This document shows, in pieces, positions 1-64,000 of a stretch of 64,000 nt of DNA (within the stretch, counting starts at the first letter, position 1; each line of letters begins with the position of its first letter). The notes below the pieces were generated by a model. The model was not told the DNA's origin. It saw nothing but the letters and a program-made list of their open reading frames with translations, and searched no databases. Source of the stretch: Melioribacteraceae bacterium (lineage in GTDB: Bacteria > Bacteroidota > Ignavibacteria > Ignavibacteriales > Melioribacteraceae). Both the position numbers and the translations under genes were made by a program. The stretch covers positions 1-64,000 of the forward strand of contig JAKIUC010000012.1 in assembly GCA_021647785.1 (NCBI GenBank). The letters are read 5' to 3'.

Positions 1-214
1 TCGTTTTTTGGAATTTTGACATTGAGATTTGGGATTTATTTGTTATTTGTCCGTGGGACTCTGTGAGAATGTTGTCATTTGTAATTTTCTGCCAAAAATA
101 ACACGGATATTACTGATAAGATACTAACTCCTCTAAAAGAGTCTTATGCCGAGGGCATCCTTACAGGACAAACCTACGGAGGCATAATTAACTCAGCCAT
201 ATAATTTTAAGAGA
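1..214. other. Left-edge spacer with a possible decayed coding remnant
   Basis: No convincing gene is visible here. On the + strand one frame stays open from about 85 to 201 and stops at 202-204. Its 39 codons have no start and no recognisable domain, so it may be the tail of a decayed gene or chance. A 5-bp hairpin with a 3-nt loop lies at 146-158. The first 60 bases are T-rich low-complexity DNA. Confidence 0.25.
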
Positions 215-250
215 TAAAAAAAAAGCGATTCAAATGAATCGCTTTTTTAA
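215..250 (-). terminator. Rho-independent terminator after atpC
   Basis: Eight-base arms (224-231 and 236-243) enclose an AAAT loop. A-runs on one side and T-runs on the other lengthen the stem and supply a U-tract in either direction. It begins a few bases past the atpC stop codon, so it most likely ends the atpDC transcript and could also stop rightward transcription. Confidence 0.85.
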
Positions 251-254
251 CAAA

Positions 255-659
255 CTATTTTCTTAATTTTATTCTATTTATTGCCCTTTTAAGAGCAAAC
301 TCAGCACGGAAAGTATCAATATCCGATTCATTAGATTCCTTTTTAATTCGCTTTTTAGCTCTTTCACGTGCCTCTTCAGCTCGCTGCAAATCAATATCTT
401 CTTTACTTTCAAATGATTCTGCAAGAACAATAACTTTATTATTTAATACCTCTACTGTGCCGCCACTTGTTGCATAATTCGTTTTGTTTTTAGTTTCATT
501 CTCTATTTTAATAAACCCAACTTCAAATGAACTCATTAAGGGAGCATGATTAAAAAGGACTTGAAAATTACCCTTTGTTCCAGGTATTGTAATTGATTTT
601 ACATTACCTTCAAAAGCAATTTTGGCGGGGGTTACTATTTCAACTTTCAATTCTTTCAT
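255..659 (-). CDS. atpC: F1F0 ATP synthase epsilon subunit
   Basis: This is the epsilon subunit of the F1 sector, part of the central stalk, which links proton flow through F0 to catalysis and can inhibit ATP hydrolysis. At 134 residues it has the usual length. The N-terminal beta-sandwich (about 1-85) carries the conserved PGxxGxFQVLxxHAPL stretch near residues 26-42, and the C-terminal half is a charged helical hairpin. It lies 108 bp downstream of atpD in the same direction. The spacer has no obvious terminator, so the two are probably co-transcribed. No other ATP synthase genes are in the window; a separate atpDC pair is common in the Bacteroidota/Chlorobi group. Confidence 0.95.
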   Translation of the reverse strand: MKELKVEIVTPAKIAFEGNVKSITIPGTKGNFQVLFNHAPLMSSFEVGFIKIENETKNKTNYATSGGTVEVLNNKVIVLAESFESKEDIDLQRAEEARERAKKRIKKESNESDIDTFRAEFALKRAINRIKLRK

Positions 660-767
660 AATTTAGATATGAGATTATGAGATGTGAGACGCAAGACTTT
701 TTAAATATCTTCTCACATTTAATCCCATTTATTTTCCATTTTTTGTCTTGATACTTAATACTTCTAT

Positions 768-2180
<1,413 letters not shown>

Positions 2181-2942
2181 TTAACACCTTAATTTGATAA
2201 AAAATAAATTGAAAATTACCAATTTATAGTTATTTAATCAATTTAATTTCTGCATAAGAGCAATTATTTTAGAAAATAATAGCCGCAAAATCTCAAAACA
2301 ACAAGGAGAGTCAAAAAAAACGGCTGAGTTCTAATAATGATCCCGAAGTGTCGGGATTGGGCTATCCATCGGATTCTTTCAGAAGATCCCTCTTTTCTTT
2401 GTCATTACTATTCACCCTACCCTGAAGGGTAGAGTAATTAAACAGATGAAATTGCCCCATCCTTTAGCATAATGGTGTCAACTTAACAAGAACCCACCCC
2501 TTAATCCCCTCCCAAGAGGGGAAATACTCACCATCTCGCTTTGCGAGATGGTGCAAAAGATCCCCTCTTGAGAGGGGAAGATGCTTTAGCATCAGGGGTG
2601 TGTTAAAATATTGATGAAGCCTAACCGCTAAAGTTGATACCATTGTCCTTTAGGGTGGGGATAAAAAGTATCACTCAACACTAGGCTTAAGCCTAAAAAT
2701 ATATTTAACATTTGCTGTAATTATTAGAACTCAGCAAAAAAAACAAATAAACTCACTTCGTCTCTTTTGCCGCAGGCATTCCTTTGGAAGTAGCAAAGGA
2801 AAAAATAAAACAGAAGAAAGAGATTTTATTACTTCTCTTCTATAGTATTGACGACTAAATCCTTGTTTTTTTTTGTAAAGAAATTGTAAGGGTAAAAAAT
2901 ATTATATTTTTCTTTTCTTCGCCTTTGCCTCAGCCTTGCGGT
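2181..2942. other. Palindrome-rich intergenic spacer
   Basis: No gene is supported in these 762 bases. It contains a series of short inverted repeats: TCCCGA/TCGGGA arms at 2341-2356, 7-bp arms with a 2-nt loop at 2417-2432, the nested element at 2455-2660 and a perfect 14-bp palindrome at 2682-2695. The atpD promoter is expected near the left edge, in the AT-rich stretch at 2190-2280. Confidence 0.6.
2455..2660. repeat. Nested inverted-repeat element (MITE-like)
   Basis: Outer imperfect inverted repeats of 28 bases (2455-2482 and 2633-2660; 22 of 28 positions agree, by eye) enclose an inner pair (2491-2523 and 2561-2604). Each inner arm pairs a CCCCTCTTGAGAGGGG-type palindrome with an AGGGGTGTGTT-type end. 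At the centre is an 11-bp perfect stem with a 3-nt loop (2529-2539/2543-2553). The inner arm motif recurs at 23543-23667, which shows it is a dispersed genomic repeat. It has no coding capacity. Confidence 0.75.
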
Positions 2943-3803
2943 TCACCGCCATATGTAAGTTAAACCATTTTCCAAAACATAATCGTAGTACCACAATAAA
3001 TCTTTAACATTCTCCGGTTCAGTAAAATCTACAATCCTTCTATTAATTGAATGTGTCATTACTGAATCACCACCATCAGGAAATTCTGCTGAACTTATTA
3101 CAGTTTTAAATGGAAAACTTGAAACAACAACACCCTTGGAATCTAATATTCCTGTTATATTTAGTTCCCAATTAATATCAGGAATAATATGTTTAGTTTC
3201 ATAATAGAGTCCTCTGATGTTTCCATAGATATCATTCCAATCAGTATAATTCTTAACATCAAAATCTCTTTGTACAGCTATGAACTTAGAATCAGTACTA
3301 CCTGGTCTATAAACAGAATATTGTGTGTTAGGAGTTATCCTTTTAGGAAATATTGGGAATTGGTAATTTAGTGAAGTGGGAAACAATGTAGTATCTGCTA
3401 TTACAGCACCTCTTTTCATAAAAATCATTCCACTTCCTAATATATCGCTATTCTGAAAGAGTACCCATTTATCATCAACAGATACTACTATTTTTCCCGA
3501 ATCTTGATAAACATCCGTTCCTGAAATAAGTGGATTATATATTTCTATTTCTCCAATATATTCAACTCCATCAGTTTTTGGAGAAACTGAATTAAATTGT
3601 AGGGAGAAAATGTTAATTCCCAAAGGGGTTAGCGAATCAACGGAATCACCAAGATAGACTCCGGTTGCATAAATTGCTTTTTTTCCAATTGGGAATTCAA
3701 TATTAATTGAATTATCTGTTGGTGGTACTAATGTTTCTGAACATCCAATGTAAAATAGACTTGCTGATAATAATAAAATTGAAATGATTTTTGATTTGTG
3801 CAT
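2943..3803 (-). CDS. Hypothetical outer-surface lipoprotein
   Basis: I do not recognise this 286-residue protein. It starts with a lysine-containing n-region and a hydrophobic segment, then a lipobox ending FYIGC, with Cys21 the likely lipidation site. It should therefore be exported and anchored in a membrane. The rest is a beta-rich, low-cysteine globular region without known motifs. It stands alone: a palindrome-rich spacer follows it and a 10-bp tandem array lies upstream. The last codons (TYIWR) run into a GC-rich segment (about 2925-2955) unlike the surrounding AT-rich DNA, so the true C-terminus may have been altered by repeat insertion. Confidence 0.8.
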   Translation of the reverse strand: MHKSKIISILLLSASLFYIGCSETLVPPTDNSINIEFPIGKKAIYATGVYLGDSVDSLTPLGINIFSLQFNSVSPKTDGVEYIGEIEIYNPLISGTDVYQDSGKIVVSVDDKWVLFQNSDILGSGMIFMKRGAVIADTTLFPTSLNYQFPIFPKRITPNTQYSVYRPGSTDSKFIAVQRDFDVKNYTDWNDIYGNIRGLYYETKHIIPDINWELNITGILDSKGVVVSSFPFKTVISSAEFPDGGDSVMTHSINRRIVDFTEPENVKDLLWYYDYVLENGLTYIWR

Positions 3804-4142
3804 TGTTTCTCCTCTTTATTATATTTCAAGAATTTATTTACATTTTAAGAAAATTTTCATATCGAACTTAGTTGTTTTATAAAAATATATCAAGGTATAA
3901 ATATTATCCAAATGAGCTAAGGTCAAATAAATTGAATCAGTAGCGGCAGACTAAAAGCTCACCTTTTGTTTTAACCTCTCTATTCATTAAAACCATTTGC
4001 TACGCTGTTATTTTGCACTATAATTCAATGACAATCAATGACTATCAATGACTATCAATGACTATCAATGACTATCAATGACTATCAATGACTATCAATG
4101 ACAAAATATCACTATTATCAATTAAAAAATTACTTAGTATCT
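3804..4142. other. Intergenic spacer with a short tandem repeat
   Basis: No gene is seen. This 339-base gap should hold the promoter of the minus-strand lipoprotein. Its only clear structure is the 10-bp tandem array at 4021-4103. Confidence 0.5.
4021..4103. repeat. 10-bp tandem repeat array, about eight copies
   Basis: The unit ACTATCAATG occurs six times exactly (4041-4100). It is preceded by a one-base variant (4031-4040) and a degenerate copy (4021-4030). The period is close to one helical turn. It lies between two minus-strand lipoprotein genes, about 40 bases past the stop of the Ig-like lipoprotein. Such arrays vary readily in copy number by slippage. Confidence 0.95.
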
Positions 4143-5798
4143 TTATTCACTTATTAACAAATCGCCCACTGGCCAGCGTGCCCTTAGGTTTAGTGTATCA
4201 GGGTAGATAAAAAACTTTTCTGATAATTCAAACGGTACAACACTCCCGTAATTATATATTCCGTTAGAATCATCATCAAAAAATGTAAGTATTGTATAGT
4301 AACCCGGAAGTATTCTTTCAAAATTAAATTCGCTACCCTCTATTACTCTTGTAGAATATCTAAGGTTTTTGATATCAACATTTTCAATTACAACTATACA
4401 ATTATCTGAGCATTCAGGAATATCAACACTTCCGGAGAGACCTGTAAATTCGCGACCGCTTAATGTTTCCAATGAAATTGTTTGAACTGAATCCAGACTG
4501 TTACCTGCTGCATCACTTATTTTATTGTGATTAAACTTAAATTCAATTTTCTGATTTTTATCCAGCTCATTTAATAAAACAATTTCAAAAACTGCATCAT
4601 TTATTCTATTAAGTTTCCAATTGAATTCGTCCAAAAGTATTGCATAATCTAGCTGCTCAACATCAATGCCATCACTAAAAATTAAAGTGAATTTTGGATT
4701 TAGATAGTCAATTTTATTTCCATCATAATCAGTAGAAATACTCTTTATTATTGGTGCTACTGTATCTGGTTTATCGCTTACAACAAATTGGTAACTATCA
4801 AAAAAGATAATGTTGTTAAATTTATCAGAGACATTCTCTGCAATTAAATAATTATCACCTTCACTATTAATGCTATCTTTATTTGAAATAAAATACTCAA
4901 ATTTACTTTTGTTACCCTGATAGAGAAATTTAACATCAACTCTACTTTGAGATGTTGAATCATAAATGTAAAAATTTGCTGATGTTAATTTTGACGAATC
5001 CAAAGGTTCGGAATACTCTATTGAGATATGATGTTTATCAGTCATTGTAACATTAGAAATATATGGAGGGATTGTATCTTCGCGAGTTAATTTAAAATCA
5101 ATTCCACTAATCGAGTGTGCCGAATCACTAAGATAGAGAAGGCTTGAAGATACACCATAGGCATCATCCCCAATATTATAGAGCCTATTGCCGCCCTCAT
5201 CCTTAATTGCAAATACTCTATATTCACCATTCTTTAATCCAAGAAGTTGATATACTCCATTCTCACCAACTTGAGTAATATTTTTTGCTTTCGCCAAAAG
5301 TGGATTTGCAAAAGTATCAACTTTGTGATAAGCAAAAATCATTGTACCTGTTAAATCTTTATCAAACACACTTCCACTTATTGAACCAACATCAATTTTA
5401 TCACCAGTTGAAAATGAAATGTTCATAGCCTTTTCCATCGGGTTTTGATTATTTAAATCTTTTATACCCGACCCAATTGAAACAGTATAAGTAGTGTTTT
5501 CTTCCAATGTATCATCAAATGTAATTTCAACTGATGTTCCTGTCCAGTCATATTCAAGATTTTCAATTTCTGGTGAAATAAAAAGTGCATCTAATAAAGA
5601 TAACTTTTCAACATATTCCGAAAATGTAATTTCAAAATAATTATCGCTAAAATTTAGTGTGCCATTCTCCGGATAAATCTCAATTATTTGGGGTGGTTCT
5701 GTATCTTTTGGTCCACCCGGAGGCGGTTGTTGATTAGCACATTTAACAACGAAAAGAAATAATATAAAAAGGGAAATATATTTCAAATATTTTTTCAT
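4143..5798 (-). CDS. Ig-like (SbsA/Big_5 type) domain lipoprotein
   Basis: This is an exported lipoprotein of the Bacteroidota type that begins with Cys-Ala, a PPPGGPKDTEPP stretch, and then an SbsA-like Ig domain (about 35-130) of the pattern DTEPPQI..YPENGT..F. Further beta-sandwich repeats fill the rest. I start it at 5798 rather than 15 bases upstream. That ATG overlaps the mltG stop as ATGA, has a GGAG about 9 bases before it, and places the signal sequence (MKKYLKYISLF...) at the very N-terminus with the lipid-bearing Cys at residue 20. The residue before the cysteine is Lys, unusual for a lipobox. It is coupled to mltG, which points to a cell-envelope role; the function is unknown. Confidence 0.85.
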   Translation of the reverse strand: MKKYLKYISLFILFLFVVKCANQQPPPGGPKDTEPPQIIEIYPENGTLNFSDNYFEITFSEYVEKLSLLDALFISPEIENLEYDWTGTSVEITFDDTLEENTTYTVSIGSGIKDLNNQNPMEKAMNISFSTGDKIDVGSISGSVFDKDLTGTMIFAYHKVDTFANPLLAKAKNITQVGENGVYQLLGLKNGEYRVFAIKDEGGNRLYNIGDDAYGVSSSLLYLSDSAHSISGIDFKLTREDTIPPYISNVTMTDKHHISIEYSEPLDSSKLTSANFYIYDSTSQSRVDVKFLYQGNKSKFEYFISNKDSINSEGDNYLIAENVSDKFNNIIFFDSYQFVVSDKPDTVAPIIKSISTDYDGNKIDYLNPKFTLIFSDGIDVEQLDYAILLDEFNWKLNRINDAVFEIVLLNELDKNQKIEFKFNHNKISDAAGNSLDSVQTISLETLSGREFTGLSGSVDIPECSDNCIVVIENVDIKNLRYSTRVIEGSEFNFERILPGYYTILTFFDDDSNGIYNYGSVVPFELSEKFFIYPDTLNLRARWPVGDLLISE

Positions 5799-6841
5799 TG
5801 AGAATTTCTCCATCTTCTATATGCTGATACATTTCTATTATGCTCACTCAGTTTTACTGCAAATTTATGACCTCCGGTTCCATCAGCAACAAAGAAAATA
5901 TAATCGGTTTTTTCTGGAAATATTGCTGCGAGTACTGCATTCTTACCAGGATTATTTATTGGTGAAGGTGGTATCCCTTTGTTTTTATACGTGTTGTAAG
6001 GAGAATCAATTTCAAGGTCTTTATAAAAGACTTTATTTTTGCTCCTTCTGTGACGCTTTAGATATTGGATTGTTGGGTCTGCCTGAAGTTTCATTCCTCT
6101 CTTCAAACGATTATGATATACTCCCGATATTAATTTCAGTTCTGATTCTTTATTGGTTTCGCCATCAATAATTGATGCTAATGTTAGTACCTCATTTTTT
6201 GATAATCCTATCTTTGCCATCTGAACAATTACAGAATCGACTTTAAATATTTTATCCATTTCGTATTTCAATTTTTTAATAATGTCGGATGCGGAGCTTC
6301 CTCTAAAAAAATAATATGTATCCGGAAGTAGATACCCTTCCAAATTATCTCCAACAATATTAAGTGAGTTTAAAAATGATTTATTTCTACTTAACTCCAT
6401 AAATTTATCACCATCAATGCCTACTTTATCAACAAGTAAATCGGATAGATTGTGCTGCCATATTCCTTCTGGAATAGTAACCAGTATTTGTTTACCTGGA
6501 GTTCCTTCTATAAATAATTCTATTAGCTGAAAATAATTTAATCCATTTGGAATTGAATAATGCCCAGCCTTTACCTTTGTCTCTGCACCATATAAAAATG
6601 CCGCAATATTCATATTTGTAGAACTTGAAATTATTTTTTCATCATAAAGATTCTGAACAACTTTTGTAAAAGTATCTCCATTCTTTACTTCAAAGTCTTT
6701 CGGAGGAATTGTATCGTAATAGTTTGGACCTAAAAATGTAAAGAGAAGAAACCCAAATATAAAACTCCAAAGACCAATAATTAGTGATATTTCATTATTA
6801 GTTAAATTAAAATACTTTATATATTTATTATTATGTATCAA
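5795..6841 (-). CDS. mltG: Endolytic murein transglycosylase MltG
   Basis: This is a membrane-anchored lytic transglycosylase that cuts nascent glycan strands in the periplasm, the proposed terminator of peptidoglycan chain growth. It has 348 residues: a short cytoplasmic tail, one membrane helix (about 20-38), a LysM-like region, and the YceG core with LPDTYYF (172-178) and LQADPTIQY (252-260). The start is a TTG at 6841, with an AGGAAAA about 8 bases upstream. In the motif that reads ASIVEKET in E. coli, where I recall the first Glu as catalytic E218, this protein has ASIIDGET, so Asp226 occupies that position. It is translationally coupled to the lipoprotein downstream. Confidence 0.93.
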   Translation of the reverse strand: MIHNNKYIKYFNLTNNEISLIIGLWSFIFGFLLFTFLGPNYYDTIPPKDFEVKNGDTFTKVVQNLYDEKIISSSTNMNIAAFLYGAETKVKAGHYSIPNGLNYFQLIELFIEGTPGKQILVTIPEGIWQHNLSDLLVDKVGIDGDKFMELSRNKSFLNSLNIVGDNLEGYLLPDTYYFFRGSSASDIIKKLKYEMDKIFKVDSVIVQMAKIGLSKNEVLTLASIIDGETNKESELKLISGVYHNRLKRGMKLQADPTIQYLKRHRRSKNKVFYKDLEIDSPYNTYKNKGIPPSPINNPGKNAVLAAIFPEKTDYIFFVADGTGGHKFAVKLSEHNRNVSAYRRWRNSQ

Positions 6842-6943
6842 ATTAGTGTTTTCCTATTTTTCATATGTTTACCGTAGAAATATAAATAAAACTTAAAATA
6901 GATGAGATGTTAGAAACAATTCGATTTTTTTTGCGTGTGTTTA

Positions 6944-7570
6944 TTATTCATCAATTAGTTCTTTAATAACTTCAACAATTATATCACTTGTAAAACCTCT
7001 TCCTCTCATAAAATTAAAAAGTTTCGATTTAATTTTATTCTTATCAGTTTCCCCTCTTTTTATAATTATTTCATATTTGCTTTTCCCAAGTTCAAAAGCA
7101 TTTTCATAATTCTTTGGGTTCTCATTTATTGCTTCTGTTACTTCTGCAATTATTTCGCGTGCAATTCCTTTTTTATATAATTCAGAAGTAATTTTGATTA
7201 TTCCCTCTTTTCTTCTTTCAACTCTGTTGCGAACAAAGTTCTCTGCAAATGTAAAATCATTGAGGTACATTTTATCTTTTAAATCAATAATTACTTTTTG
7301 AATAATCTCCGGATCAAATCCTTTTTTCTTTAGCTTTGTTTCAAGTTCAAATGCTGAGTGATTACGGTTGGATAAAAAACGAAATGCAGAGTTCTTAACT
7401 TCAAACTCTGCATTAGTTAACTTAATTTCGTCTATTTTTTGTGATGTTATTTCACCTCCCTTTAATAGAGAGAATGTTAAATATACATCATAATAAATTT
7501 CGAGTTTTTCTGATTCATCAAAACTTAGAATTATTTTATTTCTTCTTTTCTCAATGCTTTGGAGAATCAT
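6944..7570 (-). CDS. recX: RecA regulator RecX
   Basis: RecX binds the RecA filament and modulates (usually inhibits) recombinase and LexA co-protease activity. The 208-residue protein is all-helical with the repeated three-helix pattern of the family, including the [16 protein letters not shown] block near 88-103. A beta-rich leader of about 60 residues precedes the repeats. Its ATG overlaps the recA stop as ATGA, so the two are translationally coupled, as in many bacteria. Confidence 0.92.
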
Positions 7571-8604
7571 TTTTCTTTTTTAGATTTCTTCTCTTCTTTT
7601 ACTTCTTCCTTTATCATTCCGAGAGCAAGTTTTACCTCTTTTTCAATTTTGGCAAATAACTCTTTATCTTCATTAAGGCGTACTCTAAATCTCTCTCTTC
7701 CGTTGAACCTCTCCTCTCCGTATGTGAACCAGGCTCCACCTTTTTGAACTATCTCTTTTTCAACGGCAAGGTCTATTAAATCCCCTTCTTTACTAATTCC
7801 TATATTATATAAAATATCGAACTCAACAATTTTAAATGGAGGTGCAACTTTACTCTTTACAATTTTAACTTTTGTTCTATTTCCAACAATATCTTGTCCA
7901 TTTTTAATGGCAGCAATTCTTCTTATATCCATACGCACAGATGCGTAAAACTTAAGTGCATTACCTCCTGTTGTGGTTTCGGGAGAACCGAACATAACAC
8001 CAATTTTACTACGGAGCTGATTTGTAAAGATAACTGTGGTGCGCGAACGAGAAACAGCACCTGTAATTTTACGAAGTGCCTGCGACATCAAACGAGCTTG
8101 AACACCCATCTGGGCATCTCCCATTTCTCCTTCAATTTCTGAACGTGGAACGAGTGCAGCAACAGAATCAATAATAATTACATCCAGTGCATTACTACGA
8201 ACAAGAGTATCAACAATTTCTAAAGCTTGCTCTCCATAATCTGGCTGCGAAAGGAGTAGATTTTTAACATCAACGTGAAGTTTTTTTGCATAGTTAGTAT
8301 CAAGTGCATGCTCTGCATCAATGAATGCAACAATCCCTCCAGCCTTCTGTGCTTCTGCAATTATGTGAAGGCAAAGTGTTGTTTTACCGGAAGATTCTGG
8401 CCCATATATTTCAACAATTCTTCCACGTGGTACGCCACCAATACCGAGAGCGTTATCCAATGAAATAGAGCCGGTTGAAATTGATTCAATTTGGTTGATA
8501 ACACCATCACCCAATTTCATTATTGCTCCCTTCCCGTAGGTTTTTTCAATTGCGCTTATTGTATCTTCCACTATTTTCAATTTCGCTTCTTTTTCGTCAG
8601 CCAT
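7567..8604 (-). CDS. recA: Recombinase RecA
   Basis: RecA is the ATP-dependent strand-exchange protein for homologous recombination and the SOS co-protease. It has 345 residues with Walker [10 protein letters not shown] at 68-76, Walker B in [12 protein letters not shown], and the L2-region sequence [13 protein letters not shown]. The C-terminal tail is lysine- and glutamate-rich. The cinA-recA-recX order is a familiar one, but here a transposase unit of about 1 kb and a duplicate of the cinA tail separate cinA from recA. The promoter may therefore lie within the inserted DNA; no clear SOS box was found. Confidence 0.98.
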
Positions 8605-8652
8605 TATTTCTCCTATTTATTTAAATTTGTTTTTTAAAATTTCAACTAAACT

Positions 8653-8702
8653 AACAACCAGGTTCTAATCTTCATACTCAATGCCAAGTAATTTTCTTCT
8701 TA
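8653..8702 (-). pseudogene. Duplicated 3' end of cinA (remnant)
   Basis: These 50 bases match 9658-9707, the end of cinA, at 46 positions, counted by eye. On the minus strand they read RRKLLGIEYED-stop, against RRKILGIEYED-stop in the intact gene. Two of the coding differences are silent and one is Leu/Ile. The match ends abruptly on the recA-distal side, where unrelated DNA follows. It sits about 60 bases before recA, the place where cinA would be expected to end without the insertion. Confidence 0.85.
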
Positions 8703-8840
8703 TTGTGTACTGAATCTGACAACCTTAAACTTAGAGTATTCATTTTACAATTCTCCTATCAACTTCTAAAAACATTACACTGCAATAATGCAAAGCAGAA
8801 TGGTACAAATCTGTATGCTTGTATTTCAATTTCTGTATTA

Positions 8841-8866
8841 ACTGCGTAGCAGTCTAATGTTTGTAG
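8841..8866. repeat. Hairpin with conserved AATGTTTGTAG flank, transposase side 1
   Basis: A short stem (ACTGC/GCAGT, 8841-8845 and 8849-8853, loop GTA) is followed by AATGTTTGTAG at 8856-8866. The reverse complement of this flank, CTACAAACATT, occurs beside another hairpin at 9541-9569 on the far side of the transposase gene. The pair is consistent with the subterminal imperfect palindromes recognised by Y1 HUH transposases. Confidence 0.65.
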
Positions 8867-8892
8867 GAAAAGACGAACATGAAATGTACAAA

Positions 8893-8910
8893 AAACCACG
8901 TTAGTGGTTT
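8893..8910 (-). terminator. Hairpin just past the transposase gene
   Basis: Seven-base arms AAACCAC/GTGGTTT (8893-8899 and 8904-8910) enclose a GTTA loop. Read on the minus strand it follows the transposase stop by about 35 bases and is followed by a T-run, so it could end that transcript. It may equally be one of the element's structural hairpins. Confidence 0.5.
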
Positions 8911-8944
8911 AATAATTTTTGTAAATATTCGATGAAATTATTAT

Positions 8945-9403
8945 TTATTCAATATCAAATAAATATTTTTCATCATATTCAACACCATATTTTTTCATAA
9001 AATCTTTATATTCATCCTTAAATGTTCTTTTTTTATGATGATCTTCTTGATTCATTATATATTTGTAAACCTTATCTATTTGCGAATGACTATGTGAAAA
9101 TACACCAAAACCATCTTGCCAATTAAATTTTATTTTAGACCAGCGTTTTCTTTTTACCAAATCTGTTGATGCAATTTTTATCTCTTTTACTAAATTTGAT
9201 ATTGCAATTGTTGGATGTAATCCTATAAAAATATGAATATGGTCTGGCATAGAATTAATTGCAATTATTTTGCATTTCTTGTTTTGAACCACTCCAGTAA
9301 TGTATTTATGTAATTCATTTTTCTTTTCTTTTGGAATTAAATTGCTTCTGCTTTTTACTGAGAAAACTAAATGTATATATACTTGATGATACGTATTAGC
9401 CAT
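8945..9403 (-). CDS. IS200/IS605-like Y1 HUH transposase (REP-associated type)
   Basis: This is a single-strand DNA transposase of the Y1 family, which nicks at a hairpin-marked site through a covalent phosphotyrosine link. All 152 residues are present: the metal-binding HUH pair is H55-I-H57 within MPDHIHIFIG, and the likely nucleophile is Y115 in KYIMNQEDHH. The family pattern WQ-G-G-FS-S-S precedes it and a VEYDEKYLF tail follows. No tnpB lies nearby. Hairpins on both sides share an inverted CTACAAACATT motif, so this resembles a stand-alone or RAYT-like unit. It lies between cinA and recA and is accompanied by a 50-bp duplication of the cinA end. Confidence 0.92.
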   Translation of the reverse strand: MANTYHQVYIHLVFSVKSRSNLIPKEKKNELHKYITGVVQNKKCKIIAINSMPDHIHIFIGLHPTIAISNLVKEIKIASTDLVKRKRWSKIKFNWQDGFGVFSHSHSQIDKVYKYIMNQEDHHKKRTFKDEYKDFMKKYGVEYDEKYLFDIE

Positions 9404-9496
9404 TTTATTCCTCTGTAGTTAAGTCTGTTTAATTTTTTTATAAATATATTCACATACAATCTTCAATGGAATTGTTTTTCATTCAATAAAAACATT

Positions 9497-9513
9497 GAAC
9501 TGCTCCGCAGTTC
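9497..9513. repeat. Hairpin, transposase side 2, first stem
   Basis: Perfect 7-bp arms GAACTGC/GCAGTTC (9497-9503 and 9507-9513) enclose a TCC loop, preceded by AACATT. The stem core CTGC/GCAG matches that of the hairpin at 8841-8853 on the other side of the transposase gene. Confidence 0.7.
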
Positions 9514-9540
9514 TGTGAGCTATTTGCTTTTTTTTCTGAG

Positions 9541-9569
9541 CTACAAACATTTGATGGCTAACGCCATCA
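9541..9569. repeat. CTACAAACATT plus hairpin, transposase side 2
   Basis: CTACAAACATT (9541-9551) leads directly into 7-bp arms TGATGGC/GCCATCA (9552-9558 and 9563-9569) with a TAAC loop. It is the inverted counterpart of the side-1 unit at 8841-8866: the 11-base flank is conserved while the stem sequence differs, as in structure-recognised transposon ends. Confidence 0.7.
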
Positions 9570-9669
9570 GATTTTGTTTCTCCATATTCCATAACCGACC
9601 AAACACTATATAAGTAATCCACTATAATATGTTCATTTATCTATCATCTACTTTGACAACAACCAGATT

Positions 9670-10926
9670 CTAATCTTCATATTCAATACCAAGTATTTTT
9701 CTTCTTAGCATATCAAGTGCTGCTTGGGATGTTCTATCTTTATTCTGCATTCTTTCATCACCAAATATAAACTCACGTGCTGTACAAATATTTGCATCGC
9801 AATAGCCAATATAAACTAACCCAACTGGTTTATTATATGTTGCTCCACCAGGTCCCATAATTCCAGTTACCGATAAACCTATATCAGTTCCACTAATAGC
9901 TTTAACTCCTTCAGCCATTAAGCGTGCAACCTCCATGCTTACTGCACCATATTTTTCAATCATATCTTCATCAATCTTTAGCAGTTCTACTTTTGCCCCG
10001 TTACTATAAGTAACAATACCTCTTTCAAAATAACCACTGCTACCTGCAACATTTGTTAAACGAGAACTTATCAAACCACCAGTACACGATTCAGCAGTTG
10101 CAATTGTTAAATCTCTCTCTAATAATAATTTACCAACTACTTCTTCTAACAAATCATTTTCAGTTCCGTAAATATATTGTCCAACTTTGGTTCTAATCTG
10201 CTGTTCAATATGCGACATTATATTTTGTGCATCATCTGCATCCTTACCATCAACTGTAATTCTTAATCGTACACCAAATATACTTGGAAGAAAAGCCAAT
10301 ACATTTTCATTTAACAGTTCCTCCAAATTTCCTAATCTTTCAAAAACAAATGATTCAGGAATACCCGTTGTAAGTAACGATTTAGTTATTCTGTTATCTT
10401 TTGTTTCAAGTTTCTCATCGGTTAAACGAGGGATAACATAACCAGTCATCATCTCCTTCATCTCAAATGGTACGCCAGGCATTGCAACAAATATTTTGCC
10501 ATCTTTTTCAATCCAAACGCCAGGTGCAGTACCATTGTAGTTTCTAATTACATCCGAAATCTTTGGCACCATTGATTGGGCTACATTAGAATGTGTAATC
10601 TCTCGTTTTCGTTTTTCAAATATTTTTGTGATATCTTTTAAAACTTCTTCTGATCTAACTAATTCTGTGTTAAAGAATTTAACAATACAATCGAGAGTTA
10701 AGTCGTCGTGGGTTGGTCCTAATCCGCCAGTTACAAGAACAATATCGTTGTGAGCAAAGGCTCTCCTGAATGCCTCTAATATTGCATCCTCTTTATCTCC
10801 AACAACAACGGCTCTGTTTACATCTACATGAATCTCAGATAAAACTTCACCTATATAGGCGGCATTAGTATTGAGAGTTTGTCCCGATAATATTTCATCA
10901 CCAATTGTAATAATTTCTGCTTTCAT
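9670..10926 (-). CDS. cinA: CinA-family protein (NMN amidohydrolase / ADP-ribose pyrophosphatase)
   Basis: This two-domain protein is thought to act in pyridine-nucleotide salvage. The N-terminal MoaB/MogA-like part (about 1-170) carries GDEILSGQTLNTNA and VTGGLGPTHDDLT; the C-terminal CinA/PncC domain (about 255-418) carries the ATAESCTGG active-site stretch and GIMGPGGA. At 418 residues it is complete despite the adjacent transposase insertion. It is 13 bp from pgpA, which it follows in the same direction. Its last 12 codons are duplicated at 8653-8702. Confidence 0.93.
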   Translation of the reverse strand: MKAEIITIGDEILSGQTLNTNAAYIGEVLSEIHVDVNRAVVVGDKEDAILEAFRRAFAHNDIVLVTGGLGPTHDDLTLDCIVKFFNTELVRSEEVLKDITKIFEKRKREITHSNVAQSMVPKISDVIRNYNGTAPGVWIEKDGKIFVAMPGVPFEMKEMMTGYVIPRLTDEKLETKDNRITKSLLTTGIPESFVFERLGNLEELLNENVLAFLPSIFGVRLRITVDGKDADDAQNIMSHIEQQIRTKVGQYIYGTENDLLEEVVGKLLLERDLTIATAESCTGGLISSRLTNVAGSSGYFERGIVTYSNGAKVELLKIDEDMIEKYGAVSMEVARLMAEGVKAISGTDIGLSVTGIMGPGGATYNKPVGLVYIGYCDANICTAREFIFGDERMQNKDRTSQAALDMLRRKILGIEYED

Positions 10927-10939
10927 TTTAATAATTCTC

Positions 10940-11398
10940 TTAAATAATTATACTAATAATAATATGCGATATTGATAGAGCATAAATTCCGGCAATTATA
11001 TCATCAAGCATTATTCCTAAACCACCCTTTAATTTCTCTGCAATATTTGCAGGAAATGGTTTAACAATATCAAGTATTCTCCAAATAATAAATGCCAATA
11101 TAATAAACCATATTTTTTTTGGAATAAACAGAAGCGTAATCCACATCCCAACCATTTCATCAATTGTGCATTGCTTTGGGTCTTTCCCATAAAGGGTTTC
11201 AAATTTTGTCCCAATAGGAATTCCAACAACAGAAAATAGTGAAATTAATACTAAAAGTATTGTTGGATTTTCCATCCCGGGTATTAAGTAAATAGATAAT
11301 GCTGCCAAACTTCCAAATGTACCAGGAGCAATTGGAATGTATCCTGTAAAAAAACCGGAACCAATAAACCTTTCAATAGCATTAATCTTCAAACTCAA
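10940..11398 (-). CDS. pgpA: Phosphatidylglycerophosphatase A
   Basis: PgpA removes the phosphate from phosphatidylglycerol phosphate at the inner membrane, the last step to phosphatidylglycerol. The 152-residue protein has the family's early GxxPxAPGTFGS stretch (IPIAPGTFGSLAA), the TIDEMVGMW motif, and the metal-binding GGLGIMLDDIIAG near the end, with membrane helices between. It overlaps pgsA, which makes its substrate, by 17 bp, so the two enzymes are consecutive both in the pathway and in the transcript. Confidence 0.93.
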   Translation of the reverse strand: MSLKINAIERFIGSGFFTGYIPIAPGTFGSLAALSIYLIPGMENPTILLVLISLFSVVGIPIGTKFETLYGKDPKQCTIDEMVGMWITLLFIPKKIWFIILAFIIWRILDIVKPFPANIAEKLKGGLGIMLDDIIAGIYALSISHIIISIII

Positions 11399-11978
11399 AC
11401 ATCCTTTTTATTAAAATCCAGTTTTTATAAATATATTCAACACCAGTATAGAGGGTTACAAGAGTTACAAATAGCATAGAGTAATAGATTAAGGAATCAT
11501 TCATAAGCACTTCAAATATAGCTTCATTACCTACATAAATTTGCTCGGTAATACTAAATGCGTAGATAAATATTAGATAGTTTATAAAAGCCATTTGTAG
11601 AAATGTTTTCCACTTTGCCGATTTTCTTGTTACAAATGAGACGTGCTGATAATCTGCAACACCACGTAAACCAGTTATCGCAAAATCCCGAACTACAATT
11701 ATTAGTACCATCCAGAGTTCAAGCATATCCAAATAAACAAATGCAAAAAATGCTGCTGAGGTAAGAATTTTATCCGCTAATGGATCAAGAAATTTGCCCC
11801 ACTCTGTAATGTAATTAAACTTACGAGCAAGCCATCCATCGTACCAGTCTGTAAATACGGCAATAATATAAACTCCCATTGATATTTGTACAAGCAATGG
11901 GTCACCAGTTCTAAACAAGAAATAGAAAACTGGTGTTAATAAAATTCGTAACACTGTTAATTGATTTGGGAGTATCAT
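11382..11978 (-). CDS. pgsA: CDP-diacylglycerol-glycerol-3-phosphate 3-phosphatidyltransferase
   Basis: This integral membrane enzyme makes phosphatidylglycerol phosphate from CDP-diacylglycerol and glycerol-3-phosphate. The CDP-alcohol phosphotransferase signature is complete: DWYDGWLAR followed eight residues later by GKFLDPLADK (about residues 43-72), with the metal-binding aspartates in place. Several hydrophobic helices follow. It is 198 residues long, close to the usual size. Its start overlaps the DUF971 gene and its end overlaps pgpA. Confidence 0.94.
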   Translation of the reverse strand: MILPNQLTVLRILLTPVFYFLFRTGDPLLVQISMGVYIIAVFTDWYDGWLARKFNYITEWGKFLDPLADKILTSAAFFAFVYLDMLELWMVLIIVVRDFAITGLRGVADYQHVSFVTRKSAKWKTFLQMAFINYLIFIYAFSITEQIYVGNEAIFEVLMNDSLIYYSMLFVTLVTLYTGVEYIYKNWILIKRMFEFED

Positions 11979-12283
11979 ACTTTGAGTATATATCCTTTTT
12001 CAGCCAAATCGATCAGTTGTTGAAATTCGTACATTCCAGTGTTATGTCCATCTTTCCAAGTTATTTTAATTGCATGTTTACCAACAACGGAAATATCTGT
12101 AATTTCTGTTTTTTCACCTCTAAATAAATTATAATCATGATGATTTTCTTCCCTCTCAACTTCACACACCGCACACGGACACGATTTACGAAGTAGATAT
12201 TTGTTAATCTCTGAAACATTTTCATTATCCCATTCAATAATTAGTGAATCTGAATCAGAGACTGATATTTTTTTTGGCAACAT
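11975..12283 (-). CDS. DUF971 domain protein
   Basis: A 102-residue single-domain protein of the DUF971 / gamma-butyrobetaine hydroxylase N-terminal-like family, which elsewhere occurs alone, beside Fe-S carrier ATPases, or fused to hydroxylases. Visible features are the LLRKSCPCAVCEVERE segment (about 31-46), whose three cysteines (CPCAVC) could bind a metal, and a C-terminal HNTGMYEFQQLIDLAE segment. It overlaps purC and pgsA by a few bases. Its biochemical role is unknown. Confidence 0.85.
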   Translation of the reverse strand: MLPKKISVSDSDSLIIEWDNENVSEINKYLLRKSCPCAVCEVEREENHHDYNLFRGEKTEITDISVVGKHAIKITWKDGHNTGMYEFQQLIDLAEKGYILKV

Positions 12284-13176
12284 TACTTAAATTCTTTTCC
12301 AGTTATTTTTAACACTGCTTGTTTGTAAATTTCAGAAGTATTATTAATTACATCATCTGGTAATTTTGGAGCCGGAGGTTGTTTATTGAAATTAATTGAT
12401 AATAAATAATCTCTTACATATTGCTTATCAAAACTATTTTGAGCACGTCCCTTTTCAAAATCATCCAAAGGCCAAAAGCGTGATGAATCGGGTGTAAGTA
12501 ATTCATCAATTAAAATTATTTTGCCATCGTAAAATCCAAATTCCATTTTTGTATCGGCAATTATAATTCCTCTTTCGTAGGCATAGTCATAAGCTTTTTT
12601 ATAAACTTTAAGAGACATCTCTTTTATGGCACTGTATGTTTCTTCACCAACTATTTCAATAGCTTTTTCTTCTGTGATGTTTTCATCGTGTAACCCAATT
12701 TCAGCCTTTGTTGATGGGGTGAATATCGGTTCATCTAATTTTTCCGATTCAACTAAACCTTCGGGTAATTTAATTCCGCAAATTGTGTTCGTTTTCTGAT
12801 ATTCCTTCCATCCAGAACCAGAAATGTAACCACGCACAATACATTCAATAGGTATTAGTTTTGCTTTTTTTACATAAATCGATCTCCCCTCAATCACATC
12901 TTTATATTTGTGCAATACTTCAGGAAAGTCCTTAACATCAGTAGCAATAAGGTGATTCTCAATTTCATCCTTAAAAAAATCGAACCAAAAATTTGATATC
13001 TGAGTTAAAACTTTTCCTTTATTCGGAATTCCTTCATTCATAATTACATCAAAAGCAGATATTCTATCACTCGAAACTAAGAGATACTTCTCATCAATTT
13101 CATAAACATCTCTCACTTTACCTCTATTCGCAAGTTTTACATCTTCAAAATTTGTTTGTAAAACAACATTCTCCAT
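12283..13176 (-). CDS. purC: SAICAR synthetase (phosphoribosylaminoimidazole-succinocarboxamide synthase)
   Basis: PurC joins CAIR to aspartate with ATP in purine biosynthesis. Its 297 residues place it in the longer form of the family. Recognisable blocks are RGKVRDVYE (ATP-binding N-terminus), [13 protein letters not shown] (substrate binding), [18 protein letters not shown], and [10 protein letters not shown]. It heads the minus-strand run that continues through DUF971, pgsA, pgpA and cinA, and faces the POT transporter across a 143-bp divergent spacer. Confidence 0.96.
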
Positions 13177-13319
13177 TTTTTCTCCTTTTTGGAATTAATT
13201 TATTATCTTCGTGTTTTCTTTGAAATTAAACAATTTTTAAATTGTATATTTCAAAATATAATTAGAGCATTTTAAGAACACAAATTTACTAATATTTTAT
13301 TGATTTATTTTGAGGATTT

Positions 13320-14855
13320 ATGAGTACAAACATTAAACTAAAAGATTTTCCGCAGACGTTTTGGATTGCCAACACAATGGAAATTTTTGAACGTATGGCA
13401 TGGTATGGTTTCTTTGCTGTTTCATCATTATACATTACAGGTGCAGTATCAGATGGCGGGTTAGGATTTTCTGACGAAGATAGAGGTGTTTTGCAAGGTG
13501 TTGTAACTTTCTTTTTATATCTCTTCCCAGTTGTTTCGGGTGCTCTTGCTGATAGATATGGATATAAGAAAATGCTCTTTGCCTCCTTTGTTGTTCTTGT
13601 TCCTGCATATTATATGCTCGGAGTTTTCAAAACATTCCCTACTTTCTTTCTAGCCTTTATGATGGTTGCAATTGGTGCATCAATGTTTAAACCAGTTATT
13701 ATTGGAACAATATCTAAAGTTACAAACGAGCGTAGCTCCTCTATGGCTTTTGGAATATTTTATATGATGGTAAATGTTGGTGGATTTCTTGGACCAATTG
13801 TAGCCGGTGTTGTACGTGCAATTAGTTGGGAGTATGTATTTATTGCTTCATCTGGCTGGATTGCAATTAATTTTATTTTTGTAACTCTATTTTTTAAGGA
13901 GCCAACTTCTGAAGCCGCTTCTGCTAATCCACGCTCCCTTAAAAAGGTTCTTGCTGATATGGTGGAAGTACTTGGTAATGGTCGCTTTTTTCTCTTTGTT
14001 TTTGGATTATTAATAATCCTCGTAATTGGTTCAAAATTTACTGCCGATAATGCAATAACTTGGGCTCAAATTATTTATATCTCTATTGGGTGGATTATTG
14101 TAAATGTTATTTATGATATAATATTAAAAAAGAATAATAAAGAGAGTAACGCTAGTTGGTTTACATCACCAATGAAATTAGGTGATTGGAAATTTGGACT
14201 TTTTCTACTTTTGATGTCAGGCTTCTGGACTTCCTTTAATCAAATATTCTACACGCTGCCACTCTATATTCGTGATTTTGTTGATACTTCCGATTTAATG
14301 ATTGCTACAAAATCAATCTTTAATTTCTTCGGGCTTTCCAATGAGTTGTTCGCTTCTTTCTCGAACTCTATGGCAGTGCCTGGGCAAGTGAATCCGGAGT
14401 ATTTAATAAATCTTAATGCAGGTGCAATTATTTTGTTTCAAGTTGCAATCTCATATTTTGTAACGAGACTTAAACCATTCACTACAATATTTTGGGGTAC
14501 AATAATAACTGTAGTCTCCTTTTCAATTTTAATTTTTGGAACTATAGGATGGATTACTGTAGCCGGAATTATAATATTTTCATTTGGTGAAATGATGGCT
14601 TCGCCTAAATCGAAAGAATATACTGGGAAAATTGCTCCTCCAGAAAAAGTAGCACTCTATATGGGATATTTCTACTGGTGTGTTGCTCTTGGAAATCTCT
14701 TTGGAGGAATTCTTTCAGGACAACTTTACGCAGCCTTTGCACGCGACATGCAGCGACCTGATTTAATGTGGCTAACATTTGCTATAATTGCCTTTGTTTC
14801 TGCTATGTTAATTCTGCTTTATGATAGGATGATAATTAAGAAGGTTAGGAGATAG
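13320..14855 (+). CDS. POT/PTR-family proton-coupled peptide transporter
   Basis: A 511-residue major-facilitator protein of the proton-dependent oligopeptide transporter family, expected to import di- and tripeptides at the inner membrane. The proton-coupling motif ExxER with a following aromatic is present as EIFERMAWYG at 21-30. The N-terminal half has the typical GALADRYGYKK cytoplasmic loop and the MVNVGGFLGPIVAG helix; about 12 to 14 membrane segments can be drawn. A GAGGA-like ribosome site lies four bases before the ATG. It is the only transporter between two housekeeping blocks. Confidence 0.88.
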   Translation: MSTNIKLKDFPQTFWIANTMEIFERMAWYGFFAVSSLYITGAVSDGGLGFSDEDRGVLQGVVTFFLYLFPVVSGALADRYGYKKMLFASFVVLVPAYYMLGVFKTFPTFFLAFMMVAIGASMFKPVIIGTISKVTNERSSSMAFGIFYMMVNVGGFLGPIVAGVVRAISWEYVFIASSGWIAINFIFVTLFFKEPTSEAASANPRSLKKVLADMVEVLGNGRFFLFVFGLLIILVIGSKFTADNAITWAQIIYISIGWIIVNVIYDIILKKNNKESNASWFTSPMKLGDWKFGLFLLLMSGFWTSFNQIFYTLPLYIRDFVDTSDLMIATKSIFNFFGLSNELFASFSNSMAVPGQVNPEYLINLNAGAIILFQVAISYFVTRLKPFTTIFWGTIITVVSFSILIFGTIGWITVAGIIIFSFGEMMASPKSKEYTGKIAPPEKVALYMGYFYWCVALGNLFGGILSGQLYAAFARDMQRPDLMWLTFAIIAFVSAMLILLYDRMIIKKVRR

Positions 14856-14912
14856 GTAGGTTAAATATTGAGCAAAATTTTTAATAATAGGTATTCATTG
14901 TAAATAGATATT

Positions 14913-15515
14913 ATGGACAAACTAATTTTTATTATAGCTCTGCTTCTATTTAATTCCAATATAAATGCTCAAGATGATAGCGTTTTAATAGATGATTCAA
15001 CTAAAAGTGCTATTGAGATTTACTTATTAAACGAACAGAGTCTTTACTATAATTATCAAATTTCAAATCATCTGTTTTGGAAGATTGGAGTTGATTTTTC
15101 AAGCAATTTTTCCAAACATGAGTATAGGGAATCTTTTTATAGTGAAAGTGAGTTTGGTGTTAAACTTAATAGCCAAGTATTTATTAGGTTATTTAATACC
15201 GATTTTACTAATCTTTTTTACGGACTTGGACCATCTCTAGTCTTTTTTAATGAGATATCTAAAAATAAAACCAAAGATTATCAAGAAATAAAAAGTACTT
15301 TTGAGTATGGGTTAATTAACACGTTATCAGCAGAAATATATTTCTCAAAGAGAATCTATTCTATCATTAAGTATGATTATCTTATAACTAAAGGGGTTGA
15401 ATCTACAGAATTAAAAGGGTTGAAATATTCAGAATATGAAATTACTTCATGGAAGCGAAACTATACAATCATGAACTTAAGTAAAATAATTATTGGTATT
15501 GGAATAAAATTCTAG
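14913..15515 (+). CDS. Secreted protein, probable small outer-membrane beta-barrel
   Basis: This 200-residue protein is not from a family I can name. A signal peptide (about 1-19, ending NAQ) is followed by alternating polar/aromatic beta-strand patterns. The chain ends IIIGIGIKF, a C-terminal phenylalanine typical of outer-membrane barrels. The next gene, 7 bp downstream, has the same size and architecture, so the two may be diverged paralogues. Codon use is strongly AT-biased, more so than the housekeeping genes. Confidence 0.7.
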   Translation: MDKLIFIIALLLFNSNINAQDDSVLIDDSTKSAIEIYLLNEQSLYYNYQISNHLFWKIGVDFSSNFSKHEYRESFYSESEFGVKLNSQVFIRLFNTDFTNLFYGLGPSLVFFNEISKNKTKDYQEIKSTFEYGLINTLSAEIYFSKRIYSIIKYDYLITKGVESTELKGLKYSEYEITSWKRNYTIMNLSKIIIGIGIKF

Positions 15516-15522
15516 ATGAATT

Positions 15523-16122
15523 ATGAAAAGTAAAATATACATTATAGCATTGATACTTTTCTGTTTTATTATTTTTGAAGAAAGTAAAGCACAAGACAAG
15601 TCTGATTCATTAGAATATAGACATGCAATTTCTTTAGCAGTAGGAGATTTTCTTGATATTGAATACAGAAAAAGAATTTCTAATAATTGGTATTTTACTG
15701 TAAATGCTATTTTATTGCATCAATTAACTAATGAATCTGGTCGTTTACCAATAGGAGGTTATGATAAAAATCTTAATAGTGAATATACTATGGGTGCTAA
15801 ATTATTAGCACTATATCACAGCAAAGTTTATTCTCCAATCTTTGTTAATTTTGGAGGGGGAATAACATATATAAAGAATGAATATTATCACGAAAGCCAA
15901 AAGAAAGAGACAAATGAAAAGCAATCATATAGTGTTATAAATACAAGATATGGCTTTTCATTTTTGTCAGGAATAGAAGTTGTAGTTTATAAGAGTCTAA
16001 ATGTATTTGCACGTTTCAATATATTTGCTGGCTTAGAATACTATTCCACACCTAGATTTATTATAAATAAATACTCTTTTGAGTTTGAAAATTTGTCTGT
16101 TGGAATTGTAATTTATTGGTAA
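15523..16122 (+). CDS. Secreted protein, probable small outer-membrane beta-barrel
   Basis: This 199-residue protein has a signal peptide (about 1-23, ending SKAQ), beta-strand-rich sequence with GGGITYIKNEYY-like turns, and a final VGIVIYW ending in an aromatic residue. These features suggest an outer-membrane barrel, but I cannot name the family. It is spaced 7 bp from the preceding gene of nearly identical length and layout, which implies co-transcription and possibly a shared assembly. Confidence 0.7.
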   Translation: MKSKIYIIALILFCFIIFEESKAQDKSDSLEYRHAISLAVGDFLDIEYRKRISNNWYFTVNAILLHQLTNESGRLPIGGYDKNLNSEYTMGAKLLALYHSKVYSPIFVNFGGGITYIKNEYYHESQKKETNEKQSYSVINTRYGFSFLSGIEVVVYKSLNVFARFNIFAGLEYYSTPRFIINKYSFEFENLSVGIVIYW

Positions 16123-16167
16123 ATAACTGTAAAACCACCTAACACACCGCTGCGAAAGGTAAGAATT

Positions 16168-17001
16168 ATGAATATGATAAATAAGTTAATTTTATTTCTG
16201 TTCCTTCAGACCCTTATTATTTTTGGGCAAGAAACTAGTACACTAACGGGGCATATTTCTAATGGGAAAACAGGTAAATGGTTGAATGATATAAAAGTAT
16301 CAGTAATTGGAACTGACTTTTCAACCAAAACAGATAGTATGGGGAATTTTGAAATAAAAGGTATTCAAGTGGGTAACTATACCATTTTAATTAATTCTTT
16401 TACTGAAAAAAGTGTTACAATTAAAACATACGAAAAAACTCATACCTATATTCTATTGTATCCTGAAGAGTTTTATCCTCAAAACTTTAATAATCTTAGA
16501 GTAGATATAAAAACCGATAAAAAAACTTATCACATTGGAGAAGAAATTATATTTTTTATGACATTTATCAATGAGTCATATAACGAAATAGGGGTTTTAG
16601 ATTTTAGTTGTTATCCAGGAAGTAACTTTTATTTTAAACTATCCAATTCTAAACCATTAAAAGATCTTACTAAATTTTCTCATACTATTAAAATGGGAGT
16701 AGTAGCCGGTGAATTAAAAAGTATAAATTCAAAAGATTCTATTTCTTTAACAAAAACTGCACTTATTGATACAAACGAACAAATAGTTTTTGATAATCCT
16801 CATAGTTCTGAGGTTACTACTTGCTCAGTAGTTTTTGAGGCTGTTAAAAATGAGTTAATAGTAGTAAAATATCTATATAATATTCCAGAGTGGTATAAGA
16901 ATGCAATTTTTAATAAAGATAATAGCAAAATTAATAAAAACAAGATGTGGATTGGAGAAGTTATGTCTAACGAGGTAAGTTTTAAAATATTGAATGATTA
17001 A
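16168..17001 (+). CDS. Secreted protein with carboxypeptidase-regulatory-like domain
   Basis: The 277-residue product has a signal peptide (about 1-20) followed by a CarboxypepD_reg-like beta-sandwich (about 24-92): LTGHISNGKTGKWL..V.V.GT..S...D..GNFEIKGI..GNY. This domain usually mediates surface binding or sits at the front of TonB receptors. The remaining 180 residues resemble no family I know; they include NNLRVDIKTDKKTYHIGEEI, similar to intracellular-proteinase-inhibitor-like (BsuPI) sandwiches. It ends convergently with lpd, 81 bp away. Confidence 0.75.
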   Translation: MNMINKLILFLFLQTLIIFGQETSTLTGHISNGKTGKWLNDIKVSVIGTDFSTKTDSMGNFEIKGIQVGNYTILINSFTEKSVTIKTYEKTHTYILLYPEEFYPQNFNNLRVDIKTDKKTYHIGEEIIFFMTFINESYNEIGVLDFSCYPGSNFYFKLSNSKPLKDLTKFSHTIKMGVVAGELKSINSKDSISLTKTALIDTNEQIVFDNPHSSEVTTCSVVFEAVKNELIVVKYLYNIPEWYKNAIFNKDNSKINKNKMWIGEVMSNEVSFKILND

Positions 17002-17082
17002 ATAGGTTATGAAGCAACACTGCAAAAAAGATTGACTAAAGTGAGAAGGCATAGTTTAACATTTTATAAACTAATTTTGCTG

Positions 17083-18498
17083 TTACCTCTTTGGTCTGTA
17101 CAAATGTGTAGCTTGTCCAAAAAATACTTCTGCACTTTCCATCATTGTTTCTGATAGGGTTGGATGTGCGTGAATTGTTAATGCAACATCCTTTGCTAAA
17201 GCTGCCATTTCAATTGCAAGTGTTCCTTCAGCAATAAGTTCTCCTGCTCCGGGTCCCACAATGCCAACACCAAGTATTCTTTCTGTTTCCGGTTCAATTA
17301 TTAGCTTTGTAAGTCCGTCGTTTCTATCCATAGTCATTGCTCTACCACTTGCAGCCCAAGGGAATCGTGCAACTTTAACTTTAATTCCTTTCTCTTTTGC
17401 TTCAAGTTCGGTTAGTCCCGTCCAAGCAACTTCGGGGTCTGTAAAGACAACTGCGGGAATTGCATTTGGTTCAAAAGCAACTTTGTGCCCAGCAATTGCC
17501 TCAACTGCAACTTTACCCTCTGCGGATGCTTTGTGTGCAAGCATTGCTCCGCCAACTATATCGCCAATTGCAAAGATGCTTGGTTCATTGGTTTTACATT
17601 TTTTATCTGTAAGAACATAACCGTGCTGACTTGTTTTTACTTTTGTATTTTCTAAACCCAAACCTTTAGAAACTGGGGTTCGCCCAATAGAAATAAGGGC
17701 TTTGTCAAATTCCAGAATATCATTTTCAAGATTATCACCCTCCAACTTAACTTTAATTTTTTTGCCGGTATCTTCTAATTTAATAACTTTGGTTTTAAGT
17801 AAAATCTTATCAAACTTTGCTTCAATACTTTTGTGGAAGACTTTTACTAAATCTTTATCGGCTCCAGGTAGTAATGATGGCAATAATTCCACTACAGTTA
17901 CCTTGCTTCCGAGAGCGGCATAAACAGAACCCAATTCCATTCCAATAATTCCACCACCAACAACTAATAATTTTCCAGGAATATTCTCAAGTTCAAGAGC
18001 ATCAGATGAATCCATAACTCGTGGCGAATCAATTGAAAGCCCTGGGATTACAGATGGAACAGAACCTGTTGCTAGAATTGCATTCTCAAACTCTAAATTA
18101 TCTTTAGTACCATCAACTTTATCAATAGATAAATTTTTAGAATTTAGAAATGAAGCTTTACCTTGAATATAATTTATTTTCCTTTGCTTTGTTAATTGTC
18201 CCGTTCCACCAGTAAGTTTTGCAACAGTTCTATTTTTAAAATCTCGTAATTTATTAATGTCAATTTTTGGTTTACCAAAATCAACTCCCCAATTTGCTGC
18301 TTCTTTTGTTTCGTTTAATAGCTTGGCAATGTGCAAGTATGCTTTGGAAGGAATGCAGCCTCTGTAAAGACACACACCGCCTGGATCTTTTTCTAAATCA
18401 ATTAATGTAACTTCCATTCCAAGATCGGCAGCAAGAAAAGCTGCTGCATAACCTCCGGGTCCTGCACCAACTACAGCAAGTTCTGTTTTATTACTCAT
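17083..18498 (-). CDS. lpd: Dihydrolipoyl dehydrogenase (E3)
   Basis: E3 is a flavoprotein that reoxidises the dihydrolipoyl group of E2 with NAD+. In its 471 residues, the FAD Rossmann motif GAGPGG is at 11-16, the redox disulfide at C43 and C48 (GGVCLYRGCIPSK), the NAD-binding GGGIIGME in the middle, and the active-site HAHPTLSE near the C-terminus. It is the last gene of the aceE-aceF-lpd run, 6 bp after aceF, so it serves the pyruvate dehydrogenase complex and possibly other 2-oxoacid dehydrogenases. Confidence 0.97.
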   Translation of the reverse strand: MSNKTELAVVGAGPGGYAAAFLAADLGMEVTLIDLEKDPGGVCLYRGCIPSKAYLHIAKLLNETKEAANWGVDFGKPKIDINKLRDFKNRTVAKLTGGTGQLTKQRKINYIQGKASFLNSKNLSIDKVDGTKDNLEFENAILATGSVPSVIPGLSIDSPRVMDSSDALELENIPGKLLVVGGGIIGMELGSVYAALGSKVTVVELLPSLLPGADKDLVKVFHKSIEAKFDKILLKTKVIKLEDTGKKIKVKLEGDNLENDILEFDKALISIGRTPVSKGLGLENTKVKTSQHGYVLTDKKCKTNEPSIFAIGDIVGGAMLAHKASAEGKVAVEAIAGHKVAFEPNAIPAVVFTDPEVAWTGLTELEAKEKGIKVKVARFPWAASGRAMTMDRNDGLTKLIIEPETERILGVGIVGPGAGELIAEGTLAIEMAALAKDVALTIHAHPTLSETMMESAEVFFGQATHLYRPKR

Positions 18499-18504
18499 TT
18501 TGTA

Positions 18505-19800
18505 TTATCCTTCTAAACTCAATAGGAACGGTTGCTCTAATGCTGTTGATATCCATCTAATAAATCGTGCTGCATCCGCTCCATCAATAACTCTATGATC
18601 GTAAGAGAGAGAAAGGGGCAGAAGCATTCTTGGCACAAACTCACCATCAATATAAACAGGTTCGTATCTTCCCCTGGAAACTCCAAGTATTGCAACTTCA
18701 GGTCCGTGCACAATTGGAGTAAATGCTGTTCCGCCAATTCCACCGAGGTTACTAATTGTAAAACATCCCCCTTGCATATCCTCAATTGTTACTTTTTTGT
18801 TTCTTGCTTTTACAGAGATGTCGGTTAAATCTTTTGAGAGTTCCAAAATATTTTTTTTATCAACATCTCTAACAACTGGTACAATTAAACCCTTCTCAGT
18901 ATCAACGGCAATTCCTATATTGAAATAATCTTTATAGATAATTTCTTTTTTATCCATATCGATACTTGCATTAAACTGCGGAAAAACTTTCATAGCCGAT
19001 GCAACTACTTTCAATAGTATAGCGGTTACTGTTAGTTTTCCACCTGATGTTTCTACTTTCTTAGCAAATTGTTTACGCATTTTTTCAAGCTCGGTAATGT
19101 CAGCTTTATCAAACTGAGTAACATGTGGAATTGTTGCCCACGCATAAGACAAATGCTCGGCGGTTTTTTTACGAATGTTACTCATAGGTTCTCTACTAAT
19201 ATTTCCCCACTTTGAAAAATCGGGTAGTGCTTCCTGCCTAATGCCCATAGGCACTCCACCACTGCTGTTGCTTATTTTTTCATTTAACGATTTAGAAAAT
19301 AATTTAACATCATTAATAGAAATTCTTCCTCCCGGGCCACTACCGGAAACTTGATTTATATCAATTCCTATTTCTCTGGCAAACCTTCTTGTAGTTGGTG
19401 CTGCCGGTGCAATTTTATGAGTAAACTCTTTTTGAGATGGTATATCTTTGGTTTCACTTTTTTTAATTGACTCAACTATTTTTGTTTCTTCTTTTTCTTG
19501 AATAGGGTTTTCAACTATTTTAACACTCTCCGTTTTTTGAGATACAGAAGTTTCACTTGTCCTATCAGATTTAATAATAAAAATTGTAGAACCAATTTTA
19601 ATAGTTTCACCGGTTTTTATTTTTACCTCTTCAATAACTCCTGAAATATCAGAAGGTACTTCTACCGTTGCTTTATCGGTTTCAATCTCAATTACAATTT
19701 GATCGTTTTCAACTTTGTCTCCAGCCTTAACAAGAACATTTACAATCTCAGCAGATTCAATATTTTCGCCAAGTTCGGGAAGTTTAAATTCTAATAACAT
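18505..19800 (-). CDS. aceF: Dihydrolipoyllysine acetyltransferase (E2 of pyruvate dehydrogenase)
   Basis: E2 forms the core of the pyruvate dehydrogenase complex and moves the acetyl group to CoA. The 431-residue chain has one N-terminal lipoyl domain with Lys43 in ETDKATVEVPS, a charged flexible linker (about 80-130), a peripheral-subunit-binding domain (about 130-168, APTTRRFAREIGIDI..VSGSGPGGRI), and the acyltransferase core with the catalytic DHRVIDG (H402, D406). A single lipoyl domain is fewer than the three of E. coli AceF. It lies between aceE and lpd. Confidence 0.95.
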   Translation of the reverse strand: MLLEFKLPELGENIESAEIVNVLVKAGDKVENDQIVIEIETDKATVEVPSDISGVIEEVKIKTGETIKIGSTIFIIKSDRTSETSVSQKTESVKIVENPIQEKEETKIVESIKKSETKDIPSQKEFTHKIAPAAPTTRRFAREIGIDINQVSGSGPGGRISINDVKLFSKSLNEKISNSSGGVPMGIRQEALPDFSKWGNISREPMSNIRKKTAEHLSYAWATIPHVTQFDKADITELEKMRKQFAKKVETSGGKLTVTAILLKVVASAMKVFPQFNASIDMDKKEIIYKDYFNIGIAVDTEKGLIVPVVRDVDKKNILELSKDLTDISVKARNKKVTIEDMQGGCFTISNLGGIGGTAFTPIVHGPEVAILGVSRGRYEPVYIDGEFVPRMLLPLSLSYDHRVIDGADAARFIRWISTALEQPFLLSLEG

Positions 19801-19824
19801 TTTATCTCTACTAATTTATTTTAC

Positions 19825-22503
19825 TTATGATTTTATTGGACTACTTTTACTAAGATTTATTTTTAAATCTTTAGCTGCTTTCTTAACCACATCTTTTTTA
19901 ACTATCTTTTCTTCTGATAAAGCATACAAAGTGGCATAGACTATATGCTTCGCGTCAACTTCAAAGAAATCTCGCAAAGCTTCGCGGTTTTCACTTCTAC
20001 CAAAACCTAACGTTCCAAGGGTAGTTAATTTGCCCGGCAACCATTTTGAAATTGAATCGGCAAGTATTTGAGAGTAGTCTGATGCAGAGACAAAAATCCC
20101 TTCTTCATCTTTTGTTATTTCAGATATGTAAGGAAGCCTCGCAGTTTTATTGGGGTTCATCATATTGTATCTCTCAATATCTAACGCATCGTAGTGCAAA
20201 TTCTTATAGCTTGTAACGCTCCAAACATCGGTTGCAATTCCATAATTATTTTCAAGAATTTCTTGAGCTTTTAATGTTTCGTTCAATATTGAACCACTTC
20301 CGAGAAGATGAGCTTTTGCTTTTGCACCCTTTTCTTTAGATGGTTTGTATTTGTACATTCCTTTTAAAATACCATCTTTGCAGCCTTTTGGCATTGGCGG
20401 CATTTCATAATTTTCATTCATTACAGTTATGTAGTAAAATATTTCTTCCTGCTTTGTGTACATTCTATGAATTCCGTCTCTAATAATAACAGCAAGTTCA
20501 TAGGCAAATGCAGGATCGTATGCCATAATTGTTGGAGTTGAATGAGCTAGAACGTGACTTTGTCCATCTTGATGTTGAAGTCCCTCTCCTGCAAGTGTAG
20601 TTCTTCCAGCAGTTCCGCCAATTAAGAAACCTTTACATTTCATATCGGCAGCAGCCCAAGCAAGGTCTCCAATTCTTTGGAAACCGAACATTGAATAAAA
20701 TGTGAAGAAGGGAATTGTGTTTATTCCATGTGTAACATAAGCAGTGCCAGCTGCAATAAATGATGACATTGCACCTGCTTCAGTAATTCCTTCTTCCAAA
20801 ATTTGACCATCTTTTGCTTCCTTATAATAAAGCAAACTATCTCTATCAACAGGTTCATAAAGCTGCCCAGTACTTGAGTAAATACCTACTTGTCTGAACA
20901 AAGCCTCCATTCCAAAAGTTCGTGCTTCATCGGGAACTATAGGAACAATTAGTTTACCAACTTCTTTATCCTTTAAAAGTTTTGTAAGAATTCGTACATA
21001 AACCATTGTTGTAGAAACTTCTCTCCCTTCGGTACCTTCATAAAATTCTTTGAACAAATCTTCTGAAGGAGTTTGTAGTTTTTGATTATGCACAATTCTT
21101 TTGGGAACATATCCTCCAAGTTTTTTTCTACGCTTTTTTAAATATGTTATTTCATCACTATCTTCGGAAGGACGATAGAAAGGGGTGTTGATAACATCTT
21201 CGTCAGAAAGTGGAATTCCGAATCTGCTTCTAAATTGTTTTAATTCTTCCTCGTTTAATTTTTTTTGCGAGTGAGTAATATTTTTCCCCTCCCCTGCTTC
21301 GCCTAAACCATAACCTTTAACTGTTTTAGCAAGAATAACTGTAGGCTTTCCTGTTGTCTCTATTGCTTTCTTGTAAGCGGCAAAAACTTTTTCAGGGTCG
21401 TGTCCGCCACGTCTCAGTTTTTCTAATGCTTCATCTGTATAATGCTCTACTAATTTTTTTAACTCTGGGTACTTACCAAAAAAATGTTCTCTTACAAAAG
21501 CGCCACTTTCTACTTTATATTTTTGGGATTCTCCATCAATCATTTCATTCATTCTTTTTATCAGTTTACCAGATTTATCGGCTTCAAGTAACGGATCCCA
21601 ATCACTACCCCAAATAACTTTAATTACGTTCCATCCCGTACCTTTAAAATTAGCTTCCAACTCTTGCACAATTTTTGCATTCCCTCTAACTGGCCCATCC
21701 AAACGTTGCAAGTTACAGTTAATAACAAAAATTAAATTATCTAACTTCTCTCTTGATGCAAGCGAAATTGCACCGAGTGTTTCAGGTTCATCAGTTTCGC
21801 CATCACCAAGGAAAGCCCACACTTTAGCATCGGAAGGTTTTTTAAGTCCTCTATTAATAAGATATTTATTAAACCTAGCTTGGTAGATTGACATTATTGG
21901 ACCTAAACCCATTGATACTGTTGGGAATTCCCAAAAGTCAGGCATAAGTTTTGGATGCGGATAAGAAGAGAGACCTCCGCCTTCAGCAAGTTCACGCCTG
22001 AAGTTTTGCAATTGTTTTGTATCAATTCTACCTTCAAGGTATGCCCTTGCGTAAATACCAGGTGCTGCATGTCCTTGAAAATAAATTTGGTCTCCATCAG
22101 AGTTTTGGTCCTTCCCTTTGAAAAAATGATTGAAGCCAACCTCATACAAAGTTGCTGCAGATGCATAAGTTGAAATGTGTCCGCCAATTCCAGCATCTAA
22201 TTTATTTGCTCTAACAACCATTGCCATTGCATTCCATCTTATAAGGCTTTTAATTCTCCGTTCAATTTCACGTCTGCCAGGATAGTTTGGTTGTTGATCT
22301 TTTGGAATTGTATTTACATAAGGTGTGTTTGCAGTAAAGGGAAGTTCAACTCCGGCTTCATGAGCATAAGTATCCAAATCGTGTAAGAGTTGTTTAACTC
22401 TTTCTGGTCCTTCATTTTGCAAAACAAATTCTAACGACTCAAGCCATTCACGAGTTTCAAGTTCTTCCAAATTTTGTTGATTATCTTTTTTTATACTATC
22501 CAT
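19825..22503 (-). CDS. aceE: Pyruvate dehydrogenase E1 component, homodimeric type
   Basis: AceE is the thiamine-diphosphate enzyme that decarboxylates pyruvate and acetylates the lipoyl group of E2. At 892 residues it is the single-chain homodimeric form, not the alpha/beta form. It has YFQGHAAPGIYARAYLEGR near 141-159 and the TPP-binding GDGETDEP (233-240) with NCNLQRLDGPVRGN following. The C-terminal part has the transketolase-like LQHQDGQSHVLA segment. It opens the aceE-aceF-lpd run. An 8-bp inverted repeat 67-87 bases upstream could be a regulatory site. Confidence 0.97.
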   Translation of the reverse strand: MDSIKKDNQQNLEELETREWLESLEFVLQNEGPERVKQLLHDLDTYAHEAGVELPFTANTPYVNTIPKDQQPNYPGRREIERRIKSLIRWNAMAMVVRANKLDAGIGGHISTYASAATLYEVGFNHFFKGKDQNSDGDQIYFQGHAAPGIYARAYLEGRIDTKQLQNFRRELAEGGGLSSYPHPKLMPDFWEFPTVSMGLGPIMSIYQARFNKYLINRGLKKPSDAKVWAFLGDGETDEPETLGAISLASREKLDNLIFVINCNLQRLDGPVRGNAKIVQELEANFKGTGWNVIKVIWGSDWDPLLEADKSGKLIKRMNEMIDGESQKYKVESGAFVREHFFGKYPELKKLVEHYTDEALEKLRRGGHDPEKVFAAYKKAIETTGKPTVILAKTVKGYGLGEAGEGKNITHSQKKLNEEELKQFRSRFGIPLSDEDVINTPFYRPSEDSDEITYLKKRRKKLGGYVPKRIVHNQKLQTPSEDLFKEFYEGTEGREVSTTMVYVRILTKLLKDKEVGKLIVPIVPDEARTFGMEALFRQVGIYSSTGQLYEPVDRDSLLYYKEAKDGQILEEGITEAGAMSSFIAAGTAYVTHGINTIPFFTFYSMFGFQRIGDLAWAAADMKCKGFLIGGTAGRTTLAGEGLQHQDGQSHVLAHSTPTIMAYDPAFAYELAVIIRDGIHRMYTKQEEIFYYITVMNENYEMPPMPKGCKDGILKGMYKYKPSKEKGAKAKAHLLGSGSILNETLKAQEILENNYGIATDVWSVTSYKNLHYDALDIERYNMMNPNKTARLPYISEITKDEEGIFVSASDYSQILADSISKWLPGKLTTLGTLGFGRSENREALRDFFEVDAKHIVYATLYALSEEKIVKKDVVKKAAKDLKINLSKSSPIKS

Positions 22504-22569
22504 TTTGATTTATTTCCCTTCTTTTATTAAAAGGCATTCTGTCTTATTTAGAGACAAAATATTTGATAG

Positions 22570-22590
22570 AAATAATCTAAACGATTATTT
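22570..22590. promoter_or_regulatory. Inverted repeat upstream of aceE
   Basis: Eight-base arms AAATAATC/GATTATTT (22570-22577 and 22583-22590) with a 5-base spacer lie 67-87 bases before the aceE start. A dyad at this distance from a central-carbon operon suggests an operator, but the DNA is AT-rich, so chance is possible. No regulator gene is adjacent. Confidence 0.35.
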
Positions 22591-22644
22591 TGTAAATATT
22601 CTATACAAAAGTTAATGGAGTATTTTCAGATGTGCAATAGATAT

Positions 22645-23526
22645 TTAAAAACAATAATTCAAAATCTTATAAACCAACTTTGCTGCAATATAATTTGATG
22701 AAGTATTAAATTTTGAAGGTGCAAGTTCAACTAAATCAAATCCTACAATATTTTTTTTCTTTCCAACAAGTTTAATTAAATCAAGAGTTTCATCCCAGAA
22801 AAGCCCGCCTGGTTCTGGAGTTCCGGTTGCTGGCACAATGGAAGGGTCAAATCCATCAATATCAAAAGTGATATATACATTTTTTGAGAGATTTTTCACA
22901 ACGTCATTCTGCCATTTTTTTTTCGTCTCTGCTTGGCGAATATCACGCATGAAAAAAGTTTTTATTTTTTCAGATTTTATTAAATCCGCTTCCTCTTTGC
23001 ATAAAGCTCTTATTCCAACTTGCACAATATTTTTATTGAATTCATATACTCTACGCATTACTGAAGCATGTGAATACTTACTCCCTTCGTAACTCTCTCT
23101 TAAATCGGAATGTGCATCAAATTGGAGTATTGATAAATCATCATACTTTTTGTGATGTGCCAAAACAGAACCAAGCATTACGGTGTGCTCTCCCCCAAGC
23201 ATAACAACAAATTTATCATCTGTTAATAAATTAGTAACATCTCTTTCAACTTTATCGATAGCTTTTTTCGACTTCAATTTATCAAAGCTACTTATTGGAA
23301 GTGTTGCAATCCCCTTCTCAAAGCAAAGCTCGCTATCACTCTCTTCATCATAAAATTCAACATAATGTGAGGCTTTAAGAATTTCCCTCGGACCGTTCTT
23401 TGTTCCGGAACCATAGCTAACTGTGTTTTCCAACGGTGCAGAATATATTACTATTTTAGAATTTTCATATTCTGAAAACTCTTTTTCAATTCCAAGAAAG
23501 TTTGTTTTTGGTGAGAGTGTTTTCAT
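22645..23526 (-). CDS. speB: Agmatinase (ureohydrolase family)
   Basis: This is a manganese ureohydrolase, most likely agmatinase, which makes putrescine and urea from agmatine. The metal-binding set is complete in 293 residues: GGEH (111-114), DAHSD (137-141), and the FDIDGFDPS stretch (221-229) followed by TGTPEPGG. Arginase or another guanidino hydrolase cannot be excluded from motifs alone; the length and GTPEPGG context favour agmatinase. A repetitive palindromic element follows upstream at 23543-23667, separating it from yajC. Confidence 0.9.
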   Translation of the reverse strand: MKTLSPKTNFLGIEKEFSEYENSKIVIYSAPLENTVSYGSGTKNGPREILKASHYVEFYDEESDSELCFEKGIATLPISSFDKLKSKKAIDKVERDVTNLLTDDKFVVMLGGEHTVMLGSVLAHHKKYDDLSILQFDAHSDLRESYEGSKYSHASVMRRVYEFNKNIVQVGIRALCKEEADLIKSEKIKTFFMRDIRQAETKKKWQNDVVKNLSKNVYITFDIDGFDPSIVPATGTPEPGGLFWDETLDLIKLVGKKKNIVGFDLVELAPSKFNTSSNYIAAKLVYKILNYCF

Positions 23527-23542
23527 GTTTTTTCTTTTATAG

Positions 23543-23667
23543 TCCCCTCTTGAGAGGGGAAGATGCGAAGCATCAGGGGTGTGTTTGGGTTTGTACTAAA
23601 ATAACACTATTCTATTTTTTTCTGCTCAAAGAACACACCCCTAAATCCCCTCTCAAGAGGGGACTTT
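23543..23667. repeat. Dispersed inverted-repeat element, second copy
   Basis: The left arm (about 23543-23587) reads AGTCCCCTCTTGAGAGGGG, then a small GATGCGAAGCATC hairpin, then AGGGGTGTGTT. The right arm (about 23632-23667) is its inverted form without the small hairpin. The same arm pair makes up the inner part of the element at 2491-2604. The copies sit in different intergenic gaps with unrelated neighbours, as expected of a mobile or MITE-like repeat. Each arm could also fold as a terminator for the genes on either side. Confidence 0.8.
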
Positions 23668-23674
23668 CGAGTAA

Positions 23675-25411
<1,737 letters not shown>

Positions 25412-28400
25412 ATGGATTATAAAAGAAAATTTGGCTACAACAATGAAGGGAAATCAATATCCTTAAATAGAAAGCGTCTTATACAATTTATTAATCTGAA
25501 ACTTTCTTCTAAAGGATTTCCTTATTACGGAGAAGGGAAAGAGAACAAATTTTTAGATATAGCTCAAGACTTAATTTCCGACTCTCAGGAGAAAGAAAGA
25601 TTACTTTCAAAATATTTATCCCCAGCAGATTATAGAATTCAGAAATTTTTAAATAAATATTTTTCTGATGTTATTGATTCTGAAAAGATTAAACTTCCTC
25701 ATAATACATTTGAACTTGATAGACATGGAATTGCAAGGATACTCTCTATTGCTCCCGACTCTCATAAATTTGAGTCAGATATAATTTCATCATATCGTTT
25801 ACAGCAAGGTGTTTTGCATAATCCGATAAAGGATAAACGAACTACCAAGGGTGTATTTCATGTTGCAGAAGGTGGTTTGCCAGTTCCTGATGATAAAAAA
25901 TCAGTTCCTAAAATTGCTGCGGCAAATCTTCTATCTTTAGCTCTTAAGCCACCTAAAGAATTAATGCGTCTTCCCTATACTTCAACATCAAAAGAGAAAG
26001 CTGAACTTTTTGTCTCACTATTATTGCGTCCAATTGTTTCACCAGAAATTCCAGGACTTATGAAAGAAAAATCTCTGGAAGTTCGTTTTTTTGCTCCTGG
26101 TAATTTAGTAAGTAATTTAGATTTTGTAGAATCCATTTTTGGAAATGCAGGAAATCCATTTCTACCTCAGAACGATTCTGCTTTGGATTGTGAACATTGG
26201 ACTGGACATACTGGCTGTGTAATTCTTGCTCCACACTTAATAAATTCAAATAAAAAGGCTCTTGGGTTGCCAAACATTTCTGATGCTTCTGAAAGGGAAA
26301 TTAGAGATGGAATGTTTTGGGAAAAGGAGGATGAGCTATACAACAATGGTGGTGCTTTTAAGATTACAATCAGAACTGACGAAGGAATTATTGTTACTGT
26401 AATTGCAGATAATTATTTTGGATATTCAAAAAAAGAGGTGAAAACCCAAATAGGATATTCTGCAAATCTTTCTGGCAACAGTGAGGAAGAACACGCTGGT
26501 GGTGCACTTGCGTTTCCATCTTACAGTCAAACTGAAATATTTCATAATGATGACTTAGTTCCAAAAGATAATCATACATTCGAGCAAGTAAAAGAGATGT
26601 ATTCAGATATAATGGATTTGCAGAAGGATGGATATGGAATTGATAAGATATATCCAAATATTATTTATGTGCCAGAAGATGTTGAGATTGATATTAATAA
26701 ACAAAAAGTGTTTTGGACTAACAATGGTAAGGAAAAAGCAATAAAACTCTTACCAAAAAACATTTACGTTCTTCCGGAAGGTTATAAAGTTAGAATGGAA
26801 AAAAAGCCTAATGCACCATCTTGGCGTTTAATTGCAACTGTTGCAGAGGGAACATTGTGTCATAAACCAAGTACTGTTTCCGGTGGTGGAAAGTCTGAGA
26901 TTTCTAAATCTATTTCCGATTCAATTCTTTCGGGACCATTTTTTGTTGCCAATTTTGAAGATGATTTTAAATTAGTTGAAGAGATAATAAATAAAGATTA
27001 TAGTAATCGTTTTATTAAAAATATTGATTATTCCGATGAAGAGCCAACACGAAAATTGTTAAGTAGCAGGAGATCACTTGGCTCGGCTATAAAATTACTA
27101 ACTCCATCCTACGATGAATATACAGAGGAATACAATAATTGGTTAGAATCAATTCCGCAATACATTAAAGGGTTTGTATTAATTATTAAACGATTTTACT
27201 TACCTGAATGGGGTGATAATTGGAAAGAACATTTTAGTGTTGATACAGTTGACGGAAAGTTGGGTCACGAATTGCAGTATAATAACAGACCTCTTGTTGC
27301 AAATTATTTGCGAGTTGGTTTTGAAGCAAATGGTGCTTGGCGAACATTTAAATTACGACAAGATTTTATTGCATCAGAAAAAATTCAAGTTGAAGATGAT
27401 ATTACAACTTCGGTTGTGGTATCAGCAAACAGGTTGGAGTATTTAAGTAAATCGTGTAAAAGTAAAAGCCTAAAGTTTGTAAAGAATTGTGAGTATAGGT
27501 TATTCCAACGTCCTGATGATGCAACTCACAGAGGTTACGATAAGCAAGCTGAAAAAGATTTATCAACACCAAATTCTTTTATATCAAATTTTGCACCGTT
27601 AACTAAAAAAGATGCCTATAATTTAATTGAGGATGCAATTGGATTTGAAAAATTTACACAACCAATGAAAGATTTAATTAAAGAATTCAAAAATAATAAA
27701 AAGGGGAAGTATTTTGTTTCCTCTGCACATGCCAGAATTGTGGATGGCAAACAAACTAATAATGTTCGCTACTTACAAGATAGATTGGATATACAAAACC
27801 CTATTGGAAAATATGTTGCAGAAATAGGAACTCGTTTTTTTAGAAAGGTTCCGTTAGAAAAGCCAGTACTTAACCAAGTAGATGCGGTGCTTCCAGGAAG
27901 AAGAAATAACAAGAAGGGAGAAGGCATACGTCCGTTATCGGTTTATAATCCTATTCACTATCAAGAGTTACCAGAGTTATTTATGGACTTCATTAGTAGT
28001 TTAACTGGTAAATCCCCTTCTACCACTGGGGCTGGTTCCGAAGGTGCATTAACCAAAGGACCTTTCAATGCTCTCTATACTATTACTGATTTAAATAATG
28101 CTATGCTCTCATTTATTTTAACTGGGCACAATGCATTCTCAACTGCCGCTGGTTATGTTGGTAATGTTAGAGTTGACCACGATATCAGCTTGTTGATTCC
28201 TGAAATATGGAGCCGTTTATCTACTGAAGAACGTAGCCCTGAATCTTTAATCAAGAAAGGATATCTTGAAAAGGTTGAAGACTTTACTTATGAAGGAGAG
28301 TTAATATTAGCAAGTAGATTGGGATATAGAATTACAAACAAATTTGTTGAAAATTATTTTGGAAGAGTTTTTGAAAGCCCAAATACTGTTTTTAGTGATG

Positions 28401-28867
28401 AATTATTAAAGCCAGAAATACAAGGAATGGACACATTTGTTGATGGAGTAAAAAATATTACAGAAGCTCAGAAAAAAATAGCAAAATCATATTTTACTGA
28501 TGGTAGCATTGAGTTTGCGATACCACCATTAAAGGCGATACTTCATATTATGGTGAATGGTGAATTTGAAGGGAAAGGCACTAATGACCCTGGATTTAGA
28601 AATTTATTTGATAGAGATTACGTAATTAAGAGCGACTGGTATAGAGAAAGAATTGAAGCTAAGCAGAAAAAAGAAATAGCTTTATTTGAAAAACACATTA
28701 AGAATTTAAATTCATTTATGCTGAAAGACAGATATTCGGAAGTTGTAGATGAATTAGAAATTAAAAACAGATTGGACTACGCCTTAAAGGAGTTAAAGTA
28801 TTTGAAATCATCTGAGTATCTAAATAATTTAGTTGGCAGCATTGGTTTAGATTTACTTTACAAATAA
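25412..28867 (+). CDS. Large conserved protein; candidate PPi-type PEP carboxykinase
   Basis: This is a single intact 1151-residue cytoplasmic protein without signal peptide or membrane helices. It resembles none of the common families, but its size, its P-loop-like TVSGGGKSEISKS (Ser490, Lys494, Ser495) and a glycine-rich STTGAGSEGALTKGPF segment near 870-885 fit what I recall of pyrophosphate-dependent PEP carboxykinase (the Propionibacterium/Entamoeba type of about 1150 residues). That enzyme interconverts oxaloacetate plus PPi and PEP plus phosphate and CO2. Context supports but does not prove it: ppdK, also PPi-linked, and methylmalonyl-CoA mutase are in the window. It is a lone transcription unit, convergent with the CBS protein. 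Confidence 0.55.
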   Translation: MDYKRKFGYNNEGKSISLNRKRLIQFINLKLSSKGFPYYGEGKENKFLDIAQDLISDSQEKERLLSKYLSPADYRIQKFLNKYFSDVIDSEKIKLPHNTFELDRHGIARILSIAPDSHKFESDIISSYRLQQGVLHNPIKDKRTTKGVFHVAEGGLPVPDDKKSVPKIAAANLLSLALKPPKELMRLPYTSTSKEKAELFVSLLLRPIVSPEIPGLMKEKSLEVRFFAPGNLVSNLDFVESIFGNAGNPFLPQNDSALDCEHWTGHTGCVILAPHLINSNKKALGLPNISDASEREIRDGMFWEKEDELYNNGGAFKITIRTDEGIIVTVIADNYFGYSKKEVKTQIGYSANLSGNSEEEHAGGALAFPSYSQTEIFHNDDLVPKDNHTFEQVKEMYSDIMDLQKDGYGIDKIYPNIIYVPEDVEIDINKQKVFWTNNGKEKAIKLLPKNIYVLPEGYKVRMEKKPNAPSWRLIATVAEGTLCHKPSTVSGGGKSEISKSISDSILSGPFFVANFEDDFKLVEEIINKDYSNRFIKNIDYSDEEPTRKLLSSRRSLGSAIKLLTPSYDEYTEEYNNWLESIPQYIKGFVLIIKRFYLPEWGDNWKEHFSVDTVDGKLGHELQYNNRPLVANYLRVGFEANGAWRTFKLRQDFIASEKIQVEDDITTSVVVSANRLEYLSKSCKSKSLKFVKNCEYRLFQRPDDATHRGYDKQAEKDLSTPNSFISNFAPLTKKDAYNLIEDAIGFEKFTQPMKDLIKEFKNNKKGKYFVSSAHARIVDGKQTNNVRYLQDRLDIQNPIGKYVAEIGTRFFRKVPLEKPVLNQVDAVLPGRRNNKKGEGIRPLSVYNPIHYQELPELFMDFISSLTGKSPSTTGAGSEGALTKGPFNALYTITDLNNAMLSFILTGHNAFSTAAGYVGNVRVDHDISLLIPEIWSRLSTEERSPESLIKKGYLEKVEDFTYEGELILASRLGYRITNKFVENYFGRVFESPNTVFSDELLKPEIQGMDTFVDGVKNITEAQKKIAKSYFTDGSIEFAIPPLKAILHIMVNGEFEGKGTNDPGFRNLFDRDYVIKSDWYRERIEAKQKKEIALFEKHIKNLNSFMLKDRYSEVVDELEIKNRLDYALKELKYLKSSEYLNNLVGSIGLDLLYK

Positions 28868-28877
28868 TTATTCTAAT

Positions 28878-28895
28878 AATCCCTTACAGGGGATT
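28878..28895 (+). terminator. Weak hairpin between convergent genes
   Basis: Six-base arms AATCCC/GGGATT (28878-28883 and 28890-28895) with a 6-nt loop lie in the 32-base gap between the 1151-residue gene and the convergent CBS protein gene. There is no strong U-tract, so terminator function is uncertain. Confidence 0.35.
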
Positions 28896-28899
28896 GAGG

Positions 28900-30126
28900 T
28901 TAAAGTCTTTTTAATTTTAATAACTCAATCCTCTGTTTTGAAGAATGAATAATTTCCACATTGAAGTTCCCAATTTTATACTCCTTCTTTTTACTCGGTA
29001 TCATACCCAGCATAGTGATTATGTAACCTGCAATTGTTTCATATTCCCCTTCCGGAATTTCAAGATTAAACTCTTCATTCAATCTATCTATCTCAATTTT
29101 GCCGCTAATAATAAAAGACTTATCTGTGAGTTGTTTGCAAACATCATCTTCTGTATCATACTCATCTCTTATTTCACCAAGCATTTCTTCAATTATATCT
29201 TCGATGGTTACAATACCTTCAGTACCTCCAAACTCATCAACAACAATTGAAATAGAAATTCTCTTATCAATAAGCTCGTTCATAAGTTCTAAACTTTTCT
29301 TTGTTTCAGGAACAAAAAGTATTTCTCTACGAATTTCTTCAATAGTTTTAGGAAATTTAAACATATCCAAAGCGAGAATAAATCCTTTAATGTTATCCAT
29401 ATTTTCTTCATAAACTGGAATTTTTGAATAACCGGATTCATTAAATATATTGATAGCTTCTGATATATCAGAATTAATTTCAATTCCAACAATATCTGTT
29501 CGCGGTGTCATAACTTCATATATTTTTTGTTCACCAAGTTCAATAACTTTATTGATAACATCAAATTCACCTTCAACAAGTAAATTAGTTTTACTTGTTG
29601 CTACACTCTCTTGCAATAAAGTTTGAATATCTTCTTTATCAAAAAGACTGCTTATTTTCTCTTCTTTTATATTAGCAGCCTTTACAAGAAACTGAGAAAA
29701 TGCAGCAGTAATAAATATAAGAGGCGAAAGAAGAAATGAAACTATTCTAACAGGAATTGCTGTAATAAGTACAAATTTATCAGGATACTCTCGTGCAAAA
29801 TATTTTGGAATTAATTCCCCAAATATTAATAATAGTAATGTGGATATAATTAAGATTGTTATATCAGAAAACCCTAATACACTGAATAAAAATAATGTAA
29901 TCAAAGAAGAGAATGTAATATTAACAATATTGTTTGAGATTAGAATTGTAGAGAAAAAGACTTCTTGTTTTTCATTAAAGTAGGAAATTATTTTTGCTGG
30001 CAAATTATTTTTTCGCGCACGTAATTCAATTTTTAATTTATTTGAAACTACAAAAGCAATTTCAGAGGATGAAAAGAATCCACTTAATACCAAAAGTAAT
30101 ATTAATCCTAATATTTCATATTCCAT
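28900..30126 (-). CDS. CNNM/CorC-type membrane protein with CBS domains (hemolysin-like)
   Basis: A 408-residue member of the CNNM/HlyC family, linked to magnesium or other cation transport at the inner membrane. The order is an N-terminal DUF21 membrane domain (about 1-165; GFFSSSEIAFVVSN at 16-29), a CBS pair (about 190-310; EVMTPRTDIVGIE, KIPVYEENMDNIKGFI, and VVDEFGGTEGIVTIED), and a CorC_HlyC C-terminal domain (about 330-405). It lies 3 bp after the upstream lipoprotein gene in the same direction, so the two are probably co-transcribed. Confidence 0.92.
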   Translation of the reverse strand: MEYEILGLILLLVLSGFFSSSEIAFVVSNKLKIELRARKNNLPAKIISYFNEKQEVFFSTILISNNIVNITFSSLITLFLFSVLGFSDITILIISTLLLLIFGELIPKYFAREYPDKFVLITAIPVRIVSFLLSPLIFITAAFSQFLVKAANIKEEKISSLFDKEDIQTLLQESVATSKTNLLVEGEFDVINKVIELGEQKIYEVMTPRTDIVGIEINSDISEAINIFNESGYSKIPVYEENMDNIKGFILALDMFKFPKTIEEIRREILFVPETKKSLELMNELIDKRISISIVVDEFGGTEGIVTIEDIIEEMLGEIRDEYDTEDDVCKQLTDKSFIISGKIEIDRLNEEFNLEIPEGEYETIAGYIITMLGMIPSKKKEYKIGNFNVEIIHSSKQRIELLKLKRL

Positions 30127-30129
30127 ATA

Positions 30130-30621
30130 TTAATGAACCTCCGATATTTCAACACTCGGAATAAGATATATAATTTCGTTTGAACTATCACTAAGTAATA
30201 ATTCTACATCAATAGTATTTTCTTTTTTCAAAATAGATGTGTAAAGTAATCCTCGAATTGAAGAGAATAGAATTGACTTTTTATTCTCTTCAAGGTTCTC
30301 TTCTGTTTTTGGAGTAAATTGATAAATAGTATTATTATTTTGAATAATATTAATCTTTTTAATTGTAACATTTTCTAAATCGAATTTAGAATCTTCGAGC
30401 AATTCAATAGAACCTGTAACGTGAAAGCGTGCTTTAGCTCCTGGCATTAGATTAACCCAAGCATAAATTTGTTTTACATTTAAACGAATATCATCCTTAT
30501 AAATTCCTTCAGATATTTTTGTGGTTGTTCTTATTTCTGGTACGGAAGAGGAACAACCTATAATAAACGTAAGTCCTAATATGAAAATTGCATAACTAAA
30601 TAATTTAGAATTATTAAACAT
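30130..30621 (-). CDS. Hypothetical lipoprotein
   Basis: A 163-residue exported lipoprotein: a short positive start, a hydrophobic stretch, and lipobox FIIGC with Cys23 the lipid-bearing residue. The mature part is beta-rich (MPGAKARFHVTGSIELLEDS..) and looks like a small sandwich domain. I do not recognise the family. It immediately precedes the CNNM/CBS gene, 3 bp apart, suggesting an envelope role with that protein. Confidence 0.8.
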   Translation of the reverse strand: MFNNSKLFSYAIFILGLTFIIGCSSSVPEIRTTTKISEGIYKDDIRLNVKQIYAWVNLMPGAKARFHVTGSIELLEDSKFDLENVTIKKINIIQNNNTIYQFTPKTEENLEENKKSILFSSIRGLLYTSILKKENTIDVELLLSDSSNEIIYLIPSVEISEVH

Positions 30622-30702
30622 TTTATGAATACTTGATATTATTGGAAAGTGAATTTTTTATTAAACATTCTATTTTTCATTAAAAGGATTTAATAGTTTT
30701 AA

Positions 30703-30740
30703 TCCTTCTATATTTTTAAAATCCTTCTATATTTTTAAAA
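30703..30740. repeat. 19-bp tandem duplication in the vapC 3' end
   Basis: Two exact adjacent copies of a 19-base unit (30703-30721 and 30722-30740). Because 19 is not a multiple of three, the duplication shifts the frame of the overlapping vapC gene near its C-terminus. The lack of divergence between the copies suggests a recent event. Confidence 0.95.
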
Positions 30741-31078
30741 TCCTTCGTATTTCTAGTTACTAGTGTACTATTAGTATAAATTGCAGATGCTGCAATTATT
30801 GCATCTGGGATTTTAATCTTCTTCTTTTTGCGAATAGTAATTGTAAGACCTTCAATTATAAAATTATAGTCAACTCTCTTAAATTCATTTAATAATTGAT
30901 TTATTGCAAACTCATCATCTGATAACAATCTATCAAATGAAAAAAGCTCTAATTTTGTTATAAATGAATATGAAATAATTCCATCATTTGACAAAATATT
31001 TTCAAAAATTACTTTGCTAATGTTATTCCCATTTAGAAAATAGATAAAAAGATTTGTATCAAATAAAAACTTATTCAT
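30716..31078 (-). CDS. vapC: VapC-type PIN-domain ribonuclease toxin, C-terminus frameshifted
   Basis: A PIN-domain endoribonuclease of a type II toxin-antitoxin pair. All four acidic metal-binding positions are present: D7 in FLFDTNLFIYF, E44, D92 in IPDAIIAA, and D113 in TRNTKDF. The 120-residue chain ends EGF. If one copy of the 19-bp duplication at 30703-30740 is removed, the frame continues as EGLKLLNPFNEK and stops at 30670, giving 129 residues with the GLKxxNP tail usual in the family. The catalytic set is intact, so activity may survive. It overlaps the antitoxin gene by 8 bp. Confidence 0.9.
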   Translation of the reverse strand: MNKFLFDTNLFIYFLNGNNISKVIFENILSNDGIISYSFITKLELFSFDRLLSDDEFAINQLLNEFKRVDYNFIIEGLTITIRKKKKIKIPDAIIAASAIYTNSTLVTRNTKDFKNIEGF

Positions 31079-31286
31079 CGACTCTAAAATCTCTGTTCCA
31101 TTCGTCTCTCATTTTTCTCTGAAATTTAAGCGGTTCAATTTCTCTACCTTTCAATAATCCAAATGTTGAATTTATTACATCTAAATCTGTCTCAATTAGT
31201 GTTTCAAATGTTTCATTGATTTCAACTTTTATATACTCATCAGTTATCTCTTTTACAGCACTTCGTGGTAATGTAATTATTGACAT
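31071..31286 (-). CDS. vapB: VapB-type antitoxin
   Basis: This 71-residue protein lies directly before vapC and overlaps it by 8 bp, the usual antitoxin-first arrangement. The C-terminal half, GLLKGREIEPLKFQRKMRDE, matches the PIN-toxin-binding tail seen in many VapB-like antitoxins. The N-terminal 25 residues should be the DNA-binding part but are too short to assign to a fold. The ribosome site AGGAGAATGAA precedes the ATG. An inverted repeat about 30 bases upstream may be its operator. Confidence 0.82.
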   Translation of the reverse strand: MSIITLPRSAVKEITDEYIKVEINETFETLIETDLDVINSTFGLLKGREIEPLKFQRKMRDEWNRDFRVDE

Positions 31287-31315
31287 TTCATTCTCCTAAA
31301 TATTATTATCTAATA

Positions 31316-31338
31316 TACATTTCTATACAAATAATGTA
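31316..31338. promoter_or_regulatory. Inverted repeat upstream of vapBC (possible operator)
   Basis: TACATT and AATGTA (31316-31321 and 31333-31338) are separated by 11 bases, a centre-to-centre distance suited to a dimeric DNA-binding protein. It lies 30 to 52 bases before the vapB start, where autoregulatory VapBC operators usually sit. The arms are only six bases long in AT-rich DNA. Confidence 0.35.
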
Positions 31339-31384
31339 AATGGATAAAGTCTGTTGCAGAAATTAATAAAACCAATAATGCTTA

Positions 31385-33040
31385 TTAAAATGCTGCAACT
31401 TCTTCATAAATTCCGAAATGTATTTTAAGCTCGTCCACCATTTCTCCAAGTGTAACATAGTTCTCGGCAGCTTTAATAAATACGGGCATAAGATTAGTTC
31501 CATTAATTGCAGCTTCACTAATTTCTTTCAAGCACTCAGCAACTCTAACATTATCCCTACGTGCCTTCAATGCAGCAAGTCTTGCTTTTTGTTTTGCTTC
31601 TACCTCTGGAGCAATCTGCAATATTGGAATATCTATCTTTTCATCTTTATCAACAAATTCATTTACTCCAACAATAAATTTTTCTTTTCTTTCCAATTCA
31701 ATTTGGTATCTGTATGCAGCTGTTGAAATTTCTTTTTGAAAATACCCCGCCTCTATAGCTGAAACTACTCCACCAAGTGCATCTATTTCGTCAAATATTT
31801 TATTTGCTTCCTCTTCCATTTTGTTTGTAAGAGATTCAACGTAATAACTCCCACCAAGTGGATCAACAGAATTAATAACACCAGTTTCAAAAGCAATCAT
31901 TTGCTGAGTACGTAATGCAATCTTCACAGCTTTTTCACTTGGGAGGGCAAGAGTTTCATCCATTGAATTTGTGTGAAGTGATTGTGTGCCTCCTAAAACC
32001 CCCGCCAATGCTTGGATTGCTGTTCTTACAATATTATTCTCCGGTTGTTGTGCAGTTAAAGTAGCACCAGCAGTTTGTGTATGAAAACGTAACCACCACG
32101 AACGTGGATTTTTTGCACCATATTTCTCTTTCATCCTTTTCGCATAAATTCTACGTGCAGCACGGAACTTTGCAATCTCTTCAAAGAAATCGAGATGCGA
32201 ATTAAAGAAGTGCGAAATTCTTGGAGCAAAATCATCAACATCAAGTCCGCGCTCAATAGCAGCTTCAATGTAGGCAAAACCATCAGCCAACGTGTATGCA
32301 AGTTCTTGCACAGATGTAGAGCCAGCTTCACGAATGTGATATCCGCTTACTGAGACTGGGTTCCATTGAGGAACCTCTTTAGTGCAATACTCAATCATAT
32401 CAGTAATAATTCTCATCGAGGGTTTAGGCGGATAAATATATTCCTTCTGTGCAATATATTCTTTCAGAATATCATTCTGCAAAGTACCACGCAGTTTTTC
32501 AAAAGGGACACCTTGCTTTTTAGCCACTGCAAGGTAGAAAGCAAATATCATTGCAGCAGGTGAATTGATTGTCATCGAAGTTGAAACTTTATCCAAAGGT
32601 ATTTCATCAAAGAGAATTTCCATATCCTCAAGTGATGAAATTGCGACACCACACATTCCAACTTCGCCATCGCTAAGCGGACTATCGGCATCGTACCCCA
32701 TCAGTGTTGGAAGATCAAACGCAACAGACAAGCCTCCCTGTCCGTGGTCTAATAAATATTTGAATCTTTCATTTGTATCTTCCGGAGTTCCAAAACCAGC
32801 GAATTGTCTCATTGTCCAAAGTCTTCCGCGATAACCATTTGTGTGAATTCCACGAGTGTATGGAAACTCGCCCGGGAAATTTATATCATCCAAAAACCTA
32901 TTCTCATCCACATCATCCGGAGTGTAGAGTGGTTTAACATCTTCACCAGAAACAGATGTAAATTTTAATCCATTCGATTTTGAGTTCTCTAATCGCTCCG
33001 TATATTTTTCTTTTGATCTTCTATATTCTTCAATGTTCAT
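31385..33040 (-). CDS. mcmA: Methylmalonyl-CoA mutase, large (catalytic) subunit without B12 domain
   Basis: This TIM-barrel subunit interconverts methylmalonyl-CoA and succinyl-CoA with adenosylcobalamin. The N-terminal block [20 protein letters not shown] and [15 protein letters not shown] are diagnostic. At 551 residues the chain ends after the barrel and lacks the roughly 130-residue cobalamin-binding domain with its DxHxxG motif, so it must be the stand-alone large subunit that pairs with a separate small B12 protein encoded elsewhere. It probably works in propionate oxidation or a succinyl-to-propionyl route. A related acyl-CoA mutase, such as isobutyryl- or ethylmalonyl-specific, cannot be ruled out by eye. 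Confidence 0.9.
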
Positions 33041-33378
33041 CTTTATATTCTTTCTGTTTAATTTTTAATATTGAAATATACGAAAGAGTTTTGAAATGGA
33101 TAAATTTTACTACTATTTGTGGCTACATTTTATTTTATCCAGGACTCCTGGCTGAGCGAAGCCTCCGAAGGAAACATTTTGCAGAAGCCCTTGGGCTGAG
33201 CGAAGCCTCCGAAGGAAACATTTTGCAGAAGCCCTTGGGCTGAGCGAAGCCGAAGCCTAACCTCTTATTTTACACTAAATTAGCTCATTTTTTCATTGAT
33301 TTCGCACTATTATTTTAGTATGTTTGTTGTTTGATTTTTACTCTATTTATTATTGAATTCAACAATTTTATTAAAAGT
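33041..33378. other. Intergenic spacer with GC-rich tandem repeat
   Basis: No gene is supported. It carries the promoter region of the divergently oriented mutase (left edge) and of the GH2-like gene (right edge), plus the 44-bp tandem repeat at 33150-33251, whose base composition is clearly GC-richer than its surroundings. Confidence 0.5.
33150..33251. repeat. 44-bp tandem repeat, 2.3 copies
   Basis: Two exact 44-base copies (33150-33193 and 33194-33237) are followed by the first 14 bases of a third (33238-33251). The unit contains GGCTGAGCGAAGCC and CCTCCGAAGG. Exact identity points to recent duplication, and the composition suggests an inserted dispersed element later amplified in place. 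Confidence 0.93.
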
Positions 33379-35904
33379 ATGAAAAAATATTTATTCTATT
33401 TTGTTACTCTAATTTTACTTTCCAATACTGTTTATTCACAAATTAGAATCAAAGAAATTTCATCTAACATTCCCAAGCATTTAACCAACTACTCCGACAC
33501 AGAAACAAGAAATATTATTCCATTTAATAATAATTGGATTCTAATTCCGGAAAATTCTGTGAGCAAAGGTGTTGAAATAGATATACCTTCGCGTTATATT
33601 TCTGATGAAACAATTACCTTCATGAAATCATTAGAATTTTCTTCAGAAATTATTTCTGCAAACAATCTTAAAATTCACTTCCTTGGAATTTCTTACTCTG
33701 CTGATATTTATTTAAATGATGTTGTAATTTATAAAAAGCCTGGTGGAAATATTCCATTCTCTCTTTTGCTTCCGAGCGATTTACTTACCAATAATGATAA
33801 GAATACAATTACTGTAAAAGTAACAAATGTATTAGATTCGGAAACGACAATTCCTATGTATCAAAGATTTCTATTCCCCAAAAATTCTGGTGGTATTGTA
33901 CGTGATGTTTTTATAGAAATAATTCCGAAAGAGAATATAGAAGTAGTTAGGTACTCAATTTTAATTGATAATCGATTAAAAAATGTTGATGTAAAATTTG
34001 ATTTATTAATTAATAAAAAGAGTAGTAATGGAGAATATTTAATTGATTTATCGATTTTTGATAATAATGATAAACCTCTTGCAAATAAAAAAATTATGCT
34101 GGATGCTTCTTCAAAAGAGATGGAATTAAAACTAAAAATTAAGAATCCAAAATTATGGTCTCCGAAAACACCTAACCTATATTATGCTAAAATAAAATTG
34201 ACAAAAAACGATTCATTAATTGATGTCATCAAAAAAAACTTACTCTTTGCTAAATTTGAAAACCGCCCTGATGGATTATTTCTTAATAACAACATTTTTA
34301 ATATTAAAGGTGTAACCTATATTCATTCCAGCAAAGATTATGGGATGTTGATTTCTTATTCTGATTTATATAACGATTTGAAAATAATAAAAGAACTTGG
34401 GATTAATACTGTACGCTTTGCAAAATCGACCCCGCATCCATTTGCACTTGAAATTTCTGCTGAACTTGGCTTATTAGCATTTATTGAAATACCTTTGAAC
34501 TCGATTCCAAATTGTTTTATTGATGATGTAAACTTTACAAATCGTTTAAAAAGATATACTGAAGAATTCTCTAAAGAATATTCAAATTATCCGGCAGTAT
34601 TTGCAATGGGAATTGGCGGCGGATATTTATCAAATTCGCAAGAGCAGATTGATTTAATTAGTCAATTAAGCAAAATAATTAAATTGAAATCGCATAAACT
34701 TTCCTATGCATCTTTTCTTGGAATACCACCAAAAGAGATTAATAATCTCGATTTATATGGGTTTGAGTTGTTTGAAAATTCAAGTTCTATGGAAAAATAT
34801 TTAAGCACAACTTCAATTAGCAAGAAAAAAATATTTATAAGTGAAGCAACATATCCTACATACTTAGGAAATACTAATGGTTATTTAAATAATTTTTCGT
34901 TTGAAGCTCAGGCTAAATTCTTTGAAGAAACAATTGATTTAACCCGTTCTAATAAATTGTCTGGGTTTTTCATTAATTCGATGTTTGATTATCATGGAGA
35001 TTTTAGCTCTCTTTTCACTAACTACACTTCTGATAATAAATATGAAGTTGGAATAATTGGTGAGGATAGGAATATTAACCGCATAAGCTATAGCTTAATT
35101 AAATCTAAACTGCTTACAGATAAACGCGTTACTATACCTCTCGGAAGTAAAAAAGATGATGCACCAATGTTTTTTATTTTGGCTGGGCTTGCTCTTGCTG
35201 TGATGATGGGAATTCTTGTAAACTCGAAAAAGAAATTTAGGGAAGATGCAACACGTGCACTCTTAAGACCATACAACTTTTTTGCAGATATTAGAGACCA
35301 TCGTATTATTTCAGGATTTGCAACTATAATTTTGATGTTTATTCTATCAGGGTCTCATGCATTATTGTTAAGCAATCTTCTATTCTATTTTAGAAATAAT
35401 ATCACTTTAGATAAATTATTACTCTCTTTTGGAATGCCCTCTTTTATCTCCAGTATTAATTATTTTGCTTGGAACCCTACTGAATCTTTTCTCTTTTTCA
35501 CTCTCTTTAGTATAGTTTTCTTTTTGATTATTAGTGTGATAATTTCTTTGGCTTCCTTCTTTCTTAAAATGAAAATTTATTTTAGAAATATTTTTATAAC
35601 AGTTGTTTGGGCACTTCTGCCATTAACTATTTTGCTTCCTTTGGTAATGGTACTTTATAGAATATTTATGGCTGATATAATTAACACATATCTTTATGGA
35701 TTTTTAATACTCTATTTTGTTTGGATTTTACAGAGAATAGTAAAAGGAGTTTATGTAATTTTTGATATTAGTCTGAGGCGAGCTTACTTTTTTACATTTT
35801 TATTAATACTTTTCTCTTTAGGTGGGACCCTACTTTATTTCCAACTAAGTTATTCAACTATAAGTTTTATAATTAATTCAATTTATCAAGCTCAACTGAT
35901 TTAA
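33379..35904 (+). CDS. GH2-like pseudoenzyme fused to a multi-helix membrane domain
   Basis: Signal peptide (1-20, ending YSQ), then a glycoside hydrolase family 2 layout: a sugar-binding sandwich (about 25-200), an Ig-like domain (about 200-300) and a TIM-barrel-like domain (about 310-600), followed by a C-terminal region of about 240 residues with six or so membrane helices. I start at 33379 because the signal peptide begins there; an in-frame ATG 48 bases upstream would add a non-secretory leader. Where active GH2 enzymes have the Asn-Glu acid/base pair, this protein reads AMGIGGGY; the barrel's later ISEATYP keeps a Glu. It is probably a membrane-tethered non-hydrolytic carbohydrate-binding or sensing protein. 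Ten bases separate it from smc. Confidence 0.8.
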   Translation: MKKYLFYFVTLILLSNTVYSQIRIKEISSNIPKHLTNYSDTETRNIIPFNNNWILIPENSVSKGVEIDIPSRYISDETITFMKSLEFSSEIISANNLKIHFLGISYSADIYLNDVVIYKKPGGNIPFSLLLPSDLLTNNDKNTITVKVTNVLDSETTIPMYQRFLFPKNSGGIVRDVFIEIIPKENIEVVRYSILIDNRLKNVDVKFDLLINKKSSNGEYLIDLSIFDNNDKPLANKKIMLDASSKEMELKLKIKNPKLWSPKTPNLYYAKIKLTKNDSLIDVIKKNLLFAKFENRPDGLFLNNNIFNIKGVTYIHSSKDYGMLISYSDLYNDLKIIKELGINTVRFAKSTPHPFALEISAELGLLAFIEIPLNSIPNCFIDDVNFTNRLKRYTEEFSKEYSNYPAVFAMGIGGGYLSNSQEQIDLISQLSKIIKLKSHKLSYASFLGIPPKEINNLDLYGFELFENSSSMEKYLSTTSISKKKIFISEATYPTYLGNTNGYLNNFSFEAQAKFFEETIDLTRSNKLSGFFINSMFDYHGDFSSLFTNYTSDNKYEVGIIGEDRNINRISYSLIKSKLLTDKRVTIPLGSKKDDAPMFFILAGLALAVMMGILVNSKKKFREDATRALLRPYNFFADIRDHRIISGFATIILMFILSGSHALLLSNLLFYFRNNITLDKLLLSFGMPSFISSINYFAWNPTESFLFFTLFSIVFFLIISVIISLASFFLKMKIYFRNIFITVVWALLPLTILLPLVMVLYRIFMADIINTYLYGFLILYFVWILQRIVKGVYVIFDISLRRAYFFTFLLILFSLGGTLLYFQLSYSTISFIINSIYQAQLI

Positions 35905-35914
35905 CGGAGAAGAT

Positions 35915-38900
35915 TTGTATCTATCAAAACTAGAAATATTTGGCTTTAAATCTTTTGCAAATAAAACTGTTATAAATTTTAACCGTGGCATTACTGGTAT
36001 TGTTGGACCAAATGGCTGTGGTAAAACAAATATTATTGATGCAATACGTTGGGTATTGGGTGAACAAAAAAGTAGTACGCTCCGTAGTGATAAAATGGAA
36101 AACGTGATTTTTAACGGAACGCAAAGTAAAAAACCAATGGGCATGAGCGAAGCATCGTTAACATTAGTAAATGATAAAGGAATACTGCCAACAGAGTATT
36201 CGGAAATTACAATTACAAGAAGAATTTTTCGCTCCGGAGAAAGTGAATATCTTCTTAATAAAAATATTTGTCGGCTTAAAGATATTACCAATCTCTTTAT
36301 GGATACTGGAATGGGTAGTAACGCCTACTCTGTTATTGAACTTAAAATGATTGATACTATCCTGAGTAGTAAGGCTGATGAAAGACGGCATCTATTTGAA
36401 GAAGCAGCAGGTGTTAATAAATATAAACTACGGCGAAGACTAACCCTAAAAAGACTTGAAGATGTAAAACGAGATTTGGTAAGAGTTAATGATATTGTTG
36501 CAGAAGTTGATAAAGTTGTTCGTTCACTTTCGCGACAAGCAAAGAAGGCTGATAAACATAACCAGATAACTTCCATTTTGCGTGAAAAAGAGATTGATTT
36601 GGCAGAACGTGAATTTGCGAATTACACTTTGCAGTTAAATGAATTAAAAAAATCAAAAGCTGTGGCTGATTCTCAAAAAGAACAAATTGATATTGATACA
36701 AGAAAAGTTGAAACTGAACTAATTCAATTCCGCGATAAAATTTTATTAATTGAAGAAGAACTAAGTAACAAACGCCGTGAGTTATCGCAGAATACAAACG
36801 AATTACATGAACGGCAAAGAATAATATCAGTTACTCAGGAACGTGATAAAGTATTACAAAGAAATTTAGAGAACTATAAATCTGAGTTAGAGGAATTTGA
36901 ATATCAAGTAACAATAAATGAAGAGAGCATTTCATCAAACAAAGAGGAACTCCTTAACTACGAACGACTTTCTGCCGAGAAGGAAGAAAATTTAGAGAAT
37001 AGTCAATCTGAATTATCTATCAAAAAAGAAGAATTGGAAATTTTTAGAACCGCAGTAAAAGAGGAGGCAGAGAAGGTTGCTTTAATTGAAAAAGAGATTT
37101 CAAATATTGAGAACCAAATTGAGAATAGACAATCATCATTGGATAGAATAAATAATGAGATTAGCAGATTTGAACAAGTAATCCAAAACACTACGAGTGA
37201 TATTGCAAAGACCGTTGGCTACCTTGAGGAACTAACTCAAGAGCTATCAGAAGTTGAGCAGAATATTCTTAATTCTGACGAAGAGTTTGTTCAAAAAGAG
37301 AAAGAGAAAGAGAATTTAGAAGATAGTTTATCGGAGTTATACAATAAAGAACTTGAAGAGAAAAATCTACTTGCGGGTTTAAATAATAAAATAGAATTAC
37401 TTCAATCTCTAATTTCAAATTTGGAAGGAATTTCAAAGGGTTCTAAAATTCTATTGGAAAATAGTACGTGGGCAAATGGTGAAAGATCAATTATAGCAGA
37501 TGTGGGCAATACCAAAGAGGAATACCGCCTTGCATTAAATGCTGCACTCAAAGATGTTTTGAATAATCTTTTTGTAGAGCAAATTGATGAACTCAATAAT
37601 GCTATTAAATATCTAAAGAAAAACGATCTTGGGAAAGCTGCATTCTATCTGCTCGAAATGCCAACTGAGAGTAAAGGATTTATAAATAAAATAATTGAAT
37701 TTGATAGAAATAGAAAAGTTAAAAAACTTTCTGCTGAAAAATTATTTATTGGATGGGCAAATGAGTTTGTAATTACTGACCCAAAGTGGGTACCTTACTT
37801 TAACAAACTACTATCGAATATTGTAGTAACAAATAATTTAGACTCTGCTATTGAACTGCATAAAAAATACAACAAATTCTCTTTTGTTACTTTGGAAGGT
37901 GATTTTGTTCAGAACAATGGTATTATTGAGGCTGGGTCTGCCCCTCAATTAGATGAAACACTTTTTGGAAGAAAGCAGCATCTTGAAAATTTGAAGAAAG
38001 AGTTCCCCAAATATGAAGCAAACATTGAGAATATCGCAAATCAGATTAGAACTACTAAAGAGAATATTTCCAGAATTAATTTACGGGGTTTATCTGATAG
38101 AGGTAAAATTCTTCTGAATGAAAAGACTAACATCGAGAAACAAATTGCTCAGATTGAGTTCAAAAAAGAGCGAGCTAATGAGGAAGTTGATTTAGCACAA
38201 AGTAAAATAAATGAACTAGTTTCGGAAACCAGTAAGCTCTCAAACGGTATTGATGATTTAACTAATAAATTAGATTCTGTAAAAGTTGACCTCGAAAAAG
38301 CTAAGATTTTTTATGAAGTTAAAGAGGCTGAACAAAAAGAGAACGAGGAAAATTTCAATTTATTCTTTAACAATTATAACCAGATAAAATTAGAATTAGA
38401 GAGAGTTCGCGGACAACTTATAAATACTAAAGAGAGCATTAAAAGAGGCGAAGAGGATAGAGTGAAAATTAATACTTCTATTGAAAGAAGAAAAAATGAT
38501 ATTGAAAAAACAAATGAGGAGTTATACTCTCTTCAAATAGTAATTGATGAAAACCAAATTGAATATGACGAGTTAGCTGATATCAGGAATGAATTGACTT
38601 CAAGTGAAGATGGAATAAAAGGGAGACTCAATGATATCAAAACTGAATCGACACAGCTTGAAAACAATTTAAGTCAATATAGAAATGAAAGACAAAGACT
38701 ATCGGATATGATACATTCTGATGCTGTAAAGATGAGTGAATTTACATTACGGAAAGAGAATCTGACGGAACACATTAGTGATGAGTACTCTATTACACTT
38801 GAATATAAAGAGTTTGATAATAGCGAATTCAATTTTAAAGAGGTGTCGTCTGATGTTCATTCATTGAAACAGCAATTGAAAAATCTTGGACCAGTTAATT

Positions 38901-39496
38901 TATTAGCATACTCTGAGTATGAAGAAGAACAAGAACGCCTTGACTTTTTAACAGGGCAGAGAGATGATTTAACCAGTTCTGAAAAGGATTTAATTAAAAC
39001 TATTGATGAAATAAATGAAGCAGCTAAGAATATATTTACTGAAACTTTTGAAGCTATTCGTGTAAACTTCCAGAAAATATTTAGGTCACTTTTTGATGAA
39101 GGTGATGAGGCAGATTTAATGCTTGAAGAAGGGGTTGACCCACTTGAAGCAAAAATAGAAATTACTGCAAAACCAAAAGGTAAACGACCATCATCAATTG
39201 ATTTGTTATCCGGAGGTGAAAAAACCCTTACAGCCACTGCCCTACTCTTTGCTATCTATTTAGTAAAACCATCTCCATTTTGTATAATGGATGAGGTTGA
39301 TGCTCCGCTTGATGATGCAAACATTGATCGTTTTTCTAATTTACTTACGGACTTTAGCGACAACACACAATTTATTATTGTTACACATAATAAACGTACA
39401 ATGAATTATGCCGAAACAATGTATGGTGTTACTATGCAAGAGGAAGGAATATCCAAAATTGCCGGAGTGCGGTTTACCGACGAGGTTCAGTTATAA
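35915..39496 (+). CDS. smc: Chromosome segregation ATPase SMC
   Basis: SMC is the core ATPase of bacterial condensin. The full 1193-residue architecture is present: Walker A GPNGCGKT (31-38), long coiled coils on both sides of a hinge (about 515-660), the ABC signature LLSGGEKTLTATALL (about 1098-1112) and Walker B CIMDEVDAPLDD. The start is a TTG at 35915, because MYLSKLEIFGFKSF is the universal SMC N-terminus and no ATG is available there. It shares one base with the next gene (TAATG). scpA and scpB are not nearby. Confidence 0.97.
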   Translation: MYLSKLEIFGFKSFANKTVINFNRGITGIVGPNGCGKTNIIDAIRWVLGEQKSSTLRSDKMENVIFNGTQSKKPMGMSEASLTLVNDKGILPTEYSEITITRRIFRSGESEYLLNKNICRLKDITNLFMDTGMGSNAYSVIELKMIDTILSSKADERRHLFEEAAGVNKYKLRRRLTLKRLEDVKRDLVRVNDIVAEVDKVVRSLSRQAKKADKHNQITSILREKEIDLAEREFANYTLQLNELKKSKAVADSQKEQIDIDTRKVETELIQFRDKILLIEEELSNKRRELSQNTNELHERQRIISVTQERDKVLQRNLENYKSELEEFEYQVTINEESISSNKEELLNYERLSAEKEENLENSQSELSIKKEELEIFRTAVKEEAEKVALIEKEISNIENQIENRQSSLDRINNEISRFEQVIQNTTSDIAKTVGYLEELTQELSEVEQNILNSDEEFVQKEKEKENLEDSLSELYNKELEEKNLLAGLNNKIELLQSLISNLEGISKGSKILLENSTWANGERSIIADVGNTKEEYRLALNAALKDVLNNLFVEQIDELNNAIKYLKKNDLGKAAFYLLEMPTESKGFINKIIEFDRNRKVKKLSAEKLFIGWANEFVITDPKWVPYFNKLLSNIVVTNNLDSAIELHKKYNKFSFVTLEGDFVQNNGIIEAGSAPQLDETLFGRKQHLENLKKEFPKYEANIENIANQIRTTKENISRINLRGLSDRGKILLNEKTNIEKQIAQIEFKKERANEEVDLAQSKINELVSETSKLSNGIDDLTNKLDSVKVDLEKAKIFYEVKEAEQKENEENFNLFFNNYNQIKLELERVRGQLINTKESIKRGEEDRVKINTSIERRKNDIEKTNEELYSLQIVIDENQIEYDELADIRNELTSSEDGIKGRLNDIKTESTQLENNLSQYRNERQRLSDMIHSDAVKMSEFTLRKENLTEHISDEYSITLEYKEFDNSEFNFKEVSSDVHSLKQQLKNLGPVNLLAYSEYEEEQERLDFLTGQRDDLTSSEKDLIKTIDEINEAAKNIFTETFEAIRVNFQKIFRSLFDEGDEADLMLEEGVDPLEAKIEITAKPKGKRPSSIDLLSGGEKTLTATALLFAIYLVKPSPFCIMDEVDAPLDDANIDRFSNLLTDFSDNTQFIIVTHNKRTMNYAETMYGVTMQEEGISKIAGVRFTDEVQL

Positions 39497-40212
39497 TGGC
39501 TCATCAAATAAAAATATTTTGTGACTTTGATGGTACAATAACTACAAAAGATGTTGGGGAACATATGTTCCTTGAATTTGGTGATGGAGATAAAGCATAT
39601 TCAATATTCCAGCGATGGGTAAGAAAAGAGATAGGCTTTACCCAAGAGCGGAGAGAACTTTTTGATTTAATAACGGACTTAACTGCAATTGATTTTGATA
39701 AATTTCTTAAAACAATTGAAATAGGATATGGTTTTAATGAGTTTGTACAATTCTGTAATCAGAATAGTTTAGACCTCACAATTCTTAGTGATGGTATGGA
39801 TTATTATATAAAAAAGATTCTATCAAATAACGGATTTGATAATTTACTCTACCATTCAAATAGTATGGTTTTTACAGAGGATGGTCCTAAGGTTTCATTC
39901 CCCTATTCCGATGAAGAATGTAAAGAATGTGCAAACTGCAAAAGAAACCATATTATTGAAAACAGTAGTGATGACGATATAACTATCTACATTGGTGATG
40001 GGTACTCTGACACTTGTCCTATCCAGTATGTCGATTATATTTTTGCAAAAAAAACTTTATTGAAATTTTGTGAGAAAGAGAGAATATCATACTACCCTTT
40101 TAAGAATTTTAAGGATGTAGTAAATCGTATTAAACCATTGCTTGAAAAGAAACGAATAAAGAAACGTCATCAAGCTGTGTTAAAAAGAAAATCAGTTTAT
40201 GCTCAAGGATAA
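39496..40212 (+). CDS. HAD-superfamily phosphatase, MtnX/SerB-like
   Basis: A 238-residue HAD subclass IB phosphatase. The nucleophile motif is DFDGT at 10-14, and motif IV is IGDGYSDTCPI, with ILSDGMDYYI supplying motif II. The cap region contains EECKECANCK, a three-cysteine patch typical of MtnX-like members and possibly metal-binding. MtnX acts in methionine salvage, but family members also include phosphoserine phosphatases, and the neighbours (smc, lpxB) do not settle the substrate. Start and smc stop overlap by one base. Confidence 0.82.
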   Translation: MAHQIKIFCDFDGTITTKDVGEHMFLEFGDGDKAYSIFQRWVRKEIGFTQERRELFDLITDLTAIDFDKFLKTIEIGYGFNEFVQFCNQNSLDLTILSDGMDYYIKKILSNNGFDNLLYHSNSMVFTEDGPKVSFPYSDEECKECANCKRNHIIENSSDDDITIYIGDGYSDTCPIQYVDYIFAKKTLLKFCEKERISYYPFKNFKDVVNRIKPLLEKKRIKKRHQAVLKRKSVYAQG

Positions 40213-40221
40213 TTTCAAATA

Positions 40222-41364
40222 ATGCTTAAAGATTTTAATAACAAAATATTAATTATTGCTGGTGAAGTTTCGGGAGAAATGCACGGAGCTGCACTTGTAG
40301 CCGAGCTAAAAAACTCTAATAGTGATTTAGAATTTTTTGGTGTTGGTGGTAATAATATGATTGATGCTGGAGTGGAGATTCTGCAGCACATTAAAAATAT
40401 GGCTTTCCTCGGATTTGTTGAAGTTGTTAAACATCTTCCATTTATCTTAAAAGTAGAAAGAGCAATAATTAACTTTGTAAAATTAAATAATATTAAATTA
40501 GCTATTCTTATTGACTATCCAGGATTCAATTTAAGAATTGCCAAAAAATTAAAAAGGTTGGGTGTTAAAGTTGTCTATTATATTTCACCTCAAATATGGG
40601 CGTGGCATCAAAGTAGAATAAAGAAAATTAAAAAACGTGTGGATAAGATGCTTGTTGTTTTCCCATTTGAAAAAAGATTTTATAATGATGGCGGTCTATC
40701 TGTTGATTATGTTGGGCATCCCCTTGTTGAAAGAATTGAGAAATTTAATTTCAAATTGAAAAATGAATTTTTAAATGAACTTGGAATTGAGAAAGAGATA
40801 CTTTTAATTCTTCCTGGCAGCAGAAAAGATGAGATTGAAAAACATTTACCAGAGTTAATAAAAAGTGCCGATATTATTAGCAGCAATAACAACTTGCAAA
40901 TTGTTGTTGCGTGTGCAGATAATTTGGATGAGGATTATCTTCATCAATTTATCTCTACTGATAACACTAAAGTTGTGAAAGGAAATACTTATAACTTATT
41001 AAAGCATTCTAAGTTCGGAGTTATAAAATCTGGCACCTCCACTCTTGAAGCTGCTATTATTGGATTGCCATTTGTTGTTATTTATTCAACAAGTAAACTC
41101 ACATATCTGCTTGCTAAAAGGTTAGTTAAAATTGACCACATTGCGATGCCTAATATTATAGCTGGCAAAACTGTTGTTCGCGAATTTATACAGAGTGAAG
41201 TCAATGCGGAGTTAATTTCAGAATATGTGCAGTTGTTACTTAACAACGAAGCTGACTTAAATAATTTGAAGTTAGAGTTAGGTAAAATTAAAACTCAACT
41301 TGGCGGTACTGGTGCATCAAAAAATGCTACTGCAATAATTATTAGAATTTTAGATGAAGATTAA
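40222..41364 (+). CDS. lpxB: Lipid-A-disaccharide synthase
   Basis: LpxB joins UDP-diacylglucosamine and lipid X into the lipid A disaccharide at the inner membrane's cytoplasmic face. The 380-residue GT-B enzyme has GEVSGEMHGAAL near the start, YYISPQIWAWHQSRIKKIKK, LPGSRKDEI, and the KSGTSTLEAAI donor-site motif. It is followed by an acyltransferase and lpxK, all overlapping, forming a lipid A sub-operon. Its presence shows a Gram-negative outer membrane. Confidence 0.97.
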   Translation: MLKDFNNKILIIAGEVSGEMHGAALVAELKNSNSDLEFFGVGGNNMIDAGVEILQHIKNMAFLGFVEVVKHLPFILKVERAIINFVKLNNIKLAILIDYPGFNLRIAKKLKRLGVKVVYYISPQIWAWHQSRIKKIKKRVDKMLVVFPFEKRFYNDGGLSVDYVGHPLVERIEKFNFKLKNEFLNELGIEKEILLILPGSRKDEIEKHLPELIKSADIISSNNNLQIVVACADNLDEDYLHQFISTDNTKVVKGNTYNLLKHSKFGVIKSGTSTLEAAIIGLPFVVIYSTSKLTYLLAKRLVKIDHIAMPNIIAGKTVVREFIQSEVNAELISEYVQLLLNNEADLNNLKLELGKIKTQLGGTGASKNATAIIIRILDED

Positions 41365-42013
41365 AGAGATAAAACAAAATTTACTGCGAAATCTCGGAAA
41401 CATTTTTCTTCATAGTGTTATAAATGTTCTTTGTAAATCTGTTAAAGTTAATAGAATCAATTATTCTGTAATTGAAAGTCTTCTTACTGAAAAACAAAAT
41501 TTTGTTTTAGCTTTTTGGCATGGTACAATGCTTATTCCGTGGTACTTACATCGAGGTCAAAATTTCTCTGCATTGATAAGCCAGAGTAAAGATGGTGCCT
41601 TGCTTGCCAATAGCCTTGTAAAATGGGGATATAAAGTGACGAGAGGCTCCAGCCACAAAGGTGGAAAGGAAGCTCTTGAAACTTTGCTGGAAAATAGTAA
41701 ACGAAATTTTTCTATTGCAATAACTCCAGATGGACCAACGGGACCGCCAAGAGTTATGAAGGCTGGTGCAGTAGTTACAGCACAGCGTTCCTCAATTCCG
41801 TTGGTATTATGCGGTGTTGCTTGCAGTAAAAAATATGTTTTTAATAGTTGGGATAAATTTGAGGTTCCAAAATTTTTCTCAGAGGTTGTATTGAAATATT
41901 CTGAACCAATTTTTGTTGATGAAAATCTTAGTAGAGATGAGACTTCAAAAATTATTAAACAATGTGATGTTGAATTAAACAAGTTACAGGATGATGCGGA
42001 AAAAGTATTTTAA
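41354..42013 (+). CDS. DUF374 lysophospholipid/lipid A acyltransferase-like protein
   Basis: A 219-residue member of the DUF374 branch of the LPLAT superfamily. The HxxxxD-like motif appears as FWHGTMLIPW (His56), and the family's TPDGPTGPP stands at 124-132. It lies between lpxB and lpxK with overlaps at both ends (11 and 23 bp), so it is probably the secondary acyltransferase acting on lipid A in a lineage without canonical LpxL. The acyl donor and position cannot be told from sequence. Confidence 0.88.
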   Translation: MKIKEIKQNLLRNLGNIFLHSVINVLCKSVKVNRINYSVIESLLTEKQNFVLAFWHGTMLIPWYLHRGQNFSALISQSKDGALLANSLVKWGYKVTRGSSHKGGKEALETLLENSKRNFSIAITPDGPTGPPRVMKAGAVVTAQRSSIPLVLCGVACSKKYVFNSWDKFEVPKFFSEVVLKYSEPIFVDENLSRDETSKIIKQCDVELNKLQDDAEKVF

Positions 42014-43052
42014 ATATTTATTGATAATTCTATCGCCAGTTGCAGTACTCTATTCTGTGATTGTTAATTTGCGGAACTCCCTTTTTGATAAAGGATTTTT
42101 TACACAAAAAAGAGTTGATGCTAAAATAATTTCTGTAGGTAATATTGTTGTTGGTGGCTCTGGCAAAACCCCTACAGTAGTTTACATCACTAAACTATTG
42201 AAGAGGCACAATATAAATGTTGGAATTCTTAGTAGAGGTTATGGAAGAAGTTCTAAAGGATATAAACTAATCTCCGATGGAAATAAACTATTGCTTCCGG
42301 TTGAAGAGAGTGGTGATGAAATTGTTCTTGCAGCGGAGGAATGTAAAGTGCCAGCAGCAGTATCTGAAAAGCGTGCAGTTGGTGCCGAGAGACTAATTAG
42401 CAGCCAAGATGTTGATGCCATAGTTCTTGATGATGCTTTCCAACATAGATGGATTGCACGAGATTTAGATATCTTGATTTTTGATCAAAGATTTTTGATG
42501 AAAAAAAATAGTATTGAACAGCAGCCATTGCCACTTGGAAGAATGAGAGAATCTTTTTCGGCAATAGAACGTGCAGATATTATTTTGATAAATAGAAAGT
42601 TTACTGAAAAAAGAGAATTGCCCAAAAGTTATAAAAAGTTAATGAGAGATAAAAAGGTGTTTTACGGATACTATAAATCATCTGGTTTAATTGATGTAAA
42701 GAATGAACAGCTTTATAGCCTTGAAGAATTTAAGGGACAAAAAAGTTTAGTGGTTTGCGGAATTGCTCGCCCCTTCTCGTTTCTGAAGGTTTTAGAGGAT
42801 AATGAAATTGACATAAGCAATAAAATGGTATTTAAGGATCACAAAGAATATGACGAAAAAGAAATTCATCTAATCAGGAAAAAATTCTATGATACAAATT
42901 CTTACTCCGTAGTTACAACGCAGAAAGATTTTGTTAAACTAAAAGTTTTTGCGAAAGAATTAGATGATATAGATATATATTATTTAAAAATAGATTTACA
43001 TATTGAAAATGAAAATGATTTTGATCAAAATATTTTAAGTATAATTAATTAA
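41991..43052 (+). CDS. lpxK: Tetraacyldisaccharide 4'-kinase
   Basis: LpxK phosphorylates the 4' position of the lipid A disaccharide using ATP. It has an N-terminal membrane segment (about 6-25), then the P-loop VVGGSGKTP (GSGKT at 56-60), GILSRGYGR, and the LDDAFQHRWIARDLDI block that defines the family. It is 353 residues long. Two adjacent ATGs are possible; I keep the first. It overlaps the acyltransferase gene by 23 bp and closes the lipid A set. Confidence 0.96.
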   Translation: MMRKKYFKYLLIILSPVAVLYSVIVNLRNSLFDKGFFTQKRVDAKIISVGNIVVGGSGKTPTVVYITKLLKRHNINVGILSRGYGRSSKGYKLISDGNKLLLPVEESGDEIVLAAEECKVPAAVSEKRAVGAERLISSQDVDAIVLDDAFQHRWIARDLDILIFDQRFLMKKNSIEQQPLPLGRMRESFSAIERADIILINRKFTEKRELPKSYKKLMRDKKVFYGYYKSSGLIDVKNEQLYSLEEFKGQKSLVVCGIARPFSFLKVLEDNEIDISNKMVFKDHKEYDEKEIHLIRKKFYDTNSYSVVTTQKDFVKLKVFAKELDDIDIYYLKIDLHIENENDFDQNILSIIN

Positions 43053-43077
43053 AAAACTAAATAACTAAAACTCATTT

Positions 43078-43082
43078 GGAGG
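43078..43082 (+). promoter_or_regulatory. Strong ribosome binding site for ppdK
   Basis: GGAGG, nine bases before the ppdK ATG, is a near-perfect anti-SD match. It stands out because several other genes here have weak or no Shine-Dalgarno sequences, and it suggests high translation of this central-metabolic enzyme. Confidence 0.7.
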
Positions 43083-43091
43083 AAAAAACAA

Positions 43092-45812
43092 ATGGCGAAT
43101 GCAAAACATGTGTACTTCTTTGGAGGTAACAAAACAGAGGGTAAAGTGGATATGAAGAATTTGATTGGTGGTAAAGGTGCCAATCTGGCTGAGATGTGCT
43201 TAATTGGCGTTCCAGTACCAGCAGGCTTCACAATTACAACAGAAGTTTGTACTATCTACAACAAAGAAGGGAAAGAGAAAGCAATTGAACTTATAAAACC
43301 TGAAGTTGAAGAAGCTGTAAAAAACTTAGAAGAAATTATGAATGCTAAATTTGATGACCCTGATAATCCTCTTCTAGTTTCAGTACGTTCAGGTGCAAGA
43401 GTTTCTATGCCTGGTATGATGGATACTGTATTAAATCTTGGATTAAATAATACATCTGTTGAAGGTATTGCAAAAAAATCTGGCAATGATAGATTTGCTT
43501 GGGATTCATACCGCCGTTTTGTTCAAATGTATGGCGATGTAGTTCTTGGAATGAAACCGGAAAGCAAAGAAGATATTGACCCCTTTGAAGCTATACTTGA
43601 AGAAATGAAAGAAGCAAAAGGTGTAGAAGTTGATAATGATTTAACTACTGATGATTTAAAAGAGTTAGTTACTAAATTCAAAGATGCTGTAAAAAAGAAG
43701 ACTGGACATGACTTTCCAGAAAGTCCGTGGGATCAACTATGGGGTGCAGTTATGGCAGTGTTTGATAGTTGGATGACTGACCGTGCAATCTACTATCGTA
43801 AAATGAATAAATTTCCTGCTGAATGGGGAACAGCTGTAAACGTACAAGCAATGGTTTACGGAAATATGGGTTCTAATTCTGGTACTGGTGTTGCATTTAC
43901 ACGTGATGCAGGAACTGGCGAAAACATATTTAACGGTGAGTATTTAATTGATGCTCAAGGTGAGGATGTTGTTGCGGGTGTGCGTACTCCACGTCAAATT
44001 ACTTTGGAAGGTGCGAAACGCTGGGCTGAATTAGCTGGAGTTTCAGAAGAGGAAAGAGTAAGAGACTTCCCTTCTTTAGAAGAAGTTATGCCAAAAGTTT
44101 ACAACGAGCTTAATGAAATTCAAGAGAAACTTGAGAATCATTACAAAGATATGCAGGATATTGAATTTACAATACAAGATGGAAAGCTTTGGATGTTACA
44201 AACCCGTAGTGGAAAACGAACTGGTGCAGCAATGGTTCGCATAGCAATTGAAATGCTTGAAGCTGGTGAGATTGATGAGAAGGAAACACTAATGAGAGTT
44301 GAACCAAACAAACTTGATGAACTACTCCACCCAGTCTTTGATAAGAGTGCTATGAGTTCTGCAAAAGTATTAACCAAAGGTTTACCTGCTTCTCCCGGTG
44401 CTGCTACTGGGCAATTAGTTTTCTTTGCCGATGAAGCAGCGAAATACGATAATTCAATTTTAACTCGTATAGAAACCTCCCCTGAAGATTTGGAAGGGAT
44501 GAACATTGCAAACGGCATACTTACTGCACGTGGCGGAATGACTTCGCACGCTGCTGTTGTTGCACGCGGTATGGGTAAATGCTGTGTTTCCGGTGCTGGC
44601 GAGTTAAAGATTAATTACAAAGCAAGAACATTAACAATTAATGGTGAAGTTTTTAACGAAGGTGATTGGGTCTCTCTTAATGGTTCCACTGGTGAATTAT
44701 TTCAAGATAAAATTGCTACCATTAAACCAGAATTAAGCGGCAACTTTGGCAAGCTAATGGATCTTACATCAAAACATACTGATATGTACGTTCGCACAAA
44801 TGCCGATACTCCAAACGATAGTAAAGTTGCACGTGGCTTTGGTGCTAAAGGTATTGGGCTTTGCAGAACGGAACACATGTTCTTTGAAGGTGAAAAAATT
44901 GTTGCAATGCGTGAAATGATTCTTGCAGAAGATTTAGCAGGACGCCAAGCTGCATTAGATAGATTACTCCCAATTCAAAGAGAAGACTTTGAAGGCATCT
45001 TTGCTGCAATGCAAGACCTTCCTGTAACTGTTCGTTTACTCGATCCTCCTTTACACGAGTTTGTTCCTCACGATGAAAAAGGTCAGCAAGAAATGGCTGA
45101 TGTAATGGGGGTTTCTGTACAAGTAATTAAAGAGAAAGTTGAAGACTTATCTGAGTTTAACCCAATGCTGGGGCACAGAGGCTGCCGCCTTGGAAACACA
45201 TATCCTGAAATTACTGTAATGCAAACACGTGCAATAATTGAAGCAGCATTAAACCTTAAAGCCAAAGGCATTACTGCTAAACCAGAAATAATGATTCCAC
45301 TAACTGGTACTTATGAAGAGATGAAAATGCAAGAAACAATTGTTCGCGATACTATTGCAGAAATCTTTGATGAAAGAGATGATAAGATTGATTTCTTAGT
45401 TGGAACAATGATTGAAATTCCTCGTGCTGCCCTAATAGCAGAAAAGATTGCTGAAAGTGCAGAGTTCTTCTCATTTGGTACTAACGATTTAACTCAAATG
45501 GCATTTGGCTATTCTCGTGATGATGCAGGGAAGTTCCTACCTATTTATATTGAGAAAGGAATTTTAAAACACGATCCGTTTGAAGTTCTTGACCAGGAAG
45601 GAGTTGGTCAGTTAATTGAAATGGCTTGCAAGAAAGGGAAAGAGACTCGTCCGGATATTAAACTTGGTATTTGCGGTGAACATGGTGGTGAACCATCATC
45701 AATAGAGTTCTGCCACAGAGCCGGATTAGAGTATGTAAGTTGCTCGCCGTACCGTGTGCCAATAGCACGCTTAGCTGCAGCACAAGCATCAATAAAAAAC
45801 CCAAGACAATAG
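43092..45812 (+). CDS. ppdK: Pyruvate, phosphate dikinase
   Basis: PpdK interconverts pyruvate + ATP + phosphate and PEP + AMP + PPi. The 906 residues show the ATP-grasp N-terminal domain (GGKGANLAEM near the start), the swivelling phosphohistidine domain with GGMTSHAAVVARGMGK (His486 catalytic), and the PEP-binding TIM barrel ending CGEHGGEPSSIEF and SCSPYRVPIARLAAAQ. It is a single gene with its own strong ribosome site and a terminator. It is PPi-linked, which matters for the candidate PPi-PEPCK at 25412. Confidence 0.97.
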   Translation: MANAKHVYFFGGNKTEGKVDMKNLIGGKGANLAEMCLIGVPVPAGFTITTEVCTIYNKEGKEKAIELIKPEVEEAVKNLEEIMNAKFDDPDNPLLVSVRSGARVSMPGMMDTVLNLGLNNTSVEGIAKKSGNDRFAWDSYRRFVQMYGDVVLGMKPESKEDIDPFEAILEEMKEAKGVEVDNDLTTDDLKELVTKFKDAVKKKTGHDFPESPWDQLWGAVMAVFDSWMTDRAIYYRKMNKFPAEWGTAVNVQAMVYGNMGSNSGTGVAFTRDAGTGENIFNGEYLIDAQGEDVVAGVRTPRQITLEGAKRWAELAGVSEEERVRDFPSLEEVMPKVYNELNEIQEKLENHYKDMQDIEFTIQDGKLWMLQTRSGKRTGAAMVRIAIEMLEAGEIDEKETLMRVEPNKLDELLHPVFDKSAMSSAKVLTKGLPASPGAATGQLVFFADEAAKYDNSILTRIETSPEDLEGMNIANGILTARGGMTSHAAVVARGMGKCCVSGAGELKINYKARTLTINGEVFNEGDWVSLNGSTGELFQDKIATIKPELSGNFGKLMDLTSKHTDMYVRTNADTPNDSKVARGFGAKGIGLCRTEHMFFEGEKIVAMREMILAEDLAGRQAALDRLLPIQREDFEGIFAAMQDLPVTVRLLDPPLHEFVPHDEKGQQEMADVMGVSVQVIKEKVEDLSEFNPMLGHRGCRLGNTYPEITVMQTRAIIEAALNLKAKGITAKPEIMIPLTGTYEEMKMQETIVRDTIAEIFDERDDKIDFLVGTMIEIPRAALIAEKIAESAEFFSFGTNDLTQMAFGYSRDDAGKFLPIYIEKGILKHDPFEVLDQEGVGQLIEMACKKGKETRPDIKLGICGEHGGEPSSIEFCHRAGLEYVSCSPYRVPIARLAAAQASIKNPRQ

Positions 45813-45818
45813 ATAGTT

Positions 45819-45855
45819 TTGCGGCTGTTTAATTTCAGCCGCAATTATTTTTAAT
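45819..45855 (+). terminator. Rho-independent terminator after ppdK
   Basis: Nine-base arms TTGCGGCTG/CAGCCGCAA (45819-45827 and 45836-45844) with an 8-nt loop are followed by a T-rich tract. It starts six bases after the ppdK stop and should separate ppdK from queA. Confidence 0.88.
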
Positions 45856-45883
45856 TTAAGATTTACATATTTAAGAGGTATAA

Positions 45884-46921
45884 ATGAAACTCTCTGAATT
45901 TAAATATAATCTTCCAAGTACATATATTGCAAAGCATCCAACAAAACCAAGAGATGCAGCAAAATTGATGGTTCTTAATAGAGCCGAGAAATCAATTGAA
46001 ACAAAAAAATTCTCTGATGTTGTTGATTATATGTCAAGAGGCGATGTACTTGTTGTGAACGAAACAAAAGTTATGCAGGCAAGATTATTTGGAAAGAAAG
46101 AACGAACAAATGCAATTATTGAAGTCTTCGTACTTCGAGAACTAAACAGAAAAGAAAATATTTGGGATGTAATTGTTGACCCAGCACGGAAAGTAAGAAT
46201 TGGAAATAGAATCTATTTCAATAATAAACTATGGTGCGAAGTTATAGACAATACAACATCGCGAGGTAGAACTGTCCGCTTTAATGAAGATGGCGGTGAT
46301 ATCTTCAAAGCAATTGAAAAAATTGGTTTAACTCCCCTTCCACCTTATATTAAGCGCGATTCGGTTAAGGAGGATAGAGATGATTACCAAACAGTTTTTG
46401 CTAAAGAAGATGGCTCTGTTGCAGCACCTACAGCAGCATTGCACTTTACTCCGGAGCTTGTAAAAAAAATAAAAAAGAAAGGAGTAAAAGTTGCAACTGT
46501 TACACTTCATATTGGTCTTGGAACATTTAGACCAGTTGAGGTTGAGGACTTAACTAAGCACAGAATGGATTCGGAATATTTTGAAGTACCTGAGAAATCT
46601 TCTGATATAATTAATGCTGCGAAAAAAGCAAAGAAAAAGATTTTCGTTGTTGGTACTAGTGCAACACGTGCTTTAGAAACAAGCGTTACAGCCGATGGAC
46701 TAGTAAAACCAGATTTTGGCTGGACTGATAAATTTATTTTTCCGCAATATGATTTTAAAATTGTTGATAAATTAATTACTAATTTTCATCAGCCAGAATC
46801 GACATTGTTAATGCTAACAGCAGCATTTGCCGATTACGATTTAATGATGAAAGGTTATAAGAAAGCACTTAAAGAGAAATATCGCTTTTTGAGTTATGGC
46901 GATGCAATGCTGATTGTGTAA
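45884..46921 (+). CDS. queA: S-adenosylmethionine:tRNA ribosyltransferase-isomerase
   Basis: QueA transfers and isomerises the ribosyl part of SAM onto preQ1-tRNA to give epoxyqueuosine. It has 345 residues with a conserved start (LSEFKYNLPSTYIAKHP), PPYIKRD, and the catalytic-core blocks VAAPTAALHFT, TLHIGLGTFRPV and NFHQPESTLLML. It works after tgt (23992), which lies in a separate locus here. ispD follows after 17 bp. Confidence 0.97.
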   Translation: MKLSEFKYNLPSTYIAKHPTKPRDAAKLMVLNRAEKSIETKKFSDVVDYMSRGDVLVVNETKVMQARLFGKKERTNAIIEVFVLRELNRKENIWDVIVDPARKVRIGNRIYFNNKLWCEVIDNTTSRGRTVRFNEDGGDIFKAIEKIGLTPLPPYIKRDSVKEDRDDYQTVFAKEDGSVAAPTAALHFTPELVKKIKKKGVKVATVTLHIGLGTFRPVEVEDLTKHRMDSEYFEVPEKSSDIINAAKKAKKKIFVVGTSATRALETSVTADGLVKPDFGWTDKFIFPQYDFKIVDKLITNFHQPESTLLMLTAAFADYDLMMKGYKKALKEKYRFLSYGDAMLIV

Positions 46922-46938
46922 TAACTATAGATAAACAG

Positions 46939-47625
46939 ATGAAAACCTATGCAATAATACCCTCTGGGGGAGTTGGGAAAAGACTCGTAAGTTCTTTACC
47001 AAAACAGTATGTAAGAATTAATGGTAAAGAACTTATTGCATATACTTTAGAAACTTTTCAAAAAAGTGAACTTGTTGATGAAATTATTATTTCAGCCCAA
47101 CCCGAATTTTTCTCGCTTATTGAAAATATAAAATCCACTTACAATATTTCAAAATTATCTAAAATTATTGCGGGTGGTAAAGAACGGCAAGATTCTGTAT
47201 TTAATGCTTTAAAAAATATTGATGCAAATGATAATGATATAATTGCAGTGCATGATGCTGCTCGTCCCTTACTCCCAATTGAAATTTTAGAAACTGCTTT
47301 ACAAACTGCAAAAATTTTCGACAATGTAATTGTAGCTACTAAAGCTACTGATACTTTGGTTTCTGGCGGAAATTTTGTAAACGCTTATCTCGATAGAAGT
47401 TCAACTTTTCATGTTCAGACTCCACAAATATCGAAGTTCAATATTTTATTTAGTGCTATGGAATCAGCGTATAATAATAATTTTATTGGAACAGATGAAT
47501 CTATTTTGCTCCACAAAACTTCAAACAAGATTAAAATTGTTGAAGGGTCATCTCTAAATTTTAAGGTAACAACACAATCAGACCTTGACCTTTTCAAAAT
47601 TATTTGTGATATTAAAATAGTTTGA
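46939..47625 (+). CDS. ispD: 2-C-methyl-D-erythritol 4-phosphate cytidylyltransferase
   Basis: IspD makes CDP-methylerythritol from MEP and CTP in the non-mevalonate isoprenoid pathway. The nucleotide-binding IIPSGGVGKRLVSSLPKQYV is at 6-25, followed by GGKERQDSVFNAL and AVHDAARPLLP. Ser replaces the more usual second Ala of the AAGxGxR start. It is 228 residues, the usual length. It sits between queA and plsY with short gaps. Confidence 0.95.
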   Translation: MKTYAIIPSGGVGKRLVSSLPKQYVRINGKELIAYTLETFQKSELVDEIIISAQPEFFSLIENIKSTYNISKLSKIIAGGKERQDSVFNALKNIDANDNDIIAVHDAARPLLPIEILETALQTAKIFDNVIVATKATDTLVSGGNFVNAYLDRSSTFHVQTPQISKFNILFSAMESAYNNNFIGTDESILLHKTSNKIKIVEGSSLNFKVTTQSDLDLFKIICDIKIV

Positions 47626-47675
47626 TTCAATAATTAATCGACATATGGTACTTTAAATAAATTTTCAAGGATAAC

Positions 47676-48344
47676 ATGTTAAACTTATTAGTTATAATAC
47701 TTTTATCATACTTAGTTGGTGCAATTCCTATAAGTATAATAATGAGCAAATTAGTTAAAGGAATTGATATTCGTAAACATGGCAGCGGAAATGCTGGCGG
47801 CTCTAATGTTTTTAGAATACTCGGTTGGAAATATGGAATTACTGTAATTTTACTTGATGCTACAAAAGGTATGATTGCTGTTCTCTTAATCTCACATCTC
47901 TATTTTGGAAATTTCCCATTTGCAAATGCAACCCCTTTTGATGATTTTACATTAGTTCAAATTATTGCTGGAGTCTCGGCAGTACTTGGGCATATTTGGA
48001 CTATCTTTGCTGGCTTTAAAGGTGGAAAAGGAATTGCAACTGGCTTAGGGTTTTTAGTATCAATTGTAACTGTTGATATGTTATTAGGTTTAGTGGTTTT
48101 TGCTGTTGTTGTTTTAATATCAAAATACATTTCGCTTGGCTCACTTGCTGCTGCAGCATCAGTTCCAATATTTATGATTATACGAGAAAATGTTTTTGGT
48201 GTTGATATATCTGGTTACGGTACTATTCTTCCATTAACAATTTTTCTTGCAGTACTTGTAATGTACACTCACAAAGCTAATATTGGAAGACTAATTAACG
48301 GAAGCGAAAGCAAAATTTCTCTTTCAAAAACAAAGACAAAATAA
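47676..48344 (+). CDS. plsY: Acyl-phosphate:glycerol-3-phosphate acyltransferase
   Basis: PlsY is a small integral membrane enzyme that acylates glycerol-3-phosphate from acyl-phosphate, the first step of phospholipid synthesis. The 222-residue chain has about six membrane helices and the three conserved loops: GSGNAGGSNVFR, GFKGGKGIATGLG and the C-terminal YTHKANIGRL. gpsA, which makes its substrate glycerol-3-phosphate, begins 2 bp after it. Confidence 0.96.
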   Translation: MLNLLVIILLSYLVGAIPISIIMSKLVKGIDIRKHGSGNAGGSNVFRILGWKYGITVILLDATKGMIAVLLISHLYFGNFPFANATPFDDFTLVQIIAGVSAVLGHIWTIFAGFKGGKGIATGLGFLVSIVTVDMLLGLVVFAVVVLISKYISLGSLAAAASVPIFMIIRENVFGVDISGYGTILPLTIFLAVLVMYTHKANIGRLINGSESKISLSKTKTK

Positions 48345-48345
48345 T

Positions 48346-49347
48346 ATGAATGTTTCAATTTTAGGTGCAGGAAGTTGGGGAACGGCGTTAGCAATTATAC
48401 TTGCTAACAACGGGCATCAAGTTACAATGTGGGAATACAATAAACATTATGTTAAAAACCTAAAGAAACATTATGAAAACAAAGTCTTTCTACCTGGTGT
48501 AAAACTTCCTCGCGAAATTGAGTTTACTCATTCCTTAAAAGATGTTGTAAATGAGCAGCATATGATTGTTATAGCAATACCAACCCAATTTATACGAAGC
48601 GTTCTTAAACAAATGAAAAAGTTCTCTTTCAAAAACACAACCTTTGTTAGTGTCTCTAAAGGGATTGAGAAAGATACTTTACTCACTGTAGATCATATTA
48701 TAGCTGAAGTATTAGAAATTTCTGAAGATGCAATTGGTGTACTTTCTGGACCCAGCCATGCAGAAGAAGTTAGTAGAAAAATTCCTACTGCTGTTGTTGC
48801 TGCTTCCACAAATATTGGAACTGCTATTGAAATTCAGACTGCATTTGCTAATTCATATTTTCGTGTCTATTCATCAACAGATATTATTGGTGTAGAACTT
48901 GGCGGTGCTTTGAAAAATGTTATTGCACTTGGAGCAGGTATTATTGATGGGGCAAAATTTGGCGATAATACTAAAGCAGCAATAATGACACGAGGTATTG
49001 CTGAAATATCAAGACTTGGTGTTCAGCTTGGGGCAAAGCCGGAAACTTTTGCGGGCTTATCCGGAATGGGTGATTTAATTGTAACCTGTATGAGTAAACA
49101 TAGTAGAAATAGACATGTTGGTGAACAAATTGGACTTGGGAATAAACTTCCGGAAATACTTAAGAATATGACTATGGTTGCAGAGGGTGTTGAAACATGT
49201 AAATCTGTTCATCAACTTGCTGCAAAACACCATATTGATGTTCCTATTGCAAATGCAGTTTATAGCATATTGTTTAATGAAAAAGACCCAATGAAAGTTA
49301 CTTACGATTTAATGACGCGCGGTATGAAAACCGAATTGGAACACTAA
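48346..49347 (+). CDS. gpsA: Glycerol-3-phosphate dehydrogenase [NAD(P)+]
   Basis: GpsA reduces dihydroxyacetone phosphate to glycerol-3-phosphate, supplying plsY immediately upstream. The 333-residue enzyme starts with the dinucleotide motif GAGSWGTALA (7-16). It contains SKGIEKDT, GPSHAEEV, the catalytic-lysine region GGALKNVIALGAGI, and GLSGMGDLIVTCMS. It is the last gene of the queA-ispD-plsY-gpsA run. Confidence 0.97.
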   Translation: MNVSILGAGSWGTALAIILANNGHQVTMWEYNKHYVKNLKKHYENKVFLPGVKLPREIEFTHSLKDVVNEQHMIVIAIPTQFIRSVLKQMKKFSFKNTTFVSVSKGIEKDTLLTVDHIIAEVLEISEDAIGVLSGPSHAEEVSRKIPTAVVAASTNIGTAIEIQTAFANSYFRVYSSTDIIGVELGGALKNVIALGAGIIDGAKFGDNTKAAIMTRGIAEISRLGVQLGAKPETFAGLSGMGDLIVTCMSKHSRNRHVGEQIGLGNKLPEILKNMTMVAEGVETCKSVHQLAAKHHIDVPIANAVYSILFNEKDPMKVTYDLMTRGMKTELEH

Positions 49348-49514
49348 CTAACCACTTCCCTTCTTATTTTCTCTTAATTTATTTAAATTCTTAAATCTTT
49401 TTAATAATTATTTAAATGATTTTTAGTAGCTCAATTGCAAGGCTTTTAAAATCCTATCTTAGTTTTTATAATGATAAAAGAGAAATATAAACAATTGTTC
49501 TTATCACTCTAATA

Positions 49515-49586
49515 TGGAGGTGTATGAACATACATTCAATGTTTGCTACAAGGTTAAAAACATAAAGAAGAATCCACCTTCTTAGA
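49515..49586 (+). other. Possible small ORF overlapping a terminator hairpin
   Basis: ATGGAGGTG... encodes 23 residues and stops (TAG) inside the hairpin at 49568-49598. An alternative 13-residue frame (MNIHSMFATRLKT) starts a few bases later, right behind the GGAGG inside the first ORF. Either could be a leader peptide or simply part of a small RNA; neither has a recognisable family. Confidence 0.3.
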
Positions 49587-49600
49587 AGGTGGATTCTTTA
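49568..49600 (+). terminator. Strong stand-alone hairpin terminator
   Basis: A perfect 14-bp stem (49568-49581 and 49585-49598) with a TTA loop, preceded by an A-rich stretch and followed by a short T-run. It lies about 220 bases beyond the gpsA stop. It either ends a long 3' UTR of the gpsA transcript or a separate small transcript. The perfect pairing makes it the best hairpin of the window. Confidence 0.85.
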
Positions 49601-49744
49601 TTGCTACATTGTTAAATTGTTAAAAGTACTCTGTGAGAAATAATAATTTTTACATAACTAATTTTGAGATATCCAACCAATCAACCAATCTGTTTCTAAA
49701 AACCAATTTATTCTCTAAAAATATAGGGTTTATGGCAAATATGA

Positions 49745-49755
49745 TAAACCGTTTA
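49745..49755. promoter_or_regulatory. Upstream LacI-type operator-like dyad
   Basis: TAAACCGTTTA is a palindrome apart from its central base and contains the CGTTTAA core shared with the dyad at 49896-49909. Two sites about 150 bases apart next to a LacI-family gene would allow DNA looping. Confidence 0.5.
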
Positions 49756-49858
49756 ACTATTATATCTCTTCATAAATAATTATTTATATTCTTTTAAAAT
49801 GAGTGTATCCCTTTATATATCTATTTAAGAGCCGAATACAAAGAATTTTAAAAAACAT

Positions 49859-49889
49859 TTGACAAAAGCAAAATTATCTCTTATCTTTG
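49859..49889 (+). promoter_or_regulatory. Bacteroidota-type promoter of lacI
   Basis: TTGACA (49859-49864) and TATCTTTG (49882-49889, matching TAnnTTTG) are separated by 17 bases. This is the -33/-7 arrangement known for the primary sigma factor of Bacteroidota. The operator-like dyad starts seven bases after the -7 box. Confidence 0.7.
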
Positions 49890-49895
49890 TATCAA

Positions 49896-49909
49896 GTTAA
49901 TCGTTTAAC
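49896..49909. promoter_or_regulatory. LacI-family operator overlapping the lacI transcription start
   Basis: GTTAA-TCGT-TTAAC is an inverted repeat with a central CG, the classical LacI/PurR operator form. It lies just downstream of the -7 box, where bound repressor would block initiation, so the regulator likely represses itself and possibly its target genes through similar sites elsewhere. Confidence 0.65.
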
Positions 49910-49931
49910 CAAATAAGGAATGCGTTCAACT

Positions 49932-50960
49932 ATGCAGATTTTGTACCCAACAATTAAAGATGTAGCGGCAAAAGCTAATGTATCCACAGCAACTGTATCG
50001 CATGTTATCAATAATAAAGGACGCATCTCGCCAGAGACAATTAAAAAAGTTTTAAAAACAATAAAGCAATTAAAGTACCACCCTTCTCGCTCGGCAAGAG
50101 GTTTAGCTTCACATAAAACAGGAAATATCGGATTTATTGTTACAAGCGACCACTTTCTTAAAACCGAAGCATTTTATACCCGCATTTTCCTTGGTGTTGA
50201 ATTTGAAGCTCACAGACATGACTATTATGTATTACTTACAACCACCAAATCAGACTTCAAAAAAGGAGATTCTTTACCTCGTTTTGTATTGGAACAAAGT
50301 ATTGACGGAATTATTGTAGCCGGCAAAATTCCAAAATTATTATTGGAAACACTTTGTGAGCAAAAGATACCCCTTGTAATTTTAGATTATATACCCAAAT
50401 ATTTTGAATGTTCATCCGTTTTAATTGATAATGTGCGAGGTGGTATATTAGCCACAAATCATTTAATTGAATATGGTCATAAGAATATTGCATTTATTAG
50501 TGGAGAAATTTCGCATTCAAGTATTTCTGATAGACTTCGTGGTTACAAACAAGCATTAAATGATTCTAATATTGAAATTGATGAGAAACTAATTGAAACA
50601 AGTGATGACTATTTATCAATGCAAAATGGTTATAAAGCTACAGAAAGACTTTTTAAGAAGAATAAAAATGTTACTGCTATTTTTGCTGGTAATGATACAA
50701 TTGCAATTGGAGCAATGCAGTATTTAAAGGATAATAACTTTAATATTCCTAACGATATATCCCTTGTCGGTTTTGATGATGCTGAAACTAACTCACTATT
50801 AACTCCCCCACTTACAACTATTCAAGTTCCCAAGATTGACCTCGGTATTGAAGGGCTTCAATTATTAGTAAATATTATTAATTCAGAGAATAAAATGATA
50901 AAAAAATCGATAGTTCCTGTTGAACTTAAATTAAGAGAATCAACTAAACCAAGATTGTAA
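49932..50960 (+). CDS. LacI-family transcriptional regulator
   Basis: A sugar-responsive repressor. The N-terminal helix-turn-helix and hinge helix are clear (TIKDVAAKANVSTATVSHVI, then RSARGLAS), followed by a periplasmic-binding-protein-like sensor domain (about 60-340). I start at 49932: the earlier in-frame ATG at 49920 overlaps the only AAGGA ribosome site, whereas the ATG at 49932 is 11 bases beyond it and gives the usual short leader before the HTH. That gives 342 residues. It heads the locus of TonB, T9SS and ABC genes, and the effector is probably a sugar released from their substrate. Confidence 0.92.
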   Translation: MQILYPTIKDVAAKANVSTATVSHVINNKGRISPETIKKVLKTIKQLKYHPSRSARGLASHKTGNIGFIVTSDHFLKTEAFYTRIFLGVEFEAHRHDYYVLLTTTKSDFKKGDSLPRFVLEQSIDGIIVAGKIPKLLLETLCEQKIPLVILDYIPKYFECSSVLIDNVRGGILATNHLIEYGHKNIAFISGEISHSSISDRLRGYKQALNDSNIEIDEKLIETSDDYLSMQNGYKATERLFKKNKNVTAIFAGNDTIAIGAMQYLKDNNFNIPNDISLVGFDDAETNSLLTPPLTTIQVPKIDLGIEGLQLLVNIINSENKMIKKSIVPVELKLRESTKPRL

Positions 50961-51008
50961 TTCTAATATTCTATAATGCTTTATTACTTAACTAACTTAG
51001 GAGGTTAT

Positions 51009-52547
51009 ATGTTAACAAATTCAAGAGGAGTAAAATGGAGCATCATTTTGCTTGTTACTTTTTTTATGGGAAGTGCAATGCAACTCTTCTCACAAACCGG
51101 AATATCTGGTATAGGTAGTTTTGAAGGAGAATTACCTTCATATTGGACTAAAGGTGTTGAACCATCAGGAGCTACTTTGGAATGGGCTACAGACCAATCA
51201 CGCTCTATGGGTAAATCACTAAAAATTACTAAAAGTGCTACTGATGAAGCTGCTATGTGGACTTCAGAAAACATGGCTGATTTTTGGTCGCCAGTACATA
51301 ACAAAGATCAAGATATATTCGTTGGTGCTTATGTACGTACTCAAGGTGTAAATACTAACCCTGCATCGGATGATGCTAAATGGTATATATCATATACGTT
51401 CTATGATTCATCAGGTGCTTTAATTGGTGAAACAAGGATGGATATTGACCAGAGTTCAGCAAGCAGCGGTAGCTGGATGGCTGATACTAATGATGTTGGA
51501 CAAACTATATTACCAAAAGATTCTTGGAAAACTATTATTAAATTTGTTGGTGGTAAAGATGCAACCGGTACTGTTTGGGCTGATGATTTTATGCTCTACG
51601 GTCGTACTGGCTGGGCTGGTCAAAACTGGAATACTGCTGTTGGTGTACCAAGCGGATGGTACTATTGGTTACCTCCGGGTGGCGGAAATAATGGAGAGCT
51701 ATCTCACGGATATGAAAACACTATTGTTACAACTGAAGAAGCTTATACTGGTTTGAAGTCGCTCAAATTTGATTTACCTTTTGATAGACCACCACAAGAT
51801 GCTTTTGTTGGTACTAATAGAATGCTCCTTGATGGTAGTGATGGTAATCTAAACAGTACCTCTATTGGTAATGAAATGGATATCTCTGCATTATCTGTAA
51901 ACCTTGGTGATAGAATACGCATTAGTGTTTGGATTAAAGCTAATAACTTAGTTCCAGATTCTGCTGCAATGTATCCTACAACTTGGGCAGTTGGATTTAC
52001 TTACGGTTTCTTTAAAGGTAATGGAAACAATGATGGATGGAATTCTGTTGATGGTTACCCGAAAGATATGCAGTTTGTTTTCCCAAATGTTACATCGTTT
52101 GATTGGACTCAATACTATATAGATATTGATGTTCCTGATAATGCTGATGCAAAAACAATTGCAATAAGACTTCATCCTTATTCAAGATTTACTGGTACAA
52201 TATACTTTGATGACCTAATGATTGAAGTTATTGGGGTTACTGATGTTGAGCCAGGTAGCCAACTTCCGGATGTTTTTGCAGTTCATCAAAATTATCCTAA
52301 TCCATTCAATCCATCAACTACTATAAGTTATACTATACCAAAAACTTCTAAAGTATCGGTTAAAGTATTTGATATACTTGGACGTGAAGTAGTATCTTTA
52401 CTTGACGAGGTTCAGGTACGTGGTGCTTATGATGTAGTTTGGAATGGTAAAAATAACTTTGGTGAAATAGTTGGTAGTGGAATTTATTTCTACAGAGTTG
52501 AAACAGAAAAATTTGCTCAAGTAATGAAAATGATTCTTCTAAAATAG
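51009..52547 (+). CDS. T9SS-sorted secreted protein with carbohydrate-binding-like modules
   Basis: A 512-residue secreted protein: signal peptide (about 1-29, ending LFSQ), two beta-sandwich regions resembling carbohydrate-binding modules (about 35-195 and 205-415; FEGELPSYWTKG and LKSLKFDLPF), and a type A T9SS sorting domain (about 425-512) starting NYPNPFNPSTTISYTIPK and ending with a lysine. The start at 51009 is fixed by AGGAGG four bases upstream. No catalytic motif is evident, so it is probably a surface glycan-binding protein. A terminator follows, so it is probably expressed more strongly than the downstream receptor. Confidence 0.85.
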   Translation: MLTNSRGVKWSIILLVTFFMGSAMQLFSQTGISGIGSFEGELPSYWTKGVEPSGATLEWATDQSRSMGKSLKITKSATDEAAMWTSENMADFWSPVHNKDQDIFVGAYVRTQGVNTNPASDDAKWYISYTFYDSSGALIGETRMDIDQSSASSGSWMADTNDVGQTILPKDSWKTIIKFVGGKDATGTVWADDFMLYGRTGWAGQNWNTAVGVPSGWYYWLPPGGGNNGELSHGYENTIVTTEEAYTGLKSLKFDLPFDRPPQDAFVGTNRMLLDGSDGNLNSTSIGNEMDISALSVNLGDRIRISVWIKANNLVPDSAAMYPTTWAVGFTYGFFKGNGNNDGWNSVDGYPKDMQFVFPNVTSFDWTQYYIDIDVPDNADAKTIAIRLHPYSRFTGTIYFDDLMIEVIGVTDVEPGSQLPDVFAVHQNYPNPFNPSTTISYTIPKTSKVSVKVFDILGREVVSLLDEVQVRGAYDVVWNGKNNFGEIVGSGIYFYRVETEKFAQVMKMILLK

Positions 52548-52563
52548 TTACAGCAAAAACCTT

Positions 52564-52597
52564 AAAAAGGGGTGCATATTTTATGTGCCCCTTTTTT
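52564..52597 (+). terminator. Terminator after the T9SS-sorted protein
   Basis: A nine-base AAAAAGGGG/CCCCTTTTT core, extended by wobble and A-T pairs towards an AT loop, is followed by T-residues. It lies about 16 bases past the stop codon. It may act as a partial terminator ahead of the receptor gene. Confidence 0.85.
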
Positions 52598-52634
52598 ATA
52601 ATTACTTATAAAATAATAGTGGTAGGTTAATAAA

Positions 52635-55325
52635 GTGCTCACTAATAAAAGCAAACATTTATTATACATATTTATTGCAATATTTTTATTTAGTTTTTTA
52701 ACAACTTCTTATTGTGGAACAACTGGTAAACTGGCTGGTGTTGTTAGTGATAAAAGTACTAACGAACTTTTAATTGGTGTTAATATTATGATAGTTGGTA
52801 CAATGATGGGAGCTGCAAGTGATTTGGATGGTAATTATTTCATTATAAATGTTCCTCCGGGTCTTTATGAAATAAAGGCTTCCCTTATAGGTTATGCTTC
52901 TATAATTATAAAAAATGTGCGGATTTCTGTTGATCAAACAACAAAAATAGATTTTGAATTTGTTGAAGAATCTGTGAAAATTGGTGAGGTTGTTGTAACG
53001 GCAGAAAAACTTATGGTCAGAAAAGATTTAACTTCAACCGAAGCTAAAGTTAGTGGAGATCAAATTGCTCTTTTACCATTGGAAGATGTACAGTCAGTTG
53101 TAAATTTACAAGCTGGCGTTATGGATGGTCATTTTCGTGGTGGAAGAAAAAATGAAGTTAAATATTTAATTGATGGTGTCTCTGTAAACGATGCTTTTTC
53201 AGGCACTTCAACTTTAGAGGCAGAAGTTAGTACAATTGAAGAAGTGCAGGTATTAACAGGAACATTTAATGCAGAGTATGGTGAGGCTCTTTCAGGTGTT
53301 GTTAATCAAATAACAAAGATAGCCGGAGATAAATTTTATGGTTCGGTCTCACTCTATTCTGGTGATTATGTTAGTTCACGAACAAATGTTTATACAAATA
53401 TTAATAGTATATCTCCAGTAGATATTAAAAACATTCAAGGTAGTTTTAGCGGTCCCGTTCCTGGTCTTGAAAAATTATTGAAATTTAATATTTCTGGTAG
53501 ATACCTTGCAGATAACGGTTACCTATATGGGCAAAGGCAATTTAATCCTTCCGACTCTTCCGATTTTTCAGCTAATGACCCAAATGATTGGCATATTGGT
53601 GCAACTGGCGATAATAAATTTGTACCGATGAATATTAGTGAAAAATATATTCTTCAAGGTAAACTTGCCATAAAGGTTGGGTCTGGACGTGGAATTGTAC
53701 TTAATGCGTTGTACCAAAATAAAGATTATAAAGATTATAATCACAACTTTAAACTTAATCCGGATGGTGATTACAAAAAATTTCAGAAAAGTTTTCTTTT
53801 AAGTGCAAGCTATTCTCACGTTTTAAGTAATGCAGCTTTTATCGATTTTATAGGCTCAAGATTTGAAACGAAAACTAACCAGTATGCTTTTGAAAACCCA
53901 CTTGATAGCCGGTACGTTTCTCCTGATAGACTAAGAGACTCTGGGAACAATGCGTTTCTTACTGGCGGAACAGAAAACTGGCAATTTAATCATAATACTC
54001 AAACATACACTGGTAAATCCGATTTAACATGGCAGATAAATCATATTCATCAAATTAAAACTGGTGTTGAATTTAATTATCATAATATGGAATATGAAGA
54101 TTTTCAAATTGTGATTGAACCTTCTACAGGCAATGTTCCAACTCTACCTACTCCAGGTTCTTTTAATTTCAATACGTACAAAGCAAATCCATATCAAATT
54201 GCAGCCTACATTCAGGATAAAATTGAACTTGATTATTTAATTGTAAATTTAGGAGTTCGCTTCGATTATTTTGAACCTGACGGAAAATATTTGAAAGACC
54301 CAAATAACATTGCAGTATTAGATTCAATGCTCCCTCCATTTCCAGATTCACTTATGGAGAAAGCAACAAGTAAATACCAATTCAGTCCAAGGCTTGGTAT
54401 TTCATATCCAATAACAGATGCAGGTGCTATTCATATTTCGTACGGTCATTTTTTCCAGGTACCTCCATTTGAATACCTATACAGAAATCCAAATTTCAGA
54501 ATTCCTCTTTCAGGAAATTTTCCGGCAAACATAGGAAGCACACTTGGTAATACTGACCTTGAACCGCAGCAAACAATTATGTATGAAATTGGGTTACAGC
54601 AAGCACTAACCCCCGAACTTGGCATTACATTAACTGGTTATTATAAAGATATAAGAAATCTTCTTAGTACTGAAATTTACATCAAAAATAATTTTAAAAA
54701 GTTTAGTAAATTAATTAATCAGGATTATGGCTCGGTAAAAGGAGTTACTTTTACAATTGAAAAAAGATTCACACATTATTTTAGTGCAAATCTTGATTAT
54801 ACATATCAGGTTGCAAAAGGAAACGCTTCCGACCCTAATGATGCCTTTAATAATGCTTCGGCAAACCCGCCAATTGAAGCGAATAAACAATTAGTTCCTT
54901 TAGATTGGGATAGGACACATTCTCTCAATTTTGTATTTACATCAGGAATTCCAGGAAATTTTATTGCTAGTTTTATTAGTCAATTAGGTACTGGGTTACC
55001 TTACACACCTTCTTTGCAAAATCAAAGAACTGGTTTAGAAAATAGCGACAAACGACCAACATATTTTAATGTGGATATATACTTAATTAAATATTTCAAA
55101 CTTTTTGCAAAGCAGCTTTCTGTTTACCTAAAAGTATATAACCTTTTAGATACTGCAAATGAACAAGAAGTTTTTGGTGATACTGGTAGAGCAGGTTACA
55201 CCTTAGAACTAACGAGGTCTCAAGAAAAACCGAGAGGTGTAAATACTATTGGGGAGTATTATACACGACCCGATTTCTACTCGGCACCACGTCAAATTAT
55301 TTTTGGAGCATCTTTTGCTTTTTAA
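52635..55325 (+). CDS. TonB-dependent receptor with carboxypeptidase-regulatory-like N-terminus
   Basis: An 896-residue outer-membrane transporter with a GTG start. The order is a signal peptide (about 1-27), a CarboxypepD_reg-like domain (about 30-115; GVVSDKSTNELLIGVNI, DLDGNYFI), a TonB-box-like VVVTAEK at about 121, a plug (about 130-230; YLIDGVSVND, FNAEYGEALSGVVNQ), then a 22-strand-type barrel ending in Phe (IIFGASFAF). It imports a substrate using TonB energy. No SusD-like lipoprotein follows, so it differs from classical SusCD pairs. The 1085-residue secreted protein gene starts 25 bp after its stop. Confidence 0.93.
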   Translation: MLTNKSKHLLYIFIAIFLFSFLTTSYCGTTGKLAGVVSDKSTNELLIGVNIMIVGTMMGAASDLDGNYFIINVPPGLYEIKASLIGYASIIIKNVRISVDQTTKIDFEFVEESVKIGEVVVTAEKLMVRKDLTSTEAKVSGDQIALLPLEDVQSVVNLQAGVMDGHFRGGRKNEVKYLIDGVSVNDAFSGTSTLEAEVSTIEEVQVLTGTFNAEYGEALSGVVNQITKIAGDKFYGSVSLYSGDYVSSRTNVYTNINSISPVDIKNIQGSFSGPVPGLEKLLKFNISGRYLADNGYLYGQRQFNPSDSSDFSANDPNDWHIGATGDNKFVPMNISEKYILQGKLAIKVGSGRGIVLNALYQNKDYKDYNHNFKLNPDGDYKKFQKSFLLSASYSHVLSNAAFIDFIGSRFETKTNQYAFENPLDSRYVSPDRLRDSGNNAFLTGGTENWQFNHNTQTYTGKSDLTWQINHIHQIKTGVEFNYHNMEYEDFQIVIEPSTGNVPTLPTPGSFNFNTYKANPYQIAAYIQDKIELDYLIVNLGVRFDYFEPDGKYLKDPNNIAVLDSMLPPFPDSLMEKATSKYQFSPRLGISYPITDAGAIHISYGHFFQVPPFEYLYRNPNFRIPLSGNFPANIGSTLGNTDLEPQQTIMYEIGLQQALTPELGITLTGYYKDIRNLLSTEIYIKNNFKKFSKLINQDYGSVKGVTFTIEKRFTHYFSANLDYTYQVAKGNASDPNDAFNNASANPPIEANKQLVPLDWDRTHSLNFVFTSGIPGNFIASFISQLGTGLPYTPSLQNQRTGLENSDKRPTYFNVDIYLIKYFKLFAKQLSVYLKVYNLLDTANEQEVFGDTGRAGYTLELTRSQEKPRGVNTIGEYYTRPDFYSAPRQIIFGASFAF

Positions 55326-55350
55326 TTATATGAAATATTGGAGGCTAAAC

Positions 55351-58300
55351 ATGCAGAAGAGTTTTCATAACTATTTTGTTAGCTATCTGTTCACTTGTCT
55401 GTTTCTTTTTTTACTTTCAGCACAAGTGTTTCCTCAATCTATTGTTGATAGGAATAAAGGCGATCATAATCAAACCAGAAAAGGGTTTATGGATGGCAAT
55501 CTTGTAGGAACTGTATATTATAATTTTGGTCAAATTGCCGATTGGCTAAACGAAGCAAGCAGAAGTGGCGTTTGGCCTAAGGGTACTAACCAGACTTATG
55601 TTGATGGTATAGCAATAATAGTTCAAGCAGAAGCTACTGACCCCAACGGAAATATTATTCATCCGCTGGAAACAAATTATTATGAATATACACGTATTGA
55701 CCCTGTTTCAAAAGTTACTTACGGATGGTGGCCCCTTCCAGGATATGCTGCCCCCTACACAACTTATCCTGCACGTAGTGATAATTTGGATACTTGGCCA
55801 AATAGCTGGCCAGATAGACCAACTGATTGGGCGGGTGCTTGGAATGGATTTTTTGGAAAAGGTGTACTTAATGCCGATGTGGAAACCTTCTATGTAATGG
55901 ATGATGATGAAGATAGGGAATATTTTTTGAACAATAATTTTAAACCCGATTTAGAAGACCAAACAAGGGGCGGATTAGGGATGCAAGTTAAAGTAAGAGG
56001 TTTTCAATGGTCGCAAGTACTTGCCGAGGATGTAATTTTCTGGTATTATGAAATTACAAATACAAGTACAACTGATTATGAAAAAACTCTATTTGCTCAA
56101 TATATTGATTGGGGAATTGGTGGGCACGATAACTCATCTAATAATGCAGGTGATTATGATGTACTGCTCGATATCTCCTACGCATGGTCAACAGTTGCAT
56201 TTGGCAGCCCAGGAAATTGGAGTCCGGTTGGTCTTGCTGCCTATGCCTTTCTTGAAAGCCCCGGAATGCCAAGCGACCATAAGGATAATGACATGGATGG
56301 TATAACTGATGAAAAGAGAGATAACGAGGCAAATATTTTTATTGATGACCCAAACAGCGATCCTTTCTTAAGAGATGTACAAAACGATACATTACAGTTC
56401 CGCGAATTTTATGGATACTCCTGGAGACCACATTGGGATGCTGATGAAAATTGCAATTGGAGAAGTTTCTTAGATATTGATGAAGATGGCGAATGGGATG
56501 ATACTGAACTATTGAGAGATGATGTTGGCACTGATGGCATTGGACCATTTGATGAAGGATACGTAGGACCTGATGCTGATGGTTCTGAAGGTAATGGTTT
56601 ACCAAACCAAGGCGAACCAAACTTCGGGATATTGGATAAAGATGAATCTGACCAATTAGGGCTTACAGGATTTGCAATTTTTGCTGCTCATAAATATGAC
56701 CTAAATAGAGATGAAGAGAATTGGAATGTACTATCAGACTTACCGCCACCACACGGACAGCCCTTAATTGGTGTAAACCTTGTAAACTACTTTTCCAGTT
56801 ATCTTTTTACTATGGAGGGTAGATACACATATTCAACAACTACTGGTAATACCGAAGAGGTTGGTGAAACAGAAAGATTTTCTATGGCAATGATTTTCGG
56901 TATCGACAAAGATGATGTTTTTAGAAGGAAGAAAACTGTTCAGCAAATTTATAATGCAAATTACCGATTTGCAAAACCTCCGGATAAACCAATAATTAAA
57001 GTTATACCTGGCGATAAAAAAGTTACACTTTACTGGGGAGATAGAGCGGAAAAAACATTTGATGCTTTTTATCAGAGAAATAATTTTGAAGGTTACAGAA
57101 TATACAGATCAACAGAGCCTAACTTTTTAGAAAATAAAGTTATTACAGATGCTTACGGAAAACCTATTTTCAGAAAACCAATAGCTCAGTTCGATTTGGC
57201 GAATGGTGTTTACGGACTTCATCCTATTGATGTTAACGGAGCTGCTTTTAATCTTGGTACCGATAGCGGGTTGAAACACTCATTTATTGATTCGACTGTA
57301 CAGAATGGGCAAACGTATTACTACGCTGTTGCTGCTTACGACCAAGGTTTTACAACAACTACAGTAGAAGGTGAGTTTGAAGGAATACCTCCATCGGAAA
57401 CACCTACCATTTTGAAAGTTGATATTAATGGGAATATAACCTCAGATATTAATACAGCTGTAGTTACTCCGCGTACACCAGGAGCGGGTTACATTGCTCC
57501 GGAGATATCCAATTTCTTCTCAAGTGGCCCTGGCTCTGGAAAGCTATCTATTAGTGTATTAGACCCTGATTCAATTTTAAATTACCATACATACCGAATT
57601 GAATTTGAAGATTTTTCAGCTTATCATAATAATCCATATCCCTCTTATAGATTGATTGACTATACTGCAAATGATACGCTGATTGATATAACTAAGATAA
57701 ACGGTGATGAAGAACAAACAAAAGTTATGCACGGTTTTTCAGTTAATATCAAAAATGATTCTCTTGTTACTGTTAACAAAGATAAAACAGAATGGGAAAG
57801 TGGAAATAGTAATTACATTGTTGAGGTTGGGTTTGATTCACGTTTTGCACCGGCTTATAGTCGAAAAAGAATTGACTACCCTGCTGATTTTGAAATCTAT
57901 TTAACTGAACCTGGGCAAGGCGATTTATCGTTTCCAGCAACTTCATTCAGTCAGCCAATTCAATCAAATATAATTGTAAAAAACTTGACCGAAGGAATAG
58001 ATGATTTTCAATTTATATTTAGAGATGAAAATGAAGATGAAATATTTAATAACGGAGATGCAATATTTTTAGTATTTGGTGACTCTGCCGGTAAGCCAGC
58101 AAATAATTTTAGCGACCTAAAAATAAGCTGGTCTATTACACTTATAAAAGATACAACAATTGCTGATGAGGACCAGATTGAACCAGAGTATGGAGATGTT
58201 TTTAAAGTTGTTACAAACAAACCATTTAGAACTGGCGAGTATTTTGAGTTTACCTCTAAAGCACAAGAATTTGATAGATCGAAAGCTCAATCAGATTTAG

Positions 58301-58608
58301 ATAAAATATCTGTTGTTCCTAATCCATATACTGGTGCTGCTTCATGGGAGCCAGTTTCATCCCAAGTAGGAAGAGGTGAACGGCGTATTTACTTTATGAA
58401 CTTACCAAATGAATGTACTATTAGAATTTATACAATCAGCGGAAAGTTAGTTCAAACAATTGAACACTATAGTACTATTGATGATGGACAGGAATCATGG
58501 AACCTTGTTTCTAGTGATGGAATGGATGTAGCTTACGGTATTTATGTTTACCATGTTGAAGCCCCCGATATTGGAAATAAAATTGGAAAATTTGCAATAA
58601 TAAAATGA
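55351..58608 (+). CDS. Large secreted protein with Ca-binding-like loops and C-terminal sorting domain
   Basis: A 1085-residue exported protein: signal peptide (about 1-32, ending FPQ), a large N-terminal domain of unknown fold (about 35-350), acidic EF-hand/dockerin-like loops such as DNDMDGITDE and DIDEDGEWDDTE, a fibronectin-III-like domain (about 540-680), and a T9SS-type C-terminal domain (VVPNPYTG, then IRIYTISGKLVQT and a lysine end). The start at 55351 is chosen because GGAGG lies seven bases before it and a signal peptide follows; an upstream frame extension overlaps the receptor gene. It is probably the surface partner of the receptor. No enzymatic motif was recognised. Confidence 0.85.
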   Translation: MQKSFHNYFVSYLFTCLFLFLLSAQVFPQSIVDRNKGDHNQTRKGFMDGNLVGTVYYNFGQIADWLNEASRSGVWPKGTNQTYVDGIAIIVQAEATDPNGNIIHPLETNYYEYTRIDPVSKVTYGWWPLPGYAAPYTTYPARSDNLDTWPNSWPDRPTDWAGAWNGFFGKGVLNADVETFYVMDDDEDREYFLNNNFKPDLEDQTRGGLGMQVKVRGFQWSQVLAEDVIFWYYEITNTSTTDYEKTLFAQYIDWGIGGHDNSSNNAGDYDVLLDISYAWSTVAFGSPGNWSPVGLAAYAFLESPGMPSDHKDNDMDGITDEKRDNEANIFIDDPNSDPFLRDVQNDTLQFREFYGYSWRPHWDADENCNWRSFLDIDEDGEWDDTELLRDDVGTDGIGPFDEGYVGPDADGSEGNGLPNQGEPNFGILDKDESDQLGLTGFAIFAAHKYDLNRDEENWNVLSDLPPPHGQPLIGVNLVNYFSSYLFTMEGRYTYSTTTGNTEEVGETERFSMAMIFGIDKDDVFRRKKTVQQIYNANYRFAKPPDKPIIKVIPGDKKVTLYWGDRAEKTFDAFYQRNNFEGYRIYRSTEPNFLENKVITDAYGKPIFRKPIAQFDLANGVYGLHPIDVNGAAFNLGTDSGLKHSFIDSTVQNGQTYYYAVAAYDQGFTTTTVEGEFEGIPPSETPTILKVDINGNITSDINTAVVTPRTPGAGYIAPEISNFFSSGPGSGKLSISVLDPDSILNYHTYRIEFEDFSAYHNNPYPSYRLIDYTANDTLIDITKINGDEEQTKVMHGFSVNIKNDSLVTVNKDKTEWESGNSNYIVEVGFDSRFAPAYSRKRIDYPADFEIYLTEPGQGDLSFPATSFSQPIQSNIIVKNLTEGIDDFQFIFRDENEDEIFNNGDAIFLVFGDSAGKPANNFSDLKISWSITLIKDTTIADEDQIEPEYGDVFKVVTNKPFRTGEYFEFTSKAQEFDRSKAQSDLDKISVVPNPYTGAASWEPVSSQVGRGERRIYFMNLPNECTIRIYTISGKLVQTIEHYSTIDDGQESWNLVSSDGMDVAYGIYVYHVEAPDIGNKIGKFAIIK

Positions 58609-58718
58609 TGAGTAAAAGTTTGTTGGTTCTTCTCATATCCATTGAACTTTAGCCCATATTTATAATAGCAATAGAGTTGAAATAATAATTTGATAATAAA
58701 AAATATTTTGAGATTAAA

Positions 58719-59753
58719 ATGCGAACAAAACATCTCGTAAAAGTATTCTACTTATTTACTGTAATAATATTTTGCAGCTATTCTAATGCACAGAATGTTT
58801 CAAAAACTGGAACCACAGCGGCAAACTTTTTGGAAATTCCTGTTGGTGCACCGGCTGCTGGTATGGGTGGTGCATTTGTAAGTTTAGCAAACGATGCCAC
58901 TGCCCTATTCTGGAATGCAGCAGGTATAGCTAACTTGGGAAAAACTGAGGTGATACTTTCGCATACACAATGGATTGCAGATACAAAGTTTGATTTTGCC
59001 GGTGTTGTATTACCCCTTGGCGAATTTGGTACTTTGGGCTTTAGCTTTACATCTTTATCGATGGATGATATGAAAGTTACAACTATTGACCAACCAGAAG
59101 GAACAGGAGAATTTTTTAGTGCTGGCAATCTGGCAATAGGAATTAGTTATTCGCGAAAACTTACCGACCGTTTCTCTATAGGGTTTACTGGAAAATATGT
59201 TCAAGAGAAAATTTGGCATATGACTGCTTCTGCATTTGCATTTGATGCAGGAACTTTGTTTAGAACTGACCTTCTTGGCGGGATGATAATAGGTGCTACC
59301 ATCTCTAACTTTGGCACTCCACTTAAACTTGAGGGTAGAGATACCCAGTATTTTATTAGGGTTGATGAAACTAAGACAGGTTCAAACGATAAAATTCCCA
59401 CAAATATTTCTCTCGACGAATGGGAACTTCCATTATTTTTTAGAATAGGACTTTCTACTGAAGCAGTTAAAACAGAAAACATTAGAGTTACGGTTGCACT
59501 TGATGCAATTCATCCAAACAATAACTACCCAAGTTTGAATATTGGAACGGAGTTTTCATTCAAAGAGTTTTTATTTATAAGGGGTGGTTATCAATCACTA
59601 TTTCTTGATGAAGCAGAAGGTGGAATTTCTTTTGGTGCAGGTGTTAATTCTAAAATGCTCTTTACTGAAAGCATTGTTCAATTCGATTATTCATATAATG
59701 ATTTTGGAAGACTTAAATTTGTACACTCATTTTCTTTAAGTATGATGTTTTAG
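58719..59753 (+). CDS. PorV/UPF0164-family outer-membrane protein
   Basis: A 344-residue outer-membrane beta-barrel of the PorV/PorQ (UPF0164) family, close to FadL-type folds. The signal peptide (about 1-25) is followed by the hallmark FLEIPVGAPAAGMGGAFVSLANDATALFWNPAG-like block (about 38-70; here WNAAG), and the chain ends in Phe. PorV family members carry T9SS cargo to the attachment machinery. Its position after two T9SS-sorted protein genes suggests a locus-specific shuttle, though several such paralogues usually exist per genome. Confidence 0.88.
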   Translation: MRTKHLVKVFYLFTVIIFCSYSNAQNVSKTGTTAANFLEIPVGAPAAGMGGAFVSLANDATALFWNAAGIANLGKTEVILSHTQWIADTKFDFAGVVLPLGEFGTLGFSFTSLSMDDMKVTTIDQPEGTGEFFSAGNLAIGISYSRKLTDRFSIGFTGKYVQEKIWHMTASAFAFDAGTLFRTDLLGGMIIGATISNFGTPLKLEGRDTQYFIRVDETKTGSNDKIPTNISLDEWELPLFFRIGLSTEAVKTENIRVTVALDAIHPNNNYPSLNIGTEFSFKEFLFIRGGYQSLFLDEAEGGISFGAGVNSKMLFTESIVQFDYSYNDFGRLKFVHSFSLSMMF

Positions 59754-59791
59754 TTTGTTGAATAATATTTTTAAAAGGTACGTGGTATATT

Positions 59792-61339
59792 TTGTATAGA
59801 ATAGATAAACTTTTTTTTTTAGTGCTATTAGGATTTAATACAACCTACGCAGCAACCTACACATTTTCAGAGAGTAGAAACAAATCAATTAATAATTATT
59901 TAAACCAAGCAGATAATATTGTTGCTACAGTTGATACTATTCAGATTACAACTGATGAATTTTACAATAGCTATGAATATGGCCCAGCATTTATTAAGCG
60001 TGGTGCAGAATCTAAAAAGAAACATCTCAATTATATAATCAATGAAAAACTTCTCGCCTTATATGGGTATTCAAATAGTATTGATACCTTAGAACAAGTA
60101 GTTGAAATGTACAACTCTATTCATCACGATATAATGACAGAGGAATTATTTAGGGATGATATCTTAGAAAATATTTCAATTAGTGAAAGTGAAATTGATA
60201 CTGTTGTTATTCAAAAACAATTAGTCCTTCAAATTAAATGGCTTTTTTCTAAAGATGAAAAGAGAATATTTGAGCAGAGAGAGTTATTAACTAAAGGTGA
60301 TAATTTTGATACGCTATATAATCGAGAATTAAAAAATGGTCTTCTCTTAGATGATCGCTCAATGACAACTAACCGCTACCAGCTTGGTAAAAAGAATCCG
60401 TTTCTTGCCAAAATAATTGACACATTACAAATTGGGAAGGTCTCCTCCCCTATCAACACTAACGATGGATGGTATTTAATTAAACTTGAATCTGCTTCGA
60501 GAAATGTTTTTACAACAGAAACGGAATATAACAAGCTCCGTGTGGAAGCCGAGAATGCAATTAAAAAAATTAAGATGGATAAAGTTTCAGATAAATACGT
60601 TCATAACATTTTACTTACGCACAATCCGGTAATAAAACGTGATGCCATTACTATTTTAAAATCATACCTTGGCAAATTTATACTCCCATCTGAAAAATAT
60701 GATGAATGGAATTTGGAACAGAGTTTAACAAATACTACTAATAAACTTGATGATTTATATAAATCTAATATTAGTAATCTTCCTCTTGTTAAACTTAATA
60801 CAGGTAATATTACTTTAGATGAATTCTTAAAGTGGTATAGAAATAGGGAGCAATATATTAAATTTAATAAAACCAATATTAAAACATTTTCCAGTTCTGT
60901 TGAAAATTTAGTATGGCGTATGGTTAGAGATAAACTTCTTATCAATTTAGCAATAGAGAGAAAATATGATAAGCAAACTTCTGTTATTGAAGAATCACAA
61001 TGGTGGAAGGATAAAATAGTTTACAGTGCTGTAAGAAACGAGTTGGGTAACTCAATTCTTATCGAAAATAAAGAAATTGCGACTGGTAAATTAGATAAGA
61101 GCGGAGAAGATAAAATTACTCAAGAGATGGAAAAAGAGTTGTCGATAAAAATATTTAGGTTAGTGGCTAATTTAAAGCAAAAATATAAAATTGAAATCAA
61201 TGAAAATCTGTTAAATAATATTCAAGTTTCATCAGAAAATGACCCAACTGCAATTGAAATTTTTACAGTTAAAAAAGGAGGACTGATTCCAAGAATGCCA
61301 TACCCCACTATTGATAGGGATTGGGAGAGTTGGGAATGA
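59792..61339 (+). CDS. Periplasmic parvulin-type peptidyl-prolyl isomerase (foldase)
   Basis: A 515-residue exported protein beginning at a TTG (59792), with a signal peptide (about 1-21) and a SurA/PrsA-like arrangement: helical N-terminal chaperone segment (about 40-140), a PpiC rotamase-like domain (about 150-245; NPFLAKIIDTLQIGKVSSPI, NDGWYLIKLES), then a helical tail. The rotamase core is divergent, so isomerase activity is uncertain. It probably assists folding of the outer-membrane receptor and secreted partners encoded just upstream. Its stop overlaps the next gene as ATGA. Confidence 0.8.
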   Translation: MYRIDKLFFLVLLGFNTTYAATYTFSESRNKSINNYLNQADNIVATVDTIQITTDEFYNSYEYGPAFIKRGAESKKKHLNYIINEKLLALYGYSNSIDTLEQVVEMYNSIHHDIMTEELFRDDILENISISESEIDTVVIQKQLVLQIKWLFSKDEKRIFEQRELLTKGDNFDTLYNRELKNGLLLDDRSMTTNRYQLGKKNPFLAKIIDTLQIGKVSSPINTNDGWYLIKLESASRNVFTTETEYNKLRVEAENAIKKIKMDKVSDKYVHNILLTHNPVIKRDAITILKSYLGKFILPSEKYDEWNLEQSLTNTTNKLDDLYKSNISNLPLVKLNTGNITLDEFLKWYRNREQYIKFNKTNIKTFSSSVENLVWRMVRDKLLINLAIERKYDKQTSVIEESQWWKDKIVYSAVRNELGNSILIENKEIATGKLDKSGEDKITQEMEKELSIKIFRLVANLKQKYKIEINENLLNNIQVSSENDPTAIEIFTVKKGGLIPRMPYPTIDRDWESWE

Positions 61340-61572
61340 GCGAGTCTATCAGGAAACTTGATGGTGCAAATATGGATATTGACCTAACTACGAATATAAA
61401 AAATATTTCGTGGGAGCAAGACCAATGCCCCTGGAATAAATTTGATGGAACTAATAAACACAAGTGTGCAGTTAAAAATATTTCAATTTGCACATATTTT
61501 TGCGGTATCGAATATTTGGATATTGTACTTTGTTGTTATCCGAATGAAAATCCGTGTAAAGGAAATGAATAA
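61336..61572 (+). CDS. Small seven-cysteine protein
   Basis: A 78-residue protein without signal peptide, started at the ATG overlapping the previous stop (ATGA). The C-terminal half holds seven cysteines (positions 31, 44, 52, 56, 66, 67, 74) in the pattern CPWNKFDGTNKHKC...CTYFC...CC....C, with HKCAVKN conserved-looking. This suggests a metal or Fe-S site, or disulfides if exported by an unseen route. I do not know the family. Tight coupling to the foldase, and the ABC binding protein starting 6 bp later, mark it as a component of the locus. Confidence 0.75.
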   Translation: MSESIRKLDGANMDIDLTTNIKNISWEQDQCPWNKFDGTNKHKCAVKNISICTYFCGIEYLDIVLCCYPNENPCKGNE

Positions 61573-61578
61573 AATATT

Positions 61579-62880
61579 ATGACTATTATCACTAAAATAT
61601 TATTTAAAATTATTATTGTAATTTTATTATTTGCTCTAAATATTGGATGCTCCAGAAATAAGAGAAGTGAAAATGAACTTCTTTACTGGAGCTCTAACCA
61701 TCCGGAAGAAATTATATTTGCTAAATATATTACTAAAGAATGGAATAAAATTAGCAAACCTGCACATATTAAATTTCAGCCAGTACCAGAGGGACAATCG
61801 AGTGAAGAGGTAATTCTCGCAGCAGTTGTTGGGGAAACCACACCGGATATATATTCAAACATGTGGCAGGGAGATGTTGAAATATATGGTCAAGCTGGTG
61901 TATTAGTAGCGCTTGATACATTGGCTGGCTTCTGGGATTTTATAAATGCACGATGCGACAGTGCAACAATTGCAGAAGTAACATCATCTGATGGGCATAT
62001 TTATCAAATTCCGTGGAAGATAAATCCAATTATGATGATATATAATCAGGGTATTGTTAACGAACTTAATTTATCAAAAGCTCCGCAGACGTATAGTGAA
62101 TTCATCGCAGCTTCAAAACTTTATCAGAAAGATAGTGATGGCGATGGTTACGTTGATAGATGGTTCGGTTATTCGGAAGTAGTTGTTACTTGGTGGCAGC
62201 GGTTTTTCGATTTCTATCCCCTCTACCTTGCAGCTTCCGGTGGTGCTTCTTTGATTGAGAATAACAAAGCGGTATTTAATAACGAGCATGCCGTGGGTGT
62301 TTTTAGGTTTTTGAAAACGCTGTACGATAATAATTATTTTTCGCGTGAAAGATTATCAACTAAGCAGGATATTTTTCTTACTGGTGTTATTGCTACAAGG
62401 TTTACTGGTCCTTGGGAAATAGCTCATTCCGAAAAATTCAAACCAAAAGGATTTGAGTATGGTTTTCAAAACATGCCTGTGCCGGATAACCATACTGGAC
62501 CTACTTATACTTACTGCGACCCAAAAAATATTGTGATTTTCAATACGTGCAGAAATCCACAATTGGCTTTCGATTTTATAAAATTCACTTTAAGCGAGCA
62601 GAATGATTTAAAGTTTTTAGAATTGACAAATCAATTACCAAGAAGAAAAAAGATTGAGGAAAACCCATTGTTTGAAGAATACTTTAATAGTAATTCAAAA
62701 ATGAAAATCTTTGCAGAACAAGCAAAGTATGTAAGAGGTACAGATATACACCCGGCACTAAAAGAAGTGTTCGATTTAATATCTCAAGAATACGAAGCGT
62801 GTGTAGTGTATGGAATAAAGTCTCCGGAAGAAGCAATACGAGATGCAGCAGATGCTGTTAATTTATTATTACTTGATTAG
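61579..62880 (+). CDS. ABC transporter sugar-binding lipoprotein (family 1)
   Basis: A 433-residue extracellular solute-binding protein of the sugar/oligosaccharide type. It has a signal sequence with a lipobox ending NIGC (Cys24) and then a family 1 SBP fold: LLYWSSNHPEE, TPDIYSNMWQGD, PWKINPIMMIYN, DSDGDGYVDRWFGYSE and the C-terminal lobe FTGPWEIAHS. It delivers a sugar to the permeases encoded next. The DSDGDGYVD loop could bind calcium. It begins 6 bp after the small Cys-rich gene. Confidence 0.92.
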   Translation: MTIITKILFKIIIVILLFALNIGCSRNKRSENELLYWSSNHPEEIIFAKYITKEWNKISKPAHIKFQPVPEGQSSEEVILAAVVGETTPDIYSNMWQGDVEIYGQAGVLVALDTLAGFWDFINARCDSATIAEVTSSDGHIYQIPWKINPIMMIYNQGIVNELNLSKAPQTYSEFIAASKLYQKDSDGDGYVDRWFGYSEVVVTWWQRFFDFYPLYLAASGGASLIENNKAVFNNEHAVGVFRFLKTLYDNNYFSRERLSTKQDIFLTGVIATRFTGPWEIAHSEKFKPKGFEYGFQNMPVPDNHTGPTYTYCDPKNIVIFNTCRNPQLAFDFIKFTLSEQNDLKFLELTNQLPRRKKIEENPLFEEYFNSNSKMKIFAEQAKYVRGTDIHPALKEVFDLISQEYEACVVYGIKSPEEAIRDAADAVNLLLLD

Positions 62881-62888
62881 TTGGTAAA

Positions 62889-63755
62889 ATGAAAAACAGA
62901 ATAACCAAAAATAAAATATTACCCTATATATTTGTATCGCCATACATTTTGCATTTCCTATTGTTCGTGGCTTTCCCTGTTATCTTTTCCGTTTTCCTAA
63001 CCTTCCATAAATGGAATATAATTTCTCCTATGGAGTTTTCCGGTTTAAATAATTATTTCCGATTATTTCAAGATGCAGTATTTTTTAAATCAATTGGTAA
63101 TACATTAATATTTCTGGTTATACATATTCCACTTCAAATTATTGTAGCACTTTTTATTGCAGAAATATTGAATCAGAATATTAAATTTAAGGGATTTTAT
63201 CGTTCAGCATTTTTTCTTCCTGTTATTGTTTCGGGTGTTGTCGTAACAATGCTTTGGCAGCAGCTATATGGTTTCGATTCAGGACTGCTGAATAGATTAC
63301 TGATAAGTGTAGGGCTTCCTAAAGTTGGGTGGCTGATTGACCCCAGTATGGCAATGCCATCCATTGCAATAATGGCAACTTGGAAAAATGTAGGGCTTTA
63401 CATTATTTTGTTTCTCGTTGGTCTTCAAACCGTTCCACCCCATTATTACGAGGCGGCTGAACTTGAAGGTGCTACACATTGGCAAAAGTTTTTCCATATT
63501 ACACTACCTATGATAAACCCAACTATTTTTATGGTTGTTATCTTATCCACAATTGGCGGGTTTTCATTATTTATTGAACCTTATATAATGACTGGCGGCG
63601 GTCCATTGAACAGTACAATATCTGCTGTGTTATATATTTACAAACAAGGCTTCTTTTATTACCACATGGGTTATGCTACAACACTTGGTTTATTTTTCGC
63701 TATGCTAATACTGCTTGTAGTTATTCTTCAAAAAAAGTTCATAGAAAAGGATTAA
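62889..63755 (+). CDS. ABC sugar permease, MalF/UgpA-like
   Basis: A 288-residue inner-membrane permease with about six membrane helices. The EAA coupling motif that contacts the ATPase is EAAELEGATHWQKFFHITLP from residue 188. FSGLNNYFRLF near the N-terminus is typical of carbohydrate uptake transporter-1 permeases. It forms a heterodimer with the permease encoded 7 bp downstream. No ATPase gene is in the window; it may lie further right or be a shared MsmK-like protein. Confidence 0.95.
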   Translation: MKNRITKNKILPYIFVSPYILHFLLFVAFPVIFSVFLTFHKWNIISPMEFSGLNNYFRLFQDAVFFKSIGNTLIFLVIHIPLQIIVALFIAEILNQNIKFKGFYRSAFFLPVIVSGVVVTMLWQQLYGFDSGLLNRLLISVGLPKVGWLIDPSMAMPSIAIMATWKNVGLYIILFLVGLQTVPPHYYEAAELEGATHWQKFFHITLPMINPTIFMVVILSTIGGFSLFIEPYIMTGGGPLNSTISAVLYIYKQGFFYYHMGYATTLGLFFAMLILLVVILQKKFIEKD

Positions 63756-63762
63756 CAGAATA

Positions 63763-64000
63763 ATGAAAAAGTTTGCATTTTATATTGCTCTTACTGTTGC
63801 TGCTCTGATATTTCTCTATCCGTTTATTTGGATGATAAGTGCATCCCTTGCACCTGAAAGTGAAATTGGAAATCTCTTTGCACTCCCATCTTCTTTCTCA
63901 CTCCGCAGTTATATAAGTATGTTTGAAAAAATTCCTATCGGGCGGGCATTTGTAAATAGTATGATTGTTGCATGCTCTATCACTGCCGGTGTACTGATAA
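63763..64000 (+). CDS. ABC sugar permease, MalG/UgpE-like (cut by window edge)
   Basis: The open frame from the ATG at 63763 runs off the right edge; 79 codons are visible. It opens MKKFAFYIALTVAALIFLYP with a membrane helix, then PFIWMISASLAPESEI and the periplasmic loop of MalG-type permeases (SLRSYISMFEKIPIGRAFVNS). It is the second permease of the CUT1 importer, 7 bp after the first. The EAA motif would lie beyond the window. Confidence 0.93.
   Translation, partial: MKKFAFYIALTVAALIFLYPFIWMISASLAPESEIGNLFALPSSFSLRSYISMFEKIPIGRAFVNSMIVACSITAGVLI

Follow-up and report, generated by a model that had tools for sequence, protein, structure and literature searches.

Some islands (e.g. SCCmec in rlmH) integrate into gene ends and restore them. 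For the IS200/IS605 enzymes larger target duplications are not known (PMC2817692). The TnpA-Y1 proteins of subclass 1.2 are defined by the signature Y---Q--HH together with an HUH motif (DH[IV]H) and WQ, and in the 2018 survey that defined them they were generally without the typical terminal IS200 secondary structures and displayed no IS properties (PMC6006769). The locus described here is part of a 64,000-nt stretch of the genome of a Melioribacteraceae bacterium (contig JAKIUC010000012.1, positions 1–64,000), termed the window. A tnpA gene is found in it between two copies of the end of cinA. Literature searches, with partial coverage, turned up no description of duplicated gene ends near RAYT or Y1 genes; as far as the literature searched can tell, it is new that subclass 1.2 enzymes occur together with REP-like hairpins and with repeated cases of gene-end duplication.

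The window TnpA scores 78 bits against NF033573 (cut-off 55) and 32 bits against NF047646, which is below the cut-off of 80. The motif Y...Q..HH is present at 190 of 200 homologous tnpA loci. Judged by its amino acid motifs (Table 1), the window enzyme fits TnpA-Y1 subclass 1.2. The original prediction of an IS200/IS605-type enzyme holds for the Y1 HUH domain (PF01797), but the subclass 1.2 signature and the REP-like surroundings set the enzyme apart from classical IS200 transposases. The copy number of tnpA is low, as four matches in genome G000 represent three loci, one of which is split. No other copy of the flanking non-coding DNA of the unit was found in G000 or its genus beyond short repeats.

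Table 1. Features of the window (positions in nt) and gene ends duplicated around related tnpA genes at other loci
Feature	Location	Strand	Size, identity	Remarks
recA	7567..8604	-		PF00154, E 2.2e-135; order cinA-thpR-recA in relatives
T2, displaced second copy of the cinA end, beside recA	8653..8702	-		Leu codon TTA
Stretch between the tail copies	8703..9657	.	955 bp	tnpA, four hairpins, one repeat end
Degenerate match to REP-like tail	8766..8783	-		GCAGTGTAATGTTTTTAG
REP-like unit	8841..8866	+		Hairpin ACTGCGTAGCAGT, then CTAATGTTTGTAG; half of inverted pair around tnpA
REP-like hairpin	8893..8910	+		AAACCACGTTAGTGGTTT
tnpA, Y1 HUH transposase	8945..9403	-	152 aa	DHIH, WQ, YIMNQEDHH; Y1_Tnp PF01797, E 1.5e-26
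REP-like hairpin	9497..9513	-		GAACTGCTCCGCAGTTC (as read on +), then AATGTTTTTATTG on - strand
REP-like unit	9541..9569	-		Hairpin TGATGGCGTTAGCCATCA, then AATGTTTGTAG on - strand; other half of inverted pair
End of dispersed MITE-like repeat	9571..9608	+		Terminal sequence ATAACCGACCAAACACTA (9591-9608); single end
T1, gene-attached tail copy	9658..9707	-		cinA coding part 9670-9707; Ile codon ATA
cinA, intact	9670..10926	-	418 aa	NF001813, E 3.8e-129
hsdM before hsdS	L041		62 nt, 84%	N6_Mtase, Methylase_S
cas7	L199		56 nt, 89%	Cas_Cas7; Cas4 follows
hsdS-like tail	L047 and relative L050		71 nt, 73%	Named from sequence, no Pfam match
hsdS	L212		44 nt, 89%	Methylase_S
udk (uridine kinase)	L273		44 nt, 82%	
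hsdS-like tail	L275		159 nt, 96%	No Pfam match
hemB head	L263		87 nt, 80%	ALAD; displaced copy frameshifted

T1 and T2 are identical at 46 of 50 positions in an ungapped alignment of 50 nt (blastn E-value about 8e-15 among the sequences compared), and they are 1005 bp apart, start to start. This confirms the 50-base copy of the cinA end, with four differences, and the unit of about 1005 bp with an HUH transposase that had been predicted. The sole coding gene between the copies is tnpA, and the sequences that follow T1 and T2 are unrelated to each other. Two of the four differences are silent in cinA (GGT/GGC and GAA/GAG), the third is ATA/TTA (Ile/Leu) and the fourth is 3′ of the cinA stop codon. 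The prediction took this pattern to mean that the copy had evolved as a functional gene end. The two silent changes and the Leu/Ile exchange are as it described them, but constraint cannot be proved from as few as three coding differences. Evolution as a working gene end cannot be derived from the window, where it is the gene-attached copy, expected to be constrained, that has the derived Ile.

The cinA sequence was searched in 146 related genomes and the cinA-recA junctions were then read. The relatives display a single cinA tail without an insertion, followed by thpR and recA, in agreement with the view that the duplication belongs to the insertion. Among 38 other cinA loci there is no convincing second tail, including in relatives free of the transposase; a partial match of 26 nt is found in L015. 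The tail copy was also considered as a common repeat with no relation to cinA; this was rejected, as the clear matches in other genomes of the genus are cinA ends. The window cinA has 78%–79% identity in three genus mates.

In most relatives read, an open reading frame of ~185 aa comes after cinA, with its ATG overlapping the cinA stop codon, and recA is next. From its sequence this open reading frame appears to be thpR (2′-5′ RNA ligase type). Its start sits inside the tail: TATGARGATTAGA, reading M-R/K-I-R. Because the tail of the relatives contains the thpR start, the duplicated stretch is the cinA/thpR junction, which corrects the earlier description of it as the cinA end alone. A genome-wide search shows thpR to be absent from the window genome (best match E-value 0.3). 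T1 and T2 have AAYCTGGTTGTT in common after the cinA stop codon, where the relatives continue thpR, and thus thpR was probably lost or altered at the window locus before the duplication. Loss of thpR is repeated within one genus: in the window genome (8600–9670), in G001 (L007), which is without an open frame of 60 aa at the thpR position, and in G003 (L008), which has ~345 bp of non-coding DNA in its place. The gene is intact in G004 (L006). A candidate 3′ remnant of thpR beside T2 matched no better than shuffled sequence and was dropped.

The amino acid at the variable position is Leu in nearly all order-level relatives; Ile is found only in L071 and L072. T2 has the Leu, and its GGC is found in two genus mates. 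T1 has the Ile and GGT, and its GAA is also present in L008 and L009. Since T2 keeps the ancestral Leu and T1 carries the derived Ile, these codons suggest that T2 is probably the native cinA end, four differences being too few for certainty.

Hairpins have a density of 7.45/kb within 350 nt of tnpA at 200 loci vs 0.68/kb in shuffled flanks, an eleven-fold excess. An inverted pair of REP-like hairpins with the tail AATGTTTGTAG flanks the window tnpA, the two REP matches being at 8849–8866 (+) and 9541–9558 (-), and the same inverted pair surrounds a tnpA remnant at G000:C1 12047/12322. The sequence GCNRTCNAATGTTTGTAG has 14 matches in the genome (two mismatches or fewer) vs 3 for a reversed control, which is far below the usual numbers of REP. 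The window unit is composite, because an unrelated dispersed repeat also has one of its ends there. This MITE-like repeat has the termini TATAGTGTTTGGTCGGTTAT and is apparently TA-flanked; the window has one end of it, and other copies of the ATAACCGACCAAACACTA repeat are located in G000 contigs C3, C40, C41, C54 and C72. Insertion of the unit within a MITE was considered and rejected, as a second MITE terminus near 8703 was not found.

Neighbouring gene ends repeated beyond tnpA were sought at 91, then at 200 distinct tnpA loci, and such cases, which the original prediction had proposed to look for, were found repeatedly (Table 1). Duplication lengths range from 22 to about 250 bp. The displaced cas7 copy carries a stop codon. 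An automated rule gave 13 matches in 11 of 170 tested tnpA loci, seven of them gene tails once hairpin arrays were removed (arrays and gene tails were sorted by eye). These are the window, L041, L042, L047, L199, L273 and L275. Gene tails are thus found at 7/170 tnpA loci vs 1/678 control tails (p = 8e-5, odds ratio 29). The controls were genes of cinA-neighbour loci of similar taxa and of the window, for which the search space was longer than for the tests, and the lone control match is weak (75%). L042 (22 nt, 100%) has an unclear gene frame and is not counted as strong, yet it is within the automated seven.

Several candidates were set aside. The repeats at L193, L259, L294 and L308 are hairpin arrays. 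L313, L318 and L321, where tnpA is between genes with closely similar starts (ML(R)FFRxIRxKL...), look like probable paralogues in a row and not head duplications. At L046 (G130:C57, tnpA-oriented 23–3448) a tnpA of the same family is inside an apparent diversity-generating retroelement, in the order variable-repeat gene, 116-aa Avd-like open reading frame, tnpA, template repeat and reverse transcriptase-like open reading frame. The repeats there are the template and variable repeats, and 21 of their 22 differences are at template adenines.

Half of the genes whose ends are duplicated belong to type I restriction systems (hsdM and hsdS at L041, L047/L050, L212 and L275). In L275 (tnpA-oriented 2060–2210) the displaced hsdS tail has short palindromic inserts, e.g. 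CGCCTGCCCGTCGTAGGCGGG, that are absent from the gene-attached copy. In L041 the tnpA ATG overlaps the hsdM stop codon, as the hsdS ATG overlaps the displaced one.

The coding differences between the two copies, pooled over seven cases, are 30.5 synonymous and 26.5 non-synonymous. The neutral expectation is 14.1 synonymous (p = 6e-6). With an omega of 0.2 for the gene-attached copy and neutral evolution of the displaced one, 35% synonymous differences are expected and 54% are seen (p = 0.006, for a small, selected set of cases and an assumed omega). Constraint on both copies fits the pooled differences. As these are too synonymous for one drifting copy, the divergence favours two alleles that diverged as working gene ends. 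Of the two routes originally proposed, recombination with a diverged cinA or insertion followed by repair, it is the diverged-allele option that gains support from this excess.

One case can be compared with a sister genome, L369, whose udk has a single tail in the stretch examined. At four of five informative sites (synonymous, read by eye) the displaced udk tail T2 of L273 matches L369, and at those four sites the gene-attached tail T1 matches the outgroup L370. T1 differs from the udk of L369 by synonymous changes only; T2 displays three amino acid changes of five (by eye). As far as the tail, the body of the L273 udk is at least as similar to the sister as the rest is, and no foreign tract is visible.

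The explanation tentatively preferred, at somewhat less than an even chance, is that the unit arrived linked to a diverged version of the gene end and displaced the native end. The unit would consist of a subclass 1.2 TnpA gene (HUH, single-strand cleavage) and REP-like hairpins. A donor relative would have carried it just behind its own cinA. A strand with the gene end and the unit would have entered and, through homology, aligned with the resident cinA. Its far end would then have become linked to a point within the resident tail that at some loci borders a REP hairpin. The outcome would be an intact cinA, with the native end T2 pushed against recA. What TnpA did, which donor was involved and how the ends were joined are inferred. 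It seems that the unit lodges in genes that nonetheless remain complete.

Arrival with a diverged end is in accord with the single tails of the relatives, which have no unit, with the Leu of T2 and the derived Ile of T1, with the recurrence around the same enzyme in the scan, and with the pooled synonymous excess. T2 starts close behind hairpins: at 4, 11 and 13 nt in L041, L042 and L273, and directly behind one in L199 (by eye). The window T2 junction, however, is 138 nt from the nearest clear hairpin, and the four differences in the window alone cannot separate a donor from duplication in place. The absence of a foreign tract in L273 udk also stands against it. In addition, hsdS genes recombine on their own.

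A strong rival, ranked next and judged quite possible, is that TnpA/REP insertion duplicates 20–250 bp of the target in place, by widely staggered nicks or by re-copying at a replication fork. From then on the copy attached to the gene would stay constrained, and the displaced one would drift. Target duplication upon insertion can account for both gene tails and one head (hemB), and displaced copies show decay (the hemB frameshift, the cas7 stop). The 96% identity of the L275 copies suits local copying and is less favourable to a donor. L273 gives evidence both ways. The amino acid changes in T2, with synonymous changes only in T1, agree with duplication in place, but at four sites vs one T2 sides with the sister gene and T1 with the outgroup, which speaks for arrival with a diverged end. 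Duplication in place is also at odds with the variable lengths, with the excess of synonymous differences and with what is known of target duplication by IS200/IS605 enzymes.

An unlikely source of the duplications is REP-driven local amplification, as proposed for BIMEs, in which a REP array and a gene end are copied in tandem and tnpA lies in one module. L199 (G080:C1, tnpA-oriented 839–2148) is an example. In this CRISPR locus, with cas4 downstream, the cas7 tail together with three hairpins recurs in tandem every 195 bp exactly, and these hairpins and the tail are present again behind tnpA. Local amplification thus also occurs, and this array counts against arrival from a donor. Many tnpA genes also lie between long direct repeats that contain hairpins. 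The window, L041, L212 and L273, however, have one tail on each side with no repeated array, and in the window unrelated sequence comes after both tails.

It is quite improbable that the cinA end was duplicated by chance in tandem, with insertions falling later into a harmless spacer and the unit having made nothing. The composite nature of the 955 bp (tnpA, hairpins and an unrelated repeat end) indicates that material collected there, but the association recurs in unrelated genes far above the controls, and a tnpA-free relative with a convincing second cinA tail was not found among the loci read. The joining of two strains in metagenome assembly is very improbable: many compared genomes are MAGs and that of the window comprises 99 contigs, with 3.5% contamination, but the same structure is present in single-contig assemblies (L199 in G080, L047 in G012, L050 in G091), and the copies differ, so that there is no long shared word for a false join.

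A broader and rather unlikely proposal is that subclass 1.2 units form a mobile element class of their own, which carries a recoded end of the target gene and has REP-like hairpins as its ends. If true, these units can insert in tightly packed operons and important genes and leave them unbroken, a natural “insert and rescue”. If the duplication belongs to their movement, it would be a new, harmless way to settle in gene-dense genomes and an exception among Y1 transposition events, which as a rule leave the target unduplicated.

SCCmec-type islands are similar in that the insert lies between two copies of the gene 3′ end and the gene is whole. Their integration relies on tyrosine or serine recombinases and a single fixed site, in contrast to an HUH enzyme and many genes here. 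With IS200/IS605 the window unit shares the Y1 HUH transposase (PF01797, NF033573 above cut-off). It differs from these multi-copy elements with fixed ends by its low copy number, and left and right ends cannot be drawn for it. IS200/IS605 insertion is not known to make a larger target duplication; a 50-bp end is duplicated in the window, and other gene ends are at other loci, in which insertion may have played a part. Ordinary transposition of this type does not explain the duplication, as was originally predicted.

RAYT/TnpA-REP systems (REPtrons) have a comparable inverted pair of short palindromes that flanks tnpA, with further copies in the genome. REPs are dispersed there in many copies, and the 14 matches in the window genome would be few for REPs. 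Their class 2 signature Y---NP is absent here, the window motif being YIMNQEDHH. In REPtrons GTAG is directly 5′ of the hairpin; here it is on the 3′ side, after CTAATGTTT or AATGTTT, some 7–9 nt away. Gene-end duplications are not described in the parts of that literature covered, unlike here.

Another of the closest systems is TnpA-Y1 subclass 1.2, with the same signature, DHIH and WQ motifs, a length of ~150 aa, Bacteroidetes-type hosts and few copies per genome (PMC6006769). The hairpins enriched around tnpA differ from the tendency of subclass 1.2, which is not a strict criterion, to lack terminal structures. The defining survey gives no known substrate or mobility for these transposases (PMC6006769). 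Unlike the genes in that survey, window-type tnpA genes are found amid dense REP-like hairpins with the adjoining gene ends duplicated, and this association is a first handle on the substrate and mobility of subclass 1.2.
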